Shown here one piece after another: positions 1-64,000 of a stretch of DNA of 64,000 bases (its first letter is position 1; each line of letters opens with the position of its first letter). This DNA is from Tepidanaerobacteraceae bacterium (GTDB lineage Bacteria > Bacillota > Thermosediminibacteria > Thermosediminibacterales > Tepidanaerobacteraceae). The stretch spans positions 1-64,000 of the forward strand of contig JANLFP010000007.1 in assembly GCA_024655905.1 (NCBI GenBank). The letters run 5' to 3'. Made by a program: the position numbers and the translations under genes. The notes below the pieces were generated by a model that saw only the letters and a program-made list of their open reading frames with translations, did no database searches and was not told where the DNA came from.

Positions 1-50
1 TCCGGCTGTTAACCGGAGGGTCGTAGGTTCGAATCCTACTCGGGGAGCCA
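1..50 (+). tRNA. tRNA-Asn (GTT), 3' part only
   Basis: The window begins inside this tRNA. The anticodon arm TCCGG-CTGTTAA-CCGGA is visible at 1-17 and gives anticodon GTT (Asn). The variable loop, the T arm with GGTTCGAATCC, the acceptor 3' strand and an encoded CCA end at 50 follow. The D arm lies to the left of the window. Confidence 0.95.
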
Positions 51-88
51 TTTTTATTTCCATACCCTTTATTTGTATGCCCGTGTAT

Positions 89-503
89 TCAATCAACGGT
101 TAAAGTGAGAGAGGCCGTAATAACATGTGTACGTCCACCATCGATTACATTCGTGTCATAGTCGTCAACAACCACCGAAACTTTTGGGTTAGATCTGGTG
201 GCGTCAGGTTCAAATGCGGTATCAAATGCGGTGAAATGAAAATGGGATATTGTTCAGCTCCTCGCAATTTTTAACTACAGATGCCTTGAATTCCTCCGGT
301 GTCAGCATGTTATTCTCATCAAACTTATCGATAGGCTGCAACGTTAATTCTATATTGTACTGCTGCTCTGCTTCCTCAACGATTTTCTCATACTGAGCAT
401 AGTATTTTTCTTTTTGAGATTTTTCAGCGGCAAATGCTGTTGATATTAAACCCATACCTATAATCACCGTTATGCATAGAAGTATACAAATATATTTTTT
501 CAT
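89..503 (-). pseudogene. small secreted protein, frameshifted near its 3' end
   Basis: The ATG at 503 follows an AGGAGAGG site at about 510-517. An N-terminal signal peptide (KKYICILLCITVIIGMGL, then a cleavage-like AFA-A) precedes a short charged domain. The frame stops at 222. A second frame continues without stops to a TGA at 89-91 and reads like coding sequence (…VSVVVDDYDTNVIDGG…). The break falls in a tandem 12-nt repeat of ACCGCATTTGA(T/A) around 215-240, so slippage is a likely cause. No family is recognised. It lies directly downstream of an R spacer (copy 1) and is the cargo of that module. A sequencing error cannot be excluded. Confidence 0.55.
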
Positions 504-506
504 CAA

Positions 507-929
507 TAATCTTCCTCTCCTTTATTTTTTTGAATCAAATCTTTGGCAGTTGAAAACGAACCCAAAAAATGATTTAATAGAGTTGTAATAGTGGTTATGG
601 GCGGCATTACAGGGGCACGTGATTGTGGGGTCGGTACCCGGTTGGCTGCCAAATCCACTATTACTTTTTTGTTTGCGAGGGCTCCCGGGATAATGGTTAA
701 AAAATCAACAGGCGTCACCTCCCTCTATCACTTTATTTCTAATGCAATTCAAAGGGATGAGTGTTTGCCAAATTATAAATTTATCCCTTCATTTATAACA
801 TTGCATTGGATTGCCAAAATCACACCTTTTTTAAAATTTTTAAGGATCGGTATAAAAGACAATTTTGTTTTCCCTTCCATATTGGGACGGTTACAATGTG
901 AATTATAGTAAAGAGATCGGTAGCAAGAT
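507..929 (-). repeat. R spacer, copy 1 (between DUF6147 remnant and 94-aa secreted gene)
   Basis: About 370 bp here is nearly identical to 3237-3720 and clearly similar to 12536-12919. All three copies have the same orientation: a DUF6147 gene end upstream and a different secreted-protein gene downstream on the minus strand. A perfect 10-bp inverted repeat (GTAATAGTGG / CCACTATTAC) encloses about 60 bp of GC-rich sequence at 585-665. Within it are smaller hairpins (TTGGCTGCCAA, GGGTCGGTACCC). On the plus strand the closing arm is followed by TTTTTTG. Open frames across it exist on both strands. Differences between copies 1 and 2 in the minus frame change the amino acid each time, and copy 3 has a stop there, so a coding role is unlikely. 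Homology runs up to about 30 bp from the cargo start codon. Confidence 0.75.
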
Positions 930-1167
930 TTATTTTGCAATTACAGGGGAAGAAACGACAATCCTGGTTTCCGACCCTCCGTCATTTTCAACGTAAAATT
1001 CAACATAGCTTCGATATTCCGTTCCGGCTGTTCCATAATAGTAGGTATCATAAATATAAGTGCCAGTATTGTAGCGATAATCATCGGTTACCAGCGTATA
1101 TACAGATCGCCAGTAACCATTTCTTTTTGGTTTGAATCTGCAAGGATATAATCCCGAGTTTATCAAC
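930..1167 (-). pseudogene. DUF6147-like gene remnant (5'-truncated, frameshifted)
   Basis: The last 78 or so codons match the protein at 12920-13363 (for example YYGTAGTEYRSYVEFY then ENDGGSET and the C-terminal VVSSPV-AK). Compared with that copy there is one extra A in an A-run near 1128-1134, which breaks the frame between IQTK and RNGYW. The 5' half and signal peptide are missing: homology begins right at the stop codon of the upstream beta-propeller gene (1168-1170). It appears to be the left-over 3' end of a DUF6147 gene at a recombination joint. Confidence 0.7.
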
Positions 1168-2310
1168 TCAATCAAAGCTGACGATATAAAGTTCCGAAGT
1201 ATCCTTGCCGGAATCGGCGCCAGATTCGGCACCTATCAGCAATTCTCCCCCCGGTGAAAAGTCGAAGTGTCTTAAGCCTTCTATCCGGAGAGTATCGCCT
1301 ATCTTCTTGATGCCGTCATCGCTAACCCTATATAGTTCTATATATTTTGCTCTGTCTTCATTACCGCGGACATAGAAATCTATTGCCATTACATTATCCT
1401 TGACCCTGAAAGTGAAAATCTCTAAATACTTTGCCTTGGAATCAGGCAACTGCGGTTTGATTTGCGTGTATTCCCCTGTGTTTATGTCATATACCCCGAA
1501 ATTTGTATTACCCCAAATTCTATAGTTATCCATGTTATCCGAAAAAATCTTGTTGCGGCTGAAAGAAGCAAAGGCCGGGTAATTGAACTTGGATTCGTAT
1601 GTATCCAATTTTCTGCTTTCCAAATCCAGCACCAGGTAAATTCCCTTGTCATCCACATGGTCGGTAAACACAAGCTTGCCGTCGTTCATCTCGGGATAGG
1701 CGTTGTAGTATGAGGGGAATTTAAACTCATAGATGTCTTCCATCGCGTCGGTCTCAAGGTTGTATAGTTTAAGTCTCGCCACTTTCTTTTCGCCATCATA
1801 CGTCGCCCAGCATACATAATCTTTGTACAGATAGGGCGTATCAAGATTTTCAAAGTTGGAGTTCATTTGATATATAACTTTGATATCGTTATCCTGGCGC
1901 CTTTTCCTGTAAACTTTAATTTGTCCCAAGTCCATGGTGGCATCCAGCCATATCATCCACTTTTCGTTCATCATAAGGTTTTGCAGGGCAGATGGCGAGA
2001 ATTCCGTTTCAAACAGGACTTTGTAATCCCCAGTTTTGATGTCGTATTCTATGAGTTTATTTAGAGAACCGTGTTTTTTGTCGTCGGAAATGCAGGCGTA
2101 TATCTTATCGCCTTCCAATTGCGGTGTGATGAAGTGCCGGAAAGGAAATGTTATTTTTTTTACCTGATATCCCGTGACCTCTTTATGCGAATCATCGCTG
2201 CCGGCTGTTTTTAAACCGGTTTTGCCGGGGTATGTTTTTATAAGCAAGACCGAAACCAGTATTATTGACATTGCCAGCATCAGGATAGGAGTAATCAAGT
2301 TCTTTTTCAT
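1168..2310 (-). CDS. membrane-anchored beta-propeller-like protein
   Basis: The protein has 380 residues and an uncleaved signal anchor at residues 5-25 (PILMLAMSIILVSVLLI). The rest is a large extracytoplasmic domain made of repeating four-strand blocks with 'YDIKTGDY', 'YNLETDA', 'LDLESRKL' and 'YDINTGEY'-type turns, typical of beta-propeller/TolB-like proteins. A GGGAGGT site sits 5 nt from the ATG. It follows the C39-like peptidase by about 80 bp and is probably co-transcribed with it. No catalytic residues are evident; a binding or structural role is likely. The stop codon coincides with the joint to the DUF6147 remnant, so a few native C-terminal residues may have been lost. Confidence 0.75.
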   Translation of the reverse strand: MKKNLITPILMLAMSIILVSVLLIKTYPGKTGLKTAGSDDSHKEVTGYQVKKITFPFRHFITPQLEGDKIYACISDDKKHGSLNKLIEYDIKTGDYKVLFETEFSPSALQNLMMNEKWMIWLDATMDLGQIKVYRKRRQDNDIKVIYQMNSNFENLDTPYLYKDYVCWATYDGEKKVARLKLYNLETDAMEDIYEFKFPSYYNAYPEMNDGKLVFTDHVDDKGIYLVLDLESRKLDTYESKFNYPAFASFSRNKIFSDNMDNYRIWGNTNFGVYDINTGEYTQIKPQLPDSKAKYLEIFTFRVKDNVMAIDFYVRGNEDRAKYIELYRVSDDGIKKIGDTLRIEGLRHFDFSPGGELLIGAESGADSGKDTSELYIVSFD

Positions 2311-2388
2311 ATTTACCTCCCAAACTATTGGGCGGAGTTTGACGGTAAAGCCGTCAAACTCCCCCTGTCCATTGTTATAAATGTTTTT

Positions 2389-3198
2389 TCAATAAAGCAT
2401 AACTTTGTTGCCACTACCACTGTCTTCCACTGCACAAACCGCATCAAATATCTCATTTAGAGGATCCCATCTGGAACCACCATATTTTTCTTCTCTCCAG
2501 TCAGGGTCCACATCTCTGATCCTCTTCTCTCCGGTGGCGTATTCATAGTAATATCCTGATACGGTCACATAATGGTGACCTCCTTTTCCTTCATATCTTG
2601 ATAGTTCACTTCTTTCGATCAATAATATGGGAGCGCTCGAACGATTAGACAGTGAAGATATGATTCTGCGTTCCAAGAGATCTTTGGAACCATCAATATC
2701 GGCTGCTACGTATTTGCCAAAATCGTATGTCTTTGCGTATGCATTTATGGCTTTTTTAAGACTTTCAGTCCAGGCGCCCTCTTTCGTGGTATTGGATTTC
2801 TTGGCTAAGGTCGATTGACTTGGAAGTTTTTCTGAAGAATCACTCTCGCGTTTGTGGAAGCTCAAGCTCTGCTGCACACTGGCCGGTCCGCACCAATAAG
2901 TCGTTTCCTGGGGCAAATATGATACACGAATGGTATAGCGTTCAACATCGTCAATTCCCTTCGTTCTTTGTCCCCTGTTTTCCTCCATCCACTTGAGTAT
3001 TTGGGCGTCTTTTTCTTTTGCCTCTCTTTCTGTCTGCATGGCATCTTCTTGGGTATAATCCGCAGGGGGGTTATCCCTTGCTCCTTTACCGTCCGAAGAA
3101 TCCATATCATATTCAACATCAAAAGTAGCAGCAAAGGCCATTGTACAAAGGCAGATTATTATAGTGACCATAATAAGAAAATTGACTGTTTTTTTCAT
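2389..3198 (-). CDS. secreted C39-like cysteine peptidase
   Basis: The protein has 269 residues with a signal peptide (residues 3-23, ending AFA-A), a charged linker (about 30-80) and a papain-like C39 domain. The candidate catalytic residues are Cys in TYWCGPASVQQSL (about residue 102), His in GGHHYVTVSG, and Asp in IRDVDPDW. This Cys/His/Asp order matches C39-like bacterial peptidases of the peptidase_C39_2 type, which act outside the cell rather than within an ABC exporter. An AGGAGG site precedes the ATG. It is the first gene after R spacer copy 2 and the beta-propeller gene follows. The substrate is unknown. Confidence 0.8.
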   Translation of the reverse strand: MKKTVNFLIMVTIIICLCTMAFAATFDVEYDMDSSDGKGARDNPPADYTQEDAMQTEREAKEKDAQILKWMEENRGQRTKGIDDVERYTIRVSYLPQETTYWCGPASVQQSLSFHKRESDSSEKLPSQSTLAKKSNTTKEGAWTESLKKAINAYAKTYDFGKYVAADIDGSKDLLERRIISSLSNRSSAPILLIERSELSRYEGKGGHHYVTVSGYYYEYATGEKRIRDVDPDWREEKYGGSRWDPLNEIFDAVCAVEDSGSGNKVMLY

Positions 3199-3236
3199 AT
3201 CGGTTTCCTCCTGTAATTTTTAAGATGAAATTTTTT

Positions 3237-3720
3237 CACTTGAATACGAACCCAAAAAATGGTTTAATGGAGTTGTAATAGTGATTATGGGCGGCATTAC
3301 AGGGGCACGTGATTGTGGGGTCGGTACCCGGCTGGCTGCCAAATCCACTATTACTTTTTTGTTTGCGGGGGCTCCCGGGATAATGGTTAAAAAATCAACA
3401 GGCGTCACCTCCCTCTATCACTTTATTTCTAATGCAATTCAAAGGGATGAGTGTTTGCCAAATTATAAATTTATCCCTTCATTTATAACATTGCATTGGA
3501 TTGCCAAAATCACACATTTTTTAAAAATTTTTTTTAAGGATCGCTATAAAAAACAATTTTGGCTTTTTCTTACATATTGGCCGGTTACAAATCTGGCTTG
3601 TAGTAAAGAGAGAGGTATAAATTTTAAAGAAAGTAACCGATTAAATTTTCTTATAAAACGTAAGGGAAGCCGTATTATCGTTCATTAGATGATATTACGG
3701 TTTTTCCGGTAGCAAGATTT
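3237..3720 (-). repeat. R spacer, copy 2 (with ~95-bp extra segment)
   Basis: This second copy of the R spacer differs from copy 1 by only a few substitutions over 3240-3600, including a perfect match of the GTAATAGTGG/CCACTATTAC arms apart from one GTGG to GTGA change. Compared with copy 1 it carries about 95 extra bases at 3620-3710. The extra part contains an imperfect inverted repeat around TATTATCGTTCATTAGATGATATTA. It sits immediately upstream of the C39-like peptidase gene. Confidence 0.75.
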
Positions 3721-3778
3721 ATTTTGCAGTTACAGGGGAAGAAACGACAATCTTGGTTTCTGACCCTCCGTCATTTTC
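3719..3778 (-). pseudogene. DUF6147-like gene remnant (last ~19 codons)
   Basis: Only the extreme 3' end of a DUF6147-like gene remains, encoding ENDGGSETKIVVSSPVTAK and the stop. It is nearly identical to the ends of the copies at 930 and 12920. Homology stops abruptly where the REP-like repeat at 3790 begins, so the rest of this copy was removed or replaced at that element. Confidence 0.7.
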
Positions 3779-3789
3779 TAAAAGCGCCT

Positions 3790-3872
3790 CATATGGGGAC
3801 GGACCTTATTCGTCAACATCTTGAAATGGGGACGAGACATATGCTGACAATTTAGGTACGTCCCTATTCGTC
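3790..3872. repeat. REP-like repeat, copy 1 (ATATGGGGACGGACC type)
   Basis: This stretch of about 83 bp recurs almost unchanged at 9879-9962. It contains GGGGACGGACC and GGGGACGAGAC on one side and ACGTCCC on the other, so it can fold back on itself. TCCCTATTCG is tandemly duplicated just after it. GGGGACGG-type sequences like this resemble the REP sequences that accompany TnpA-REP (Y1) transposases; no such transposase is in the window. Confidence 0.6.
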
Positions 3873-3888
3873 CCTATTCGTCACCAGT

Positions 3889-4138
3889 TATCAAATGGAG
3901 CATGATGATGACTTCACACAGGAGCTAATAGAAAGACTGATATATGCCATTCACAAGGCTGCCGAAAAAGCAGAAAATGACAGTAGTATATACAATTTTA
4001 TCAGGCTACTCCGAAGCCGAAACGGCAAAGAAGATGGGGATATCCCATCAAGCAGTGCATAAGTTAAAACAAAGAGCATTGGAGAATTTGAGAAAAGAGT
4101 ATTTAAAGGATGAGTATTGGAAAATGAAGGACGATTAA
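3889..4138 (+). pseudogene. sigma-70 region 4 remnant
   Basis: The open part from 3944 encodes RLPKKQKMTVVYTILSGYSE then ETAKKMGISHQAVHKLKQRALENLRK, a sigma-factor region 4 helix-turn-helix. The residues before it (FTQELIERLIYAIHK) lie in the neighbouring frame; deleting one G near 3957-3958 would join them as …IYAIHKLPKKQK…. The 5' half, including regions 2 and 3, is absent, and the REP-like repeat lies immediately upstream. It is probably a dead sigma gene cut off by that element. Confidence 0.65.
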
Positions 4139-4456
4139 ATTCATGCCATATTAAACGAATTTTAAAAGCTTAAATATTTTTTTATTTTTTTTGTAAAGGG
4201 GTTGCTATTTTTAGATGTGAATGTAATTTTATATAGTAGAGGGAAAAATTTAGGGAAAGAGGGTGGTTCCGTTGGGCGATTATCTTTAAAGTTAATATCT
4301 CCGGTTGATTCTTAACATAGGGATGCAGAAAATCATGGTTTTGGATTCGAAAAATATAGTTGACAATATAGAAAATATCATATTATAGATATGAAGTTAA
4401 AGGTTTAAAGGTTACCTTTATTAACCTTAATACATTACAAAAGGAGTTTTTAGAAT
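4139..4456. other. AT-rich intergenic stretch
   Basis: No gene is visible. The stretch has runs of A and T and a GGTGGTT-containing segment near 4262. It ends in the promoter and leader of the secreted gene at 4457. Confidence 0.5.
4360..4389 (+). promoter_or_regulatory. sigma-A type promoter for the gene at 4457
   Basis: TTGACA at 4360-4365 and TATAGA at 4384-4389 are separated by 18 bp. The start codon is about 68 bp downstream, with an AAAGGAG ribosome-binding site at 4440-4446. Confidence 0.6.
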
Positions 4457-5076
4457 ATGAGAAAATTAAAGAAAAAGCTATTGACATCTTTGGTAATTGT
4501 TAGTCTGATAATAAGTTGTATTCCATTCAACTCATTTGCTAGTGAAATTTCAACTAAGGAAACATATGCATCTAAAGAACTAGGTGTCATTTTTGAAAGA
4601 ATTGTTAAAGAAGACAAAGTTACTGTAAATATTAAATCACCTGATGGAACAATTATTCATACACTTATAGATTATGCTGGAAAAACTTATTTAGATGGAA
4701 ATGTAATTTCCGGTAATAATCATAGGAATATTAATGAACTTGATGTTGATGCCTTAAAGGCAGCTTTGACATCTAGTAGCAGTATTGATTGGGGGCCATG
4801 GCAAACTAGCACAATAGCAACTATTAAAACAGGTGGGTAGTAATAGCAGGTCTAATAGCACTTTACGCTGGATGGTGCCCATTAGGTGTAATAGCTGCTA
4901 TTGCTACTGCTACTGCCGGTATGTATGAAGAAATTAAAATTACAGTCAAGATTAGATATGGATCAGACGATGAATATTTTTACTATCAAAGATATACATA
5001 TTTCTATGGTGATGGTGATTTAATAACCGTTCCTGCAAATCCATTTTATGATACTGGGAAAGAGCCTTTAGAGTAG
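4457..5076 (+). pseudogene. secreted bacteriocin-like protein (geobacillin-26-like?), frameshifted
   Basis: The first frame (4457-4840) encodes a signal peptide (KKLLTSLVIVSLIISCIPF, cleavage near SFA-S) and about 100 residues ending WGPWQTSTIATIKTGG. A +1 shift near 4832-4840 opens a second frame that runs to 5076. It encodes a glycine/alanine-rich hydrophobic stretch (VIAGLIALYAG, then PLGVIAAIATATAG), followed by a Tyr-rich tail (DDEYFYYQRYTYFYGDGD). The two parts together give about 206 residues. A leader, a soluble middle, then a Gly/Ala-rich membrane-seeking segment is the arrangement I associate with geobacillin-26-type bacteriocins; this is a resemblance in layout, not a proven homology. 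The gene is much more AT-rich than the core genome, which suggests transfer. No immunity gene is evident. Confidence 0.5.
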
Positions 5077-5444
5077 ATTTAAATGAAGTCGTCTAACTTT
5101 GTTAGTTTGGTTTAAAATCGAATATATTGTAACTTGAATTTTAAGAAATTTGATTTTACTGTAAAAAACCTAACGAAGGTGATATGTAACGGTCAAAGGC
5201 ACCATAAAATGAGGTTTAGCCGCTCTTAAGTCCGGAACAAGCGAAGCAGGGGCGGCATGCACGGATGCATGCCGCCCGGCACCTGAGGCAGGACGCCGGC
5301 CAGCGGGCATCCATGCCCGCTGCTTCCCTCGGGTACCCACCGAAGGTGGGTGTTGTTCTAAACTCAAGAGCGGCGACGGCCTCGCTAAACGGTGCGCTTA
5401 GCCATCTCCGGCCGCCAACTTAGTTTTTACACCGAAATCAAATT
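5077..5444. other. intergenic region carrying a GC-rich structured element
   Basis: AT-rich sequence up to 5210 gives way to the GC-rich hairpin element described separately. The left end of the IS1182-type element follows at 5445. No convincing gene is present; open frames across the hairpins are by-products of the palindromes. Confidence 0.6.
5211..5390 (+). ncRNA. GC-rich multi-hairpin element (possible structured RNA)
   Basis: An abrupt GC-rich island of about 180 bp lies in AT-rich flanks. Its ends pair: GTTTAGCCGCTCTT at 5213-5226 with AAGAGCGG and GCTAAAC at 5365-5389. Inside are three strong hairpins: GGCGGCATGC/GCATGCCGCC (5251-5276), CAGCGGGCAT/ATGCCCGCTG (5301-5322) and ACCCACC/GGTGGGT (about 5335-5351). 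It begins just after AAAATGA. Size, closed-stem architecture and the ATGA boundary recall ORF-less HEARO/omega-RNA-type elements, but I cannot confirm that family by eye. Strand is uncertain. Confidence 0.4.
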
Positions 5445-5604
5445 TGATTCCAGTGTAAAAATCCTGTTTTTATACCCCTTTATCCGAACCTTGAAAACTT
5501 CACAAGGTATAAACTGGAAAATATTTTTAGCTTCGAGAATAACTTTTGCTATATTCACCTCTAATATCCGGTATTTTACTACCCTTTCCGGGACCTTTTA
5601 TCAT

Positions 5605-6963
5605 TTATTGGCTTAAAATAGGCAGACTTATCCCTGTATCTTGAGGCATAAGTTTTTTGGTCTGCTCTATCATGTAATTTGCAAACCTCTTGAAGTTATG
5701 GGCTAATACCTTGAAGCCTACAACCATGTTACATTTTACAAAACCTCTTACTTTGAGTTTGCCAAGCTGGTGTCCACGCTTTAATGCCGAGTTGGTCCCT
5801 TCTATGGCTGCTCTCATGCTGGTGTTTTCTTTGCGGCATTCTTCGATTTTTTGACGCTGTCTTGCTGTTTCTATGGCTTTTAGATTTATACGGACTACAT
5901 AATCTTTCTTCTGCTTTTTGCAGTAACAGTCTTGTCTATGTTTACATGCATCGCATATATTCAAAGCAAAATGAGCCACTGTCTGACCTTTGGTGATGCC
6001 AGTGTGGATAGGGGCCATGCCTTCAGGGCATTTTGTTATTATGTTGGTGGATTCATCTATTTCAAACTGTGTTATGGATAATGTCTTTTGAGGTTTTTTG
6101 CCGTTGAGGTTGGTGAAGTGAAGTTCAATTTCATTTTCTTTACCTTTTTCGATTACTTCAGGACAGTAGTATCCTCCATCAAAATAAAGGTGTTTGCAGT
6201 CGGTGTTTTCTTTGATAACGGGTATTCTTTCCTGACCTACTTCTGCATCGCTTTTGATGTTTTGATCTGTCTTGTAGTCTGTGATCATCTGAAATGGATT
6301 GTTCTTTGAACAGGTTTCTGTAATGGTTAGTGTGTATCCGCTTTGGGCCTTTTCTCCCTTTTTCCTGTATGTGGCATCTTCATCATAGGCCGACTGCAGG
6401 GAGTTGGTGGGTATGTTTTTATTGTCTTTGGCTTTGAGTTTGTTTTTTTGTTCATCAAATACGGATTGTTCTGATATGAATCTTGTGAGTATCCTCAAGG
6501 TATCGGGATCTTTTATTTCAGGAGCTTTTTCTTCTATGATGTTCTTTATATCAAAGCATAGATTTAAGAGCATATCCAGTTTGCTTTCATTTTCCGACGG
6601 TTTTGCTCTGTAGATTATGTCTGTTTTGAATTCGGGTTTTAAGACTTCTTTGAGGTTTGGTGTAAGAATGTCTTCAGGTACTGATTTTACTGCCCTTTCC
6701 AAAACATCAAAGGCTAATGCTATTCTTCCGGCTTTTTTGATGTTTGACATGAACATGGTGGAGTCCATGCGCTGTTCTTCGGTGGATATGCCGGCTTCTT
6801 TGATGAAGTTTTTGGTAAGGTTTAAAAAGGAGGCAAAGATTAAATCTTCCTGTTCAGGGTGTTGTACAAGATAGCGATATACTCTTGCTCTAAAGTCATA
6901 TAGAGTTTTTTCCGCCAGGTTTAGATCACCCAGGACGCGGATTCCTACTGCATAATTTACAAG
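5605..6963 (-). pseudogene. IS1182-type transposase, C-terminal part
   Basis: The frame is open from the insertion joint at 6963 (reading LVNYAVGIRVLGDLNLAEKT…) through MDSTMFMSN to the stop at 5605. It contains the DDE-type core seen in IS1182 transposases, including the MDST motif and a Cys-rich zinc-like insert (CDACKHRQDCYC). The C-terminal EGTNSALKRGHQLGKLKVRG…VGFKVLAHNFKR is also typical. The N-terminal 93 codons lie at 8337-8616, beyond the nested element. Coding content is otherwise intact, so the break is recent and due only to the insertion. Confidence 0.85.
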
Positions 6964-8336
6964 CTATAGAAGAGAAGAAACGGTTCCAATAAATTCCATG
7001 AAGGAAAAAATACAAAAAAATAGAGACAAACTTCACTTTCTGTGATATAAATAAGTTCCGTCACAAAACTTATACACAGGAGTGAAGTAAATGTCTCATA
7101 AGAAAATAATAGCAGAAAACTCAACGATTTTCAATTACCTTTTGAAATTAAATTTTAAACTTTACTTCACTATTCCTGTTTTAAATCATATAGCAGAATT
7201 TCTTTGCGCGTCAGTGCAAAAAGGCTATGATGGAAGCGTTAAAGACATTGTCACTTTAAGCTTGGCAAATTGCCATAGAACTACTTTTGGTAAATTCTTA
7301 AGCCAGGGTGTTTTGAATATGGAATATGCATGGAGAGCCATCAGAAGAGAAGTTATTCGTGTTATTTATCACTATTCCCAAAATCAAGCTGCTCCTATAT
7401 TTGCAATTTTTGATGATACTATTGCAGAAAAGACCAAGCCTTCGTCACAGGCAAAATCTCCAATTCAAGCAACGAGTTATCATCAGTCCCATCTTAAAAG
7501 AAAACAGGTTTGGGGTCATCAGCTTCTTGCCGTGGTTCTTTCATGCGATGATAAAATACTGCCTTATTGTGTTGAGCGTTACAGAAAAGGCTACAAAACC
7601 AAGATAGAAAGAATTTGTGAAATTGTGGCTACCTATCCAATACCGAAAGGACCGGCTTATGGTCTGTGCGACTCCTGGTATACTAATGAAAAAGTAATTA
7701 ACGCTCATTTTAAAAGGGGGTATCATCTCATTGGTGCACTAAAAACCAACCGTATTATCTATCCACAAGGCATCCGTATCCAGATTAAAGATTTTGCTCA
7801 AAAATATATTGAAAGGAACGATGTTCACCCCGTTACAGTGAACGGTTCTACATATTTGGCATATCGATACGAAGGAGCCTTAAATGACATAGATAATGCT
7901 GTAGTTTTACTATGCTGGCATGAAAGCGCATTTAAAAAATCTGGTACCTTACATGCATTTTTGTGTACCGATACTGAATTAGATACCCAGACGATCCTTG
8001 AATATTACAGCAAACGCTGGCCGATTGAGATTTTTTTCAGGCAGACCAAGAATAATCTTGGCTTGAATACTTACCGAGTACGTTCCGCCAAGTCAATCGA
8101 CAGGATTCTTCTTCTAATAGCGCTAACGTATTTGTTCTGTACTATGAGAACAGGTTCTTTTTGCTGTCTTGGTGAAAGTCTCATCTCTATCAGGAAAGAA
8201 ATCAAACGGCAAAGGGTTCAGTGGGTTTATCAAAGTGCTCAAAACAAAGTCCCTATTGAAGCTGTTTTTAAACATATTGCATAGTTATTGTAATTATAAA
8301 TTACCAGTATCTGTAATTAAATTTTCTCATCTATAG
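6964..8336 (+). mobile_element. IS4-family insertion sequence nested in the IS1182-type element
   Basis: The element has imperfect terminal inverted repeats (CTATAGAAGAGAAGAAA left; CTATAGATGAGAAAATT as reverse complement on the right) and a 7-bp target duplication TTACAAG at 6957-6963 and 8337-8343. It is 1373 bp long and carries one transposase gene. Removing the element and one TTACAAG restores the IS1182 reading frame (…NYLVNYAVG…), which confirms the boundaries. Confidence 0.9.
7091..8284 (+). CDS. IS4-family DDE transposase
   Basis: The 397-residue protein is apparently intact. The DDE acidic residues are visible as IFDDTIAEK (about residue 115), GLCDSWYTN (about 197) and the C-terminal Glu. 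The YREK signature of IS4-family enzymes is exact: YYSKRWPIEIFFRQTK has Y-x2-R-x3-E-x6-K. An AGGAG site lies 8 nt from the ATG. The gene is oriented against the interrupted IS1182 transposase. Confidence 0.92.
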   Translation: MSHKKIIAENSTIFNYLLKLNFKLYFTIPVLNHIAEFLCASVQKGYDGSVKDIVTLSLANCHRTTFGKFLSQGVLNMEYAWRAIRREVIRVIYHYSQNQAAPIFAIFDDTIAEKTKPSSQAKSPIQATSYHQSHLKRKQVWGHQLLAVVLSCDDKILPYCVERYRKGYKTKIERICEIVATYPIPKGPAYGLCDSWYTNEKVINAHFKRGYHLIGALKTNRIIYPQGIRIQIKDFAQKYIERNDVHPVTVNGSTYLAYRYEGALNDIDNAVVLLCWHESAFKKSGTLHAFLCTDTELDTQTILEYYSKRWPIEIFFRQTKNNLGLNTYRVRSAKSIDRILLLIALTYLFCTMRTGSFCCLGESLISIRKEIKRQRVQWVYQSAQNKVPIEAVFKHIA

Positions 8337-8616
8337 TTACAAGGTAATTGAAGTAGAAGTTGTCGATTAGTTCATCATCGGAGTAGTTTTTTAAGTGCTT
8401 TATGTATTCCAGGGACAAGGCTATGTTTACCGGGAAGTTGGGTCTTCCGGTATCGCTGTAGAGCACTGCAAAGGGCTTTTCATCAATGTTGCAGAAAACA
8501 TATTTATAGAATATGGGAGCCCATGATTTGTCCAATTTAGCCTTAATCCTGGGATTCATCCAGTTGGTACTTTCAAATAATGAGTCTTGTAGATGGTTAA
8601 CATTTTCCCTGAACAT
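8337..8616 (-). pseudogene. IS1182-type transposase, N-terminal part
   Basis: The start codon at 8616 opens MFRENVNHLQDSLFESTNWM…NIALSLEYIKHLKNYSDDEL…NYLV, the conserved N-terminal domain of IS1182 transposases. The native frame ends at the TTACAAG target duplication; six foreign codons from the nested element and a stop follow. See 5605-6963 for the rest. Confidence 0.85.
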
Positions 8617-8836
8617 TTCTCACACCTCATTTATCATGATTTTGGGTTACCATTGTTCGTATTTGGCTTTGTCCCTATGTATTATACCATAAATCATGAT
8701 AAATTGGTAGTTTTTATTGCGTTTTCAACAGTTTTTGTTTTTAAAGTTGCATTTGGCTAATATTGGATGGGAAAATCGGGGGTTTTTACACTGGAATCAT
8801 AATATAAAGTCCCTTAAAAATTATAATGCTTCAACG

Positions 8837-9163
8837 CTAATCCCGTTTACTTCTTAAATTAGATGCTGTACTATATGAAATAGCCATGAGGAAAAGGATG
8901 ATATATAAATAAAAAATTCTTTGTCTCCCAATTAAATAATTAATAGCTAAAACACTAGCTATACCAACACTTACAGCTATAAATAATTTCATTCTTAAAG
9001 ATAAGTTGCTATCTTTAATACTTATTGGCAATACAAATAAAGTAACACTGTATATAAAGAAAAAAATAGAAAAGTTAGCATCAAAACCAATAGCAATAGA
9101 TGCAAGAGTGATTATCGAAATTATAATTAGAGGCTTAAGCTCCTTGAGGAATTTGTTATACAT
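8837..9163 (-). CDS. small integral membrane protein, unknown function
   Basis: The 108-residue protein has about four hydrophobic segments: PLIIISIITLASIAIGF, IFFFIYSVTLFVLPI, LFIAVSVGIASVLAINYLIG and FYLYIILFLMAIS. It has a basic C-terminus (NLRSKRD). The ATG follows an AAAGGGTG-like site. No family is recognised. It lies between the IS element and a REP-like region in the AT-rich accessory zone and appears single-gene. Confidence 0.6.
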   Translation of the reverse strand: MYNKFLKELKPLIIISIITLASIAIGFDANFSIFFFIYSVTLFVLPISIKDSNLSLRMKLFIAVSVGIASVLAINYLIGRQRIFYLYIILFLMAISYSTASNLRSKRD

Positions 9164-9541
9164 AAGGACACCCTTTCTTTATTCAATAATTCTTTTATTT
9201 ATAGTATATCACAAAAGTAAAAATAAAGAAATAAAGAAAAATATAAAAGAAAAAGAATAAAAGGGGTCAGGCTTGAACAAATGGGCGGGAACAAATGGGG
9301 ACGTCAGGCTGTCGGGTGTTTCCCCCCCGAGTTTAACAGATAAATAAAGTAAACGCAAGAAAAAAAGTGCTGGAAACATTCAATTTTGAGCACTTTTTTC
9401 TTGCAATCCCACAATATGTATAGTATAAGCTTTTAAAACCATTAAATAGCATAAGTAAAAAGCTATCGAGGTCTAATAACGAAAAATCAGTTTTTATGTT
9501 ATAATTATTTTTAGATTAACATTTCTTGGGAGGATGAAACC
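9164..9541. other. intergenic region with REP-like fragment and long hairpin
   Basis: No gene is evident. A GGGGTCAGGCTTGAACAAATG…GGGGACGTCAGGCTG segment near 9262-9310 resembles the GGGGACG repeats elsewhere. It is followed by the perfect hairpin at 9355-9404. The last 60 bp form the leader of the coiled-coil gene at 9542. Confidence 0.5.
9355..9404. terminator. long A/T-flanked hairpin, probable bidirectional terminator
   Basis: GCAAGAAAAAAAGTGCT pairs exactly with AGCACTTTTTTCTTGC across a loop of about 18 nt. Both strands show a T-run within the stem. No gene ends close by on the plus strand, so its use is unclear. Confidence 0.5.
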
Positions 9542-9847
9542 ATGAGCGGTAATGCATCAGACAGGGAGTTGCTGGAGCTTGTGCTTACCCAAGTAAGCAA
9601 ACTAACCATGGATGTGGATGGAATGAAATCTGATATGACAAATATGCATAATGAAATACAGATCGGATTTAATCAGGTTAACGAAAGAATTGATAAGGTT
9701 GAAAAAACCGTAGTTAAAATTGAGCATGAGCATGGTGAGAAACTTTCAGCTCTATTTGACGGATACAAACAGAATAGTGATAAATTGGACCGGATTGAAG
9801 CCGAGGTCACAAAGCATGAAGAAATAATCCTACGTCGTGTAAGATAG
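9542..9847 (+). CDS. coiled-coil protein of unknown function
   Basis: The 101-residue, highly charged protein is almost wholly heptad-like from residue 20 on (LTMDVDGMKSDMTNMHNEI…VNERIDKVEKTVVKIE…LDRIEAEVTKHEE). It has no signal peptide or membrane segment. A GGGAGG site lies 8 nt before the ATG. Similar short coiled-coil proteins are common near mobile elements in Clostridia, but no named family is recognised. It is flanked by REP-like repeats on the right. Confidence 0.65.
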   Translation: MSGNASDRELLELVLTQVSKLTMDVDGMKSDMTNMHNEIQIGFNQVNERIDKVEKTVVKIEHEHGEKLSALFDGYKQNSDKLDRIEAEVTKHEEIILRRVR

Positions 9848-9878
9848 CCTTGATAAACTATGGGGACATATGTGGGGA

Positions 9879-9962
9879 CATATGGGGACGGACCTTATTC
9901 GTCAACATCTTGAAATGGGGACGAGACATATGCTGACAATTTAGGTACGTCCCTATTCGTCC
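9879..9962. repeat. REP-like repeat, copy 2
   Basis: This is a near-perfect copy of 3790-3872 in the same orientation, preceded by two extra GGGGACATAT units. It begins about 30 bp after the stop of the coiled-coil gene. Confidence 0.6.
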
Positions 9963-10066
9963 GCTTTAGAGTTTTAATGCGGCCCTTAGTATCCCTTGGT
10001 CAGGTTGTGCAGGCTTAGCGGCACATCTGGCCAAAAGCAGGATGCCAAGAAGGGAAGCGAGACATT

Positions 10067-10894
10067 TCATTGGTGTGCCTCCTGGTTGGTAGATACTAAA
10101 ACATATTGTTCGCCTTGTAATTTCCATGTTTCCGTCCATTTATGCTCTGGATCTTTGATATCTGTTCGATTGACGGTAAATTCCTGTATGCCATTTTTAA
10201 ATTCAACAATTGAGTCCCATAATATTTCCCAATTATCATAAGTAGGGACCCAAGCTATTTCCCATTTGTCGTTATTGCGCTTTAATAATTGTACTTCTTG
10301 AGCATAATGTGTTCCTCCCCCGCCCATGTTTACGATAATGGCTAAATATTTATCCTTCTGACGCAGCTCAATAAAGTCGCCTGAGCCAAATGGTGATTTT
10401 TCAAATATATCCATACGTTTTTTTGTTAAACTTGGATTATTTGAGATGGGATAAGCCTGTGATTTCCATTCCCCGTCCTGATACCATAGGATGGCATGAA
10501 TACGAGTAACGTTTGCACCTTCACCAAACCGTGCGGCAACAATAGGAACTTCATTAGACGACCTAGGTTTTGATATCCGGTAGAACATTGTTAATTCTGA
10601 TTCCGGTATTAGATACATTTTAGGATCTTCGTTAATAGCTCCTCTAAGGATAAGATTTGATAGCTCTCGGTCAGTTAATACTCTTTCGGCTTTATTCAAA
10701 AGAGAGTTGATTTCCTGTAAGTTAATTTCCTCTATTGAAATATATGATTGATTTTTAAATTGAACTTCTGAAAAATAAACCTTTTCAGTTTGGTCGTTTT
10801 CTGCTGTACCATTTCTTTCGGAGGCAGCATTACTGCATCCACTGATTAAGAAGAGCATTGCGATCATGGAAAAGACAAAAGTTTTTTTCAACAA
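10067..10894 (-). CDS. secreted lipoprotein, unknown function
   Basis: A lipoprotein signal (KKTFVFSMIAMLFLISGC) with lipobox LISGC is clear, followed by about 250 residues of soluble extracellular domain. I place the start at the TTG at 10894 because the GGGGAGG site is 9 nt upstream; the ATG at 10903 abuts that site. The body has alternating beta-strand-like segments (VYFSEVQFKNQSYISIEEI…YLAIIVNMGGGGTHYAQEVQLL…) and no recognised catalytic motif. It lies downstream of the TPR/hydrolase gene in the copy-3 module and may share its transcript. No family is recognised. Confidence 0.7.
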   Translation of the reverse strand: MLKKTFVFSMIAMLFLISGCSNAASERNGTAENDQTEKVYFSEVQFKNQSYISIEEINLQEINSLLNKAERVLTDRELSNLILRGAINEDPKMYLIPESELTMFYRISKPRSSNEVPIVAARFGEGANVTRIHAILWYQDGEWKSQAYPISNNPSLTKKRMDIFEKSPFGSGDFIELRQKDKYLAIIVNMGGGGTHYAQEVQLLKRNNDKWEIAWVPTYDNWEILWDSIVEFKNGIQEFTVNRTDIKDPEHKWTETWKLQGEQYVLVSTNQEAHQ

Positions 10895-11032
10895 TAGAAA
10901 CATCCTCCCCGGTAAAAAGATATTCAAAAATTTATTCGGCTTAAATATACATAATCTTGCTGACACCACATCCTCAGCTCCGGAATGAATGCTTGGCAGC
11001 TAAGATTCTTAGCTGCCAAGCTATTAACAAAG

Positions 11033-12501
11033 CTAATCACTATAATCAAAATAATTATCTGTTCCACCATTACCACAAACGGTTCCCGCAGACTTCATAC
11101 AAGAGGGCGGAGTATGTGAGTAATTGAGAAAACTATGGGGTGTTCTATTAGTATACGATGTTCTGTTAGGACTAGTACAAGTTCCCGTAACACCGCACCT
11201 ATCCCCTTTATAATCACTGCCATCAGGACAATATCCTGTATAAGGATCCGGAACAACACCATTGTATACATCATTTGCTACTTGGTCCGTAGTGGCAGTC
11301 CTAGTATTAGCATTGTTACAATAAGTTACATTACCACTAGAACAATGCACTCCTTCGTACTGAGGACCAGATTGACATATGACATGAGAATATTTTTCAT
11401 CAAGAGTACTGCCTGAATTATCAACATTTAAGCAGCTCGGAATTGTTCCCCTGTTAACTCTTTGACGAATTGACCATGCCACCATACGCATTCCTCCGAT
11501 AGATTCTGCTCCGGCTTCACACGCCGTTGCCCAAGATAGATTTACCTGAGCACTGGCAACTTGTGGGGATACAAAATCTTGTTCAAAGGTAATATTTTTT
11601 TGATATGGGCTATCAGTAATTTTATATTTATCAGGTACAGGGAAGGTCTCACTCATTTCTTCATATTTTTCATAGTAATCAACGGCTTCTTCGCCTTGTC
11701 CCAGTTTTTCCAGGGCATATCCATGCAAAAAATCCATATAAAATGCTCTTTCGCCTTCCAATATGGAGTTATCCAGAACTTCCTGATAGCGGCCATTGTC
11801 TAATAAAAGCTCAACATAACCCACATTGGCATCAAAATTACCTATCGGACGAACTTCTATAGCTTTTAAAAAATACGTTTCTGCCCGTTCTTTTTTTATT
11901 TCCTGAAGTAATTTTGCATAATGATAATTTACTGAATAGTTATCAGGTTCCACTTTTAAGATTTCTTCAAACCAATCACCGGCGTCGTCAGTTCGATCTG
12001 CTTCAAGCGCCATCTTTTTAATCCAGGGGATATACAAAACTCTTCCATAGGAAAAACCTATTTTTGATGCTCTTATCGCTTCATCTAATGCTAAACTCAC
12101 ATGACTTAAGTCGTTATCCTTCAAGTATTGATTGTAATATGCTGTAGCCAGGCCTTTATGTACATGACGGCTTTCCGGAAATGATTCAACAAGTTCCTCA
12201 AATCCTGATAACTCATTTGCTGAATTTAACAGATTCATACAACTCCTTAAAACTTCTACAGACTCATTTGGATCCGGGAATTCATCCGCATATTGCAAAG
12301 ATGTTCCTTCAATGACTCCTCTACTCCCGGTTGAAGCTCTGGTTGTGGCAAAGCCTGGGAATCATTTATGTATCCACAAGATTGAGTCGGAACCAATTCT
12401 TCATTGTTTGATTCAGCAGCAAATGCACCCATGCCTGTTAACAATATATTAACCAAGAAAGCAATCACGAGTAAAAAACTCAGCTTTTTCCCAGCTCTCA
12501 T
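11033..12501 (-). pseudogene. secreted TPR plus cell-wall-hydrolase-like protein, frameshifted
   Basis: The ATG at 12501 follows AAGGAGG. The first frame gives a signal peptide (LSFLLVIAFLVNILLTGMGAFA-A) and about 45 residues, then stops at 12256. A +1 shift near 12300-12325 joins the long second frame to 11033. The second frame has TPR-like helices (…GLATAYYNQYLKD…VNYHYAKLLQEIKKERAE…HGYALEKLGQGEEAVDYYEKY) over about 200 residues. A C-terminal domain with WATACEAGAESIGGMRMVAW…VNRG…SHVICQSG recalls the SleB/CwlJ-type Hydrolase_2 fold, with the Glu of CEAG as a candidate catalytic residue. A Cys-rich tail follows. It is the cargo of R spacer copy 3. A sequencing error could mimic the break. Confidence 0.6.
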
Positions 12502-12535
12502 CAGAAAAACCTCCTTGAATTTTTTTTAAGATCAA

Positions 12536-12919
12536 GTCTTTGGCAGTTGAAAACGAATCAAAAAAATGGTTTAATGGAGTAATAATAGTGGTTATGGACG
12601 GCATTACAGGGGCACGCGATTGTCAGGTCAGTACCCGGTTGGCTGCCCAATCCACTATTACTTTTTGGGGAGGATCCCGGAGTTGATAAATGAGCAAGTT
12701 CATTCACCTCCTTGATACTTTATTTCTAATGCAATTAACAGGGATGAGTGTTTGCTAATGATAGAATTTATCCCTTCATATATAACATTACATTAGATTG
12801 CCAAAATCACACATTTTTTAAAAATTTTTTACGGATTGATAAAAAACAATTTTAATCTGCCTTCCATATTAGGGCCGGTTACAAATGTGAATTGCAGTAA
12901 AGATAGAGGTAGTCCCATA
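12536..12919 (-). repeat. R spacer, copy 3 (more diverged)
   Basis: This third copy lies between the DUF6147 gene and the TPR/hydrolase gene. The inverted arms (AATAGTGG…CCACTATTA), the internal hairpins and the flanking landmarks (GGGATGAGTGTTTGC, TTTATCCCTTCAT) are retained. The middle differs: there is a full AAGGAGGTGA site followed by ATGAACTTG and a 25-codon frame that stops early. The long minus frame present in copies 1 and 2 is closed here. Confidence 0.7.
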
Positions 12920-13363
12920 TTATTTTGCAGTTACAGGCGAAGAGACGACAATCTTGGTTTCCGACCCTCCGTCATTTTCAACGTAAAATTCAACATAACT
13001 TCGGTATTCCGTTCCGGCTGTTCCATAATATAAGGTATCATAAACAAAAGTGCCGGTATCGTAACTGTACACATCCCTTGCTAGAATAGCGATGGACTGC
13101 CAGTAGCCATTTCGTTTGGTTTGAATTTCCAAGCTTATGATCCCGAGTTTATCAACGATTCTTGTAGCACCCAACTTATTTTCTACCAAAAGCTCCCCAT
13201 TATCTCTTGGTATCAGATTAACGCTTGTGGAACGAATATATTCACTTGCTTGGGGAGATTAAACATCATCCGTATTTGCATAAATAGCAATCGGGAAAAC
13301 CAGCATACATAGCATACTGACAAAAAACATGGCAATTATTTTCTTTTTACCGATAAATAACAT
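12920..13363 (-). pseudogene. DUF6147-like secreted protein, in-frame stop at codon 35
   Basis: The start at 13363 follows a GGAGG site that is embedded in the last codons of the anti-sigma gene. A signal peptide (IIAMFFVSMLCMLVFPIAIYA) is followed by NTDDV and a TAA at 13259-13261. The frame then continues unbroken as SPQASEYIRSTSVNLIPRDNGELL…KLGIISLEIQTKRNGYW… to the stop at 12920. The body matches my recollection of DUF6147 proteins: an ASxYI start, a 'KxG…I.IQ' strand and a YYGTAGTEYRS…NDGGSET end. Reinitiation at the TTG near 13189 could give only the C-terminal half. It is the third gene of the sigma/anti-sigma operon. Confidence 0.6.
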
Positions 13364-13367
13364 ATTA

Positions 13368-14270
13368 TCAACCTCCGTACATAGAATCTATAATTTTTTT
13401 GATTTCGTCTGTCGATATGTCGCCGTTTATATTGTAGACCACATTCGAAACGCTCCACACAGCCTGATATTGATCGATATTTTTAAGGATATAATGCTTG
13501 ATGTTGTTTTTTTCATAAACCTGAACCAAATTATCATCCTTTTCAAAGGAAGTATCTCTTACTGTTTCATCGCTGTCCTTATAGACGACAAAGTCAAAAA
13601 TGATAACCCTATTTGCGCTGTCGCCATAATATAGCAATATATCGGTGTCCTCTGTTCTGGTGAATTTCTCGGCATATTTAAAGGCAAAACCATCTGGAAG
13701 CCATCCCGGCAACAAAGGCTTTGGATGAATGTCCTCAAAAGCCTTTTCAATGCTGTAATAGGTTGCACTCTTGGAAATATTGCCCGGGTTTTGATTATTG
13801 GCTTCCTGCATGCTTGATTGTCTTTGAGCGGATATATTGAATGTTTCTTTTCCCCAATGGACCGCTATTTGGATAAGGTTATAACCAAATGCATTTGCTA
13901 CTGTACACGTTACGGAAAAAATCAAAATAAGGCTAGCTGCAATCACGGCTGCGGATTTTATGGAAAAACGGCGTTTAAGTTCAGCTCTGCGCCATTGCTT
14001 ATACTTAAGGTCAATTTTTTGACGCATGGCTCTGATCTTTTCTGCGGAAAGTTTTTCTTCATCACCTTCAATCAGCCTGATAGTCTCCACACACTCCTTG
14101 ATTAAATCCGTATCCATGTTTATTTCATCAGCCAAGGAAGATTCATATAAAATTCTATATATTTTGTCTTTAGCAGCGCTATCACTCTCCTTTTCCGACA
14201 GTATTTCCCTGATTATGTCTGCGTCGGTCCTTATGTCCGGGGGTTTTGGATTATTTACTTTCTGATCCAT
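13368..14270 (-). CDS. membrane anti-sigma factor with DUF4367 domain
   Basis: The start is taken at the ATG at 14270 (MDQKVNNPKPPD) because an AAGGAGA site lies 6 nt upstream; a longer frame to 14375 overlaps nothing useful. The 300 residues comprise a cytoplasmic charged N-terminal region (about 1-110), one transmembrane segment (AAVIAASLILIFSVTCTVANAF), and an extracellular DUF4367 domain with WLPDGFAFKYAEKF and a C-terminal DEIKKIIDSMYGG. Such proteins hold a cognate ECF sigma factor at the membrane. The gene follows the sigma gene by 70 bp, and its last codons contain the ribosome-binding site of the next gene. Confidence 0.82.
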   Translation of the reverse strand: MDQKVNNPKPPDIRTDADIIREILSEKESDSAAKDKIYRILYESSLADEINMDTDLIKECVETIRLIEGDEEKLSAEKIRAMRQKIDLKYKQWRRAELKRRFSIKSAAVIAASLILIFSVTCTVANAFGYNLIQIAVHWGKETFNISAQRQSSMQEANNQNPGNISKSATYYSIEKAFEDIHPKPLLPGWLPDGFAFKYAEKFTRTEDTDILLYYGDSANRVIIFDFVVYKDSDETVRDTSFEKDDNLVQVYEKNNIKHYILKNIDQYQAVWSVSNVVYNINGDISTDEIKKIIDSMYGG

Positions 14271-14340
14271 AACATTCTCCTTTCTATATAGTACATTACA
14301 CAAGTTCCGGAAAATCACATGGGTTTTTAAAAAAAATTTT

Positions 14341-14898
14341 TTATTCATCCGTTTCTTTAAAATGATCATGTACAAGCTTCCTGATTTTTTTCTTCAGCCG
14401 GTAAATTCTTGTGGTTATGGCTGTGGCCGAAACATCGTGTTTCTGCGATAATTGCACGATTGACATATGGCTTTTGTAATAATCCGTATACAGTTCAAAC
14501 TCATTTTCTGTAAGTTTTTTCAATATTTCCCTGGATAGCATGTCCGCATCAATACTGCCGTCAAAAATTCTCTCAAAATCATTATCTGTCATTAAAGTGC
14601 GGGATATATTATCATCAAAGAAAACCTCATGTCTTTTTTTAATATACATGCTTCTGTACGAATTGTTAATTAAATTTCTTGCTGTGGTATATAACCATCC
14701 TTCAATGTTGGGGTGGTTCTTTAATTTTGAGATTTGTTTTCGAGCTTCCACAAATGTATCTTGGGCGCATTCTTCTACAATGTCTATAAATTGTTCTTGG
14801 TTTTTGACCAGCTTTTTGCAATAATTATAAATCTGTTCGAAATATTTGTTGCACAATTCTGCAAAAAAAGCTTCATCGTTTATGTAACCTTTCTCCAC
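14341..14898 (-). CDS. ECF-type RNA polymerase sigma factor
   Basis: A GTG start at 14898 is preferred because AAAGGAGAGG lies 7 nt before it, whereas the ATG at 14934 has no such site. The 185 residues carry sigma region 2 (CNKYFEQIYNYCKKLVKN…DIVEECAQDTFVEARKQI…IEGWLYTTARNLINNSYR) and region 4 (LTENEFELYTDYYKSHMSIVQLSQKHDVSATAITTRIYRLKKKIRKL). It heads an operon with its likely anti-sigma factor and the DUF6147 gene, so it probably controls the secreted-protein module in answer to an envelope signal. Confidence 0.88.
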   Translation of the reverse strand: MEKGYINDEAFFAELCNKYFEQIYNYCKKLVKNQEQFIDIVEECAQDTFVEARKQISKLKNHPNIEGWLYTTARNLINNSYRSMYIKKRHEVFFDDNISRTLMTDNDFERIFDGSIDADMLSREILKKLTENEFELYTDYYKSHMSIVQLSQKHDVSATAITTRIYRLKKKIRKLVHDHFKETDE

Positions 14899-15141
14899 AA
14901 ATAAACCTCTCCTTTTCTCAAATTCCTCTTCCATATATTAAGGACGAAAAAAGCACAAAAAAGTTCCATATTTTTTTAGGAACCATAAGTTTTGCATTTG
15001 CCGAGATGAAATTACAATCAGCCTTACACGATAGAATTAAACTTTATAACAATACATAAAACAAAAGAGGAATATTTCAAAACGTGTCGAAATAATAAGA
15101 TAAGGCATAATAAAAATCCACAAGAAAAGGAGGCAGAAAGC

Positions 15142-15576
15142 ATGCTGACAAGGATATGTGCCGGGGGAGTGGTTTTTTGCGATGATAGAGTGCTTATTCT
15201 CAAAAATGATAAAGAAGAATGGGTTTTGCCGAAGGGAATTATTAGACCAGGCAAGCTGGCACAAGAAGTGGCGATAGACAGAGTAAAAGTTGAAGCAGGT
15301 GTCAATGCAAAAATAATTTCACCTGTGGGAGAAACGTGCTACGAATTTTATTCCATCACGAGACAAAAGCCCGTATGCAATCAAATCACCTGGTTTTTGA
15401 TGGAGACATCCAATGATAAATGCACGCCTAATAGTGAACTCGGATTTACGGAAGGCGGATTTTATAAAATCCAGGAAGCCATGCTGAAAATTACTTACAG
15501 CCAGGATAAATCACTGGTGAACCTTTCTTATAAAAAATATGTTGAATTCAAGGAAAAAGACGAAGTCTTTGTATAG
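15142..15576 (+). CDS. NUDIX-fold protein with degenerate Nudix box
   Basis: The 144-residue protein starts as a typical Nudix domain (GGVVFCDDRVLILKNDKEEWVLPKG). The box that should read GX5EX7REUXEEXGU is here GIIRPGKLAQEVAIDRVKVEAGV: the first Glu is Lys, REU is DRV and the EE pair is VE. Most metal-binding glutamates are missing, so hydrolase activity is doubtful; a binding or regulatory role is possible. AAGGAGG lies 8 nt before the ATG. It stands alone, between the divergent sigma operon and a bidirectional terminator. Confidence 0.75.
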   Translation: MLTRICAGGVVFCDDRVLILKNDKEEWVLPKGIIRPGKLAQEVAIDRVKVEAGVNAKIISPVGETCYEFYSITRQKPVCNQITWFLMETSNDKCTPNSELGFTEGGFYKIQEAMLKITYSQDKSLVNLSYKKYVEFKEKDEVFV

Positions 15577-15610
15577 GATGTACGAAAAAACGAGACTTCT
15601 TTTTATTATG

Positions 15611-15638
15611 AAAAAGGCAGCTAATGTGCTGCCTTTTG
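15611..15638. terminator. bidirectional terminator
   Basis: AAAAGGCAGC pairs with GCTGCCTTTT across a short loop, with A- and T-runs on both sides. It separates the NUDIX gene from the convergent small gene at 15642. Confidence 0.75.
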
Positions 15639-15641
15639 AAA

Positions 15642-15857
15642 TTATGAGCGCTTTGCCTTTAATGCTCTTTTATTAAATGATTTTTTTAATTCGCTGATGC
15701 AGCTATTATCGAGTTCGCGAGCTTTTAAGGCCACGTCATGTTTGTCTATTATGCCTTTTTCTATAAGCACTTCAATTAGACTTGCAAGTGCCAATGTGTT
15801 TTTATAGTCGACTATTTTCATATCGGAAATTTCAGCAATAATATTTATATTCCCCAT
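15642..15857 (-). CDS. small conserved-looking cytoplasmic protein, unknown
   Basis: The start at 15857 (MGNINIIAEISDMK) is chosen because GGGGGAGAG lies 3-12 nt upstream; the longer frame to 15935 has no site. The 71-residue protein has an alpha-helical core (TLALASLIEVLIEKGIIDKHDVALKARELD) and a basic tail (KKSFNKRALKAKRS). No membrane segment or metal motif is seen, and no family is recognised. It is divergent from the Fur-controlled feo operon. Confidence 0.6.
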   Translation of the reverse strand: MGNINIIAEISDMKIVDYKNTLALASLIEVLIEKGIIDKHDVALKARELDNSCISELKKSFNKRALKAKRS

Positions 15858-15964
15858 AGCTCTCCCCCTAGAGAAGGTTACATTTATATGATAACCAAAA
15901 TGAATATTATTATGCAGCAAAGAGGCAAGAAACACATAAGAAGTTGCAAATTTTGCTTCTGATG

Positions 15965-16065
15965 AATGATAATCAATCTCATAAGCTTTGACAAATGAGA
16001 ATATTTATCATATAATATAATCACAAAAAGTTTTTTTTTGCAAGTTCAATGAGAATGATTATCAT
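15965..16065 (+). promoter_or_regulatory. feo promoter with three Fur-box-like operators
   Basis: A consensus promoter has TTGACA at 15988-15993, a 17-bp spacer and TATAAT at 16011-16016. Three matches to the Fur box surround it: AATGATAATCAATCTCAT (15965-15982), AATGAGAATATTTATCAT within the spacer (about 15994-16011), and AATGAGAATGATTATCAT (16048-16065) just before the ribosome-binding site GGAGG. Occupancy would block polymerase at, before and after the promoter, so repression by iron-bound Fur is expected. Confidence 0.8.
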
Positions 16066-16077
16066 GGAGGTGCTGTT

Positions 16078-16668
16078 ATGGATTGCTGCAAATCAAGGAA
16101 AAGCATATTTTCCTTTCTGAAGAAAAATTTTATTGATAAAAAAAATGAAGAAAGAAGTGAGACAAAAAAGCATAAATTGATTTTGGTTGGGACTCCGAAT
16201 GTGGGCAAGAGCGTTATTTTTAATTATCTTACGGGTTCTTATGTCACCGTTTCCAACTATCCCGGCACTACCGTGGAAATAACAAGAGGAACGGGGAAAA
16301 TCGGAGATGAGATGTATGAAGTTATTGATACACCGGGTATGTATTCCCTGATTCCAATAACCGAAGAAGAAAGGGTTACAAGAACACTGCTGCTTAAAGA
16401 AGATCCCGATTTAGTGATTCATGTGGTGGATGCGAAAAACCTGGAGAGAATGCTCCCGCTGACGCTGCAGCTCAAGGAGGCGGGCTTGCCTCTGATGCTG
16501 GTCGTAAATATGATGGATGAAGCTGAAAGACTGGGTCGATTCGTGGATATAGAAAAGCTCGGTAAGATTTTGGAAATACCTGTCGCGGCGACGGCTGCGG
16601 CCATAAACCGCGGAATGGCTGAATTCAAAAGAAAGGTGGCGGATTATGGTAAAAAAAGAGCAGCTTGA
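16078..16668 (+). CDS. feoB: FeoB GTPase domain protein (split FeoB, N half)
   Basis: The 196-residue protein has a basic N-terminal extension (about 1-30) and a complete G domain: G1 GTPNVGKS at 38-45, the switch I threonines in PGTT, G3 DTPG and G4 NMMD. It ends where the helical insertion domain of a normal FeoB begins, and the next gene starts 23 bp before its stop. In standard FeoB this domain is fused to the membrane channel; here the two halves are separate but translationally coupled. The product should bind GTP and gate ferrous iron uptake together with the following gene. Confidence 0.92.
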   Translation: MDCCKSRKSIFSFLKKNFIDKKNEERSETKKHKLILVGTPNVGKSVIFNYLTGSYVTVSNYPGTTVEITRGTGKIGDEMYEVIDTPGMYSLIPITEEERVTRTLLLKEDPDLVIHVVDAKNLERMLPLTLQLKEAGLPLMLVVNMMDEAERLGRFVDIEKLGKILEIPVAATAAAINRGMAEFKRKVADYGKKRAA

Positions 16669-18118
16669 ATTTCACAACCTGAAATTTCACCGGTATTTCA
16701 ATGACATAGAAAAGGCCGCCGGCGATATTGAATCCATGTTGAAATCGGATTACCGGCTGTCAAAAAGGACTATCGCCTTATTGCTGTTGCAGGATGATGA
16801 GGAGATTAAGGCACTGGTAAAGAAAAAAGAAAAAAGTTTTGACGACATTGACAGCATAATAAAAAAAACGCGAGAATCCTGTCCGGAACCGCTTCAGTAT
16901 TTGATAATGCTAGAGCATCAGGGGAAAGTGGAGAAAATACTGAGAGAAGTAGTAAAAAATCATGAAAAAGAGGAATCTTCCATTGAACAATGGCTGGATA
17001 ATATAACAATCAGGCCTTTGACGGGCATCCCGATTCTCTTGCTCGTGCTGTATTTCGGATTATATAAGTTTGTAGGCCAGTTCGGCGCAGGAACTGTCGT
17101 CGACTTTATAGAGGGAAATATTTTCGAAGCATACGTAAACCCCTGGATAAACCGCTTGGTGGTTTCGCTGATTCCATATAAGCCTGTTCAAGAGCTGCTT
17201 GCTCTGGATTACGGCATAATAACTCTGGGCATCAGGTATGCGGTCGCTATTATACTGCCTATTGTAGGCACGTTTTTCCTGGTATTTTCCATTATTGAAG
17301 ATTCTGGGTATCTTCCCAGGCTGGCTCTTCTGGTTGACCGGACGTTTAAAGTCATCGGGTTGAACGGCAGGGCTGTGATACCTATGACTCTTGGATTCGG
17401 ATGCGATACCATGGCTACTCTTGTTTCCAGAACGCTGGAGACTAAGAGGGAAAGGATAATAGCAACGCTTCTTTTGGCGCTGGCAATCCCATGCTCGGCA
17501 CAGCTAGGAGTGATACTGGCGTTGCTTTCGGGAAGGCCCTATGCCATGGCGGTTTGGGTGGGATTTATATTTCTGGTATTCTTGCTGATAGGTTATCTCA
17601 GCGCCAAAATCCTGCCGGGAGAAAGACCGGATTTCTATATGGAAGTTCCACCGCTCAGGATTCCGAAATTAAACAACGTGCTTGAAAAGACTTTTTCCCG
17701 AATGCAGTGGTATTTTATCGAAATAGTCCCCATGTTTATCCTGGCCAGCGTATTAATATGGTTCGGAAAAATAACGGGCCTTTTTGACTTCATTATGAAT
17801 GCTCTTGCTCCGGTTATGAGCTCCATGGGATTGCCGAAAAAAGCTGCCGAAGCATTCCTGTTCGGCTTTTTCCGCAGAGATTATGGTGCAGCGGGGCTTT
17901 ATGATTTGCAAAAGAGCGGGGCGCTGAACGGAGTTCAAATGGTGGTTGCATCGGCCACTCTCACACTTTTTGTGCCGTGCATCGCCCAGTTTTCCATAAT
18001 GGTCAAGGAAAGGGGAATAAAAACCGCTCTTGCCATCGTGGGATTTATAATACCTTTTGCCTTTATCTCGGGTATTGCGCTAAACTGGATGTTGAATACC
18101 CTGGGGGTGGCATTATGA
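16646..18118 (+). CDS. feoB: FeoB membrane permease domain (split FeoB, C half)
   Basis: The 490-residue protein has a charged, helical N-terminal region of about 115 residues, equivalent to the guanine-nucleotide-dissociation-inhibitor/linker domain. The FeoB pore follows, with two Gate domains (…FSIIEDSGYLPRLALLVDRTFKVIGLNGRAVIPMTLGFGCDTMAT…; …FGFFRRDYGAAGLYDL…VPCIAQFSIMVKERG…). The GFGC and VPC cysteines line the proposed iron path. It has no G domain of its own. It overlaps the GTPase gene by 23 bp and the next small gene by 4 bp (ATGATG across the stop), so all are translated together. Confidence 0.93.
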   Translation: MVKKEQLEFHNLKFHRYFNDIEKAAGDIESMLKSDYRLSKRTIALLLLQDDEEIKALVKKKEKSFDDIDSIIKKTRESCPEPLQYLIMLEHQGKVEKILREVVKNHEKEESSIEQWLDNITIRPLTGIPILLLVLYFGLYKFVGQFGAGTVVDFIEGNIFEAYVNPWINRLVVSLIPYKPVQELLALDYGIITLGIRYAVAIILPIVGTFFLVFSIIEDSGYLPRLALLVDRTFKVIGLNGRAVIPMTLGFGCDTMATLVSRTLETKRERIIATLLLALAIPCSAQLGVILALLSGRPYAMAVWVGFIFLVFLLIGYLSAKILPGERPDFYMEVPPLRIPKLNNVLEKTFSRMQWYFIEIVPMFILASVLIWFGKITGLFDFIMNALAPVMSSMGLPKKAAEAFLFGFFRRDYGAAGLYDLQKSGALNGVQMVVASATLTLFVPCIAQFSIMVKERGIKTALAIVGFIIPFAFISGIALNWMLNTLGVAL

Positions 18119-18294
18119 TGAAATGCAGTTTTTGCGGATTCGAGTTTGATGAAAAATCGCTGGACTCGGCTTCCTGCAGAGGATGTCCCATGAGCGGGCG
18201 CTGCGGAAAAATCAAGTGCCCCCGATGCGGATTTGAGATGGTAAAGCCAAGCGGGTTCTTCAGGAAACTGTTTGGGAAGGAGAAGGTCGTATGA
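18115..18294 (+). CDS. small Cys-rich zinc-ribbon-like protein in feo operon
   Basis: The 59-residue protein carries three paired-cysteine motifs: CSFC near the N-terminus, CRGCPMSGRC in the middle and CPRC near residue 40, then a basic tail. This pattern would bind zinc or an Fe-S cluster. It overlaps feoB at its start and feoA at its stop (ATGA). The position is that of the FeoC-like or small Cys-rich proteins found in many feo operons, suggesting a role in regulation or assembly of the transporter. It is not a clear FeoC homologue. Confidence 0.75.
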   Translation: MMKCSFCGFEFDEKSLDSASCRGCPMSGRCGKIKCPRCGFEMVKPSGFFRKLFGKEKVV

Positions 18295-18533
18295 AGGCAT
18301 TGGACGAAAACGGAATTTCCCTTGTGGAACTGGAAGTCGGGGAGAAGGCGATAATCGCGGGCATAGAGGCAAAGGACAAAAAGAAAATGAGCAAGCTTTT
18401 GGCTCTGGGAGTGCTGCCGGGAATGAAAGTGAAATTATTGCAGAAGTTTCCATCATTCGTGTTTAAAGTTGGAAATACAAAAATCGCAGCGGATGAGTCG
18501 ATTTCGAGAAATATAATGGTAAGGAAGGACTAA
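18291..18533 (+). CDS. feoA: FeoA family protein
   Basis: The 80-residue protein is a single SH3-like FeoA domain (LVELEVGEKAIIAGIEAKDKKKMSKLLALGVLPGMKVKLLQ…VGNTKIAADESISRNIMVRK). FeoA is a cytoplasmic partner of FeoB required for ferrous iron uptake. The start overlaps the previous stop, with GGAGAAGG 5 nt upstream. It is the last gene of the operon; a terminator follows at once. In many operons feoA is first, so its last place is slightly unusual. Confidence 0.9.
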   Translation: MKALDENGISLVELEVGEKAIIAGIEAKDKKKMSKLLALGVLPGMKVKLLQKFPSFVFKVGNTKIAADESISRNIMVRKD

Positions 18534-18554
18534 AGGCCGGAATACCGGCCTTTT
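18532..18554. terminator. feo operon terminator
   Basis: AAAGGCCGG-AATA-CCGGCCTTTT is a perfect hairpin with flanking A- and T-runs. It serves both the feo operon and the convergent gene at 18559. Confidence 0.8.
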
Positions 18555-18558
18555 CCTT

Positions 18559-19572
18559 TTACTTTTTGGCTGATCGCAATCGCATCCCCGTTTCGATGGC
18601 CCTGAACAGCTCATCGCGCTCCAGCGGTTTAAATGGGGAGCCCGACCCGCCAGAAACCAGAATTTTGCTTTTATCCGCAGTAATTTTACCGATTATAGTT
18701 GCAGTAATGCCCTTTTCATTAAGGGCTTTGATTACCTTTTCGCCGTTATTTGTGCATATGAGCATGGAACCGCTTGAGATGAGGCCGAGAGGATCGATGC
18801 CGAAAAAGTCGCATATGGCGGCGGTTTCCGGTAAAACAGGGAGCTTTTCGGCATAAAGCTCCACTCCTGTGCCGGAAGCTTCGGCCACTTCGTAACACGC
18901 TCCAAAGAGGCCGCCCTCCGTTATGTCATGCATGGCCGTCACACCTGCCCTGGCGGCCGTAAGGCCGTCATGAATGACGCTTATTTTATCGATAAAACCC
19001 TGTGCTTTATGTAATTTTTCAGGAGGTATTCGGGCTTTCAAGACATCTTCGAAATCCGACGCCAGAATAGCTGTTCCTTCAAGGCCCAAAGCCTTTGTCA
19101 CTATGACAACGTCGCCGGGTTTTGCGCCGGAAGAAGTGACATATTCCTGCTTTTTTGCGATTCCTATGGCTGTGGAAGAAATAACAGGTTTCGTTACCGC
19201 CGGAGTAACCTCGCTATGGCCCCCCAGCACTTCTATGCCTATTCTTTCAGCGGCACTATGGATGCCTTCCATCAATTCTTTCAAAGCATCGTCGGCCGTA
19301 TTCGGAGGCAAGAGGAGGGTTGCAAGGATTCCGATGGGTTCGGCGCCGCAGGCAGCTATATCATTGCAGCAAACGAACACGGAAAGATAGCCGCTGTTTT
19401 TATCCGCACCGGTTATGGGGTCAGAGGATACCACCGCCACATGCTCGCCGAAATCTATAATGCTGCAGTCCTCTCCGAAGGAAGAATGGATAAGGACTTC
19501 CCTCCTGCTTTTGCCGAGAAAGGGATATACGGCTTTTTTCAATATTTCTGGTGGAACCTTGCCAATTTTCAA
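18559..19572 (-). CDS. AIR synthase-related protein (HypE/PurM superfamily)
   Basis: The 337-residue protein has both AIRS domains. The ATP-binding N-terminal half has GEDCSIIDFGEHVAVVSSDPITGA and NDIAACGAEPIGILATLLLP; the C-terminal half has GGHSEVTPAV, MHDITEGGLFGACYEVAEASG and SSGSMLIC. It resembles the HypE/ThiL/SelD family but lacks HypE's C-terminal PRIC cysteine and SelD's N-terminal Cys/Sec. It is therefore an uncharacterised AIRS-like ATP-dependent enzyme. It stands alone, convergent with feo. The start at 19572 follows GGGGGAAT, a moderate site. Confidence 0.8.
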   Translation of the reverse strand: MKIGKVPPEILKKAVYPFLGKSRREVLIHSSFGEDCSIIDFGEHVAVVSSDPITGADKNSGYLSVFVCCNDIAACGAEPIGILATLLLPPNTADDALKELMEGIHSAAERIGIEVLGGHSEVTPAVTKPVISSTAIGIAKKQEYVTSSGAKPGDVVIVTKALGLEGTAILASDFEDVLKARIPPEKLHKAQGFIDKISVIHDGLTAARAGVTAMHDITEGGLFGACYEVAEASGTGVELYAEKLPVLPETAAICDFFGIDPLGLISSGSMLICTNNGEKVIKALNEKGITATIIGKITADKSKILVSGGSGSPFKPLERDELFRAIETGMRLRSAKK

Positions 19573-19876
19573 TTGAATTCCCCCTAAATACTTTTCTTTA
19601 TCATTTATTGCAATTACCGGAAAGTCGATAAAAAAGCAAAAGAATGCAGTTTTAAACTCGCATTAACTTTTTTGCGATTATTATCAAACATAAAGAATGA
19701 AGAAAGATAATGACACATTTTTAATGATTAATATTATATCACTTTAATATTATTGCTGCCAATACCAATACATTTTTGAAAGCCATTATATCCGAATACA
19801 CATTTTCTACAACGGTTTATATTTCGGATGAATAGACGATTCTTTTGCTATCAGGCATGAATTCTGCAGCAAACCC
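19573..19876. other. intergenic region upstream of serS
   Basis: No gene is seen in this AT-rich stretch. It carries direct AT-runs only, and leads to the serS promoter at 19877. Confidence 0.5.
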
Positions 19877-19905
19877 TTGATTTTCTGAAAATTATTGGAT
19901 ATAAT
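19877..19905 (+). promoter_or_regulatory. serS promoter
   Basis: TTGATT at 19877-19882 and TATAAT at 19900-19905 are separated by 17 bp, upstream of the T-box leader. Confidence 0.65.
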
Positions 19906-19911
19906 ATGAGC

Positions 19912-20140
19912 ATAACATAGTATAAATATGATATTGCAAAATGCAATGCAGGGGAAAAGTAGGCAGCGGTTTTTTTAAGAGAGCCTGCGGCGGGTGCAAG
20001 CGGGCAAAAACCTTGCCGAATTCCGCCCCGAAGCAGCGTTTTTGAAGAGACGCCGGGCAATTTCCCGTTACGACGAAAAGATATAAATTAGGGTGGCAAC
20101 GCGGAATCCTCCGCCCCTTACGGGGCAGGAGGATTTTTTA
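19912..20140 (+). promoter_or_regulatory. T-box leader of serS
   Basis: The canonical T-box sequence AGGGTGGCAACGCGG is at 20090-20104. It is followed by a strong terminator (TCCTCCGCCCC-TTA-CGGGGCAGGAGGA with a T-run, about 20107-20138). Upstream are stem I elements, including AAGTAGGCAG, AGAGAGCCTGC and GGGTGCAAGCGGG. A TCC in the specifier-like segment GAATTCCGCC (about 20019-20028) would pair with a serine anticodon. Uncharged tRNA-Ser should bind and favour the antiterminator, allowing serS expression. Confidence 0.9.
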
Positions 20141-20176
20141 AGCAAAAAATAAAAGCTTATAAGGAGGATGAAACTC

Positions 20177-21454
20177 GTGCTGGATATTAAATTTATACGC
20201 CAGAATCCGGAAATAGTGAAAGAGGCCCTCAAAAAAAGGGGCATAGGAGCTGCATTCGACGATTTTATGAAAATGGATGAAGAAAAGCGAAACCTGCTCT
20301 TCGAGGTCGAAAAGCTCAAAAACATTAGAAATCAGGAGTCAGAGGAAATAGCAAGAAGGAAAAAGACGGGTGAAAACGTCGATGACCTCATCCTCAAAAT
20401 GAGGCAAGTATCCCAGAACATCAAGGAAATGGATGACAAAATAAACGCTCTGGAGGCAGAACTCCAGAAGATTCTTCTTACAATACCAAACATTCCAGAC
20501 GGCTCGGTGCCGGTTGGTAGAAGCGATGCAGACAACGTTGAGGTGCGCAGATGGGGGATTCCCAGGGCCTTTGATTTTGATTTCAAAGCTCACTGGGATA
20601 TAGGCGAGGCCCTGGACATCTTGGATTTCAACAGAGCGGGGAAAGTGACGGGGTCCAGATTTACGGTATATAAGGGGGCGGGTGCCCGCCTGGAAAGAGC
20701 CCTCATTAATTTCATGCTCAACCTCCACATAGAAAAACACGGTTATACAGAGATATTTCCTCCGTTCATAGTAAACAGAGACAGCATGACGGGCACAGGG
20801 CAGCTTCCCAAATTCGAAGAAGATGCGTTCAAGCTGTTCAACAATACGGACTATTTCCTCATCCCCACGGCAGAGGTGCCGGTGACTAATCTGCACCGGG
20901 AAGAGATTCTGGATAAAGATGCCCTGCCCATTTACTATGTGGCCTATAGCGGTTGTTTCAGAGCTGAAGCCGGTTCAGCGGGAAGGGACACCCGGGGTCT
21001 CATTAGACAGCACCAGTTCAACAAAGTTGAACTGGTAAAGTTCACCGAGCCGGAGACTTCCATGGATGAACTGGAAAAATTGACGAAAGATGCAGAGGAA
21101 GTTTTGCAATTGCTGGGGCTTCCATATCGTGTAGTAGCCCTCTGCACCGGTGACCTGGGCTTTTCATCGGCAAAAACCTATGACATTGAAGTTTGGATGC
21201 CCAGCTACAACCGTTATGTTGAGATTTCCTCCTGCAGCAATTTCAAGGATTATCAAGCCAGAAGGGCAAGAATACAGTATCGGCCGGCAAAGGGAGCAAA
21301 GCCGCAGTTTGTTCATACATTGAACGGTTCCGGCTTGGCTGTTGGCCGGACCACAGCGGCCATACTGGAGAATTACCAGCAGGCCGACGGCTCCGTGAAG
21401 ATACCCGAGGTTTTGCGAGATTACATGGGCGGAATGGAAAAAATAATCAGATGA
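20177..21454 (+). CDS. serS: seryl-tRNA synthetase
   Basis: The 425-residue class II synthetase is full length. I take the GTG at 20177 ([14 protein letters not shown], the usual SerRS start) because AAGGAGG is 9 nt upstream; the ATG at 20168 abuts that site. An N-terminal coiled-coil arm that grips the long variable arm of tRNA-Ser spans about residues 1-110. Motif 2 is seen as [21 protein letters not shown], and motif 3 in the segment ending [29 protein letters not shown] binds serine and ATP. Control is by the T-box. Confidence 0.96.
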
Positions 21455-21540
21455 AGCTCGCTAAATATGGAAAAATAATTCAGTTGACAAACGCCGCTCA
21501 TCAATATAAAATAAAATAAATAATTTAAAAAATAACATAC

Positions 21541-21727
21541 CTTGCCTCGTTAGAGGTGCGGTAGAGGCGCGGTGCGCCATGAGTAACCTTTTGAGGCGGC
21601 AGCCGATGAAAAAGGCGAAGGGGGCCACCGCCGAAGCCCATATGCCGGCGGGCGAAAGGGCTGGGCCTGCATCGAACAGGTGCAGGACTGTCACTTAAGG
21701 TTCCCGAGCCTTAGGTGGAGCGCTATC
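21541..21727 (+). promoter_or_regulatory. lysine riboswitch (L box)
   Basis: Conserved L-box blocks occur in order: TAGAGGTGCGG at 21550, GAGTAACC at 21580, AAAAAGGCGAAGGGGGCC, CCGCCGAAGCCC, AGGGCTGGG, GGACTGTCACTT and the closing GTGGAGCGCTATC at about 21715-21727. Arrangement and spacing match the family well. Lysine binding should favour the terminator at 21770. No lysine biosynthesis or transport gene follows. Confidence 0.9.
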
Positions 21728-21755
21728 ACACTATTTTGGGAAGGAGGGGCACATT

Positions 21756-21788
21756 ATGCTTTTCTTTCGAAAAAAACGGCTGTGGTAG
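21756..21788 (+). CDS. 10-codon leader-like ORF (MLFFRKKRLW)
   Basis: A strong AAGGAGG site at 21741-21747 precedes ATG at 21756 with 8 nt spacing. The frame reads MLFFRKKRLW and stops inside the loop of the terminator hairpin. It lies between the lysine riboswitch and the terminator, so its translation would unfold the terminator stem. Two adjacent lysine codons and two arginine codons are suggestive but not enough to prove an attenuator peptide. It could also be a remnant of a lost gene's start. Confidence 0.4.
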   Translation: MLFFRKKRLW

Positions 21789-21810
21789 TATCCATTAGCC
21801 GTTTTTTTTA
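21770..21810 (+). terminator. lysine-riboswitch terminator
   Basis: AAAAACGGCT and AGCCGTTTTT are perfectly complementary, with a loop of about 15 nt, followed by eight or more T. This is the expression platform of the riboswitch. Confidence 0.8.
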
Positions 21811-21864
21811 ATATTATGTAATGATGTGAATTTTTTTAGCCAATAATTAAATGGGGTGGAAAAT

Positions 21865-22020
21865 ATGATGGAGCTTCCTATTTTAGACGAGGAAGGCATT
21901 GACGATTTTCTGGAAAAATTCAAGCAGGAGATGAATATAAATTTTAATCATAAAGATAGAGCCGAATTGTATGCCGATTATATTAAAAAGCTCATGTGGG
22001 TGGAAATAAACAAAAAATAG
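21865..22020 (+). CDS. small acidic protein, unknown (51 aa)
   Basis: ATG at 21865 (or 21868) is preceded by GGGGTGG. The product MMELPILDEEGIDDFLEKFK…KDRAELYADYIKKLMWVEINKK is amphipathic and acidic, without motifs. A strong terminator follows 3 bp after the stop. It is the only gene that transcription through the lysine riboswitch would reach. No family is recognised. Confidence 0.5.
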   Translation: MMELPILDEEGIDDFLEKFKQEMNINFNHKDRAELYADYIKKLMWVEINKK

Positions 22021-22022
22021 TT

Positions 22023-22054
22023 GAAAAGGCAGCGCTTTTACGCACTGCCTTTTC
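22023..22054. terminator. terminator after the 51-aa ORF
   Basis: AAAAGGCAGCGC…GCACTGCCTTTT forms a stem followed by TTTTT at 22062-22066. Confidence 0.65.
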
Positions 22055-22063
22055 GACTATTTT

Positions 22064-22255
22064 TTATAAATACGCTATTATGCTCCAAACCCTCTGGTCT
22101 TCCTGACCCAGGCGCCATACAGCTATGCCTCCCAGGTTGTATTCATTGACAACAACTAGTTTTGCGGAAAAACTGCGGGCATCTTCAAACCATACGATAT
22201 GCGCACTCCGTTGGTGGTATAAGAAAAGTTGATTCCTGAGCCTGTTCATCATAGG
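22064..22255 (-). pseudogene. fragment of a GH18 spore-wall glycosidase (YaaH/SleL-like C-terminus)
   Basis: The frame HIVWFEDARSFSAKL…VNEYNLGGIAVWRLGQED…VWSII is the hallmark C-terminal end of GH18 spore-cortex or spore-coat hydrolases. The preceding residues (FSYTTNGVR) are in another frame, and nothing else of the roughly 420-residue protein is present. It is a decayed remnant, next to the orphan riboswitch. Confidence 0.75.
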
Positions 22256-22322
22256 TTATAACAGCTCCGACAAAAAAAGACTTGCCCCGTATTGATTCTC
22301 TTTTAAGATTTCATGCTTATTC

Positions 22323-22351
22323 TTGATAATTGGCATAACCGGTTATATAAT
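22323..22351 (+). promoter_or_regulatory. amj promoter
   Basis: TTGATA at 22323-22328, a 17-bp spacer and TATAAT at 22346-22351 lie about 57 bp before the amj start codon. Confidence 0.65.
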
Positions 22352-22408
22352 ATGCAGAGGGGAAAAGAATTGGAGCACTTTGCCGAACATTTGGAAATGG
22401 GGTAGAGT

Positions 22409-23209
22409 ATGGAAAGATTGTTGATTGTAATACTTTTTACAGCAACCATCCATATGGTTGACACTCTCTCTTATTCGGTGAGACTGGCGGGAATCAGGAC
22501 TAAAAGGCTTGCCATGGCTATCTCTCTTTTTAATATCATCGTACTCGTGTCCAGAACCGCTAATATGATACAGGCGCCGCTGCTCGGAAGCATAGTGGAC
22601 AGGGCTATAAATGAAGGGGACACCGTATTTTTGCTGCATGATTTCCGATGGATAATAGCCGCGGCGACCATGGGCAGCATTCTGGGGGCTGCTCTCATAC
22701 CGAGTTTTGTGGTAATTTTTTCCAAAGGGATATTGAAGCTTGAGACCGCGGGTTCCATACCGCAACTGCTGGGCATGGTAATATTTCAGAATCCAATGCA
22801 AAAAATAAGAAAAAGCATCAAAAAACCGGCATTGTCGCTGCTTAGAGAATTGACACCGGAGAAAATACCGCCCACGTTCCTGGTTTTGAACCTTATCATA
22901 ACCTCCATATCCACCATAGGAGTGCTTGCAGCCATATATGCAGGAGCGCTGGTGCCGCAATACAGGATAACTGCGAGTCAGCTTTCGGGGATTATAAATG
23001 GCGCCGCAACCATACTCCTGGCCGTTGTGGTGGACCCTCAAGCGGCGATTATAACGGACCAAACGCTTCAGGGATTGAGAGAAAGAAAAGAAGCCAATAC
23101 AATGGTGGCGTTCCTGGTAGGCGGCAAAATTCTCGGCACCCTGCTCAGCCAATTAATATTTTTGCTTGCAGCGAAAGCGGTGGTTATTATTACAAAAACA
23201 ATAGCATAA
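22409..23209 (+). CDS. amj: lipid II flippase, Amj family
   Basis: The 266-residue membrane protein has about six transmembrane helices and opens with MERLLIVILFTATIHMVDTLSYSVRLAGIRTKRLAMAISLFN, the recognisable N-terminus of Amj (Bacillus subtilis YdaH). LVSRTANMIQAPLLG and the C-terminal LVGGKILGTLLSQLIF also fit. Amj is an alternative to MurJ that moves lipid-linked peptidoglycan precursor across the membrane, and in B. subtilis it is induced by envelope stress. The gene is monocistronic, with its own promoter and a terminator straight after. Confidence 0.9.
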   Translation: MERLLIVILFTATIHMVDTLSYSVRLAGIRTKRLAMAISLFNIIVLVSRTANMIQAPLLGSIVDRAINEGDTVFLLHDFRWIIAAATMGSILGAALIPSFVVIFSKGILKLETAGSIPQLLGMVIFQNPMQKIRKSIKKPALSLLRELTPEKIPPTFLVLNLIITSISTIGVLAAIYAGALVPQYRITASQLSGIINGAATILLAVVVDPQAAIITDQTLQGLRERKEANTMVAFLVGGKILGTLLSQLIFLLAAKAVVIITKTIA

Positions 23210-23214
23210 GACGC

Positions 23215-23241
23215 AAAAAAGCGGGGATGACCCCGCTTTTT
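23215..23241. terminator. bidirectional terminator
   Basis: AAAAAGCGGGG-ATGA-CCCCGCTTTTT separates amj from the convergent permease gene. Confidence 0.85.
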
Positions 23242-23247
23242 GCAAAT

Positions 23248-24639
23248 TTACATCAAAAACAGCACTCCTACGATTGTCGATACAATCATGCCTATGACTA
23301 CAGGAATAAAATTCTTTCTCACCAGCTCCAGCACGGGCACGCCTACAATGCCTGCGACAGCCACCAGAGAGCTCCATGCTATGATGGTGCCTCCGCCTGA
23401 CCATATGGCGCCGATTTGCCCGATGGAAGCAAGAGTTGCGGCTACGGCCTGATTTCCTCCGGCCATGGCACCGGCCAGAGTCCCTGTCATGGGAAGACCT
23501 GAAAAACCGGAGCCATCCAGGCCGGTAATGATGCCCAGTATCAGCATTCCGAAGGCCGACAGGAATCCCTGCGGAGGAATGGCCTGAGCCAGCATTTTGC
23601 CGATATCGAAAAGGTAGCCGGGCGCCCCTTCGCCCATTATTTTCACCACTGCTTCGGGATTTCCCAGGAAGAAGAACCCTGCAATTGGGAGTATCTGACC
23701 CATTACCTTGAAGGCGAATACCAGACCGTCGGTCAAATGATCCGCAATCTTATCGAGCCCCTGTACGCCTTCGACGAGCAGCGTTGCCACCGTCATGATG
23801 AGAATGGCGGTCCCGCCCAGGAGGGCCGATGCATCTCCTCCCTTTATATCAAAGGCAAACATTGCAAATACCACTGCCGCCATGGATAATATTAAAAGCC
23901 ATACAAGGAAAGGAGCGTAAGCTTCGCCTTTCTTTTCCCTGGCCTGGACCTGCATGGCGGGGTGCAGATCGTCGGAAGCGGCGACTTCCCTAACGCCTTC
24001 TGACTGAAACCGTGCGATATCTTTTTGCATCATAAAGTAAGCAATAATAATGGCTACTATACCCGTTGTCAGAGAAAGAATTGCTACATGGCTGGTTACC
24101 AGCGGAACCGGTATTCCGGCGGCTTTGGCTGAAAGACCGGGAGCGCCTTGAATCACCATATCTCCAGAAAGTGCCATTCCCTGACCTGCAAGAGCGAGGG
24201 CCACGGCACCCGCCATAGGAGGCAAACCGGCTTTAACCGCAGCCGGAACGAGCAAAGCGCCAATCAATGGTACCGCGGGTGTCGGCCAGAAGAAAAGAGA
24301 AATTACATATGTGGAAACAATAATTACGATGTAACTTATCAATGGCGATACCATAAGCTTTTTTAGCGGTGCCACCAGCAATTCGTCCGCTCCGGTTACG
24401 CTGAGGGATTTTAACATTGCCACCATGAGGCCTATTATAACAAAGATGCTGCCCAATTCCGAAAGAGCCGCTATATTGGCATTGAACACAGTGGTTACAG
24501 CGCCTACCAGAGAACCCTTAAATAAGAAGCCGATCAAAAAAGTGGAAACGATACACGGAATAAGAACATTACGCCGAAAAATCATGGTCAAAACGACAAC
24601 AAGAGTTCCCAAAGCATAAATCCAGTGTGCGAGAGTCAT
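23248..24639 (-). CDS. multi-spanning permease, ion-transporter superfamily (substrate unknown)
   Basis: The 463-residue protein is strongly hydrophobic with about 11-12 transmembrane segments. Two half-repeats each contain a re-entrant-loop-like motif: FFWPTPAVPLIGALLVPAAVKAG in the first half and GLDGSGFSGLPMTGTLAGAM in the second. This two-fold layout with GxxP loops is seen in CitMHS/GntP/TRAP-DctM-like carriers. A charged cytosolic loop (…QSEGVREVAASDDL…) joins the halves. The substrate is probably a carboxylate or similar anion. A Fur-box-like site lies 150 bp upstream, but it may belong to the divergent DoxX gene. Confidence 0.7.
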   Translation of the reverse strand: MTLAHWIYALGTLVVVLTMIFRRNVLIPCIVSTFLIGFLFKGSLVGAVTTVFNANIAALSELGSIFVIIGLMVAMLKSLSVTGADELLVAPLKKLMVSPLISYIVIIVSTYVISLFFWPTPAVPLIGALLVPAAVKAGLPPMAGAVALALAGQGMALSGDMVIQGAPGLSAKAAGIPVPLVTSHVAILSLTTGIVAIIIAYFMMQKDIARFQSEGVREVAASDDLHPAMQVQAREKKGEAYAPFLVWLLILSMAAVVFAMFAFDIKGGDASALLGGTAILIMTVATLLVEGVQGLDKIADHLTDGLVFAFKVMGQILPIAGFFFLGNPEAVVKIMGEGAPGYLFDIGKMLAQAIPPQGFLSAFGMLILGIITGLDGSGFSGLPMTGTLAGAMAGGNQAVAATLASIGQIGAIWSGGGTIIAWSSLVAVAGIVGVPVLELVRKNFIPVVIGMIVSTIVGVLFLM

Positions 24640-25009
24640 GTTTTTCCTCCTTATGTTTTTTTATTTGGTTTAATAATTGTTATATTGTTAAGCTACATTT
24701 TTCCCACCTCCTCATCATAGATGAGCAATATATATTAATATTCGACATATCTTTATTTTTTTCCTCTTTTTAATAAAAAAAATTTACATTCTCATATGAG
24801 AATGATAATCTATATTGAATCAAATTCAAATACAAATACAAACGCAACCTGCCGCTTTTCCATGATAAATAAATCTTTATGCTCTGGTTAAAATATAAAA
24901 AGGCTTTCTTATATTGGCTAAGCAATTAAACAATCATAAAAAACAGGCAGATTTTCTTTAATTGATGTTTCAGGAAAGTATTGCATATAAAAAATGGGAG
25001 GAAATACGC
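24640..25009. other. divergent intergenic region
   Basis: No gene is evident in this AT-rich stretch between two divergent genes. It contains one Fur-box-like palindrome (24788-24810). A TTG/ATG at 24962-24965 lies in frame with the DoxX gene but has no ribosome-binding site. Confidence 0.55.
24788..24810. promoter_or_regulatory. Fur-box-like operator
   Basis: TTCTCATATGAGAATGATAATC has overlapping palindromes (ATTCTCATATGAGAAT) and the GAGAATGATAATC half typical of Fur sites, very close to the operators of the feo operon. It lies between the permease and the DoxX-like gene. Confidence 0.6.
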
Positions 25010-25555
25010 TTGGTAGCGAGATTATTTCAATATAAGATATTAAGGCCTGTATGGCTCGTTTTGAGAGTTTGGCTGGGGATTCAGTGGTTCAATGCCGGAT
25101 ACCAAAAGCTTACGGATGCTGCCGGAGCATGGGTTGGCTCCAGGGCGGGAGAAGCTATCAAAGGATTCTGGATGAAAGTGGCGGGAGTGAATGAAGCATT
25201 TCAGCCCGTGGCAGAACCGCTTACACAATATGTATGGTACAGAAATTTCATAATTGAACTTTTAAAAGGGCATAGGGAAAGACTATTTTCGTTTTTAATC
25301 ACCTACGGAGAACTTCTTGCCGGTGTGGGGCTCTTGTTGGGAGCTTTCACCGTTCTGGCAGCCCTGGGAGGCGCTTTTATGAACCTGAACTATCTTCTTG
25401 CGGGCACTGCATCTGCCAATGGCCTGATGTACACCGCAGCGATAATGCTCATACTGGCTGGTATGAATGCAGGCTATTATGGCCTGGATTATTTTCTAAT
25501 GAAGCTATATAAAAAATATTTTGCGCAGAATCCTTTTCCCAAGATGAGAGTGTAA
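25010..25555 (+). CDS. DoxX family membrane protein
   Basis: The TTG at 25010 is preferred because GGGAGG is 7 nt upstream. The 181-residue protein has the DoxX pattern: a first helix with RVWLGIQWFNAGYQKLTD, a soluble insert (about 40-80), then three helices including LITYGELLAGVGLLLGAFTVLAALGG and NLNYLLAGTASANGLMYTAAIMLILAG. DoxX-type proteins are membrane subunits linked to quinone or thiosulfate redox chemistry and oxidative stress defence. The upstream Fur-like site hints at iron or stress control. A real substrate cannot be named. Confidence 0.82.
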   Translation: MVARLFQYKILRPVWLVLRVWLGIQWFNAGYQKLTDAAGAWVGSRAGEAIKGFWMKVAGVNEAFQPVAEPLTQYVWYRNFIIELLKGHRERLFSFLITYGELLAGVGLLLGAFTVLAALGGAFMNLNYLLAGTASANGLMYTAAIMLILAGMNAGYYGLDYFLMKLYKKYFAQNPFPKMRV

Positions 25556-25630
25556 GCATGGCAAAAAATTGATTGGCCGATTGGGCAAAACCTCGGTTGT
25601 ATGTGAGAAAAGAAGTGTATTGCAGAGTTA

Positions 25631-25659
25631 TTGACTATTCGCATCAAACGGGTTAAAAT
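25631..25659 (+). promoter_or_regulatory. promoter of tRNA-Thr
   Basis: TTGACT at 25631-25636, a 17-bp spacer and TAAAAT at 25654-25659 end 10 bp before the tRNA. Confidence 0.65.
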
Positions 25660-25669
25660 ATATATGTGT

Positions 25670-25744
25670 GCTGATGTGGCTCAGGGGTAGAGCAGCGCAC
25701 TCGTAATGCGCAGGCCGAGGGTTCGAATCCCTCCATCAGCTCCA
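25670..25744 (+). tRNA. tRNA-Thr (CGT)
   Basis: The full cloverleaf is readable: acceptor GCTGATG/CATCAGC; D loop with GGCTCAGGGGTAGAGC; anticodon arm GCGCA-CTCGTAA-TGCGC giving anticodon CGT; T arm GGGTTCGAATCCC; discriminator T; and encoded CCA. Confidence 0.96.
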
Positions 25745-25754
25745 GATGAAAACC

Positions 25755-25783
25755 AAGCCCCGCAAGGATTTGCGGGGCTTTTG
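25755..25783. terminator. terminator after tRNA-Thr
   Basis: AAGCCCCGCAA…TTGCGGGGCTTTT is a strong hairpin with flanking A and T runs. It can also serve the convergent gene at 25803. Confidence 0.8.
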
Positions 25784-25802
25784 AATTTCTAATTTGAAAA
25801 AA

Positions 25803-26339
25803 TCAACTTTTGAATAGAGGAAGCACTCCGAGGAAAATCAAATCTTCCCGAAAGGCTGCATCGCCTTCCGCCAGAATTGCGGCTTTTGCCGCCACATGGC
25901 CGCCGGCTTTTGTTACAAGGCGTTCTAGGGCCGCGATGGATGAACCGGTGCTTATCACATCATCGATCAGCGCTATACTCTTCCCATTGATTTTTTCAGC
26001 ATCTTCTCCGTTCAAAACGAGAAGCTGTTTTTTTTGAGTGGTTATTGAAACAACCTCTTCTGTAACCGGAGAAGCCATGTATGGCTTGATGCTTTTTCTA
26101 GCCACAATGTATTTCTTACCTAGAAGCCTTGACACCTCATGAACGAGGGGGATGCCTTTGGCTTCGGCCGATACCACCATATCGATTGGAGGGAGGCGCC
26201 GCACTATCTCCTGAGCGGCGAGTGAAACCAATTCCGTATCCCCGAGAATTACAAAGGACGCTATTTTCAAGCCGGGCGCCACTTCGATGATTGGAAGCTC
26301 CCGCTTTAAACCAAGTAATTCAAGAGTGTATTTTTCCAA
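25803..26339 (-). CDS. purine-type phosphoribosyltransferase
   Basis: The 178-residue protein carries the type I phosphoribosyltransferase PRPP loop SIALIDDVISTGSSIAAL (about residues 122-139) and the upstream VVSAEAKGIPLVHEVSRLLGKKYIVARK region of adenine or xanthine phosphoribosyltransferases. It would convert a free purine base and PRPP to the nucleotide. The next gene on the same strand upstream is an NCS2 base permease, so the pair makes a purine uptake-and-salvage unit. The exact base cannot be told by eye. Confidence 0.85.
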   Translation of the reverse strand: MEKYTLELLGLKRELPIIEVAPGLKIASFVILGDTELVSLAAQEIVRRLPPIDMVVSAEAKGIPLVHEVSRLLGKKYIVARKSIKPYMASPVTEEVVSITTQKKQLLVLNGEDAEKINGKSIALIDDVISTGSSIAALERLVTKAGGHVAAKAAILAEGDAAFREDLIFLGVLPLFKS

Positions 26340-26407
26340 TTAAAAAGCCTCCTTTTCATAACTGTTGCGGCAGCATGCGATGCATAAAGCTTTAAAAGAA
26401 TCAACCG

Positions 26408-27454
26408 CTAGAATCCTGCAATTGGTTTTAAAAGCTTTATAATCATTCCCGCCACCATACCTGTAAAGGGATCGGTGGTGGCCGTAACCACTGCGGTTAC
26501 TCCTCCGACTAAAGGATCTTCCATAGCAAGTTTTGCATTGACTGGGACCGTCACGATAGCGCCCAGAACCAGCAAAAATCCGGAAATTGATTCCATAGGA
26601 ACGTATTTGCCGATTTTGGGCAGCAATCCTGCGGCCAGTATTATAGCCATGAGGCTCATCATGATGACGCCGGAAATCACGGGGTGGGGTGCGGCGCCGG
26701 TCGCCGAGATGATGGATTCCACCGGGCTTCCGCCGAAAAGGGACGAACCCATATCCGCCAGGCTGCTTACCACGGCCAGGTGGTCTATATTTACAGGGGT
26801 GTTCGACATGGAACCGGTTATATTGCCGAAGGCTATATTGGCTCCGATGTTCAGACAGACCATTGCCAGCGCGCCTCGTATTACGGAAGGATTAATAATG
26901 AACTTCTGAAGCACAAATCCCTCTTTGACGCTGTCGCATGATATCGTGGGGCTCTTTGTGATAAATCCCGTTATGCTCGAAATTATAACCGATACTACTA
27001 TTGTGTACACGAGGTCTTTCGAAAAAACGTACACTATAAATGCTGAAGCAATGGATGCAAGACCCACCGTATTGTTTTTCTTGACCATATTGATAGCTAC
27101 CCATGAAAGCATAATCCCGACTCCTGCCATCATCCCGTTGGTAATGACAGGCCCTATTGAATTGATGATGAACTGGTTCATTCCAAATAGAGAAATTACC
27201 GTCATGATAGCGCCGCCGAAAAAAATCATGGAAAGCCTTTCCCGAAGGTTGGCTCCCATAGTCCCCGCAAGGGTGATGGTCTCCGCCTGAAAAGATATGG
27301 GGGAAACCAGTTTGAAGATACCCGCTCCTGCCGCGCCGATGACAAAAGCCAATGCTGTGGGGAGAGAAGCAAAACCGAATGATAAAGCCAAAATACCCTG
27401 CGGCAAACCGTTGATAATAACACCTATAGCTGCCATTAAATCTTTGATGTCCAT
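26408..27454 (-). CDS. NCS2-type nucleobase permease-like membrane protein
   Basis: The 348-residue protein has about 10-12 hydrophobic segments and NCS2-like signatures: a central GANIAFGNITGSMSNTPVN region and SSLFGGSPVESIISATGAAPHP, like the Q/E-containing substrate motif of AzgA-type carriers. It is shorter than the usual 430-450 residues, apparently lacking part of the N-terminal end, although the ATG and the start of helix 1 look native. It precedes the phosphoribosyltransferase by about 70 bp, so purine uptake is the natural role. Confidence 0.75.
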   Translation of the reverse strand: MDIKDLMAAIGVIINGLPQGILALSFGFASLPTALAFVIGAAGAGIFKLVSPISFQAETITLAGTMGANLRERLSMIFFGGAIMTVISLFGMNQFIINSIGPVITNGMMAGVGIMLSWVAINMVKKNNTVGLASIASAFIVYVFSKDLVYTIVVSVIISSITGFITKSPTISCDSVKEGFVLQKFIINPSVIRGALAMVCLNIGANIAFGNITGSMSNTPVNIDHLAVVSSLADMGSSLFGGSPVESIISATGAAPHPVISGVIMMSLMAIILAAGLLPKIGKYVPMESISGFLLVLGAIVTVPVNAKLAMEDPLVGGVTAVVTATTDPFTGMVAGMIIKLLKPIAGF

Positions 27455-27658
27455 ATGCCACGCTCCATTTCATAATACGAATATTTTTATATAAATATGA
27501 TATTAATATACGACATAATATGCCGTATTCCTGCCGGAGTTTTATATTCGCAATAGTAAAAAAGATTCACCCACTAGATCTTTATTTTTTTATTAACATA
27601 TTTTAAAATATAGTTATAAACTTCTCCGATTAACCAACCTTAAGGAGTAATCCTGCCG
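27455..27658. other. leader region of the permease operon
   Basis: An AT-rich stretch. On the minus strand GCGAATAT near 27550 can pair with ATATTCG near 27480, enclosing the hairpin AATACGGCATATTATGTCGTATATT. The conserved purine-riboswitch core is not visible. Confidence 0.4.
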
Positions 27659-27772
27659 ATGAATGTTATAAAATATCATAAGCTTGTAAGAGATAAGATT
27701 CCCGAAATTATTGAAAAAAGCGGTACATGTAAAAAACCCCGGATTGCCGGGGTTATGCCTTTTTCATGCTGA
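27659..27772 (+). pseudogene. truncated NTP-pyrophosphohydrolase-like gene start
   Basis: AAGGAG precedes ATG at 27659. The frame MNVIKYHKLVRDKIPEIIEKSG is the well-known N-terminus of a family of phosphoribosyl-ATP-pyrophosphohydrolase/MazG-like house-cleaning proteins. After 22 residues it runs into the terminator of the opposing glycosyltransferase gene and stops at 27772 with unrelated residues (CKKPRIAGVMPFSC). The rest of the gene is gone. Confidence 0.7.
27731..27754 (-). terminator. terminator of the glycosyltransferase gene
   Basis: On the minus strand AACCCCGG-CAAT-CCGGGGTT is followed by TTTTAC. It abuts the stop codon of the gene at 27753. Confidence 0.7.
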
Positions 27773-29168
27773 ATTCCGCTATTTCCCTTGTCCGGGGAGT
27801 TTTTATCCATCCACGGGGCTGGCTGTTTAAAGCCCTTAATACCAATGCTCCGGTATATGGCAGAGGCAGGAGAAATCCAGCCGCCGGCAGGATCAAAAGC
27901 GATATAAGGGCGAGCAGAGTGCTTGCAAGACCGCGCTTTGCCATGAATTGATAGTATTTTGCGATATAAAGGTAATAAGTGAACCCGAAATAAATAAAAA
28001 CGAGGGATTTTAGAAAAGCGCGGAAACCCTCGGGCAGTACCGAAGGGTCTATCATGCCTTTATAGGATAACCATATCACCGCCAGGGGCACCAGCACCGC
28101 CAGTTGGTATAAAATCCACTCCACTTCGCCTTTTAAAAGAAGCGTTTTTATAAGCCTCGTTTTTTTCGGGCCGCTGTATTCAGGAGCGTTCTTAAATTTT
28201 TCGATGACCTGAATATGGCCGGCAGCCCAGCGCAAGCGCTGCCGAAAGAAAGCCCAATAGGTTTGCGGTGTCTGTTCAGTGCTTATGTAGGGAAAGTATT
28301 CGGGCCAAGCATTTTCTGCAAGATATGCCCTCACGCCTATTTCCAAATCTTCGGTTAGGGCCTTGCAGTCAAATCCTTTAATCTTTGCCAGCAGCTTCGA
28401 ATCGATGAATAAATTGGTTCCACCCACGAAAGGCAGCATTTTCATGAGGACGGGCATATACCATTCATGAGATAGGGCCTGGTAGAGGGAGGCAATCTTG
28501 GTTATGGGGCTCAGATAAAAGAAATTTCTGACCTGAAAAACTGGTCCCTGCCAGATGCGGCTGCGATTTTCCGATTGGATCCAGTCCCAGGCTATATACA
28601 ATAGAACATCAAGTTCCGGATGGCTTTCGGCATCATAGAATCCGCATATGTCTGCCTCAGCATCGACAAATGAAAGCCCGTAATTCAAGGCCCGGCCTTT
28701 TGTGGAAGGCACCGTTTTTCCGGTGCATTTTCCCTGAAAATTGCCGTCGAAATCATATGGCACAATGACATGTTTCAATGCGGGACAATTTCCTCTTGCT
28801 GCAAATTCCCGGATTTTATCTTCCACAACCTTCTGAGTGGTATGGCTTTTTCCGGAGGAGAGTTCTTTTTCATCGGTGATGACAATTATTTCGAAAAGGT
28901 TTTTGGGGTAGTTCAATAGTGCGAGGTGCTCGATTGTCCTTCCGATTACGTCTGCCTCCTCGCGGGCGGGCACAAGAATGGAGAACATCGGAAGCCTTCT
29001 GGCTTTTTTTCGCGCAAGTTCTTCGAGCTCAGAGGTTGAAATCACTTTCCTTTTGGACCAGTAGTGTTTGCTGGAATAATATTTCCAAACAAAGTATCTT
29101 AAGAAAAGCAGAAAAAAGAATATGTATAAGGCAACAATACATAAATAAATGAGCTTCGAAAGCTCCAT
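27753..29168 (-). CDS. membrane processive glycosyltransferase, family 2
   Basis: The start at 29168 (MELSKLIYL) is chosen for its GGGGGGA site. The 471-residue protein has one N-terminal helix, a GT2 catalytic domain and three or four C-terminal helices. In the catalytic domain PMFSILVPAREEADVIGRTI opens the fold, GFYDAESHPE holds the DxD-like motif, ALTEDLEIGVR the catalytic Asp, and FFRQRLRWAAGHIQ the Q/RxxRW motif. This is the layout of processive synthases such as cellulose or hyaluronan synthase-like enzymes. It stands alone, so the polysaccharide cannot be named. Confidence 0.85.
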   Translation of the reverse strand: MELSKLIYLCIVALYIFFFLLFLRYFVWKYYSSKHYWSKRKVISTSELEELARKKARRLPMFSILVPAREEADVIGRTIEHLALLNYPKNLFEIIVITDEKELSSGKSHTTQKVVEDKIREFAARGNCPALKHVIVPYDFDGNFQGKCTGKTVPSTKGRALNYGLSFVDAEADICGFYDAESHPELDVLLYIAWDWIQSENRSRIWQGPVFQVRNFFYLSPITKIASLYQALSHEWYMPVLMKMLPFVGGTNLFIDSKLLAKIKGFDCKALTEDLEIGVRAYLAENAWPEYFPYISTEQTPQTYWAFFRQRLRWAAGHIQVIEKFKNAPEYSGPKKTRLIKTLLLKGEVEWILYQLAVLVPLAVIWLSYKGMIDPSVLPEGFRAFLKSLVFIYFGFTYYLYIAKYYQFMAKRGLASTLLALISLLILPAAGFLLPLPYTGALVLRALNSQPRGWIKTPRTREIAEFSMKKA

Positions 29169-29517
29169 GACATTCCCCCCAAAAATACAAAATAACACAA
29201 TTATATATTATATACTTAGTAAAATTGAAAATAAATGCCAAAAAAACAGCTAAAAATCCAGCTTAACCATAAATTTCACAAATCGCGCAAACCTATGGGG
29301 GCTATTTATATTATCTCTCGAAAATATATTTTTTTCCTTCAGGTTGCTCAATAAATCAAAAATACCTATCCGAATACCTAAAATAGTTTTCGAAAAGTGG
29401 ACAAATTTTTTGAGGGCATAAAAAACATGCAGGAAAAAATGCAGAAATGTAGAATAATATCATTATGTCTATAATTACATAACGAATTTATCAAACAAAC
29501 TAAGGAGGTATTGATTT
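29169..29517. other. intergenic region upstream of tupA
   Basis: No gene is evident. A sigma-H-like promoter match lies at 29429-29457, and a clean AAGGAGG site precedes tupA. Confidence 0.5.
29429..29457 (+). promoter_or_regulatory. possible sigma-H-type promoter of tupA
   Basis: GCAGGAAAA, 11 bp and GTAGAATAA match the sigma-H pattern RNAGGAWWT-N11-RNNGAATWW at all but one position. No better sigma-A promoter is obvious nearby. One mismatch leaves this tentative. Confidence 0.35.
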
Positions 29518-30483
29518 ATGAGGTTTTTTAAGAAACCATGGCTATTGGCTTCAGCAATGCTGGTACTGGTTTTTGCCGTTTTTTTATCGGGATGCGGAGG
29601 AAAAGGGGCAAAATCGGCGCAAACCGAAGCTTCTACATCGGGGAGCGGTGCCGCAAATCAGGAGGGTTCCACGGCGCCCGCTCCTGAAAATAGGGAACTC
29701 ATCCTTTCCACCACCACAAGCACCCAGGACAGCGGCCTGCTTGACGTATTGATACCGTTATTTGAAAAAAATACCGGCTATCGGGTCAAACCCATAGCGG
29801 TGGGGACCGGTCAGGCGCTGGCCATGGGGGAAAAAGGCGATGCGGATGTGATGCTGGTGCACGCTCCTGAATCCGAGATGGCGCTGGTGGAAAAGGGAGC
29901 CGCTATCAACCGGCAGCTGGTTATGCATAATGATTTCATCATTGTGGGGCCGGCCAGCGACCCGGCCGGCATAAGAAATGCACAGGATTCAGTGGATGCA
30001 TTCAAGGCTATTGCCGAAAAACAGGCACTGTTTGTTTCGAGGGGCGATGATTCGGGCACCAATAAAAAGGAGCTGGAAATATGGAAAAAAGCGGGGATTG
30101 AAAAACCGGAAGGAAAATGGTATCAATCCACGGGACAGGGTATGGGCGCAACTTTGGACGTGGCATCGGAAAAGGCTGCATACACCCTGACCGACAGGGG
30201 TACTTATCTTGCGAAGAAGGAAAAGCTGCAGCTGGAAATACTTAAAGAAGGCGATCCGTCTCTACTCAATATATATCATGTGATGCAGACAAACCCCGAT
30301 TATGTAAAAAAGACCAATCCCAATGCCGCCAGAATGATAAATGCGGAGGGAGCAAAGGCTTTTGTGGATTTTATGGTGGATGAAAAAACGCAAAAAATAA
30401 TCGGAGAATTTGGCAAGGATAAATTCGGACAACCTCTATTTTTCCCCGATGCGGGAAAGGATGAAAGCAGTTTGGGAAAGTAG
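29518..30483 (+). CDS. tupA: tungstate ABC transporter, substrate-binding lipoprotein
   Basis: The 321-residue lipoprotein has lipobox VFLSGC, a low-complexity Ser/Ala/Gly linker and a type II periplasmic-binding fold. The TupA signature LILSTTTSTQDSGLLDVLIPLFE and GTGQALAMGEKGDADVMLVH give the oxyanion-binding loop; a second motif is SRGDDSGTNKKELEIWK. It captures tungstate (WO4) outside the membrane for TupBC. Tungsten is needed for tungsto-enzymes such as aldehyde:ferredoxin oxidoreductases and some formate dehydrogenases, which suits an anaerobe. AAGGAGG lies 8 nt before the ATG. Confidence 0.94.
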   Translation: MRFFKKPWLLASAMLVLVFAVFLSGCGGKGAKSAQTEASTSGSGAANQEGSTAPAPENRELILSTTTSTQDSGLLDVLIPLFEKNTGYRVKPIAVGTGQALAMGEKGDADVMLVHAPESEMALVEKGAAINRQLVMHNDFIIVGPASDPAGIRNAQDSVDAFKAIAEKQALFVSRGDDSGTNKKELEIWKKAGIEKPEGKWYQSTGQGMGATLDVASEKAAYTLTDRGTYLAKKEKLQLEILKEGDPSLLNIYHVMQTNPDYVKKTNPNAARMINAEGAKAFVDFMVDEKTQKIIGEFGKDKFGQPLFFPDAGKDESSLGK

Positions 30484-30549
30484 AATCATTAATTTGCTGC
30501 TGCATTTAGTTTTTCGCGAAATTCGTGTATAATATTTTTAAGGGCAATA

Positions 30550-30577
30550 TTCCCCTGTGCGTCTTTGCACAGGGGAA
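30550..30577 (+). promoter_or_regulatory. hairpin between tupA and tupB
   Basis: TTCCCCTGTGC and GCACAGGGGAA are perfectly complementary with a 6-nt loop, without a T-run after it. The AGGGGA of the 3' arm is the most likely ribosome-binding site for tupB, so the hairpin could lower tupB translation relative to tupA, or trim and protect the tupA message. Confidence 0.55.
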
Positions 30578-30588
30578 CTCTATATGGA

Positions 30589-31311
30589 ATGCGGGTGATT
30601 TTTTTGGATACCGTTTTTGAAGGCTTGGAAAAAGCATTTGTATTGATTTTTTCACTGGATAGGGAAGTGCTGAGCATTACTATTTTTACTCTAAAAATCA
30701 CCGGAACCGCCACCATCATCAGCATTGCCATAGCCCTGCCTCTGGCGCTCCTTTTGACCCTTAGGGATTTTCCGGGCAGGAGATTCATCATAAGCCTCGC
30801 AAACCTTGGCATGGGTTTGCCGCCGACGGTGGTAGGGCTGTGGGTCAGCCTCATGCTATGGAGGAGCGGTCCCTTCGGGAAGCTCGGTATAATGTATACT
30901 CCGGCCGCCATGGTCATAGCCCAGACGGTGATCTCGACGCCCATCATTCTGGCGCTTTCCACAGCGGCTTTGCAGCAGATAGACAAAAAACTCCGATGGC
31001 ACATAATGGCTCTGGGAGCCACACCTTTGCAGATGCTATTTTTAATGTTGAAGGAAGCGCGCTATTCGCTGATGGCGGCAATAATGGCTGGATTTGGCGG
31101 TGCTATATCGGAGGTGGGAGCATCAATGATGGTGGGCGGCAATATTCAGGGTTACACGCGGGTACTTACCACGGCTATAGTGCTGGAAACCAGCAGGGGG
31201 CATTTCGACATGGCGCTGGCTCTGAGCTTTATATTAATACTTCTTGCTTATGCAGCCACGCTATGGCTTACCTTATTGCAGCAGCGGAGGTACAGGAATG
31301 TATATTATTGA
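30589..31311 (+). CDS. tupB: tungstate ABC transporter permease
   Basis: The protein of about 240 residues has five or six transmembrane helices and the EAA-type loop WHIMALGATPLQMLFLMLKEARYSLMAAIMAGFGGAISEVGASMMVGGNI typical of TupB/WtpB. The start is uncertain: ATG 30589, GTG 30595 and TTG 30604 are all in frame; ATG is taken because of the AGGGGA 12 nt upstream. It overlaps tupC by 14 bp. It forms the membrane channel of the tungstate importer. Confidence 0.92.
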   Translation: MRVIFLDTVFEGLEKAFVLIFSLDREVLSITIFTLKITGTATIISIAIALPLALLLTLRDFPGRRFIISLANLGMGLPPTVVGLWVSLMLWRSGPFGKLGIMYTPAAMVIAQTVISTPIILALSTAALQQIDKKLRWHIMALGATPLQMLFLMLKEARYSLMAAIMAGFGGAISEVGASMMVGGNIQGYTRVLTTAIVLETSRGHFDMALALSFILILLAYAATLWLTLLQQRRYRNVYY

Positions 31312-32422
31312 AGGGCGGGATATATCTGTAAGGGCTGGAAAAAGGCGTATCCTCGAGGTGAAAATGGTAGGCCTGGAAGAAGGCAAGGTTTTTTCGGTGA
31401 TAGGCCCTAACGGATCCGGCAAGAGCACGCTTTTAAGGGTCATGGCACTTTTGCAGAATCCTGACGGTGGGTGCGTATATTTCAGGGAAGAAAGAATCTT
31501 GCCTCGAGACAGGATAAGAATCCGTCGGCGCACATCGGTGGTTTTTCAGGAACCGCTTCTTCTGGATGCTACGGTAGAGGAAAATATCGTCACTGGCTTG
31601 AGAATTCGCGGGGTGGATGCCGCTTCGGCCAGAAAAAGGGCAAAACACTGGCTGGAAAGATTCAAGGTGGCGCATCTTTCGGACCGCTGGGCCCGGGCAC
31701 TCTCCGGCGGGGAATCCCAGCGTGTTAGCCTTGCCAGGGCTTTTGCCCTGGAGCCTGAGGTCCTTTTTCTGGATGAGCCCTTTGCCAATCTGGACGCCCC
31801 CACCAGGGAGGCTCTGCTGCTGGAGCTTTGCGATGTGCTTCATTGCACAGGCGTCACCACCTTTTTTGTAAGCCATGACTTCAAGGAAGTAGCCTTTATC
31901 GCGGACAGCACCCTGGCCCTTTTTGACGGGAAACCGGTGCAGCAGGATTTGCCCCGTAATATACTCGAACACCCTGCAACTGAGCGGCTCGCACAATTTG
32001 TGGGCATAGAAAACATATGGCCCGCAAGAGTCATTGAAGCACAGCCGAAAAAAATATTGGCGGATGTAAAGGGACAAAGAATTGTCGTGGCTGCAGCTGC
32101 GGCGCAGGAAGAACGCATCTGGTTTAGCAAAGGCGATTCAATAAAAATAGCCCTCCGGGGAGAAAAAATATATTGCCTGCCCGCTGATTCGAAAAATGTT
32201 GATGCGGCACGTATTCCGGGCATCCCAACGGGATACAACTTATGGCGGGGCAAGGTGAAATCCGTTTTTGCTTTTGGAGATATTGTAAAAATCACGGCAG
32301 AATGCGGGATAGAAGTGAAAATATCCATTCCGGCCGGATGTTTGAATAAATACAAGGCAGGTGACAATATAATAGTATCCTTTTCCACCGATGCCCCGAC
32401 AATAATAAACTCCCAACAATAA
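31298..32422 (+). CDS. tupC: tungstate ABC transporter ATP-binding protein
   Basis: The start at 31298 follows GGAGG 7 nt upstream. The 374-residue protein has the full set of ABC motifs: Walker A GPNGSGKST, Q-loop VVFQEPLL, signature LSGGESQRVSLARA, Walker B VLFLDEPFANLD and H-loop VSHDF. An extra C-terminal domain of about 130 residues (…RVIEAQPKKILADVKGQRIVV…, …FGDIVKITAECGIEVKISIP…) looks like the TOBE/MOP-type regulatory domain of molybdate and tungstate ATPases. This domain may bind oxyanion and shut off uptake. Confidence 0.92.
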   Translation: MYIIEGRDISVRAGKRRILEVKMVGLEEGKVFSVIGPNGSGKSTLLRVMALLQNPDGGCVYFREERILPRDRIRIRRRTSVVFQEPLLLDATVEENIVTGLRIRGVDAASARKRAKHWLERFKVAHLSDRWARALSGGESQRVSLARAFALEPEVLFLDEPFANLDAPTREALLLELCDVLHCTGVTTFFVSHDFKEVAFIADSTLALFDGKPVQQDLPRNILEHPATERLAQFVGIENIWPARVIEAQPKKILADVKGQRIVVAAAAAQEERIWFSKGDSIKIALRGEKIYCLPADSKNVDAARIPGIPTGYNLWRGKVKSVFAFGDIVKITAECGIEVKISIPAGCLNKYKAGDNIIVSFSTDAPTIINSQQ

Positions 32423-32489
32423 TAAATTCAATAAAACATTTTTTTATTTTTTGCGTATAAACATAATGTAAGCTCATAAAAATTTTTAA

Positions 32490-33794
32490 GTGGTGACGGC
32501 ATTGAATGGAATAATGGATTTTTTGGCGGGAATGAAAGACTTTTTTTTGCAGAATGGACCCATCGGGCTTTTTGTTCTTGCATTTGCAGAGGCTTCCTTT
32601 TTCCCCATACCACCCGACATAGTGCTGATTCCGCTTGCCGCCGCGCATCCGGCCGGAGGGCTTTACTATGCGGGAATAACATCCGCTGCATCCACGCTTG
32701 GAGGCCTGTTCGGGTATTTTATAGGCATAAGGGCGGGAAGACCGCTGCTTTCAAGGTTTGCAAGAAAAAATAACATTCAAAAAATAGAGGACATGTTTGC
32801 GCGCTATGGAGGATGGGCCGTGGGAGTGGCGGGATTTACCCCCGTCCCCTACAAGGTTTTTACCATTGCATCGGGTGTGTTCCAGATGAATATCGCAACA
32901 TTTTTCATTGCGGCGCTTGTGAGCAGAAGCGCCAGGTTTTTTCTGGAAGGCATCATAGTAATGGCTATGGGAGAAAACGCGGCAACTTATTTGAACAAAC
33001 TGCTGGGGCCGGGTTCTTTTCTCATGATTGCGGCGGTGCTCATTTTGTACTTCGCTGCAAAAAAGAGCAGGATATCGGTGCGGGTTTCGCCGGACAGAGT
33101 GCCGGGATATGGCTTTGCAAGAAAAACCGCGGAAAAATACATTGCAAAGTATGGCGAGTTTGGGATTTACATCATCGGAGGGATTATAACCGCTTGCATA
33201 TTTGGGATGATGTTCGCCAAGCTGGCTTCGGAAATGCTTGAAAGAGAACTGGGATGGCTGGACTGGGGCGTTATTGGATTTTTCAAATCAATAAAAAACC
33301 CTGCTGCAGATGCGATAATGAATGCGATAAATTTCATCCAGCATCCGGCAGCGCTTTTAATGCTGCTGGCTGCAGGCATTGCCCTGGTGTGGTTTATATG
33401 TAAAAATCTCAGGATGCCTGTTTTGGCGTTTATATCTTTTGCCGGAAGCCTTGTAGTCCAGTGGGGTATGAAATCTATGTTTCAGCGGCCAAGATTGTCG
33501 CCGCCGACGCATTTGGCGGATTATTCGGCTTACGGTTTTCCCAGCGGCACTGCACTGCTCTTCACGGCTTTTGTCGGGTTTGTTGCATTTGCCGTCACAA
33601 GAAAAGCAAAGCGGCGGTGCAAAATGGCAGCGGCAATTTTCTGGCTCATATCGACGGCCATTATAGGTGCATGCCGCATATACCTCGGGATAAGTTATCC
33701 AACAGACATCCTGGCGGGATTTCTGGTGGGAGTGGTCTGGATGGCCAGTTGCATAGTTATCGGCGAGATAATGGAATATTTGTCGGCCAAATAA
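32490..33794 (+). CDS. DedA (VTT) - PAP2 fusion protein with altered PAP2 active site
   Basis: The 434-residue membrane protein joins an N-terminal DedA/SNARE-associated domain (about 1-195; FAEASFFPIPPDIVLIPLAAA…GYFIGIRAGRPLLSRFARK…RYGGWAVGVAGFTPVPYKVFTIASGVFQMN) to a C-terminal PAP2 domain (about 230-430). DedA proteins move lipids across the membrane; PAP2 enzymes dephosphorylate lipid carriers such as undecaprenyl diphosphate. In the PAP2 part KxxxxxxRP is KSMFQRPRL, PSGH is PSGT, and the SR…H motif is CRIYLGISYPTD. Both catalytic histidines are therefore absent, which argues against phosphatase activity. Confidence 0.85.
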   Translation: MVTALNGIMDFLAGMKDFFLQNGPIGLFVLAFAEASFFPIPPDIVLIPLAAAHPAGGLYYAGITSAASTLGGLFGYFIGIRAGRPLLSRFARKNNIQKIEDMFARYGGWAVGVAGFTPVPYKVFTIASGVFQMNIATFFIAALVSRSARFFLEGIIVMAMGENAATYLNKLLGPGSFLMIAAVLILYFAAKKSRISVRVSPDRVPGYGFARKTAEKYIAKYGEFGIYIIGGIITACIFGMMFAKLASEMLERELGWLDWGVIGFFKSIKNPAADAIMNAINFIQHPAALLMLLAAGIALVWFICKNLRMPVLAFISFAGSLVVQWGMKSMFQRPRLSPPTHLADYSAYGFPSGTALLFTAFVGFVAFAVTRKAKRRCKMAAAIFWLISTAIIGACRIYLGISYPTDILAGFLVGVVWMASCIVIGEIMEYLSAK

Positions 33795-33811
33795 ATTTTT
33801 AAATGATAGTA

Positions 33812-33862
33812 TTGACAGCAAGCAAGAAAATTAATATAATATTCCAGAACCGACCGGTCGGT
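33812..33862 (+). promoter_or_regulatory. consensus promoter and TetR-type operator of the RND operon
   Basis: TTGACA at 33812-33817, a 17-bp spacer and TATAAT at 33835-33840 make an ideal sigma-A promoter. The perfect 14-bp palindrome ACCGACCGGTCGGT at 33849-33862 overlaps the start of transcription. Such ACCGACCGGTCGGT sites are typical of TetR-family repressors; the TetR gene at the end of this operon is the obvious ligand-sensing partner. Confidence 0.8.
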
Positions 33863-33895
33863 CGGATTATATATATATTTTAAGGGGGATGGCAA

Positions 33896-35089
33896 ATGCA
33901 AATAAAGATGCGCGAAACCTGCTACATATTGCTGGTTATTGGCTTAATTCTAGTGGCCGCCGGGTGCGGCCAAAAACCGGTCGAGGCCCCGGAATCGGAG
34001 AAAATCATGCCGGTGAAGACGGCATTTTCTCAGATAGAAGACCTGGCGGAGTACCAATCCTTTCCCGGCAAAGTGCAGGCTTCGGGCGAAGTAGGCATAT
34101 TTGCGAAGATGAGCGGAAAGGTTGAGCAGATACTGGTCCGGGAGGGAGATAGCGTAAAAAAGGGGCAGGTGCTGATAAAACTCGATCAAAAAGATGTGCT
34201 TTCCCAGGTAAATCAAGCTCAGGCAGGGTACGATGCAGCGCTGGCGCAGCTCGAAAGCCTGAAAAACGGTCAGATCCCGCAGCAGATTGCACAGCTGGAA
34301 TCAGCGTTCAACCAGGCTCAAGCCAACTTTAAAAACGCCGAAGATAATTACAACCGCATGAAGACCCTTATGGAGCAGGGAGCAATTTCCAGGCAGCAGT
34401 TTGACAGTATAGAGCTTCAATACAAAGTGGCAAAGGAGCAATTGGAATCCGCAAAAACTCAGCTAGATATTACAAAGCAAAAGACCGGCCCGGAAAGCAT
34501 ATCCGCCGCCGAAGCCCAGGCAAACCAGGCTAAGGCCGCTTTGGCTGCGGCGCAGAATGCCCTGGAAAATACTGTTATTACATCGCCAATAGATGGGACT
34601 GTGGGTTTTATTAATGTCAAAAGCGGGCAAATGATCAGCGCGGGAATGCAGGTAGCTACAGTAGGAGATTTGAAAAATGCCGAAATAGAATTGGATGTGA
34701 CTGAAGACCGAATAAGTGCTCTGAAAGAGGGCCAGGAGGCGGAGGTCACCGTTGATTCGGCAAATGTTCAGGCGGCTAAAGGCAGAATTGTCAGCATAAG
34801 CCCATTTAAAAACCCGACAACTCTGGTTTATCCCGTAAAGGTGCAGGTGTCCAACGAGGGCGGATTGTTAAAATCGGGGATGTTTGCGAGGGTAAAACTC
34901 GTTGTGGGATTCCACCAAAAGGCAGTGACGGTGCCGGAAGATGCGGTGGTGGCTTATGACGGCTCGAAACTTGTTTACACCGTAGAAAATGGCAGGGCAA
35001 AAGCCCATAAGGTGGAAACGGGCGCCGCATCCATGGGTAAAATAGTGATAACAAAAGGGATCTCAGCGGGTCAGCAAATAGTGGTGTGA
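33896..35089 (+). CDS. RND efflux periplasmic-adaptor-type lipoprotein (membrane fusion protein)
   Basis: The 397-residue protein has a lipobox (ILVAAGC) and the usual adaptor layout. The lipoyl half-motif AKMSGKVEQILVREGDSVKKGQVLIKLD is followed by a long alpha-helical hairpin (about 100-210; Gln/Ala-rich coiled coil), the second lipoyl half (VITSPIDGTVGFINVKSGQMIS), a beta-barrel and a membrane-proximal domain. It should bridge the RND pump and any outer component. GGGGATG precedes the start. Confidence 0.9.
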   Translation: MQIKMRETCYILLVIGLILVAAGCGQKPVEAPESEKIMPVKTAFSQIEDLAEYQSFPGKVQASGEVGIFAKMSGKVEQILVREGDSVKKGQVLIKLDQKDVLSQVNQAQAGYDAALAQLESLKNGQIPQQIAQLESAFNQAQANFKNAEDNYNRMKTLMEQGAISRQQFDSIELQYKVAKEQLESAKTQLDITKQKTGPESISAAEAQANQAKAALAAAQNALENTVITSPIDGTVGFINVKSGQMISAGMQVATVGDLKNAEIELDVTEDRISALKEGQEAEVTVDSANVQAAKGRIVSISPFKNPTTLVYPVKVQVSNEGGLLKSGMFARVKLVVGFHQKAVTVPEDAVVAYDGSKLVYTVENGRAKAHKVETGAASMGKIVITKGISAGQQIVV

Positions 35090-35120
35090 AGGTTTCCGTG
35101 GAGAGCCGGGGTGATGCGAA

Positions 35121-38100
35121 ATGAATCTGACGAGTTTTTCAATAAAACGCCCGGTGACCATGCTCATGATTATCGCAATTGTGCTTGTGCTTGGCTTTAT
35201 TTCCTTCACCCGGTTGGGAATAGATTTGTTTCCGAATTTTGTATATCCCGGCGCCGTGGTTATAACTCAGTATGAAGGCGCATCGCCAAGCGAAATCGAA
35301 ACCATGATAACGCAGCCCATGGAAGAAGCGCTGTCCACCATAAATAATGTTAAGAATATCCAGTCTTTCAGCAACGAAGGCAGCTCAACCGTGTTTGTGG
35401 AATTCAACTGGGGCACAAATATGGATATGGCTGCCCTCGACATGAGGGAACAGGTGGACTTGATAAAACCTTACCTTCCGAAAGAGGCAGGAACGCCCAT
35501 GGTCGTAAAATTCGACCCTTCAATGATGCCGGTGATGCAGCTAGCCTTATACGGGGGAAACGATATCGTCCAGCTAAAAAAGATTGCCGATGATGTCATA
35601 AAAAACAGGCTTTTGAGATTGGAAGGCGTGGCTGAAGTGGGCGTTATAGGCGGTCTGGAAAGGGAGATAGACATCGTTGTCGATCCGGATAAGCTGGCCT
35701 ATTACGGCCTCTCCATGCCACAGATCGCAGCCAAATTGCAGGCTGAGAACATGAATCTCCCGGGCGGAACGGTATCCCAGGGGAAAAAGTCTTATCTGAT
35801 AAGGACCACGGCGCAATTTAAAGATATATCGGAGATTGAAAACATTCCGCTATCGCTTCCCGGGGGAGGAATCATACCGCTAAAAAGCCTGGCCGAAATT
35901 AAAGACACGCATAAGGAAATTTCCACAATAGCCAGATACAACGGCAAACCCAGCATCACACTGATAATACGAAAACAGTCGGGATGCAACACGGTCCAGG
36001 TGGCCCGAAATGTAAGGGCAGAAATGGAAAGAATTAAGAAAGTGGTGCCGGAAGGCATAGGATATGTGTCGGTGATGGACCAGGCGGAATACATCGAAAA
36101 GTCAATAGGCAATGTAGCCAGCAATGCCGTAACCGGCGCCCTTCTAGCTGTTCTGGTGCTTTATCTGTTTTTGAGGAATCTCAGGACAACGGTGATAATA
36201 GGGGTTTCCATTCCGATCTCCATCATAGCAACCTTTGTGCTCATATATTTCAACCGGCTTACGCTCAACATGATGTCGCTGGGGGGGCTGGCTCTTGGAG
36301 TGGGGATGCTGGTGGACAACTCCATAGTAGTGCTGGAGAATATCTTCAGGCATCGCCAGGAGGGCGAGGAAGCCGTAGCGGCAGCCGTTTCGGGCGCCAA
36401 TGAAGTGGGCATGGCGGTAACCGCATCAACGCTGACTACCGTTGCGGTTTTTCTGCCCATCGTATTCGTCCAGGGAATAACGGCCCAGTTTTTCAAGGAG
36501 ATGGCCCTTACTGTAACCTTTTCGCTGCTGTCATCCCTCGCGGTGGCTTTGACGGTTGTTCCCCTGTTTTCATCAAGGCTGATGCATGTAGCCGGAAACG
36601 CTGATGGCATATGTGCCGGAAGCGATTCCAAAAATGTGTTTTTCAGGTTTTTAAAAGCCCCTCTGGATGTGTTTTCTAGATGCTATGAAAAGACTGAAGC
36701 GGCATACGGCAGGCTGCTGAAGTGGTCGCTTTTTCACAGAAAACTCATTGTAGTACTCGTCGGGGTTTTATTTATACTGAGTCTGGTCGCAATTCCCCTT
36801 GTGGGAACAGAGTTCATGCCGAAGTCAGATGCGGGAATGATTACGGTATCTATAACAATGCCGGACGGCACCAATCTGGAGGAGACGGACAGCTTTGTTT
36901 CGCAAATGGAAAACAAACTCAAAAAAATAGAAGAAATAAAAGGAATGCTGGCCAATGTAGGATCGTCTTCCTCGTTTATGGGAAATACCAGTCAAAATAT
37001 AGCAAGCATAGCCGTGATGCTGAAGCCCCTTTCGGAGAGAAAGCGAGGCGCTCAGGATGTGGCTGAGGAAATTAGAAGCATTGCCCAAAATATGCCCGGC
37101 GCGCAAGTCAAGGTCGACGTAATGAGCAGCATGGATTTTGGAGGCGGTGGCAGCATGAAGCCCATCTCCATTTCCATCAAAGGCGATGATTTCGAAGAAC
37201 TGAAGAAAATCAGCGACCGTATTGTGGAAATCGTGAGATCCGTGCCCGGCACCCGGGAAGTGGAGAGCAGCCTGGAACGAGGGAAGCCGGAACTTAATAT
37301 TGTAGTGGACCGCGAAAAAGCGGCGCTGTACGGTCTTTCCACCAGTCAGGTGGCCCAGGCCGTGAATTCCGCAGTGGCAGGCAGCACCGCAACCAAATAT
37401 AAAGTGGGCGGAGACGAAATAGACGTGGTAATAAAAGCAAGGGAGGACCTGGTGGATGAAATTTCCAAAATAAGGAATCTGCTGGTTCAGAGCGCTTCGG
37501 GAGCCATGATAACCCTTGGCGACGTGGCCAGAGTGGAGAAAGGCATCGGGCCTGTAGAAATAGACAGGGATGATCAGACCAGGGTCGTTACCGTAACGGG
37601 AGATGTGGTCGGCAGGGCTGCGGGCACCGTAAACAGCGAAATTCAGAAAAAGCTTTCTTCATTGAGATTGCCTGAGGGCTACAGCTATAAAATGGGCGGA
37701 GAACAGGAACAAATGATGGAATCCTTCAGGGATCTGTTTCTCGCATTGATACTGGCTGTGATACTGGTCTACATGGTGATGGCCGCACAGTTTGAATCGC
37801 TTTCCCAACCATTTGTAATAATGTTCACCGTGCCTCTGGCCGTTATAGGGGTTGTATTTGCGCTGCTTGCCACCGGAAGGCACATAAGCATGCCTGCTTT
37901 CATCGGCATTATCATGCTGGCGGGCATTGTAGTAAACAACGCCATAGTGCTGGTGGATTTCATAAATCAGCTGCGGCACAGGGGCATGAGCCGCGAAGAA
38001 GCCATAATAAAGGCGGGACCAACAAGGCTTCGGCCCATTCTCATGACCACGCTGACGACGGTCCTTGGGCTCATACCTTTGGCTCTGGGCCTTGGAGAAG

Positions 38101-38267
38101 GAGGAGAGCTTCGCGCGCCCATGGCAACAGCCGTTATAGGAGGACTTGCCTTTTCCACATTGCTGACCCTGGTGGTCATCCCCGTAATTTACACGATAAT
38201 GGAGGATATAGGGAGCATATGGAAGAGGATGGGGTTTGCGAAAAGGAGAAAGCTGACTTCTGGTTAA
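35121..38267 (+). CDS. RND-family efflux pump (AcrB/HAE type)
   Basis: The 1048-residue pump has the two-fold RND pattern: each half has one N-terminal helix, a large extracytoplasmic loop and five further helices. FSIKRPVTMLMIIAIVLVLGFISFTRLGIDLFPNF opens it. The proton-relay helix 4 reads GGLALGVGMLVDNSIVVLENIFRHRQEGE, with one Asp where AcrB has the DD pair. Helix 10-11 has GIIMLAGIVVNNAIVLVDFINQLR, and GPTRLRPILMTTLTTVLGLIPLALGLGEGGELRAPMA is strongly conserved. It is driven by proton motive force and would export lipophilic compounds or drugs. Confidence 0.94.
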   Translation: MNLTSFSIKRPVTMLMIIAIVLVLGFISFTRLGIDLFPNFVYPGAVVITQYEGASPSEIETMITQPMEEALSTINNVKNIQSFSNEGSSTVFVEFNWGTNMDMAALDMREQVDLIKPYLPKEAGTPMVVKFDPSMMPVMQLALYGGNDIVQLKKIADDVIKNRLLRLEGVAEVGVIGGLEREIDIVVDPDKLAYYGLSMPQIAAKLQAENMNLPGGTVSQGKKSYLIRTTAQFKDISEIENIPLSLPGGGIIPLKSLAEIKDTHKEISTIARYNGKPSITLIIRKQSGCNTVQVARNVRAEMERIKKVVPEGIGYVSVMDQAEYIEKSIGNVASNAVTGALLAVLVLYLFLRNLRTTVIIGVSIPISIIATFVLIYFNRLTLNMMSLGGLALGVGMLVDNSIVVLENIFRHRQEGEEAVAAAVSGANEVGMAVTASTLTTVAVFLPIVFVQGITAQFFKEMALTVTFSLLSSLAVALTVVPLFSSRLMHVAGNADGICAGSDSKNVFFRFLKAPLDVFSRCYEKTEAAYGRLLKWSLFHRKLIVVLVGVLFILSLVAIPLVGTEFMPKSDAGMITVSITMPDGTNLEETDSFVSQMENKLKKIEEIKGMLANVGSSSSFMGNTSQNIASIAVMLKPLSERKRGAQDVAEEIRSIAQNMPGAQVKVDVMSSMDFGGGGSMKPISISIKGDDFEELKKISDRIVEIVRSVPGTREVESSLERGKPELNIVVDREKAALYGLSTSQVAQAVNSAVAGSTATKYKVGGDEIDVVIKAREDLVDEISKIRNLLVQSASGAMITLGDVARVEKGIGPVEIDRDDQTRVVTVTGDVVGRAAGTVNSEIQKKLSSLRLPEGYSYKMGGEQEQMMESFRDLFLALILAVILVYMVMAAQFESLSQPFVIMFTVPLAVIGVVFALLATGRHISMPAFIGIIMLAGIVVNNAIVLVDFINQLRHRGMSREEAIIKAGPTRLRPILMTTLTTVLGLIPLALGLGEGGELRAPMATAVIGGLAFSTLLTLVVIPVIYTIMEDIGSIWKRMGFAKRRKLTSG

Positions 38268-38348
38268 GTAGATTATTTTAATTGCGCAAAGAACCGATGC
38301 AGCGGCGCGCAATGCTGAACAATTTCAAAAAATATGAGGAGGATGAAA

Positions 38349-39554
38349 ATGCTGATCAAACGGATGAAAACAGCAATGATTGCAATGCTTGCTTTTACAA
38401 TTCTGGCGGGAAGTTTTGCCTTTGCCGGGGTGGAGAGCAAAGCCGAAGAATCGAATGTTATCAAGCTTTCCCTGGCTGACGCCCTGAATATGGCGCAGGA
38501 GAGCAATCCGCAGATTGCACTTTCGAAGCTGGCGGTGGAAAAGGCGCAGCTTGCCCAGCAGGAGATAAAGTATCAGGATAAAAAAGGCAAAGAAGAGGAA
38601 AAAAAGGAACAAGAAAATAATTCATTAAATTTAAATCCATATAAACTCAGCCCATCGGATTTTGAATATAAATACCAGATAGAACTGGGAAAAAAGAATG
38701 CCGAGTTCGGCTTGAAGATGGCGGAACTGGGCGTTGACGCAACCCTGAGAAACATCAGGTTCGGAGTGGAGGCGGCATATTACGGAGCTCTGGCTGCGGA
38801 TGACAACCTTAAAATATGCGAGCAAGCCCTGGAAAGGCAGCAGGAAATGCAAAAGATTGCGGAAGCCAAACTGAAGGCGGGCGTGATTGCAAAAAGGGAC
38901 CTGATGGATGCCCAGGTCCAGGTGGCCAGCGCCCGTGCCGCTGTGGCCGTGGCAGAATCGGAGAGGCAGAAGGCTTACATCAATCTCAAAAAGCTGTTGA
39001 ATATAGATTCTGAAAAAGAAATACAGCTTACCGACAAATTCGATTATAAGCCGATGGAAAACGTACCGGATGCGCAAAAACTGGTGGAGGAAGCCCTGCA
39101 AAAGCGGATGGACATTATAGAGGCCCAGGGAAAGCTCGACATTGCCCAGTTGGATTTCGACATGACGAGCAGCGTATATCCTGCCAATACATTTAAATAC
39201 AAAGAAAAAGAGTATGCCCTGCAGGACGCAAAAATGAGTCTGGATAACAAGAAAAAAGATGCGGAGGCGGAAGTGAGGGGAATTTTGCTTGATCTTGCGG
39301 AAGCTCAGTCAAACATACCGGTGCTGGAACAATCCGTTGAGACGGCCAAAGAAAGCCTTAGGCTCGCGAAGCTCAGCTATGAAGCGGGGACAGCGGTAAG
39401 AGTGGATGTATCCCAGGCGGAAGAAATGCTCAAGCGGGTAGAACTTCAAATGAATCAGGCGGTTTTCAATTACAACCTAGCAAAGATAAAACTCGAAAAC
39501 GTGGTTTACATCCCTGTGACGTTGAATGCCTCCGGTAACGGGAGCTCTCAGTAA
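38349..39554 (+). CDS. TolC-family-like outer component protein
   Basis: The ATG at 38349 is used since GAGGAGG lies 6 nt upstream; the ATG at 38334 is part of that site's leader. The 401-residue protein has a signal peptide (MLAFTILAGSFAFA-G) and two TolC/OEP-type repeats rich in long helices: IKLSLADALNMAQESNPQI…VEKAQL, then RNIRFGVEAAYYGALAADDNLKICEQAL, and RKRDLMDAQVQVASARAAV-like stretches. Beta-barrel strands of true TolC are short or unclear. A TolC-like gene in a likely single-membrane Clostridium is notable; it may span the thick wall or S-layer rather than an outer membrane. Confidence 0.82.
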   Translation: MLIKRMKTAMIAMLAFTILAGSFAFAGVESKAEESNVIKLSLADALNMAQESNPQIALSKLAVEKAQLAQQEIKYQDKKGKEEEKKEQENNSLNLNPYKLSPSDFEYKYQIELGKKNAEFGLKMAELGVDATLRNIRFGVEAAYYGALAADDNLKICEQALERQQEMQKIAEAKLKAGVIAKRDLMDAQVQVASARAAVAVAESERQKAYINLKKLLNIDSEKEIQLTDKFDYKPMENVPDAQKLVEEALQKRMDIIEAQGKLDIAQLDFDMTSSVYPANTFKYKEKEYALQDAKMSLDNKKKDAEAEVRGILLDLAEAQSNIPVLEQSVETAKESLRLAKLSYEAGTAVRVDVSQAEEMLKRVELQMNQAVFNYNLAKIKLENVVYIPVTLNASGNGSSQ

Positions 39555-39570
39555 AAATAATGCGCGGGAG

Positions 39571-40194
39571 ATGAGAAAAAAACCGATGCAACCCGAAAAC
39601 ATAAGCGAGAAAAAGGCAGAGCGTTACGAGGATATTATACGGGCGGCCTTTGACGTGTTCATAAAAAAAGGTTTTCATCAGACGAAGATGGAGGAAATAG
39701 CCCGGAAGGCGGGTATCGGAAAAGGGACCATTTACGAATATTTTCCGGGAAAAAAGGAACTTTTCTGCGGCATGGTAAAAGAGTGCATGACATGGTACTT
39801 CGATTCCATAAGGCAAAGCACCGAACATGGCGAAAACTTCAGGCAGAAACTTGAAAACATGATGGATGCCCATATAAAATTCGCCATGCATGCTAAAAAA
39901 TTGACAAGCCTCATGTCTCACGACTTCACATACATCAGCCGCGACCTCCACATGTGGATAATGCAGGGGCAGAAGAAAATGATCGGCCTGGTGGAAGGCA
40001 TTTTGCGGCAGGGCATAGATGAAGGCATGCTGCGCCCGATAGATGTGCACCTCGCAGCGGTGATGTTTCTGACTTCATGGAGGATATTTTTTGCGGAGAG
40101 CGTTTTTAATGATAATGAAGATGCCGAGCTTTCTCTGGAAAAAATGAAAGAAAAAACCCTGGACATTTTATTCCATGGCATAATGAACGTATAA
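39571..40194 (+). CDS. TetR-family transcriptional regulator
   Basis: The 207-residue protein has the TetR helix-turn-helix at its N-terminus (IIRAAFDVFIKKGFHQTKMEEIARKAGIGKGTIYEYFPGKKELF) and a helical ligand-binding domain. The start at 39571 is adjacent to GGGAG; the ATG at 39586 is an alternative. It is the last gene of the efflux operon and most likely represses that operon through the palindrome at 33849-33862, released by a pumped compound. Confidence 0.9.
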   Translation: MRKKPMQPENISEKKAERYEDIIRAAFDVFIKKGFHQTKMEEIARKAGIGKGTIYEYFPGKKELFCGMVKECMTWYFDSIRQSTEHGENFRQKLENMMDAHIKFAMHAKKLTSLMSHDFTYISRDLHMWIMQGQKKMIGLVEGILRQGIDEGMLRPIDVHLAAVMFLTSWRIFFAESVFNDNEDAELSLEKMKEKTLDILFHGIMNV

Positions 40195-40335
40195 AGATTA
40201 CATTAATATTACAATTCTGTTACAGTTGCCAGACAACCTCATATTTTCCATTTTTGTTACGATATTATATAGTGAAAAACAAATCCGGTTCCGGAACCCG
40301 GGGCAAAAGAAAAATGGGAAAATAGGAGGGCGAGT

Positions 40336-41985
40336 ATGAAAAAATTGACCGCAAAAATTATCACCGTGCTGTTAGTAGTACTGGTGGTTCTGACAGTGGC
40401 GGTGCCGGCCGCCTTTGCCGGAGGGGCCGAGGGTAAAAACTCAAACGCTTTTTCGCAGGGCAAAGCCCGATGGAAAACAGGTTTTTCAGATGTTGACGAA
40501 ACCCTGAATTGGGCCAGGATGGCCATTGAAAAAATGTATGCAAAAGGGATTTTCACAGGATATCCTGGAAACTTTTTTAAGCCGAGGAACAATGTTACCA
40601 ATCTGGAGATAGTTGTGATTGCCCTAAGGATTATGGGCTGGGAGCAGGAAGCCGGCAATGTGAAAAACCTTCCGAAATCGGTTAAGAATCTAGATGTCAA
40701 ATGGTCAAAAGGTTATTACTACATCGCCCTGGCAGTTGAAAAGGGCCTGGTGGAACCCGACGAATTGAAGGGTTTCAATCCCAATGCAGCTGCCAAGCGA
40801 TATGAAGTGGCAAGGCTGGTCGCAAGGGCCCTGGGCAGGGAAGATGAAGCGCAGCAACATATGAATGATAAGCTGCCCTTCAAAGATGCCAATGCAGTTC
40901 CAAAGGATGCCGTGGGATATGTATATGTGATAACAGATTTGGGGCTTATGAAGGGTGACGACAGAGGGTTGTTCAAGCCGCAGGAACCCATCAGCCGGGC
41001 GGAAATGGCGGTGCTGGCAAGCAGACTCGACGGCACACTCGAACCGGAAGATGAAAACCTTCTGGTAGGCATAGTAAAAGATGTGGATACGGAAGAACTG
41101 ACCATAACCATAACAAACAGCTATGGAGAAAAGACCTATGACATGATAGAAAACGCGCCTGTTTACATTGATGAAAAATATAGAGAGCTGGAAGACCTGA
41201 ATGTAGGAGACAGAGTGGAACTGGTTTTAAATTCCGATGGAGACGTGGTGTTCATTCAGGTGCTCGAAGAGGACGCTGCGCCGGTTACAGTGAGCGCCGT
41301 AGGGCTTGTTACGGATGTGGATAAAGATGAAGAGACCGTATCGGTGTTTACCTATTTGGACGGTGCTCGCAGGGGATTTGTGGGTGTCCTGAAAACCAGC
41401 GATGTGGAAGGATGGCATTATGAGCTTTCCACTAGCTATGATACCTTTGTGCTTACAGGGAATACCGACGGCATGAAAGATTATGTTGGCAAAACGATGG
41501 TTGTGACAGGTGCGCTGAAGACTGGGCCGTCCGCATATATGAAGGGTTATCTTATCGATGTGGAAGAATTTTATCCTGTTAAAGCCGAAAGTGTTGTGAC
41601 TTTCAAGGTGGACGGCAATACAAAAATCACCGTCGATGGTAAAACCGCGGGACTTTCAAACATAGAAACAGGAGATTTTGCTCAAGTAAAAGCGCAGGGA
41701 GAAACGGCCCTGCAGATAAAAGTCAACAGTTTCAGGGAAATGGTGCAGGAGCGGGAGAGGAAAAGTGAAGAGATAAAGAACGGCAAATTGGAAGGCAAAG
41801 TGGTGTCTTTAACGCTCAGGTCGCAATGGGAAATAGCCGTTGAAATCCAAGACAGCGTTTGCACATTTTTGCTGGACAAAAATATAAAGCTGAGCGCTAT
41901 AGATGAGCTTTCGGATATAAGGGCGGGCATGAAAGTTGAACTGAGGATAAAGAACGGCAAAGTCATAGAGATAAAAGCCGAATAG
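40336..41985 (+). CDS. SLH-domain cell-surface protein 1
   Basis: The 549-residue protein has a signal peptide (IITVLLVVLVVLTVAVPAAFA-G) and three S-layer-homology repeats (about 48-240; FSDVDETLNWARMAIEKMYAKGIFTGYPGNFFKPRNNVTNLEI…, KGYYYIALAVEKGLV…, FKDANAVPKDAVGYVYVITDLGLMKGDD…). Beta-rich repeats follow (…GIVKDVDTEELTITITN… ; …GLVTDVDKDEETVSVF…; …LEGKVVSLTLRSQWEIAVEI…). SLH domains anchor the protein to pyruvylated secondary wall polymer. GGAGGGCGAGT lies just before the ATG. A terminator follows. Confidence 0.92.
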   Translation: MKKLTAKIITVLLVVLVVLTVAVPAAFAGGAEGKNSNAFSQGKARWKTGFSDVDETLNWARMAIEKMYAKGIFTGYPGNFFKPRNNVTNLEIVVIALRIMGWEQEAGNVKNLPKSVKNLDVKWSKGYYYIALAVEKGLVEPDELKGFNPNAAAKRYEVARLVARALGREDEAQQHMNDKLPFKDANAVPKDAVGYVYVITDLGLMKGDDRGLFKPQEPISRAEMAVLASRLDGTLEPEDENLLVGIVKDVDTEELTITITNSYGEKTYDMIENAPVYIDEKYRELEDLNVGDRVELVLNSDGDVVFIQVLEEDAAPVTVSAVGLVTDVDKDEETVSVFTYLDGARRGFVGVLKTSDVEGWHYELSTSYDTFVLTGNTDGMKDYVGKTMVVTGALKTGPSAYMKGYLIDVEEFYPVKAESVVTFKVDGNTKITVDGKTAGLSNIETGDFAQVKAQGETALQIKVNSFREMVQERERKSEEIKNGKLEGKVVSLTLRSQWEIAVEIQDSVCTFLLDKNIKLSAIDELSDIRAGMKVELRIKNGKVIEIKAE

Positions 41986-42001
41986 ATATAATAATTTCAG
42001 G

Positions 42002-42028
42002 AAAAGGGCGGGGGTTCCGCCCTTTTTT
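42002..42028 (+). terminator. terminator after SLH gene 1
   Basis: AAAAGGGCGG-GGGTT-CCGCCCTTTTTT forms a strong stem and T-run between the first and second SLH genes, so the second has its own promoter or depends on read-through. Confidence 0.75.
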
Positions 42029-42101
42029 GCAAAAAAAGAAGGATATATGCTCTACATGTAGAATATAGAAGATAGAATTTATGATGAGCGGAGGGAAATC
42101 C

Positions 42102-44192
42102 ATGAAAAAACCGGGAATTTTTTTGAAAAAGGCATTCCTGGCTGCACTTATTGCGGCGGCATTGGCCCTGACGAGCTTTATCCAGGCATTTGCGGCGAAC
42201 ATGAACTTCAAGGATATCACAGCATCAAAATACGATTGGGCAAGACCTTACATAGAAAAAATGTATCTCAATGACATAGTGAAAGGCGTAGATGCCGCAG
42301 GCACCAAATTCGCTCCGGACAGCAGCATAAAGAGGGATGAGATAGTAACCATGATAATAAGGCTCATGGGCCTGGAGGAAGAAGCTAAATCCAAAAGCCT
42401 CCCGGCGGATTTTCCGAAAGCATCTTCCGTCCCCGCATGGGCCAGGGGGTACGTGGCCGAAGCCGTGGAAAAGGGAATTATTTCGGGAAAGGATCTGACA
42501 GATTTCAGAGCGGAAGAAAATGCGAAGAGGTACGAGGTGGCCATTTTTGCGGTTAAGGCCCTGGGACTTGAAGAACAAGTCCAGAGCATGAAAAATGTTG
42601 ACCTGACCTTTACAGATACATATGCCATTCCGCTGGAAGCCAGGGCTTACGTCCAGGCCGCCGTGGAAAACGGAATAATCAAGGGGTTTCCGGAAGCAGA
42701 CGGCAAGTATAGCTTCAAACCCAACGACAACCTTACACGGGCTCAGGCGGCTGTGATATTGAGCAATCTTTCCAAAAAACTGGGCAGCAAAAGCATGATT
42801 GCAGGCGTTGTGCAGGATGTGGATTCGATTCTTTTGCCGTCCATTACGATCAAAATTTCAAATGGAAATTTCGTGACGTACAATGTCGACGATTCCACAT
42901 CCATTTATAGGGAAAGTGACCAGGGCTCCATGGCAAAAATATCGCTCAGCGGCATAAAGGCGGGCGACAGCGTAGCCGTCATCACTGCTGCAGCAGGAAC
43001 GAGCAAGGCGGCATATATAGAAGTGCTTTCCGGCGCCTCTACCGCCACTGCCGAGGGTACTCCAGTCGAAGGAACCATAAAAGATATAGATGCGGCTGGC
43101 AACATGCTGACCGTGGAGCGGACAGGCGGCACGGATATGGTGCTGACCGTAAAAAGCAGTACAAAAGTATATGTTGACGGAAAATCGGTTTTACTGAGCG
43201 ACCTGGCGGCAGGCCAGCCTGTAAAAGTCTATGTGGCGGGGGCTGACGTCACAAGAATCGAAGCGCAAAGCGTGGAAAAAACGGTGAAGGGCATACTCAG
43301 AACCTTGCCTTTCGCATCAAACAGCACGCTTGTTATTAAAAATGATGATACGGGCAAGAGCGAAGCATATACCGTTGCCAGCAGCGTCAGCGTCAAAAAA
43401 GACGGCAAGAGCGCCGGCCTTTCGGACCTTGCGCTCGACGACATGGCCATCATCACCATAGCCGGGAGCAAGGTTATAAAGATAGAAGCCGAGAGCGAGA
43501 CAAAATACGTAAGCGGCACCATAAAAGCCATCAGCTTTTCCGGCAAAAACCCGGTGATCACCGTAGAGGATGAAGATGGCGATGATGCGGATTATGAAGT
43601 GGATGAGGATGCATACATAAAGAGAAACAGCAAATCTGCAAAAATAAGCGATTTGAAAAAGGGAGATGCCGCGGACCTCACCCTGGAATACAATGTTGTG
43701 GTAGAAATCAAGGCAAAAAGCGTGAAGAGGGATATAAGCGGGACCGTCAAATCCATAACCATTGCCGATACTTCTCAGGTGACGATAACGGATGAACAAG
43801 GCGAAGATTATACATTTAATATAACCTCGGATACTGAGATTTTGCAGGATAGAAAAGAAATTACGGTATACGATCTCAGGGCAGGATATTATCTCGACAT
43901 GGAAGTGGAAGGCGACGATGCTCTGAGCATAGATGTCACTACCCGCCAGGTGAGAAGCAGAATCGAAGGAATCGTCCAGTATATTCACAAGGACGCCAAG
44001 GTCATAGTGGTGAAGGATGCTGACAAGAATACGAAGGAAATTCACTATACCAGCGATACGGTATTCTACAGGTCAACCGATAAAATCAGTATTAACAAGG
44101 TGGATATTGGAGATCAAATAATCGCCACGGGAAAGTATGACAATGGTCTGTTTTTTGCAGAAACCATTATTGATTTGACGGTTTCCGAATGA
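42102..44192 (+). CDS. SLH-domain cell-surface protein 2 with repeated beta domains
   Basis: The start at 42102 lies 7 nt after GGAGG; upstream in-frame ATGs lack a site. The 696-residue protein has a signal peptide (FLAALIAAALALTSFIQAFA-A) and three SLH repeats (about 28-225). At least six similar modules of about 75 residues follow, each with a 'G.IK.I….. ITVED..G….Y.V….I..DGK.A.LSDL..GD.v.v.' pattern (for example …SGTVKSITIADTSQVTITDEQG…). Such DUF5666-like tandem domains form a rod outside the wall. It is rich in Asp, Glu and Lys. Function is structural as far as can be seen. Confidence 0.9.
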   Translation: MKKPGIFLKKAFLAALIAAALALTSFIQAFAANMNFKDITASKYDWARPYIEKMYLNDIVKGVDAAGTKFAPDSSIKRDEIVTMIIRLMGLEEEAKSKSLPADFPKASSVPAWARGYVAEAVEKGIISGKDLTDFRAEENAKRYEVAIFAVKALGLEEQVQSMKNVDLTFTDTYAIPLEARAYVQAAVENGIIKGFPEADGKYSFKPNDNLTRAQAAVILSNLSKKLGSKSMIAGVVQDVDSILLPSITIKISNGNFVTYNVDDSTSIYRESDQGSMAKISLSGIKAGDSVAVITAAAGTSKAAYIEVLSGASTATAEGTPVEGTIKDIDAAGNMLTVERTGGTDMVLTVKSSTKVYVDGKSVLLSDLAAGQPVKVYVAGADVTRIEAQSVEKTVKGILRTLPFASNSTLVIKNDDTGKSEAYTVASSVSVKKDGKSAGLSDLALDDMAIITIAGSKVIKIEAESETKYVSGTIKAISFSGKNPVITVEDEDGDDADYEVDEDAYIKRNSKSAKISDLKKGDAADLTLEYNVVVEIKAKSVKRDISGTVKSITIADTSQVTITDEQGEDYTFNITSDTEILQDRKEITVYDLRAGYYLDMEVEGDDALSIDVTTRQVRSRIEGIVQYIHKDAKVIVVKDADKNTKEIHYTSDTVFYRSTDKISINKVDIGDQIIATGKYDNGLFFAETIIDLTVSE

Positions 44193-44206
44193 GAAGAGGA
44201 TAAGCG

Positions 44207-45109
44207 ATGAAAACAACAAGAGCCACAAATAAACAGCCGGTACTGATAGCGGGCGGGCAGACAAACCCATCCCTGCTGGCGTTCATGCTGACATTTATTA
44301 TTATTTTTGCTCTAAGTTTTGAACATGTTTTTGCCCTAGGGTTTTCTGACACTGAGGGTAATTTTGCAGAAATGGAGATTTCCATGCTCCGGGCTAAAGG
44401 CATAGTAAACGGCGACGGAACAAACTTTTTTCCCGGAAAGCACGTAACCAGGGCGGAATTTGCAAAGATGCTGGTGGTCGCACTGGGTTACGAGGCCGAT
44501 GCAGAAGAAATAAAAAATTATCCTGCGGTTTTTTCAGATATCAATGGGCATTGGGCAGAGGGATTCATAACAGAGGCATGGGAGCTTGGCATAGCCGGGG
44601 GTGAAGGAACGCGATTTTTTCCCGACAGGAGCATAAACAGAGCAGAAATGGTGACAATGCTATTCAGGGCTTTCCGCATTGCTGCGGATAGCAATGCGGA
44701 AAAAAACCGGCAGATGCTTGCAAAATTCAAAGACCGGGCCGATATTCCCTCATGGGCAGCGTCTTATGTGGCAATGGCTTCGGAAAAAGGCATAACCAGC
44801 GGCACGCCGGAGGGGTTGTTCGAGCCCCTCCGGCCGGCTTCTCGGGCGGAAGCAGCCAAAGTCCTGGCTGCTGCAGCGGCGCAGCAGGGATACATATACG
44901 ACTACATAGGCATTCTTGGGATGTCCGATGGGAAGCCCGGAGAAATAAGTTTGGCGATAGACGGTGTTTCGGTGGATTTTCAATTGTCTGCTGACGCAGA
45001 GGCGTATAAGAATCGCGAAAAAGTAGAAATAAAGGATTTAAAAGGCAGAAAGGTCTATATAGTATTGAAGGATGAGAAAGTGGCATTTATTAAGGAAGCC
45101 GGGGAATGA
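44207..45109 (+). CDS. SLH-domain protein 3
   Basis: The 300-residue protein has an N-terminal hydrophobic segment at an unusual distance (LLAFMLTFIIIFALSFEHVFA at about 22-42) and three SLH repeats filling most of the chain (FSDTEGNFAEMEISMLRAKGIVNGDGTNFFPGKHVTRAEFAKML…, …FSDINGHWAEGFITEAWELGIAGGEG…, …ADIPSWAASYVAMASEKGITSGTPEG…). A short beta domain ends it. The stop overlaps the ATG of the protease gene (ATGA), so the two are coupled and the SLH protein may tether or present the protease. Confidence 0.9.
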   Translation: MKTTRATNKQPVLIAGGQTNPSLLAFMLTFIIIFALSFEHVFALGFSDTEGNFAEMEISMLRAKGIVNGDGTNFFPGKHVTRAEFAKMLVVALGYEADAEEIKNYPAVFSDINGHWAEGFITEAWELGIAGGEGTRFFPDRSINRAEMVTMLFRAFRIAADSNAEKNRQMLAKFKDRADIPSWAASYVAMASEKGITSGTPEGLFEPLRPASRAEAAKVLAAAAAQQGYIYDYIGILGMSDGKPGEISLAIDGVSVDFQLSADAEAYKNREKVEIKDLKGRKVYIVLKDEKVAFIKEAGE

Positions 45110-48100
45110 TAAGCGTGTTAAAAAGACATGAGGCATCGATGCGAAAAATATTTATATCGGCGGCGGCTTTTATATTTTTTATTTGCGCTCCGGCGCTGGC
45201 ACTGGAAACCACCCCCAATTACGACGTAAATGCAGGGATGAAGGAATCGCTGGCAGACATAAGGGCGGATGCATTCAGAAAAAACACCGGGGCAGACGGC
45301 CGCGGAATAAAGGTAGCGGTAATAGACACGGGCATTGATGCGAGCCATCCGGACCTTCGCAATACGCCAGATGGAAAGGTAAAGATAGTGGATTATGCGG
45401 ATTTTACCGATGAAGGGCTGGTAGATACAAAATTTTCGGCAGGTGCGGTGAACGGCATCCTTTCATTCGAGGGCAAAAAATACAATGTATCGGGCATACA
45501 ATCAAAAAGCGGCGTGTTTCATATCGGATTTCTTTCGGAAAGCCAGCTGGACGAAAAGGGATATATCAATCAGGACTTGAACAGGGATGGCGACAACAGG
45601 GATGTATTCGGAGTGCTCCTGGCGGATCAGATTCTGCCGGGAATATACGATACAGCATATGTGGATACCGATTTAAATTATGATTTCAGCGATGAGAAGC
45701 CTATGAAGACATACAACAATGGCTTTCAATGGGCGAATTTCGGCAAAGACAACCCGAGCACGGAATATGTGGAGGAATCATCATTTGTCGTTTCGGAAAT
45801 CAGCCCAACAGGAGATATGGCAAAACTGAGCTTTGATGGAAACGGTCACGGCACCCATGTGGCGGGAATCATAGGGGCCTGGGGGAATCTAGTGGGCACC
45901 GCGCCGGGAGTGCAGCTGATGGCTATTAAATCCCTCGGGTCGTCCGGCGACGGAAACTGGGACAGTATTGCAGCCGGAGTGGAATATGCAAAAAAACACG
46001 GAGCAGACATAATAAATATCAGCATAGGAAATATTTCTTCATCCAGTGAGGAGCAAATAGCCCAGTCCAGGCTTTTTAAAAAAATATCCCTTGACGGAAA
46101 AACTCTGGTTGTTATGGCAGCAGGCAATACGGGTCCGGGTCTTTCCACAGCGGCCGATGCGGGAGACAGCGATAGCCTGATGACGGTAGGAGCCTATATG
46201 TCACCCGCCCTCTGGGATATTAATTACAATGCAAGAGTTTTTGGAGATACTCTGTGGTATTTTTCCGGAATGGGACCGGCCTTGGGAGGCTCATCCGCAC
46301 CTTCGGTAGTGGCTCCCTCCAGCGTGGTTTCCACTGTTGCGGCATGGGACAGCGGCGGATATTTTTTAATGGACGGCACCAGCATGGCTGCTCCCTTCAT
46401 ATCGGGAAGTGCAGCTCTTCTGCTTCAGGAGGCGAAAGAGGAAGGGATCGCTGTTTCGCCCTCAGCGCTGAAAAAAGCTCTGGAGCAAGGAGCGAGAAAA
46501 TTGGATGGCTATCTTCAGATTGAGCAGGGGAATGGCCTCATTGATGTAATGAATGCATGGAATTTGCTGAAAAATAGCGGTTTGAAGCAGTCAATGGGCC
46601 AGAGCGTGGAGATTAAAATTCCCGAAAGCCCCGGATATAAAGGCGGCATCTTCTTGAGAAACGCATTGATTGGAAAATTTGATATATTTTTGACGAATAT
46701 GACCACTTCAGTATTGAAATTGAAACTGGAGCAGGATCAGAAATGGGTGGAAACGGATAAGGACAATTTGCTTCTTCCAAGAGGAAAACCACGCCGGGTT
46801 ACGATTTCATATGATTTTCCGGAAAGGCCCGGTCTTTACATCGCCAGGACAACGGCATATTCGTCAAACACAAGAGAACCAGAAGCGAGTTTTCTAACGA
46901 CAGCAGTGGTGCCCTATGATTTGAGCGGTTCCAGCTCGATGAATTTTAAAAACTCGCTTTCTCCGGCCAGATGGGAGCGCTACTTTTTCAAAACATTGCC
47001 GGGAATGTCGGAATTGAGCTTTGATATAGGCGTCATAAAAGAAAAGAATAATGCGATGGGGCGTGCTCTTTTATACATTTACGACCCTGACGGGAAAAAA
47101 GTCTTTGAAGATTATGCGGGTTCGGATTATATATCCCCCAGGAACGGGACATCCTACAGGGTCAAGTTTCCAGCTGCCGGCGTATGGGAAGTTGTGGTTG
47201 TGTCGGATTACAACCTGTCGGATTTTGGAACGGACAAGACCTCCTATAATCTGACGGCGGCTGTTTCGGGGGTTTTTGCTGACGGCGGAAATGTGACTTT
47301 ATACGCAAGCCGGGGGCAGAAGCGAATTTCCCGGGAAATATTGTTGAAAAATGGCAGCAGGGCATTTCGGGGGCATGTGGTGGGATTCGGCCTGGCGGGT
47401 GAAAATCAGGATGTCGTGTCGGATTCCATAATAGTAAACCAGGGAGAACTGGCTCAGGGTCCGTCCTTTAAGGTGCCTCAAAACGCCATGAGCCTGAAAA
47501 TAGAAGTAAAACCCCGAGGTGAATTCGGAGGGGATGTGGACCTTTATCTGTACCGAAAAAATGACAGCACCGGAAAATATGAAGAAATTGCATCGTCAAC
47601 TGGAGTGGATGTGTCGGATGAAAAAATAGAGATGGTGGAGCCTGCTCCGGGAGATTATATAGCGTATATAGATGGTTTTTCCGTTCCGGGCGGCAGCGCC
47701 GCATTCGACATAAAGAGGCAGGTTCTCGCGGATGCTGGCGATATTATTGCAAACGATCCCATTGCCTTTCATCAGCCCGGAACATCATGGAAGGTGAAGC
47801 TAGATATGGCTGTTCCCGATGGCGCTGCGAATTTTTCGGGTTATCTGGCCATAAAAGATGAAAAAGGGAATGAGCTTTCCAGGATTCCGGTGAGGCTCAT
47901 TGTGCAGCAAAGGGAGCTTCTTGTTCAGGCTCTGCCGGGAGGCGGCATTACCGTCCGGGAAAAGGATACCTTAAAGCCCGTAGATGCAACCGCCATTGCA
48001 AATGGAGTAGCATATCCCGTCAAGGGAGGAAGCGTCCGCATGCCCGGACACATCAAAATCAACTCCCTGGAGATATATGATGGAGATTTTGTGACATACG

Positions 48101-48114
48101 GCCAATTGCCGTAA
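45106..48114 (+). CDS. secreted subtilisin-like serine protease (S8)
   Basis: The 1002-residue protein has a signal peptide (IFISAAAFIFFICAPALA). The S8 catalytic triad is complete: Asp in KVAVIDTGIDASHPDL (about residue 73), His in GHGTHVAGIIG and Ser in GTSMAAPFISGSAALL. A large insertion separates Asp and His (about 80-245), as in lactocepin-like enzymes, and about 500 residues of beta-sandwich domains follow the catalytic unit. ATG 45106 overlaps the preceding stop; ATG 45139 (MRKIFIS) would give a shorter signal peptide. It probably processes S-layer or other surface proteins. No propeptide inhibitor domain is clear. Confidence 0.92.
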   Translation: MISVLKRHEASMRKIFISAAAFIFFICAPALALETTPNYDVNAGMKESLADIRADAFRKNTGADGRGIKVAVIDTGIDASHPDLRNTPDGKVKIVDYADFTDEGLVDTKFSAGAVNGILSFEGKKYNVSGIQSKSGVFHIGFLSESQLDEKGYINQDLNRDGDNRDVFGVLLADQILPGIYDTAYVDTDLNYDFSDEKPMKTYNNGFQWANFGKDNPSTEYVEESSFVVSEISPTGDMAKLSFDGNGHGTHVAGIIGAWGNLVGTAPGVQLMAIKSLGSSGDGNWDSIAAGVEYAKKHGADIINISIGNISSSSEEQIAQSRLFKKISLDGKTLVVMAAGNTGPGLSTAADAGDSDSLMTVGAYMSPALWDINYNARVFGDTLWYFSGMGPALGGSSAPSVVAPSSVVSTVAAWDSGGYFLMDGTSMAAPFISGSAALLLQEAKEEGIAVSPSALKKALEQGARKLDGYLQIEQGNGLIDVMNAWNLLKNSGLKQSMGQSVEIKIPESPGYKGGIFLRNALIGKFDIFLTNMTTSVLKLKLEQDQKWVETDKDNLLLPRGKPRRVTISYDFPERPGLYIARTTAYSSNTREPEASFLTTAVVPYDLSGSSSMNFKNSLSPARWERYFFKTLPGMSELSFDIGVIKEKNNAMGRALLYIYDPDGKKVFEDYAGSDYISPRNGTSYRVKFPAAGVWEVVVVSDYNLSDFGTDKTSYNLTAAVSGVFADGGNVTLYASRGQKRISREILLKNGSRAFRGHVVGFGLAGENQDVVSDSIIVNQGELAQGPSFKVPQNAMSLKIEVKPRGEFGGDVDLYLYRKNDSTGKYEEIASSTGVDVSDEKIEMVEPAPGDYIAYIDGFSVPGGSAAFDIKRQVLADAGDIIANDPIAFHQPGTSWKVKLDMAVPDGAANFSGYLAIKDEKGNELSRIPVRLIVQQRELLVQALPGGGITVREKDTLKPVDATAIANGVAYPVKGGSVRMPGHIKINSLEIYDGDFVTYGQLP

Positions 48115-48169
48115 AGATACAAATCATGAGATATATTAGTTAAAAAATTTAATAAATTATAAACGTCAA

Positions 48170-48198
48170 GGAGGAAATTTAATATTTGTATAGAATAA
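48170..48198 (+). promoter_or_regulatory. sigma-H-type promoter of the phosphorelay-like pair
   Basis: GGAGGAAAT at 48170-48178, an 11-bp spacer and ATAGAATAA at 48190-48198 fit the sigma-H consensus RNAGGAWWT-N11-RNNGAATWW at every position. It lies about 130 bp before the response-regulator start. In Bacillus, spo0F is transcribed from a sigma-H promoter. Confidence 0.65.
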
Positions 48199-48326
48199 TA
48201 TATTTTGTTGGTACTCAGTGATATTTTGAGTATAAATATTTGCAAACACTGTCGGGAGGCGATGGTTTCAAAAAACCGGAAGAATAATTATTGAGAGAGA
48301 TAGCCAAATAAGGGGGATGGAAGTCT

Positions 48327-48758
48327 GTGGAAAGATGCAAGGTAATGGTTGTGGATGACCAGCTGTGGGTTAGGACCATGCTGCTGGAGGCACTTTCTTC
48401 TTCGGGGTATTTGACTTTCGGTGCCGCAAACGGCAGGGAAGCTTTGCGCATGATGCATATGGAAAAGCCGGACATAGCTTTAATTGACATGACCATTCCG
48501 GGGATTGACGGCTTCGCCCTTTTGGCACATTTAAAGGATGAAAAGCCCGAGATGGCTACGATTCTCATGTCCGGAAATTCAGACGAAGATTGTATAAGAC
48601 GTGCCAGAAAAGAAGGGGCATGCGGCTATCTTGTGAAGCCTTTCGATATGGAAGAGCTAAAGAGTCTCCTTGCAAGGATTTCGACAACATTAGATATGGC
48701 AGCGAGAGGAGAAGTCAGATGGACGATGGACTCCAGGGAAGGTCAAATGATTTCGTAA
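48327..48758 (+). CDS. single-domain response regulator, Spo0F-like
   Basis: The 143-residue protein is a lone receiver domain: acidic pocket VVDDQLWVR, phospho-acceptor Asp in IALIDMTIPGIDGF (about residue 55), Thr/Ser in LMSGNSD, and Lys in GYLVKPFDMEEL. There is no output domain, as in Spo0F/CheY. A GTG start follows AAGGGGGAT. The next gene, a histidine kinase, starts inside this gene, so both are made together. It probably passes phosphate in a sporulation-type relay. Confidence 0.88.
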   Translation: MERCKVMVVDDQLWVRTMLLEALSSSGYLTFGAANGREALRMMHMEKPDIALIDMTIPGIDGFALLAHLKDEKPEMATILMSGNSDEDCIRRARKEGACGYLVKPFDMEELKSLLARISTTLDMAARGEVRWTMDSREGQMIS

Positions 48759-49684
48759 ATTATGCGCGTGTTTATGAAGAAACATTCACGGAAAACATCC
48801 ATTCAATCAGTGATGACCCGCCTATTATGGTCAAAGAGGGAAAGCATCTGGTTTTCATAAAAACGGCAGAGGATGGCGAGAGCGAAGACGAGCCGCAGGT
48901 TTTCGATGTTACAACTTCTTTAGTGGAAGGATTCGGGGGTCATCTTGGAGCGATAATAACGTATGAAGACAAGAGTGAACGCGAAAAACTTCACAAGAAT
49001 GTGTCAAAGCTGAAAGATTTAAATACGGTCGAAGAACTGGCTGCCAGTGCCGTTCACGAAATTAAGAACCCCATATTTTCCATCAGGGGCTTTTTGCGGT
49101 TGCTTGAAAACAGCCTGACGCAGGACGACAAACGAAGAGAATATACACGGATAATGATTGCCGAACTGGATCGCCTGTCCAAGCTGGCCGATGATTTTCT
49201 CATGCTGACAAAAAGCCAGGGGAAAAAAGGGGATTATGTTTTTGCGGACAGGATACTAATGGAAGTGCTGAAGTTTTTCGAGCCCAGATTCGATTTAATA
49301 GGGATTTCATGCCATTTCGAGACGGGCGATGAAATCGCGCCGGTTTATATAGATGCGGATCAGTTAAAGCAGGTATTTATAAATATAATTCAGAATGCCA
49401 TCGACGCCATGCCGGCTGGAGGGAATATTTATGTGGGTGTTTATTCGAAAAATAAAGATGTGATAATCGAAATAAAAGATGAGGGCTCTGGCATAAAAAA
49501 AGAAGATGAAGGCAATATATTCAAGCCCTTTTTCACCACGAAGGAAAATGGTACAGGCCTTGGCCTTTTCATATCAAAACGAATTATCCGCAGCTACAGA
49601 GGAACCATAGAATTCAAATCCGAAGAAGGGCATGGCGCTACATTCATTATAAAAATCCCCGCAAGCAGCGCGGTGGTGGAATAA
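48719..49684 (+). CDS. soluble sensor histidine kinase, sporulation-kinase-like
   Basis: The start at 48719 lies after GAGAGGAG, overlapping the regulator gene by 40 bp. The 321-residue protein has no membrane segment. An N-terminal PAS-like region (about 15-85) is followed by an H-box ASAVHEIKNPIFSIRGFLRLLE (about 100-121), N-box NIIQNAIDAMPAGG, G1 IKDEGSGI, F-box FKPFFTTK and G2 GTGLGLFISKRI. The ELAASAVHEIKNPI form of the H-box is that of the KinA-E kinases. With the preceding regulator it forms a probable phosphorelay input module. Confidence 0.9.
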   Translation: MDDGLQGRSNDFVNYARVYEETFTENIHSISDDPPIMVKEGKHLVFIKTAEDGESEDEPQVFDVTTSLVEGFGGHLGAIITYEDKSEREKLHKNVSKLKDLNTVEELAASAVHEIKNPIFSIRGFLRLLENSLTQDDKRREYTRIMIAELDRLSKLADDFLMLTKSQGKKGDYVFADRILMEVLKFFEPRFDLIGISCHFETGDEIAPVYIDADQLKQVFINIIQNAIDAMPAGGNIYVGVYSKNKDVIIEIKDEGSGIKKEDEGNIFKPFFTTKENGTGLGLFISKRIIRSYRGTIEFKSEEGHGATFIIKIPASSAVVE

Positions 49685-49704
49685 TTGACCTTGATTTTCA
49701 AATA

Positions 49705-49802
49705 TTGACGCGGCAAGATATTAATGGTATAATTACATTCAAAAGGCAAATCCTCCTCGGTGTATCCATAAAAAGGAGGCCCTTCACGGGTCTCCTTTTT
49801 TA
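49705..49802 (+). promoter_or_regulatory. rho leader: promoter and attenuator-like hairpins
   Basis: TTGACG (49705-49710), 17 bp and TATAAT (49728-49733) form a promoter. About 35 bp downstream of the likely start is an intrinsic terminator (AAAAAGGAGGCCC-TTCA-CGGGTCTCCTTTTTT, 49770-49802). TCCTCC at about 49751-49756 can pair with the GGAGG of the terminator's 5' arm, so two exclusive structures are possible. A small RNA of about 60 nt or controlled read-through into rho is implied. Confidence 0.5.
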
Positions 49803-50020
49803 GAGATTGTTCATTATTGCATAATTTTCCCATCTTTGAGCATAATCTTGATAGAATCGCCTTTCAGATTTCCCCGCTAGGCAAATCAGGGTTTTGCGCC
49901 GAACTGTTGGAATCTGCTGTTCGGAATTTCCTCCGTTCAACCTCCGGTTTATTGTTTATAATGTGCGAAAACATTGCGTGAAAATTGCACATTTTTATTA
50001 ATATGAAAAGGAGTGAAAAT
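49803..50020. other. rho 5' untranslated region
   Basis: No gene is evident. The hairpin CCGAACTGTT…CTGTTCGG lies at about 49900-49925, and TTTATAAT at 49955 could be the -10 of a second promoter. Confidence 0.4.
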
Positions 50021-51286
50021 TTGTTAATTACTGAACTTGAGAAGAAAACCATTGCGGAGCTGCATGAAATAGCAAAAGACAAGAAAATACCGGGCTACTA
50101 TAAGTACCGAAAACGCGAACTAATTATAAAAATCATGGAAACCATGGCTGAAGAGCCAGGAGACGTCATGGCGGAAGGCGTTCTTGAAGTTTTGCCGGAT
50201 GGATACGGTTTTTTGCGCATAGAAAATTATCTTCCATCGGATGAGGATATATATATTTCCCCATCGCAGATCCGTCGCTTCCACTTGAGGACCGGAGATA
50301 TGATTTCCGGCAAGATACGACCTCCCAAGGAAGGGGAGAAATACAGGGCCATTTTGCAAATATCTGCGGTAAATGGTCTTGACCCGGAGCATGCGGTGGG
50401 ACGATTCCACTTCGATTCACTCACACCAATCTTTCCCCAGCCCAGACTAACCCTGGAGAACGACCCCCAGGACCTTTCCACCAGGATAATAGACATAATA
50501 TCGCCCATAGGCAAGGGCCAGAGGGCACTCATTGTTTCTCCGCCCAAAGCGGGGAAAACCATGATGCTCAAAAATATAGCCAATGCACTTGCAAGAAACC
50601 ATCCCGATGTGCAATTAATAGTGCTTTTGATCGATGAAAGGCCGGAAGAGGTAACGGATATCAGGCGCTCTGTGGAAGGAGAAGTGGTTAGTTCCACGTT
50701 TGACGAACTGCCCGAAAACCACTTGAGAGTGGCGGATATGGTGCTGGAGAGGGCCCAGAGGCTGGTGGAAAGCAAAAGGGACGTGGTGATTCTGCTGGAC
50801 AGCATTACGCGCCTGGCCAGAGCCAATAATCTTGTGGTCCCTCCCACGGGCAGGACTTTATCCGGGGGATTGGATCCCAGCGCGCTGCACAAGCCAAAGA
50901 GGTTTTTCGGAGCAGCCAGAAATATAGAAGAAGGCGGCAGCCTGACCATAATAGCCACCGCCCTTGTGGAAACTGGCAGCCGCATGGACGATGTCATATA
51001 TGAGGAATTCAAGGGTACAGGCAATATGGAAATACATCTCGACAGGAAACTGGCGGAGCGCAGGGTATACCCGGCAATAGACATAAAAAAATCAGGCACG
51101 CGCCGGGAAGAACTCCTGTTGTCAAAAGACGAACTGGAGGCCGTGTGGGTGCTGAGGAAAGCCCTTGCTTCTCTGGATACAGTAGAAGCCGCCACCACCC
51201 TCATAAATCGTCTTAAAAGGGCAAAGACCAATAGGGAATTTTTTGAAAACCTGGCAGCCACGGTAAATGAGATGCAGCTTGCATGA
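50021..51286 (+). CDS. rho: transcription termination factor Rho
   Basis: The TTG at 50021 is used because AAGGAG lies 7 nt upstream; it gives [34 protein letters not shown], the usual Rho N-terminus. The 421-residue protein has the Rho-N helix bundle, the cold-shock RNA-binding domain ([14 protein letters not shown]…[16 protein letters not shown]), and the RecA-like hexamer domain with Walker A SPPKAGKT, Walker [17 protein letters not shown] and the R-loop region. It is ATP-dependent and terminates transcription on unstructured C-rich RNA. Confidence 0.96.
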
Positions 51287-51382
51287 ATATGATTGAGAAG
51301 GCCAATATTGGCTCGAAAAGCGAAATCAGGCGCATTGCCGGACGCATTATGAAGCTTGCGGTTTGGCCGCAGCTTCAGGCAA

Positions 51383-51763
51383 TCATAGAATCAATTCTTG
51401 CTCTGGGCGGCCCGCCGTATGCATTTTGCAATCTTTTGATTGATGGAGGTAGCCTTTTGATATGAGTTTTTCGATATGCTGCCTCATTTTTTCTTCCAAA
51501 TTGATATGATAGTTCTCCTCCAGCACGAACATCATGGATACTGCTACCTGCGCCACATCCAAAAGCTCTCTGGCCATCCTGTCCACCGCTTCCTTTTCAT
51601 CCATCATGACTTTTTCACCGCTCTGGCCGCGGAACTTACCGATGGCCTGGGCCAGCTCACCGGCTTCCTCCATGAGCTTCAAGGCGGTGGATTCGAGAGT
51701 TGGAGTAAGGCCGTTCAATTTGGGAAGGCTTATGACTTTGAAGCTATTTTTGTCCCATTCCAT
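51383..51763 (-). CDS. MazG-like NTP pyrophosphohydrolase
   Basis: The 126-residue protein has the MazG-like motif: EEAGELAQAIGKFRG, where EExxE binds metal, followed by EAVDRMARELLDVAQVAVSMM with the second acidic pair. Such all-alpha pyrophosphatases clear non-canonical NTPs. It ends in a non-conserved basic tail. It is next to the gene at 51773 in the same direction (10 bp apart). It is a full-length relative of the kind of gene truncated at 27659. Confidence 0.8.
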   Translation of the reverse strand: MEWDKNSFKVISLPKLNGLTPTLESTALKLMEEAGELAQAIGKFRGQSGEKVMMDEKEAVDRMARELLDVAQVAVSMMFVLEENYHINLEEKMRQHIEKLISKGYLHQSKDCKMHTAGRPEQELIL

Positions 51764-51772
51764 ATTTTCATC

Positions 51773-52264
51773 TCACCTTTCATTATCCAGCATCCGGCTT
51801 TCGGCTGCTGATAGTTTCCGGGCTTTGCCGTCTATTAATCGGGAGGCAAGATATGTAAAAAATGCGGCCGCCAGCAGGCGGGTGGAAAGAAGGAGGGCGC
51901 CGCTCGCGCCGATGGCCATTAAAATGGCCGTATCCTCAAACACCGCATGGGCGCAGACCAGAAAATATGTTATCAGGTAGAGATCCCTTTTGGGCAGTTT
52001 ATCTTCTCTGGCGGACCGGAAGATGACACCGGCGCCGTAGGAAAGCCCGATGATTATGCCTATTACCAGCGGAAACCCGGATTCTTTTTTCATGCCATAG
52101 ATTTTAACCAACGGCGAAAAAAGATTTGCTATTTTTTCAAGGATGCCCGCATCCTTTAATATTTCCATAAAGACCATGAGCGGAATGACGATAAAGGCAA
52201 TCTGCCTTACCGAAAGAAAGCTTCCCACCGCGGCTTCTTTTATAATGCTCATTATGCCAGACAT
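51773..52264 (-). CDS. Gate-domain membrane protein (SpmB/nucleoside-recognition type)
   Basis: The 163-residue protein has four or five helices with the Gate (nucleoside recognition) domain features: IPLMVFMEILKDAGILEKIANLFSPLVKIYGM and GIIIGLSYGAGVIFRSAREDKLPKRD, plus CAHAVFEDTAILMAIGA. Paired Gate proteins like SpmA/SpmB act in spore-core dehydration. The partner gene lies upstream at 52318. The pair could form one transporter-like unit. Confidence 0.75.
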   Translation of the reverse strand: MSGIMSIIKEAAVGSFLSVRQIAFIVIPLMVFMEILKDAGILEKIANLFSPLVKIYGMKKESGFPLVIGIIIGLSYGAGVIFRSAREDKLPKRDLYLITYFLVCAHAVFEDTAILMAIGASGALLLSTRLLAAAFFTYLASRLIDGKARKLSAAESRMLDNER

Positions 52265-52285
52265 TTATATTCCTCCATTTAAGTT

Positions 52286-52312
52286 TGAGTCAAGGAACCG
52301 TCCCCTGACTCA
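52286..52312. repeat. REP-like palindrome between the two Gate-domain genes
   Basis: TGAGTCAAGGAACCGTCC with CCTGACTCA makes an imperfect palindrome of 27 bp (TGAGTCA…TGACTCA outer arms; GGAACCGTCCCC inside). The GGGGACGGTTCC core on the minus strand is the same type as the GGGGACGG repeats at 3790 and 9879. Confidence 0.55.
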
Positions 52313-52317
52313 CTGAC

Positions 52318-52758
52318 TTAGCGAAGCAGAAGATTGAAAGCAATCCCTGACAGGATGGCAAGTCCGATCCTAACCCCGATGACATTAAAAGCCGAAAGGC
52401 CTATTTTTTTTGCAAGAGCTGTTTCCACCGGCAGGCTGTGGCAGAAAGAAAGCATGATGGACAGCACTGTGATTTCTTTATAAGTCAGAGAGAGGGAAAC
52501 CATTGCCCCTATGGCCGCATAAAGATTGACCGCATTCCCCAGAACCAGGACTATGGCAGCCTTTCCGGGCAAGCCGAAAAGCCGCATTAAAGGAGAAAAA
52601 AGTATGGAAATAGCATTCAAAACGGGCGTATGTTTTAAAAAGGTGACAATAAAATATATGGGTATTACGATTCTTGCCAACTGCCAGGTTACATCCGCGC
52701 CTGCAATAAGGCCACGCTTTACGGTGTCTGCAGAAAGATGTTTTTGAGTGTTTTGCAA
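52318..52758 (-). CDS. Gate-domain membrane protein, partner of 51773-52264
   Basis: The 146-residue protein has four helices and the matching Gate signature: IVIPIYFIVTFLKHTPVLNAISILFSPLMRLFGLPGKAAIVLVLGNAVNLYAAIGAM and MLSFCHSLPVETALAKKIG. It precedes its partner on the same strand with 53 bp between, in which the REP-like palindrome lies. It could be the SpmA-like half. Confidence 0.75.
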   Translation of the reverse strand: MQNTQKHLSADTVKRGLIAGADVTWQLARIVIPIYFIVTFLKHTPVLNAISILFSPLMRLFGLPGKAAIVLVLGNAVNLYAAIGAMVSLSLTYKEITVLSIMLSFCHSLPVETALAKKIGLSAFNVIGVRIGLAILSGIAFNLLLR

Positions 52759-52913
52759 AATGGCACCTCCGACTTAAGCATCTAATTCTGATATTCAAGA
52801 TTATAGCATATTGTGCGGTTTATAGAAATATAAAAAAGCTAAAAAAACCTTTGCATAAGTCCACCTTATTGTGGTAAAATATTCAAGGAAAAAATTTTGA
52901 GGAGGTTTTATCC

Positions 52914-53102
52914 TTGAAGGTATTCGTTGATCAAGATCTGTGCATCAGTTGTGGACTTTGCATCGATACCTGCCCGGCGGTTTTTGATTGGAACGATGAC
53001 GGAAAAGCGCATTCCACAGTGGACCAAGTGCCCGCCGATGCGGAAAACGAAGCAAGAGAAGCATTGGAGAACTGCCCCTCGGAAGCTATTAAAGAGGAAT
53101 AG
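52914..53102 (+). CDS. single-cluster ferredoxin (4Fe-4S)
   Basis: A TTG start at 52914 follows GGAGG 8 nt upstream. The 62-residue acidic protein has the 4Fe-4S pattern CISCGLCIDTCP (residues 10-21) and the fourth ligand in NCPSEAI near the C-terminus. It is a small soluble electron carrier of the kind used by anaerobes. It is monocistronic, with a strong terminator following. Confidence 0.93.
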   Translation: MKVFVDQDLCISCGLCIDTCPAVFDWNDDGKAHSTVDQVPADAENEAREALENCPSEAIKEE

Positions 53103-53112
53103 CAGGCGGAAC

Positions 53113-53150
53113 ATTGAGTTTCATCCGTTCGGATGAAACTCAATTTTTTT
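53113..53150 (+). terminator. ferredoxin terminator
   Basis: TTGAGTTTCATCC-GTTC-GGATGAAACTCAA followed by TTTTTTT is a perfect 13-bp stem. Confidence 0.88.
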
Positions 53151-53459
53151 ATATATCCTTTGCAGCGGGAAGTGCCAGAATAAGGCTGATTTTAAAATAA
53201 ATTGCGTCATTTGCAACAAAAATAAATATAGACGTTCATAGTGCAAAACTCATTACCAATAGAGGATGAAAATATTTTTTTATATTTTTTGGACAGAAAA
53301 ACGCGATGAAAAACGCGTCGCCATCGGATGATGAAAATATTTATCTATATTTTCGGGATAGTTGGTTGGAAGGGAGGAATATTTATTTTTATGTAGAAAT
53401 ATAATAAATGCGCTAAATACGGAACATTGTATCATAATATGAAACTAGGAGGATGAAAT
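53151..53459. promoter_or_regulatory. regulatory region of the sugar-acid operon with paired operators
   Basis: No gene is present. Two similar inverted repeats occur at 53268-53288 (GAAAATAT…ATATTTTT) and 53333-53354 (GAAAATAT-TTATCT-ATATTTTC, perfect 8-bp arms), about 65 bp apart. Each is preceded by GGATGA. This spacing of about six helical turns suggests cooperative binding of a repressor. No regulator gene lies in the window. Confidence 0.5.
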
Positions 53460-54101
53460 ATGGAAAAATTAAAGGTGATGCAGCGCATTATGAACTGCGG
53501 AATTGTTGCCGTGGTCAGGGCCGATTCGCCGGAGCAGGCCCTGAAGATTGCGGAAGCAGTCAAAGCCGGTGGAGTCGAGGCCATCGAAATAACCATGACG
53601 GTGCCGGGAGCCATAGATGTAATTGCCGAGCTGAAAAAAGCATATCCCGGAGGAGAAATCCTGATAGGAGCCGGGACGGTATTGGACCCGGAAACGGCAA
53701 GAGCTGCCATGCTGGCGGGAGCGGAATTTTTCGTGAGCCCGTATTTTAACCCGGATATGGTCAAGCTGTGCAACAGGTACCAGAAGGTGACCATGCCGGG
53801 AGCCATGTCCATAAAAGAAGTGGTGGAAGTTATGGAATCCGGAGCCGATTTTGTAAAGCTGTTCCCGGGCAGCGCCTTCGGGCCTTCGATGGTCAAAGCC
53901 ATATTGGGGCCGCTTCCCTATGCTCCAATCATCCCCACGGGCGGTGTAAGCCTTGAGAATGTGGGCGAGTGGATAAAGGCGGGATGTGTAGCGGTCGGCG
54001 TCGGAGGAGAGCTCACAAAAGGAGCAAAGAAGGGCAATTACGCTGAAGTGGAGGATACAGCCAGGAAGTTTGTTGAAGCAGTGAAGGCAGCGCGCGCCTA
54101 A
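53460..54101 (+). CDS. eda: 2-keto-3-deoxy-6-phosphogluconate aldolase
   Basis: The 213-residue class I aldolase has the general acid/base Glu in AIEITMTVPGA (about residue 43), Arg in VVRAD and the Schiff-base Lys in FVKLFPGSAFGP (about residue 136). Length and motifs match Eda family proteins, which split KDPG (and often 4-hydroxy-2-oxoglutarate) to pyruvate and glyceraldehyde-3-phosphate. AGGAGG precedes the ATG by 7 nt. It heads the catabolic cluster and is followed by the matching kinase. Confidence 0.93.
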   Translation: MEKLKVMQRIMNCGIVAVVRADSPEQALKIAEAVKAGGVEAIEITMTVPGAIDVIAELKKAYPGGEILIGAGTVLDPETARAAMLAGAEFFVSPYFNPDMVKLCNRYQKVTMPGAMSIKEVVEVMESGADFVKLFPGSAFGPSMVKAILGPLPYAPIIPTGGVSLENVGEWIKAGCVAVGVGGELTKGAKKGNYAEVEDTARKFVEAVKAARA

Positions 54102-54246
54102 AAAGATTTTTTCAGATTTTGCAGTGCTTCAAGTCCGAAAGCGTTAAAACCGAGGTGCTGGCGGTGCAAACTTGGAGCAAGCAAAAAACGCATCACCGGC
54201 AAATGATGCTGATAGTTCCAAAAATATTTTGAGAGGAGAGTGCTTT

Positions 54247-55272
54247 ATGCCCAATAAAATCGTTACATTCGGCGAAATCATGCTGCGGCTTACGCCGCCA
54301 AACTACCTGAGATTTGTACAGGCAGAGTCCTTTGATGTGACTTACGGCGGCGGGGAGGCCAACGTGGCGGTGTCTCTTGCCAATTATGGCGAAGACGCAT
54401 ATTTTGTCACGAAGGTGCCGGACAATCCTATCGGTCAGTCCGCCATCAACCATCTCCGCAGATACGGCGTGCATACGGATTACATCGTCAAGGGCGGCGA
54501 AAGGCTAGGCATCTACTTCAATGAAATCGGCGCATCCCAGAGGCCTTCGCTGGTGGTCTATGATAGAGCCCATTCTTCCATAGCGGAATCCAGTCCTTCT
54601 GATTTTGACTGGGAAAAGATTCTTGAAGGCGCAAAGTGGTTCCATTTTACGGGGATCACTCCGGCACTCGGCGACAATACCGCACAGGCGTGCCTGGATG
54701 CGGTCAAAACCGCCAAGAAATTGGGAGTCGCCGTGAGCTGCGACCTGAATTACAGGAAGAAGCTCTGGTCTACTGAAAAGGCATGCAAGGTAATGACGGG
54801 CCTTATGGAATTCGTGGACGTGGCCATCGGCAATGAGGAAGACGCGGAAAAAGTGTTCGGCATCAAAGCCGGCACTTCCGATGTGACAAAGGGAGAGCTC
54901 AGCGAGGAAGGCTACAGAGATGTTGCAAGGCAGCTTGCCGAAAGGTTTTCCCTGAAAGGTGTGGCCATAACGCTCAGGGAAAGCTATTCGGCCTTCGACA
55001 ACGGCTGGTCTGCCCTTTACTACGACGGAAAGCAATATTACAAATCAAGAAAATATCAGATGCACATTGTTGACCGCGTGGGCGGCGGAGATTCTTTCGG
55101 CGCAGGATTGATATACGCCCTTGTTAATGGCTGTGCTCCACAGGATGCGGTGGAATTTGCCGTGGCGGCATCCTGCCTGAAGCATTCCATAGTCGGCGAC
55201 TTCAATCATGTGACATTGAAGGAAGTGGAGACCCTGGCAAAAGGAGACTCATCGGGAAGGGTTCAGAGGTAA
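54247..55272 (+). CDS. kdgK: 2-keto-3-deoxygluconate kinase (PfkB family)
   Basis: The start at 54247 follows GAGAGGAGAG. The 341-residue PfkB-type kinase has the N-terminal GEIMLRLTPPNYLRFVQAESFDVTYGGGEANVAVSLANYG substrate motif. The C-terminal anion-hole motif DRVGGGDSFGAGLIYAL has the catalytic Asp. The order with eda indicates KDG phosphorylation followed by aldol cleavage, the semi-phosphorylative Entner-Doudoroff route. A terminator follows at 55299. Confidence 0.9.
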   Translation: MPNKIVTFGEIMLRLTPPNYLRFVQAESFDVTYGGGEANVAVSLANYGEDAYFVTKVPDNPIGQSAINHLRRYGVHTDYIVKGGERLGIYFNEIGASQRPSLVVYDRAHSSIAESSPSDFDWEKILEGAKWFHFTGITPALGDNTAQACLDAVKTAKKLGVAVSCDLNYRKKLWSTEKACKVMTGLMEFVDVAIGNEEDAEKVFGIKAGTSDVTKGELSEEGYRDVARQLAERFSLKGVAITLRESYSAFDNGWSALYYDGKQYYKSRKYQMHIVDRVGGGDSFGAGLIYALVNGCAPQDAVEFAVAASCLKHSIVGDFNHVTLKEVETLAKGDSSGRVQR

Positions 55273-55298
55273 ATAAGCAAAACGAAAGCATAAATCGT

Positions 55299-55324
55299 GA
55301 AGGCCTGCAAGGGCCTTCTTTTTT
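55299..55324 (+). terminator. terminator after kdgK
   Basis: GAAGGCC-TGCAAG-GGCCTTC followed by TTTTTT. Confidence 0.75.
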
Positions 55325-55406
55325 ATGAAAAGCATTGATTCTCGCTCAAAAATGATACATAATGTATAATGTAAGTTCGATGTAGATTTGGAGGTGAGGC
55401 TTTATT

Positions 55407-56327
55407 ATGGAAGAAAGGCGCAGCGCGAATGGAGGAGCGCATAAAATGGGGCATTCCCGAATCATTTCGGGCAAAACCGAAATATATGCCCTGTTTGGAG
55501 ATCCTGTGAGTCATTCGCTTTCGCCGATAATTTACAACAGCGCATTCGAGCATGAAAAGATGGATAAGGTCTACATAGTGTTTAAAGTGGGCAAGGATGA
55601 CATAAAGCTTGCGGTCGATATGGCCAGGACATTTTCCATAAAGGGGTTCAACCTCACCATGCCGCTGAAGGAGGAAATACTGCAATATCTTGACGAGCTT
55701 TCGCCCGAAGCGGAGCTGATAGGGGCGGTAAACTGCGTCAAAAACGGGGGCGGCAAATTGACGGGTTATAATACGGATTCAAGCGGTTTCGGGCTGTCGC
55801 TGCTTTCGAAAAGCGGCAAATATCCGTCTGCAGTCTTTATATTTGGCGCCGGAGGGGTGTCGAAAGCCGTTGCGGCCCATCTTGCAATGAATAAGGTTGG
55901 AAAAATATACATAACAAACAGGAATCAAGGGAGGGCTCTTTCTCTTGCAGATAAATTATGCTGTTTTAAACAAACACAAGTGGAAATTTTGCCATGGGAA
56001 AGCAGCAAATGGGGCAATGCGCTGAGCGAGAGCGATGCGATAGTGAATTGCACATCGCTTGGCATGAACAATAAAGGGGACCTTGCGGCACTGGTGCCGT
56101 GGCAGCATATCAAAAAGGATGCGCTCATTTACGATACCGTATATGAGCCGCTTGAAACCACGTTTCTTAAAAAAGCCAGCGAACTGAATTTTGATACCGT
56201 AAGAGGCACCAGCCTGCTCATTAATCAGGCTGCCGCCGCCTTTAACATCTGGACCGGAAGGGAGGCTCCCGTTGAAGTCATGAAGAAATCGGTGGAGGAA
56301 TATTTAAACGCAACTTGCAGGATTTAA
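55407..56327 (+). CDS. shikimate/quinate dehydrogenase-like protein (AroE family)
   Basis: The 306-residue protein has the AroE N-terminal domain (ALFGDPVSHSLSPIIYNSAF), the catalytic Lys in FNLTMPLKEEI, Asp in YNTDSSGF, and the NAD(P) loop FGAGGVSKAV with TNRN after strand 2. The Arg in NRN favours NADP. C-terminal LLINQAAAAFNIWTG is conserved. The position within a sugar-acid cluster suggests a catabolic paralogue (for quinate, shikimate or a similar polyol) rather than the aromatic-pathway enzyme. A GGAGGTGAGG site precedes the start at 55407. Confidence 0.85.
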   Translation: MEERRSANGGAHKMGHSRIISGKTEIYALFGDPVSHSLSPIIYNSAFEHEKMDKVYIVFKVGKDDIKLAVDMARTFSIKGFNLTMPLKEEILQYLDELSPEAELIGAVNCVKNGGGKLTGYNTDSSGFGLSLLSKSGKYPSAVFIFGAGGVSKAVAAHLAMNKVGKIYITNRNQGRALSLADKLCCFKQTQVEILPWESSKWGNALSESDAIVNCTSLGMNNKGDLAALVPWQHIKKDALIYDTVYEPLETTFLKKASELNFDTVRGTSLLINQAAAAFNIWTGREAPVEVMKKSVEEYLNATCRI

Positions 56328-56713
56328 AAGCGGGATTAATTTGGAGCGGCGTTTAACCTTTTGGGATTACTGCAGTTTTTAACATCATTTTTTTTATTGA
56401 AAAATTTTTTAAGGTTGGCAGGAATTTTAATTTTTATATCGAATTTATTCATTAAGCAAAATGATAACGTTTGCACAAACGATATTACAAACAATTGCAT
56501 TCTTGGCAGGGGGTGCTCGGGGCGACCTTATCGGGACGCTGGGCCGCTCCGCCTGTGAAAAATACGCATTAAGAGGTGGTGCAATTATCGCAGGCATAGA
56601 GAGGTCTTCGAGAGGTCTTCGGGGGAATGAGGCATGATCATATGAGACGCATTATCCGATACATAATCGACTGAAATTCGATTTTAAAAAATCAAAAGCT
56701 GAGGAGAAAAAAT
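56328..56713. promoter_or_regulatory. intergenic region with LacI/CcpA-type operator
   Basis: No gene is supported. TGATAACGTTTGCA at 56462-56475 fits the catabolite-response element TGNAANCGNTNNCA at all but one position and is near-palindromic. GAGAGGTCTTC is directly repeated near 56600-56622. The rest is a mix of AT-rich sequence and a GC-rich stretch at 56510-56555. Confidence 0.5.
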
Positions 56714-57076
56714 ATGAGCGACATTAGACAAGAGTTGGGTTTCGAGGTAATTCATTTCGGCATCAATTGCATTGAAGAGGAAAATGCAAAAAAAACAGCC
56801 GGTTTTTTTTCTGAGGTTTTCGGCTTGCCTTTAAAGGAAGGCAAAGACTCAATATTTGCGGGTCCTTCCGTAGAGATCATGAAAGGCGCGGGAAGAGGCA
56901 AATGCGGCCATATCGCAATTTCAACCAATGATATTATTAAAGCTAAAGGATATCTTGAGAGCATGGGATTTGAATTTGATCCCGAGTCAAAAAAATATAA
57001 CAGTGAAGGAAGGCTAGTTGTCATATATTTAAAAAATGAAATAGCAGGATTTGCCGTGCACCTTTTGCAGCGATAA
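56714..57076 (+). CDS. VOC (glyoxalase-fold) family protein
   Basis: The 120-residue protein has the VOC beta-alpha-beta-beta-beta pattern: VIHFGINCIEEENAKKTAGFFSEVFGLPLKEG, then GHIAISTNDIIKAKGYLESMGFEF…KYNSEGRLVVIYLKNEIAGFAVHLLQ. The metal-binding His in VIHFGIN and GHIAI and the Glu near the end of each repeat are present in part. VOC proteins next to KDPG aldolases are common in uronate clusters, but their reaction is generally undefined. It precedes the dehydratase by 63 bp. Confidence 0.78.
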   Translation: MSDIRQELGFEVIHFGINCIEEENAKKTAGFFSEVFGLPLKEGKDSIFAGPSVEIMKGAGRGKCGHIAISTNDIIKAKGYLESMGFEFDPESKKYNSEGRLVVIYLKNEIAGFAVHLLQR

Positions 57077-57139
57077 TGCATGAGCGGATTTGTTGGTTAT
57101 CGGGGTCGAGCAAATTGAATGAGATTTGGAGGATTTAGT

Positions 57140-58795
57140 ATGATTCGACAGTGGAATGAAGAATCCCTTGATCACAGGAATGCCCTGCTTTATGCGATGG
57201 GCATATCTGAAGAAGATGCAAAAAGACCGATTATAGGTGTTATAAATTCTTGGAATGAAATGAATCCGGGTCATTTTCCCTTTAAAGACGTGGTTGAAGC
57301 CATTAAAAAGGAGATTTATGACGGTGGCTGCCTGGCTTTGGAATTGCCTGTTTCGGGCATATGCGACGGGATATGCTCCAACACCCCAGGCGACCGATAC
57401 ACGCTTCCGGCCCGGGACATGGTTTCGACCGAGGTGGAGACTTTGGCGGAGCTGAACATGCTCGAGGGCATAATTTTGCTTGGCAGCTGTGATAAAGTGG
57501 TGCCCGGCATGATTATGGGCGCGCTTCGCGTCAACATTCCCGCAGTGATGTTTACGGGCGGATTTATGGCTCCGGGAGAGCACAATGGAAAAATGATTAC
57601 GCTCACACATACCAAACAGGCCTATGCGGCTTATATAGCCGGTGATATTGCAGCAAAGGACTATAAAGACATCGTGCGCAAGGCATGTCCAACGCCCGGT
57701 GCATGCCCGTTTATGGGTACGGCAAATACAATGTGCGCGGCTGCCGAGATTCTCGGCTTATCGCCCCACGGCAATGCCAGCGTCAGGTCGCAAACGCGGG
57801 AATGGCAGGAAATGGGGCTTATGGCTGCCAGAAAAATCGTGGAACTGGTGAAAAAGGAGATCCGTCCTCTTGATATCATAAAATGGGAGAATTTTGAGAA
57901 TGTGGTCCGCTATATGATGGCCACAGGGGGTTCCACCAACTCCATCCTGCATATTCCTGCCATGGCGAAGCAGGCGGGATATGAAATCACGCCGGAATTT
58001 TTTGACAGGATCAGCCGTGAGGTTCCCGTCATCAGCACCATTTACCCCAACCACCCATCCTACACCATGGCTGATTTCTCCGCTGCCGGAGGTCTCGGCG
58101 CCGTTTTGAGCGAACTTGCGGCAGCGGGAAAAATCAATGCGGAAGCAAAGGGCATGTTCGGCAGTTTGGCTGATAAAATTGCACTTTCAACCAATAAAAA
58201 CAGACGGGTTATCCGGCCGGTCGCAGACCCCATTCAAGAGCAGGGGGGATTGGCCGTTCTGTCAGGCAATATTGCAACAGACAGCGCCATTGTCAAGTTT
58301 TCCGCCGTTGCGAAAGAAGCCTGGAAATTTAAAGGTCCCGCGAAGGTATACGATTCTCAGGACGATGCATGGAATGCAATACTGAGGGATGAAATCGTCG
58401 CGGGCGATGTTGTGGTTATCCGCTATGAGGGGCCGAAAGGTTCGCCGGGAATGCCTCACATGGAAACATTCATGGCTGCGGTCCTCGGAAAAGGCTTGGG
58501 CACCAGGATTGCTCTTGTTTCGGACGGGCGATTCTCCGGCGCCACGGGCGGCCTTGCCATAGGCCACGTTTCGCCCGAGGCTTATGAAGGCGGCAACATT
58601 GCATTTATTCAGAACGGAGACATTATTGAAATCGACATCGAAAAACGCATCCTGCGGGTTAATGTCACGGACGATGAATTCGAGCGGCGGAAAGAGGGAT
58701 GGAAGCCGCTTGAGAAACCGGCATCGGGCTGGCTGAAGCTTTACAGGAAAAATACCACCTCGGCCCACAGAGGTGCAACAGTATACTGGGATTGA
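57140..58795 (+). CDS. IlvD/Edd-family dehydratase (sugar-acid dehydratase likely)
   Basis: The start at 57140 follows GGAGG 7 nt upstream. The 551-residue iron-sulfur dehydratase has [23 protein letters not shown] and [16 protein letters not shown] with the two conserved cluster cysteines. C-terminal [32 protein letters not shown] holds the catalytic Ser. The N-terminal [13 protein letters not shown] has Gly at the position where many [2Fe-2S] arabinonate-type enzymes have Cys, as in Escherichia coli IlvD. Context (eda, kdgK) says it dehydrates an aldonate to its 2-keto-3-deoxy form rather than acting in valine synthesis. Confidence 0.88.
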
Positions 58796-58979
58796 TGGTC
58801 GGCAGCGGTCGCCATCGATGAACCGTTTCGCAATCAGAATTTTAAATAAAAATTTTCACTTGATAATTATAATTCGGTTATAAAAACCGAGTCCGTCGCC
58901 GGAGGTGCAGGCGCATCTTTCGGCAGGCAAGCGTTATTCTACATCAAAATCAAATATGTAAAAAGGGAGCGGATTCATA

Positions 58980-60338
58980 ATGTCATCTTTTCAAAGATTC
59001 AACTTTAAAACGCTTGATGAAATAAGAAGCAAGGCAGCTGAACTTGGAGTAAATATTAAATTTTCAGAAGACCTTTCGCCGCTGGCAAAACCTGTTAAAA
59101 TAGGCGGGATTACGGCGCCCAACTCCATTGCAGTTTTACCCATGGAGGGCTGCGACAGCGAGCGGGACGGCAGCCCGTCCGAACTCGTAAAAAGGCGTTA
59201 TTGCCGTTTTGCTTCCGGCGGAGCCGGCCTAATATGGTATGAGGCCTGCGCAGTTGTTCACGAGGGGAGGGCAAACCCTCTGCAAATGTTCCTTACGAAG
59301 GACAATGTCGGCGCTTTTGCCGAACTCGTGAAAAGTTCAAATATGGCGGCCATGAAGGCAAACGGCAGCGACCACAAGCCGGTCAACATTCTCCAATTGA
59401 CGCACTCGGGAAGATATTCGCGCCCGGACGACAAACCGGCGCCGATAATCCCCCAGCACGATCCCCTGCTTGATCCAAGAGTGGGGCTTGGTTCCGATTC
59501 CCCCGTTGTTACGGACGAATATCTGGACGCGCTGGTTGAAAAATACGTTGAAAGCGCGGTTCTCGCTCGGGAAGCTGGTTTCGACGGTGTGGATATTAAA
59601 TCCAGCCACAGGTACCTGTTGTCAGAGCTCCTGGCAAGCCATACCAGAGAGGGCAAATACGGCGGAAGTTTCGAAAATCGAACCCGATTTTTGCTCAGCA
59701 CCATAAAAGCGGTGCGCAAGGCGGTAGGCGATGATTTCATCATTGCATGCCGCTTCAATGTGTTCGATGCTCATCCATATCCTTACGGCTTCGGAGTAGA
59801 CAGGCTGGATTGCATAAAGCCGGATTTGACCGAACCTCTGGCACTGGCCAAACTCCTTGTAGAAAACGGCGTAAACCTCTTGAGCTGTTCCGCGGGCAAT
59901 CCGTATTACAGGTTCCCTCATGTAACAAGGCCTTTTGATACGCCCACCATAGGCGGAGAAATACCGGACGAGCATCCGCTCCAGAGCGTGGCGCGCCTTT
60001 TCGAATTTACCCGAAAGGTTCAAGAGGCCGCAGGCGAAGTGGCGGTAGTCGGCAACGGATATAGCTGGCTGCGCCATTTTCTGGCAAACGCCGGTGCTGC
60101 AAACCTTGCGGACGGTTCATGCAGCATGGTCGGCATCGGGCGTCAGGCATTTGCATACCCCGATGCGCCAAAGGATATATTCACAAAAGGCAGGATGGAG
60201 CCGGGAAAATGCTGCATCGCCTGCAGCAAGTGCACTCAGATTATGCGCGACCATGGACGCACGGGTTGCGTGGTAAGGGACAGTGAAGTTTATCTACCGC
60301 TGTTTAATGAAGCAAGAAAAAATGCATCACGCAGCTGA
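58980..60338 (+). CDS. Old-Yellow-Enzyme-type NADH:flavin oxidoreductase with Fe-S motif
   Basis: The 452-residue protein is an FMN TIM barrel (PNSIAVLPMEGCDSERDGSPSELVKRRYCRFASGGAGLIWYEACAV; NILQLTHSGRYSRP; FDGVDIKSSHRYLLSELLASHTREG). A C-terminal cluster motif CCIACSKC…GC follows, as in 2,4-dienoyl-CoA reductase. It lacks the extra FAD/NAD domains of that enzyme, so it needs an external electron donor. SSHRYLLSELL has His-Arg where related proteins have the H-G-Y-L core, so the substrate may differ. It probably reduces or isomerises an enone intermediate of the cluster's substrate. Confidence 0.85.
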   Translation: MSSFQRFNFKTLDEIRSKAAELGVNIKFSEDLSPLAKPVKIGGITAPNSIAVLPMEGCDSERDGSPSELVKRRYCRFASGGAGLIWYEACAVVHEGRANPLQMFLTKDNVGAFAELVKSSNMAAMKANGSDHKPVNILQLTHSGRYSRPDDKPAPIIPQHDPLLDPRVGLGSDSPVVTDEYLDALVEKYVESAVLAREAGFDGVDIKSSHRYLLSELLASHTREGKYGGSFENRTRFLLSTIKAVRKAVGDDFIIACRFNVFDAHPYPYGFGVDRLDCIKPDLTEPLALAKLLVENGVNLLSCSAGNPYYRFPHVTRPFDTPTIGGEIPDEHPLQSVARLFEFTRKVQEAAGEVAVVGNGYSWLRHFLANAGAANLADGSCSMVGIGRQAFAYPDAPKDIFTKGRMEPGKCCIACSKCTQIMRDHGRTGCVVRDSEVYLPLFNEARKNASRS

Positions 60339-60536
60339 AATTTTTGTAGGGCAAATACATTGCCGGAAATTTGTACAAATTGAGTAAAACTTATTTGTTG
60401 CCTTGATGCAGAAGGTGATGATGAATAAGACATCCGTGCCACTTCGTGGCACTCTCAGACAAATGAAAGGTCATTTTCGGGACAGGTAAAAATGTTTTTG
60501 AAATGAATTGCGAAATTGATATGGGAGGCAGCTGTG

Positions 60537-61562
60537 ATGGAACTTATAAATAGAGTGGGAAGGGTTGTAGAGGCAGGAAAGGTTGATTTTCTGGAACGCC
60601 CGCTGGGTGATCCGGCGCCGAACCAGGTCATAATTAAAATCGTTTCCAGCGCCATCTGCGGCAGCGACCTGCATATATTCAAGGGCAAGCACCCCTCGGC
60701 GCCATTGCCCGTCACCATCGGGCACGAGTTTTCGGGCGATGTGGTGGCTGTCGGAAGCGAAGTCGGCAAAGTGAAAGTAGGCGACAGGGTAACGGTTGAA
60801 CCGGTTATTGTGTGCGGCAAATGCATCGCATGCAAAACGGGCAATTACGGCTACTGCGAAAACATCAGTTTCACATATCGCAAGGGAGACGGTGCCATGG
60901 CCGATTACATCATAGCGGAAGAGCCGTATGTGTACAGGCTGCCTGAACATCTGTCATACGATGCAGGTGCATTGATCGAGCCCCTGTCGGTAGCCGTTCA
61001 CGCGGTGCGCAGAGCTGATATTAAAATGGGCGAAAAGGTGCTCGTAATAGGAGCCGGTGCGATCGGCATTTTGATTGCCGCGCTTTGCAGAAAAAGCGGC
61101 GCGACGGATGTGGGCGTCGTCGATTATTCGCATAAGCGCCTGGAAATGGCCCTTGAGATGGGTGCGACTTTTGCCGTAAATCCGTCTGAAAAGGATGTTT
61201 ACGAGGCTGTTTATGATGTAACCGGCGGCATCGGCATGGATAAAACCTTTGAATGTGTCGGTCTGGAGGCAACCTTTAATCAGGCAATGATGACTCTCAG
61301 AAAAAATGGAACGGCTACAATCATAGGCATCTTCGAGAATCCAAACATCACCATTCCCGCAACACGCTTTATTACACATGAAATTAAGGTGCAGGGTTCT
61401 CAGGGCTATTGCTGGGATTTTCCAATTGCTCTGGAAATGACAAAAGAGATCGATATTGAAAGGCTGGTTACCCATACGTTCAAATTGCAGGATTTGCAGC
61501 AGGCTCTTGAAACCTGTCTGGATAGGAATTCGGGCGCGGTCAAGGTCATCGTGCATCCGTAA
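60537..61562 (+). CDS. zinc-dependent medium-chain alcohol/polyol dehydrogenase
   Basis: The start at 60537 follows GGGAGG. The 341-residue MDR protein has catalytic zinc ligands in AICGSDLHIF and GHEFSGDVVAVG, the structural zinc lobe CGKCIACKTGNYGYC and the Rossmann motif VLVIGAGAIGILIAAL, with VVDYSHKR after it. Similar proteins oxidise polyols such as threonine, sorbitol, galactitol or L-idonate. It is probably the first oxidation in the cluster, or works together with the SDR that follows 26 bp later. Confidence 0.9.
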   Translation: MELINRVGRVVEAGKVDFLERPLGDPAPNQVIIKIVSSAICGSDLHIFKGKHPSAPLPVTIGHEFSGDVVAVGSEVGKVKVGDRVTVEPVIVCGKCIACKTGNYGYCENISFTYRKGDGAMADYIIAEEPYVYRLPEHLSYDAGALIEPLSVAVHAVRRADIKMGEKVLVIGAGAIGILIAALCRKSGATDVGVVDYSHKRLEMALEMGATFAVNPSEKDVYEAVYDVTGGIGMDKTFECVGLEATFNQAMMTLRKNGTATIIGIFENPNITIPATRFITHEIKVQGSQGYCWDFPIALEMTKEIDIERLVTHTFKLQDLQQALETCLDRNSGAVKVIVHP

Positions 61563-61588
61563 AATAATTGCAAAAGGAGTGTCGTTTA

Positions 61589-62356
61589 ATGAAGAAAACG
61601 GCCATTATTACTGGTGGAGGCCGCGGGATCGGTTATGCTATTACGCGCCAGCTGGGCAAAGATGGCTATAATGTAGTAATCATGGGAAGGAGCCCTGAGG
61701 AAGATTACCGCGAGAATCTTGACCTTTTGACAAAAGAGGGCATAGAGTATTTGTATATTCGGGGCGGCATTGAAAATGCAATGGATAGGCAAGAATGCGT
61801 CGACCAAGCCGTGGAAAGATTTGGGAGGATTGACGTGCTGGTCAATAATGCGGGTGTGGCGCCGAAGGTGCGCAGCGACCTTCTGGAAATGACGGAAGAA
61901 AGTTTTGACCGCGTGATGGAAATCAACACCAAAGGGACCATGTTCATGACGCAAATTGTTGCAAAACAGATGCTCAAGCAGGAAATGATCGGGCCGAAGA
62001 GAGGCACCATTGTAAATATATCTTCCATCTCCGCCGTTGTTTCTTCCCCGAATAGGGGTGAATACTGCATTTCCAAAGCGGGTATTTCAATGCTTACCAA
62101 ATTATATGCTGATCGCCTCGCAAAAGAAGGCATATTGGTGCATGAAGTCCGACCGGGCGTTATTGACACGGATATGACTTCCAAAGTCAGGGAAAAATAT
62201 GATGCGTTGATTCAGAGCGGTCTGTTTCCGATTAATCGCTGGGGAAAACCGGAGGATGTGGCAGCGGCGGTTTCCGCTCTATGCTCGGATAAATTTCTTT
62301 ATACCACCGGGGACCACATATATGTCGACGGCGGCTTCCACATTCAAAGGCTGTAA
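61589..62356 (+). CDS. short-chain dehydrogenase/reductase
   Basis: The start at 61589 follows AAAGGAG. The 255-residue SDR has the cofactor motif TGGGRGIGYA, NNAG in VLVNNAGVAPK, and the catalytic Ser in ISSISAVVSS with Tyr/Lys in YCISK. Arg after the first strand loop (MGRSPEE) favours NADP. C-terminal YTTGDHIYVDGGFHIQRL is typical. It likely reduces or oxidises a keto-sugar acid in the pathway. Confidence 0.9.
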   Translation: MKKTAIITGGGRGIGYAITRQLGKDGYNVVIMGRSPEEDYRENLDLLTKEGIEYLYIRGGIENAMDRQECVDQAVERFGRIDVLVNNAGVAPKVRSDLLEMTEESFDRVMEINTKGTMFMTQIVAKQMLKQEMIGPKRGTIVNISSISAVVSSPNRGEYCISKAGISMLTKLYADRLAKEGILVHEVRPGVIDTDMTSKVREKYDALIQSGLFPINRWGKPEDVAAAVSALCSDKFLYTTGDHIYVDGGFHIQRL

Positions 62357-62381
62357 ATCCTATAAGGGGAGAGTGTTGAGG

Positions 62382-62759
62382 GTGAATGTGAACAATGTTG
62401 AATCGGTGGCGGGCATCGATTTTCCGGCAGGCAGATGCACCCGCGTGCTGGTGGGGCCCGGAGCGCCGATGGAAGCCAGGAATTTTGTCATAGGCCATGT
62501 AACCATATATCCCGGTGGATGCGTGCCCGTGCATTCCCATGAACAGGAAGAAGTATATTTGATTGTGAGCGGCAAGGGCGTTATGCGCATTGGAGATGAA
62601 GAACATTGTATAGGCCCGGGCGACTATGTCTATATCCATCCCGGTTCAGAGCATATCCTGAAAAATACTTCAAATGAAAACATGATAATGATTTTCTGCT
62701 ATGCTCCGAAAAGCATCGCAGAACATTGGAAGCTGGAGCAGGAAGGCAAATTAAAATAA
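62382..62759 (+). CDS. small cupin-domain protein
   Basis: The GTG at 62382 is the best start, 9-12 nt after GGGGAGAG; it gives 125 residues. The cupin motif 1 PVHSHEQEEVYLIVSGKGVM carries His/His/Glu metal ligands, and motif 2 GPGDYVYIHPGSEHILKNTS carries the last His. Such proteins are sugar isomerases, lyases or binding modules. It lies 25 bp after the SDR and likely acts on the same substrate. Confidence 0.85.
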   Translation: MNVNNVESVAGIDFPAGRCTRVLVGPGAPMEARNFVIGHVTIYPGGCVPVHSHEQEEVYLIVSGKGVMRIGDEEHCIGPGDYVYIHPGSEHILKNTSNENMIMIFCYAPKSIAEHWKLEQEGKLK

Positions 62760-62848
62760 ACCGGGGAGCCGGAAAAAATATACGTTCTCGGCTATGTCAT
62801 GCATTTATAAGCAATTTTTAAATCACGAAATTTTCCGGAGGAAGATTT

Positions 62849-64000
62849 ATGAGAATCATAAAATGCGATATCCTTGTGGTTGGCGGCGGAGGCGCGGCTT
62901 TGAGAGCCGCTATCGCAGCCAAAGAATATAATAAAGATTTAAAGGTCATGATTGCCACTAAAGGCAAGCTGGGGAAAAGCGGCGTCACCGCAACGGCCTG
63001 CTCGGATCGAATGGCCTTTCATGCCACGCTAGAGCACACGGAGCCCGGTGGTCCCGATTCCTGGCGGTACCATGCAGACGACATATACCGCATAGGAGGC
63101 ATGGTTTCGGATTATAATCTGGCCGAAGTCCTGGCGCAAAAAGCAAAAGATGCCTTTGAATATTTGGATGGGCTCGGCGTGCCTTTTGTAAAGAAAAACG
63201 GCCTGCCGGACCAGTTCGTAACCGATGGTTCGGAGTATGCCAGGGCATGTTACACAGGGCCTTACACCGCGGTTCATATAGAAGAAGCTCTGATGAGAAG
63301 ATTTGAAGAAATGAATATAGGAGTGCTGGATTTTTGCATGGTGGCGAAGCTCGTTAAAAAACACGAACGGGTAATAGGAGCAATAGCTCTTGATACCAGA
63401 GAAATGGATTTTGAAAAAGCCGTCATCCCAATATCAGCCGGAGCGGTAATCCTTGCCGCCGGGGGGGGAGGCATGATCTATGAGCATAATGTTTTTCCGG
63501 CGGGCATGACCGGGGATGGATACGCCCTGGCTTATGAAGCGGGGGCCGAGCTCGTAAATATGGAATTCATACAGATGGGGATAGCCTCAACCAAAACAAA
63601 ATTCAACTGTTCGGGGAGCATGATGAGGGCTGTGCCGCGCCTCATCAACGATTCCGGCGAGGAATTTTTAAAAAAATATTTTCCGGAAGGCACATCATGC
63701 GAAGAAATTTGCAATACCCTGTTCAAAAAGGGTGCCAGCTGGCCCGTGTCATACGAGCACAAGACCCATATCATAGACATCGCACTTTATAAAGAAATGA
63801 AGGCAGGGCGAAGAATTTTCCTCGATTACAGCAAAAATCCGGAAGGATTCAGATTCGACATGCTTTCCGAAGAAAACCGGTTGAGATACCGGAGGGAACA
63901 GAACCGCGACCTCGGAGCGCAGAAGAGAAACGAATCCCCACTATGCAGACTTATGGAAATAAACGAACCCTCCGTTAGGTGGTTTTCCGACAGAGGCATT
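62849..64000 (+). CDS. FAD-dependent flavoprotein (fumarate-reductase/aspartate-oxidase type), 3' end outside window
   Basis: ATG at 62849 follows CGGAGG. The first 384 residues are present with no stop. CDILVVGGGGAALRAAIAAKE is the FAD Rossmann motif, GKSGVTATACSD and AGGGGMIYEHNVFPAGMTGDGYALAYEAGAELVNMEFIQMG are the conserved flavin- and substrate-domain blocks of the succinate dehydrogenase/fumarate reductase family. It could reduce an unsaturated acid or oxidise a polyol in the cluster. The remaining C-terminus is beyond the right edge. Confidence 0.85.
   Translation, partial: MRIIKCDILVVGGGGAALRAAIAAKEYNKDLKVMIATKGKLGKSGVTATACSDRMAFHATLEHTEPGGPDSWRYHADDIYRIGGMVSDYNLAEVLAQKAKDAFEYLDGLGVPFVKKNGLPDQFVTDGSEYARACYTGPYTAVHIEEALMRRFEEMNIGVLDFCMVAKLVKKHERVIGAIALDTREMDFEKAVIPISAGAVILAAGGGGMIYEHNVFPAGMTGDGYALAYEAGAELVNMEFIQMGIASTKTKFNCSGSMMRAVPRLINDSGEEFLKKYFPEGTSCEEICNTLFKKGASWPVSYEHKTHIIDIALYKEMKAGRRIFLDYSKNPEGFRFDMLSEENRLRYRREQNRDLGAQKRNESPLCRLMEINEPSVRWFSDRGI

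Follow-up and report, generated by a model that had tools for sequence, protein, structure and literature searches.

In Bacillota, the L-box leaders of lysC, lysA and transporter genes are turned off by lysine. The riboswitch unit described here, which resides next to serS in a bacterium of the family Tepidanaerobacteraceae, shares with these systems the aptamer (RF00168), a terminating platform in which P1, antiterminator and terminator compete, and presumably the OFF logic, but its target is a protein of about 50 amino acids without known domain and not a gene for lysine biosynthesis or transport. Single hypothetical genes behind lysine riboswitches have been reported in a survey, where those examined were classified as putative transporters that contain transmembrane domains (PMC5584792). 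In these cases, too, a single uncharacterised gene stands behind a lysine riboswitch, while the product encoded here is predicted to be short, soluble and composed of two helices. Among the genera of the order that were looked up, the main text of the survey has Tepidanaerobacter only for ddh, and Thermosediminibacter is absent from it (PMC5584792). In functional terms, the nearest precedent comes from cyanobacteria, where the glutamine riboswitch controls IF17 (gifB), a small inactivating factor of glutamine synthetase, and related DUF4278 small proteins (PMC6316151). There, an amino acid-sensing riboswitch governs a small protein that regulates the enzyme for the same amino acid by protein contact. 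However, aptamer and ligand differ from those discussed here, the logic is ON for IF17 and OFF in our case, no sequence relation is known, and contact with a partner is so far a proposal for the protein studied here. An earlier description of the riboswitch-small-gene unit was not found in the literature searched, and its small gene is a well-supported new target of a known riboswitch class.

The window analyzed is a stretch of 64,000 nucleotides (contig JANLFP010000007.1, positions 1 to 64,000), and the features relevant here are compiled in Table 1. A first-pass annotation of this DNA had pointed out a well-formed L-box followed by a terminator. Both proved to be present: The RF00168 covariance model matched the forward strand over its full length (model positions 1-182 of 182) with 111.1 bits (E 8.4e-29) against a gathering score of 30, and the terminator hairpin was recovered by folding. 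Using 20 other lysine aptamers of the Thermosediminibacterales as a reference, 49 core columns were defined as invariant, and 44 of these are kept in all ten aptamers found at this site in different genomes. Of the five exceptions, three are changes seen in one genome each, and the other two sit at the extremities of the match. Because the core positions match those of the lysA, ddh and ABC transporter aptamers, lysine is the likely ligand. The genome contains one further lysine riboswitch, which is located upstream of lysA.

Table 1 Features of the riboswitch unit downstream of serS and of its surroundings, with positions in the window.
Feature	Position	Strand	Evidence or remark
T-box leader of serS	19937-20121	+	RF00230, 109 bits
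Promoter of the unit, TTGACA-N17-TAAAAT	21484-21512	+	Alignment of 10 genomes and genome pattern search
Conserved block GCTCATCAATATAAAATAAAAT	21496-21517	+	22 bases; alignment of 10 genomes
Lysine riboswitch aptamer RF00168	21554-21733	+	Rfam covariance model; matching site in 9 relatives; core columns kept
P1 5' strand UGCGGUAG	21557-21564	+	Pairs with 21723-21730, one C-A mismatch
Switching strand CUAUCACA, either P1 3' strand or antiterminator 5' strand	21723-21730	+	Invariant in 10/10 genomes
Linker hairpin burying purine-rich GGAAGGAGGGG and the start of the 10-codon ORF	21738-21769	+	Linker folds, ten genomes
10-codon ORF MLFFRKKRLW, judged incidental	21756-21788	+	ATG in 4/10 genomes
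Intrinsic terminator hairpin and U-run, OFF state of the riboswitch	21770-21809	+	Folding
Antiterminator 3' strand UGUGGUAG	21781-21788	+	Perfect 8-bp complement of 21723-21730, overlaps terminator; invariant in 10/10 genomes
Ribosome-binding site GGGGTGG of the small gene	21853-21859	+	GGAGTG or GAGGTG type in homologs
Small-protein gene, 51 aa, sole riboswitch target	21865-22020	+	Homologs in 12 relatives; dN/dS
Closing intrinsic terminator, unit monocistronic	22012-22065	+	Fold of -32.1 kcal/mol for 22010-22075
C-terminal relic of GH18 (spore-type hydrolase)	22064-22252	-	Pfam PF00704, 4e-7
Amj, alternate lipid II flippase	22409-23209	+	PF10997, E 3e-98
Permease-like hydrophobic protein, 463 aa	23248-24639	-	

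The riboswitch had initially been regarded as an orphan, since no gene for lysine synthesis or transport follows it and a decayed spore-hydrolase fragment lies next door. These two observations hold, with the closing terminator, the GH18 relic and Amj coming next, and loss of the original target had been offered as one explanation. According to this idea, a transporter or biosynthesis gene for lysine disappeared recently and the small ORF left behind is junk, which would fit a neighborhood where the DUF1540 gene is lost and GH18 is reduced to a relic of 62 amino acids. Synteny refutes it. In all ten Thermosediminibacterales genomes with a riboswitch after serS, four Tepidanaerobacteraceae including the present one and six Thermosediminibacteraceae, the same small gene is the sole downstream gene. 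The riboswitch always resides directly 3' of serS, about 130 nt upstream of the small gene and on the same strand. Neither a permease nor another lysine gene was found at the site in these ten genomes, and nothing but the small gene precedes the terminator. A lysine permease immediately behind the riboswitch in relatives, which had been suggested as the sign of a recent deletion, was thus searched for and not encountered. Together with dN/dS values of 0.04 to 0.16 for the small gene, this makes recent gene loss a highly improbable explanation. The riboswitch after serS is real and intact and has not been orphaned, and on the comparative evidence the 51-aa gene, and not the 10-codon ORF further upstream, is its conserved target.

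The surroundings have a common order in the relatives, i.e., serS, riboswitch and small gene, DUF1540 and GH18 (both on the other strand), Amj and the permease-like gene (again on the other strand). GH18 is complete (320 aa) at the equivalent place in genome G005 (L046:8538-9500). The decay next door left the riboswitch unit untouched. The Amj gene of G005 (L046:10278-11180) appears frameshifted. Readthrough from the unit into Amj was considered and is unlikely, given the strong terminator 3' of the small gene and the opposite-strand DUF1540 and GH18 genes that intervene in most relatives. The 463-aa permease-like protein, for which no match was obtained in Pfam or NCBIfam, is a conserved neighbor of serS throughout the order, including genomes that lack the small gene.

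In the genomes searched, homologs of the small protein are confined to Thermosediminibacterales. Matches were obtained in 13 of the 26 genomes of the class, all within this order, so that 12 genomes besides the present one carry the gene, among them Fervidicola ferrireducens, Thermovorax subterraneus, Thermosediminibacter litoriperuensis and a Tepidanaerobacter. No match was found in G002-G004, G008, G011, G012, G014 and G021, and in G013 (L084) a C-terminal remnant, FWVEINKK*, alone survives after the serS terminator, such that the loss is caught in one species. On these grounds the small gene is dispensable. The three Tepidanaerobacter-type genomes G006 (L015), G007 (L011) and G010 (L014) keep it after serS without a riboswitch, and for this reason the job of the protein is not strictly tied to lysine there. 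All three carry a riboswitch-controlled lysine-type ABC transporter. When 30 lysine aptamers from the order were placed in a tree, the ten from the serS site formed one clade (support 0.988) and split by family within it. From this topology, the unit most likely dates back to the ancestor of the Thermosediminibacterales. The clade is separate from that of the ABC transporter aptamers (support 1.0) and from the lysA and ddh aptamers. Elsewhere in the Thermosediminibacterales, lysine riboswitches precede lysA, ddh or a lysine/arginine/ornithine-like ABC transporter, whose substrate is putative and whose score lies below the family cut-off, and the regulatory machinery is therefore in ordinary use in these organisms. 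The ABC transporter units (G003, G004, G006-G008, G010 and G011) belong to the same riboswitch class as the small-gene unit and use the same kind of terminator platform, but never occur in the same genome with it (transporter in 7, small-gene unit in 10, both in 0 of 26 genomes). Note that this exclusion is confounded by descent: The transporter is limited to one part of the Tepidanaerobacteraceae, which implies one or few events and not independent evidence.

The first-pass annotation had correctly listed an unknown 51-aa protein among the reachable products. It starts with ATG at 21865 or 21868, or counts 54 residues from a GTG at 21856; the homologs at riboswitch sites comprise 49-51 amino acids. 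All 13 small genes have an ATG and a ribosome-binding site of the GGAGTG, GGGGTG or GAGGTG type. For the informative genome pairs, dN/dS amounted to 0.04 (G000/G001), 0.16 (G005/G009), 0.09 (G000/G005), 0.10 (G015/G016) and 0.05 (G018/G019), while the pair G015/G020, with five changes only, is too close to be informative. These ratios indicate strong purifying selection on the protein. Its best-conserved part reads KD.AE(I/L)YA..IK...WV. With seven lysines in 51 residues it is fairly rich in this amino acid, which is odd for a starvation product. Profile searches against Pfam, NCBIfam and PDB returned chance-level matches only and hence no membership in a known family of lysine synthesis or transport; a search of 398 genomes across the phylum gave just two chance-level matches (E 0.004 and 0.008), and none was obtained in viral contigs. 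AlphaFold2 weakly predicts a fold of two helices (residues 9-23 and 29-50; mean pLDDT 66, pTM 0.35), for which the best Foldseek match, an acyl carrier protein with E 3.4, is not meaningful.

The expression platform couples P1 to the terminator. CUAUCACA, which is common to P1 and the antiterminator, has two competing partners, UGCGGUAG and, further downstream, UGUGGUAG, and the terminator then follows; the pairing of CUAUCACA with UGUGGUAG is perfect. In the ten-genome comparison, the P1 and terminator pairs were formed in 100% of cells, compared with 25-63% when the partner was slid. The antiterminator is conserved without covariation, and there is none to cite because the pairs hardly vary. 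The energy gap between the two switch states amounts to about 0-8 kcal/mol in each of the ten genomes. From this layout and established L-box logic, we infer an OFF direction, i.e., lysine would shut the gene off.

Between aptamer and terminator lies MLFFRKKRLW, to which the first-pass annotation had drawn attention as a 10-codon ORF with a strong-looking ribosome-binding site ending in the terminator loop. The ORF was found exactly so, with GGAAGGAGGGG just before it and the stop inside the loop. In principle, it could be translated as a leader peptide whose two Lys codons add lysyl-tRNA attenuation to the riboswitch, and several properties invite this idea: an ATG at good spacing behind a strong purine tract, codons that overlap the terminator and a peptide almost unchanged in the four genomes of its own family. 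However, the ATG is present in these four genomes and in none of the six from the sister family, although the rest of the unit is equal there. The purine tract pairs with codons 2-5 in a hairpin that is seen in both switch states and has its long form in the own family, and in the ON state positions 21742-21751 have a mean probability of 0.02 of being unpaired. Codon 4 varies between TTT, TTC and TCC, all of which retain pairing with the purine strand, and the end codons CTG TGG TAG are the invariant antiterminator strand. Furthermore, many aptamers of lysA, ddh and ABC transporter units in the order have a comparable purine tract behind them (e.g., GAGAGGAGG) without a similar ORF. The combination of conserved start, accessible ribosome-binding site and regulatory codons expected of a leader-peptide attenuator is not found. 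We rejected the leader peptide as a candidate on account of the start codon in four of ten genomes, the buried purine tract and the overlap with the antiterminator, and we regard lysyl-tRNA attenuation as very unlikely; judged from the alignments, MLFFRKKRLW is almost certainly an incidental by-product of RNA structure. Of the earlier idea that the RNA or the peptides themselves are the product, the part concerning the conserved 51-aa protein under purifying selection is supported, while that concerning the 10-codon ORF is not.

The RNA itself deserves separate consideration. In other bacteria, trans action of terminated riboswitches is exemplified by SreA of Listeria, and the terminated RNA of our unit might likewise serve as a trans-acting small RNA in lysine excess, the small protein being secondary. 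The promoter lends some weight to this proposal. The block GCTCATCAATATAAAATAAAAT occurs once in the genome and is near-identical across both families, while the lysA promoters of these organisms show no comparable likeness to one another. It comprises the -10 region and spacer, its conservation exceeds the needs of a plain promoter, and it is possibly a candidate site for a DNA-binding protein. On the other hand, antiterminator and downstream gene are both conserved, which is needless for a function of the RNA alone, and the linker that joins aptamer to terminator has diverged freely between the two families. A function of the RNA as the main product is thus improbable.

The reading we favor, at a probability of roughly 80%, is that of a functional transcriptional switch turned off by lysine, with a dedicated output protein of about 50 amino acids; a role of this protein in binding a partner is included with less certainty. 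Transcription would start at the promoter belonging to the unit. Binding of lysine would hold P1 (UGCGGUAG/CUAUCACA) in place, the terminator would form and an RNA of about 290 nt would be released. Without lysine, CUAUCACA would pair with UGUGGUAG, the terminator would be blocked, the polymerase would reach the small gene and the readthrough transcript would end at that gene's own terminator. The switch layout therefore suggests that the small protein, the only gene product of the unit, is made when lysine is scarce. It would then bind a partner and raise the supply of lysine or spare it. We see about even odds that a soluble two-helix protein acts in this manner. Its context is that of genomes whose other lysine riboswitch controls lysA, and it is probably a regulator of lysine supply. 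A more specific version, tentative and somewhat less probable, is that of a lysine-starvation effector from a new family, which by direct contact activates an enzyme or transporter for lysine, or shuts down a step that consumes lysine.

Alternatively, the protein could be unrelated to lysine supply, e.g., linked to serS or to sporulation or stress, and borrow lysine as a starvation signal. The small gene always adjoins serS, spore-type genes are near, and the three genomes retaining the gene without riboswitch are in line with this proposal. It is nevertheless unlikely: A lysine riboswitch with its own aptamer clade has been kept across the split of two families, and the adjacency to serS is likely plain vertical inheritance, because the serS neighborhood also persists in genomes that lost the small gene.

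Should the more specific version, a starvation effector acting by direct contact, be true, the 51-aa protein would be the lysine counterpart of the glutamine riboswitch-controlled IF17, opposite in sign and belonging to a new family. Annotation and surveys often discard short genes, so that short ORF targets tend to be overlooked. An apparent orphan riboswitch need not mean decay, as its target may be a short ORF. For a 51-aa protein without recognized relative, the riboswitch opens a way to test its role directly. Gene function can be read reliably from a metabolite riboswitch, and in the Thermosediminibacterales this label would assign a protein of about 50 amino acids, specific to the order, to the response to lysine shortage.
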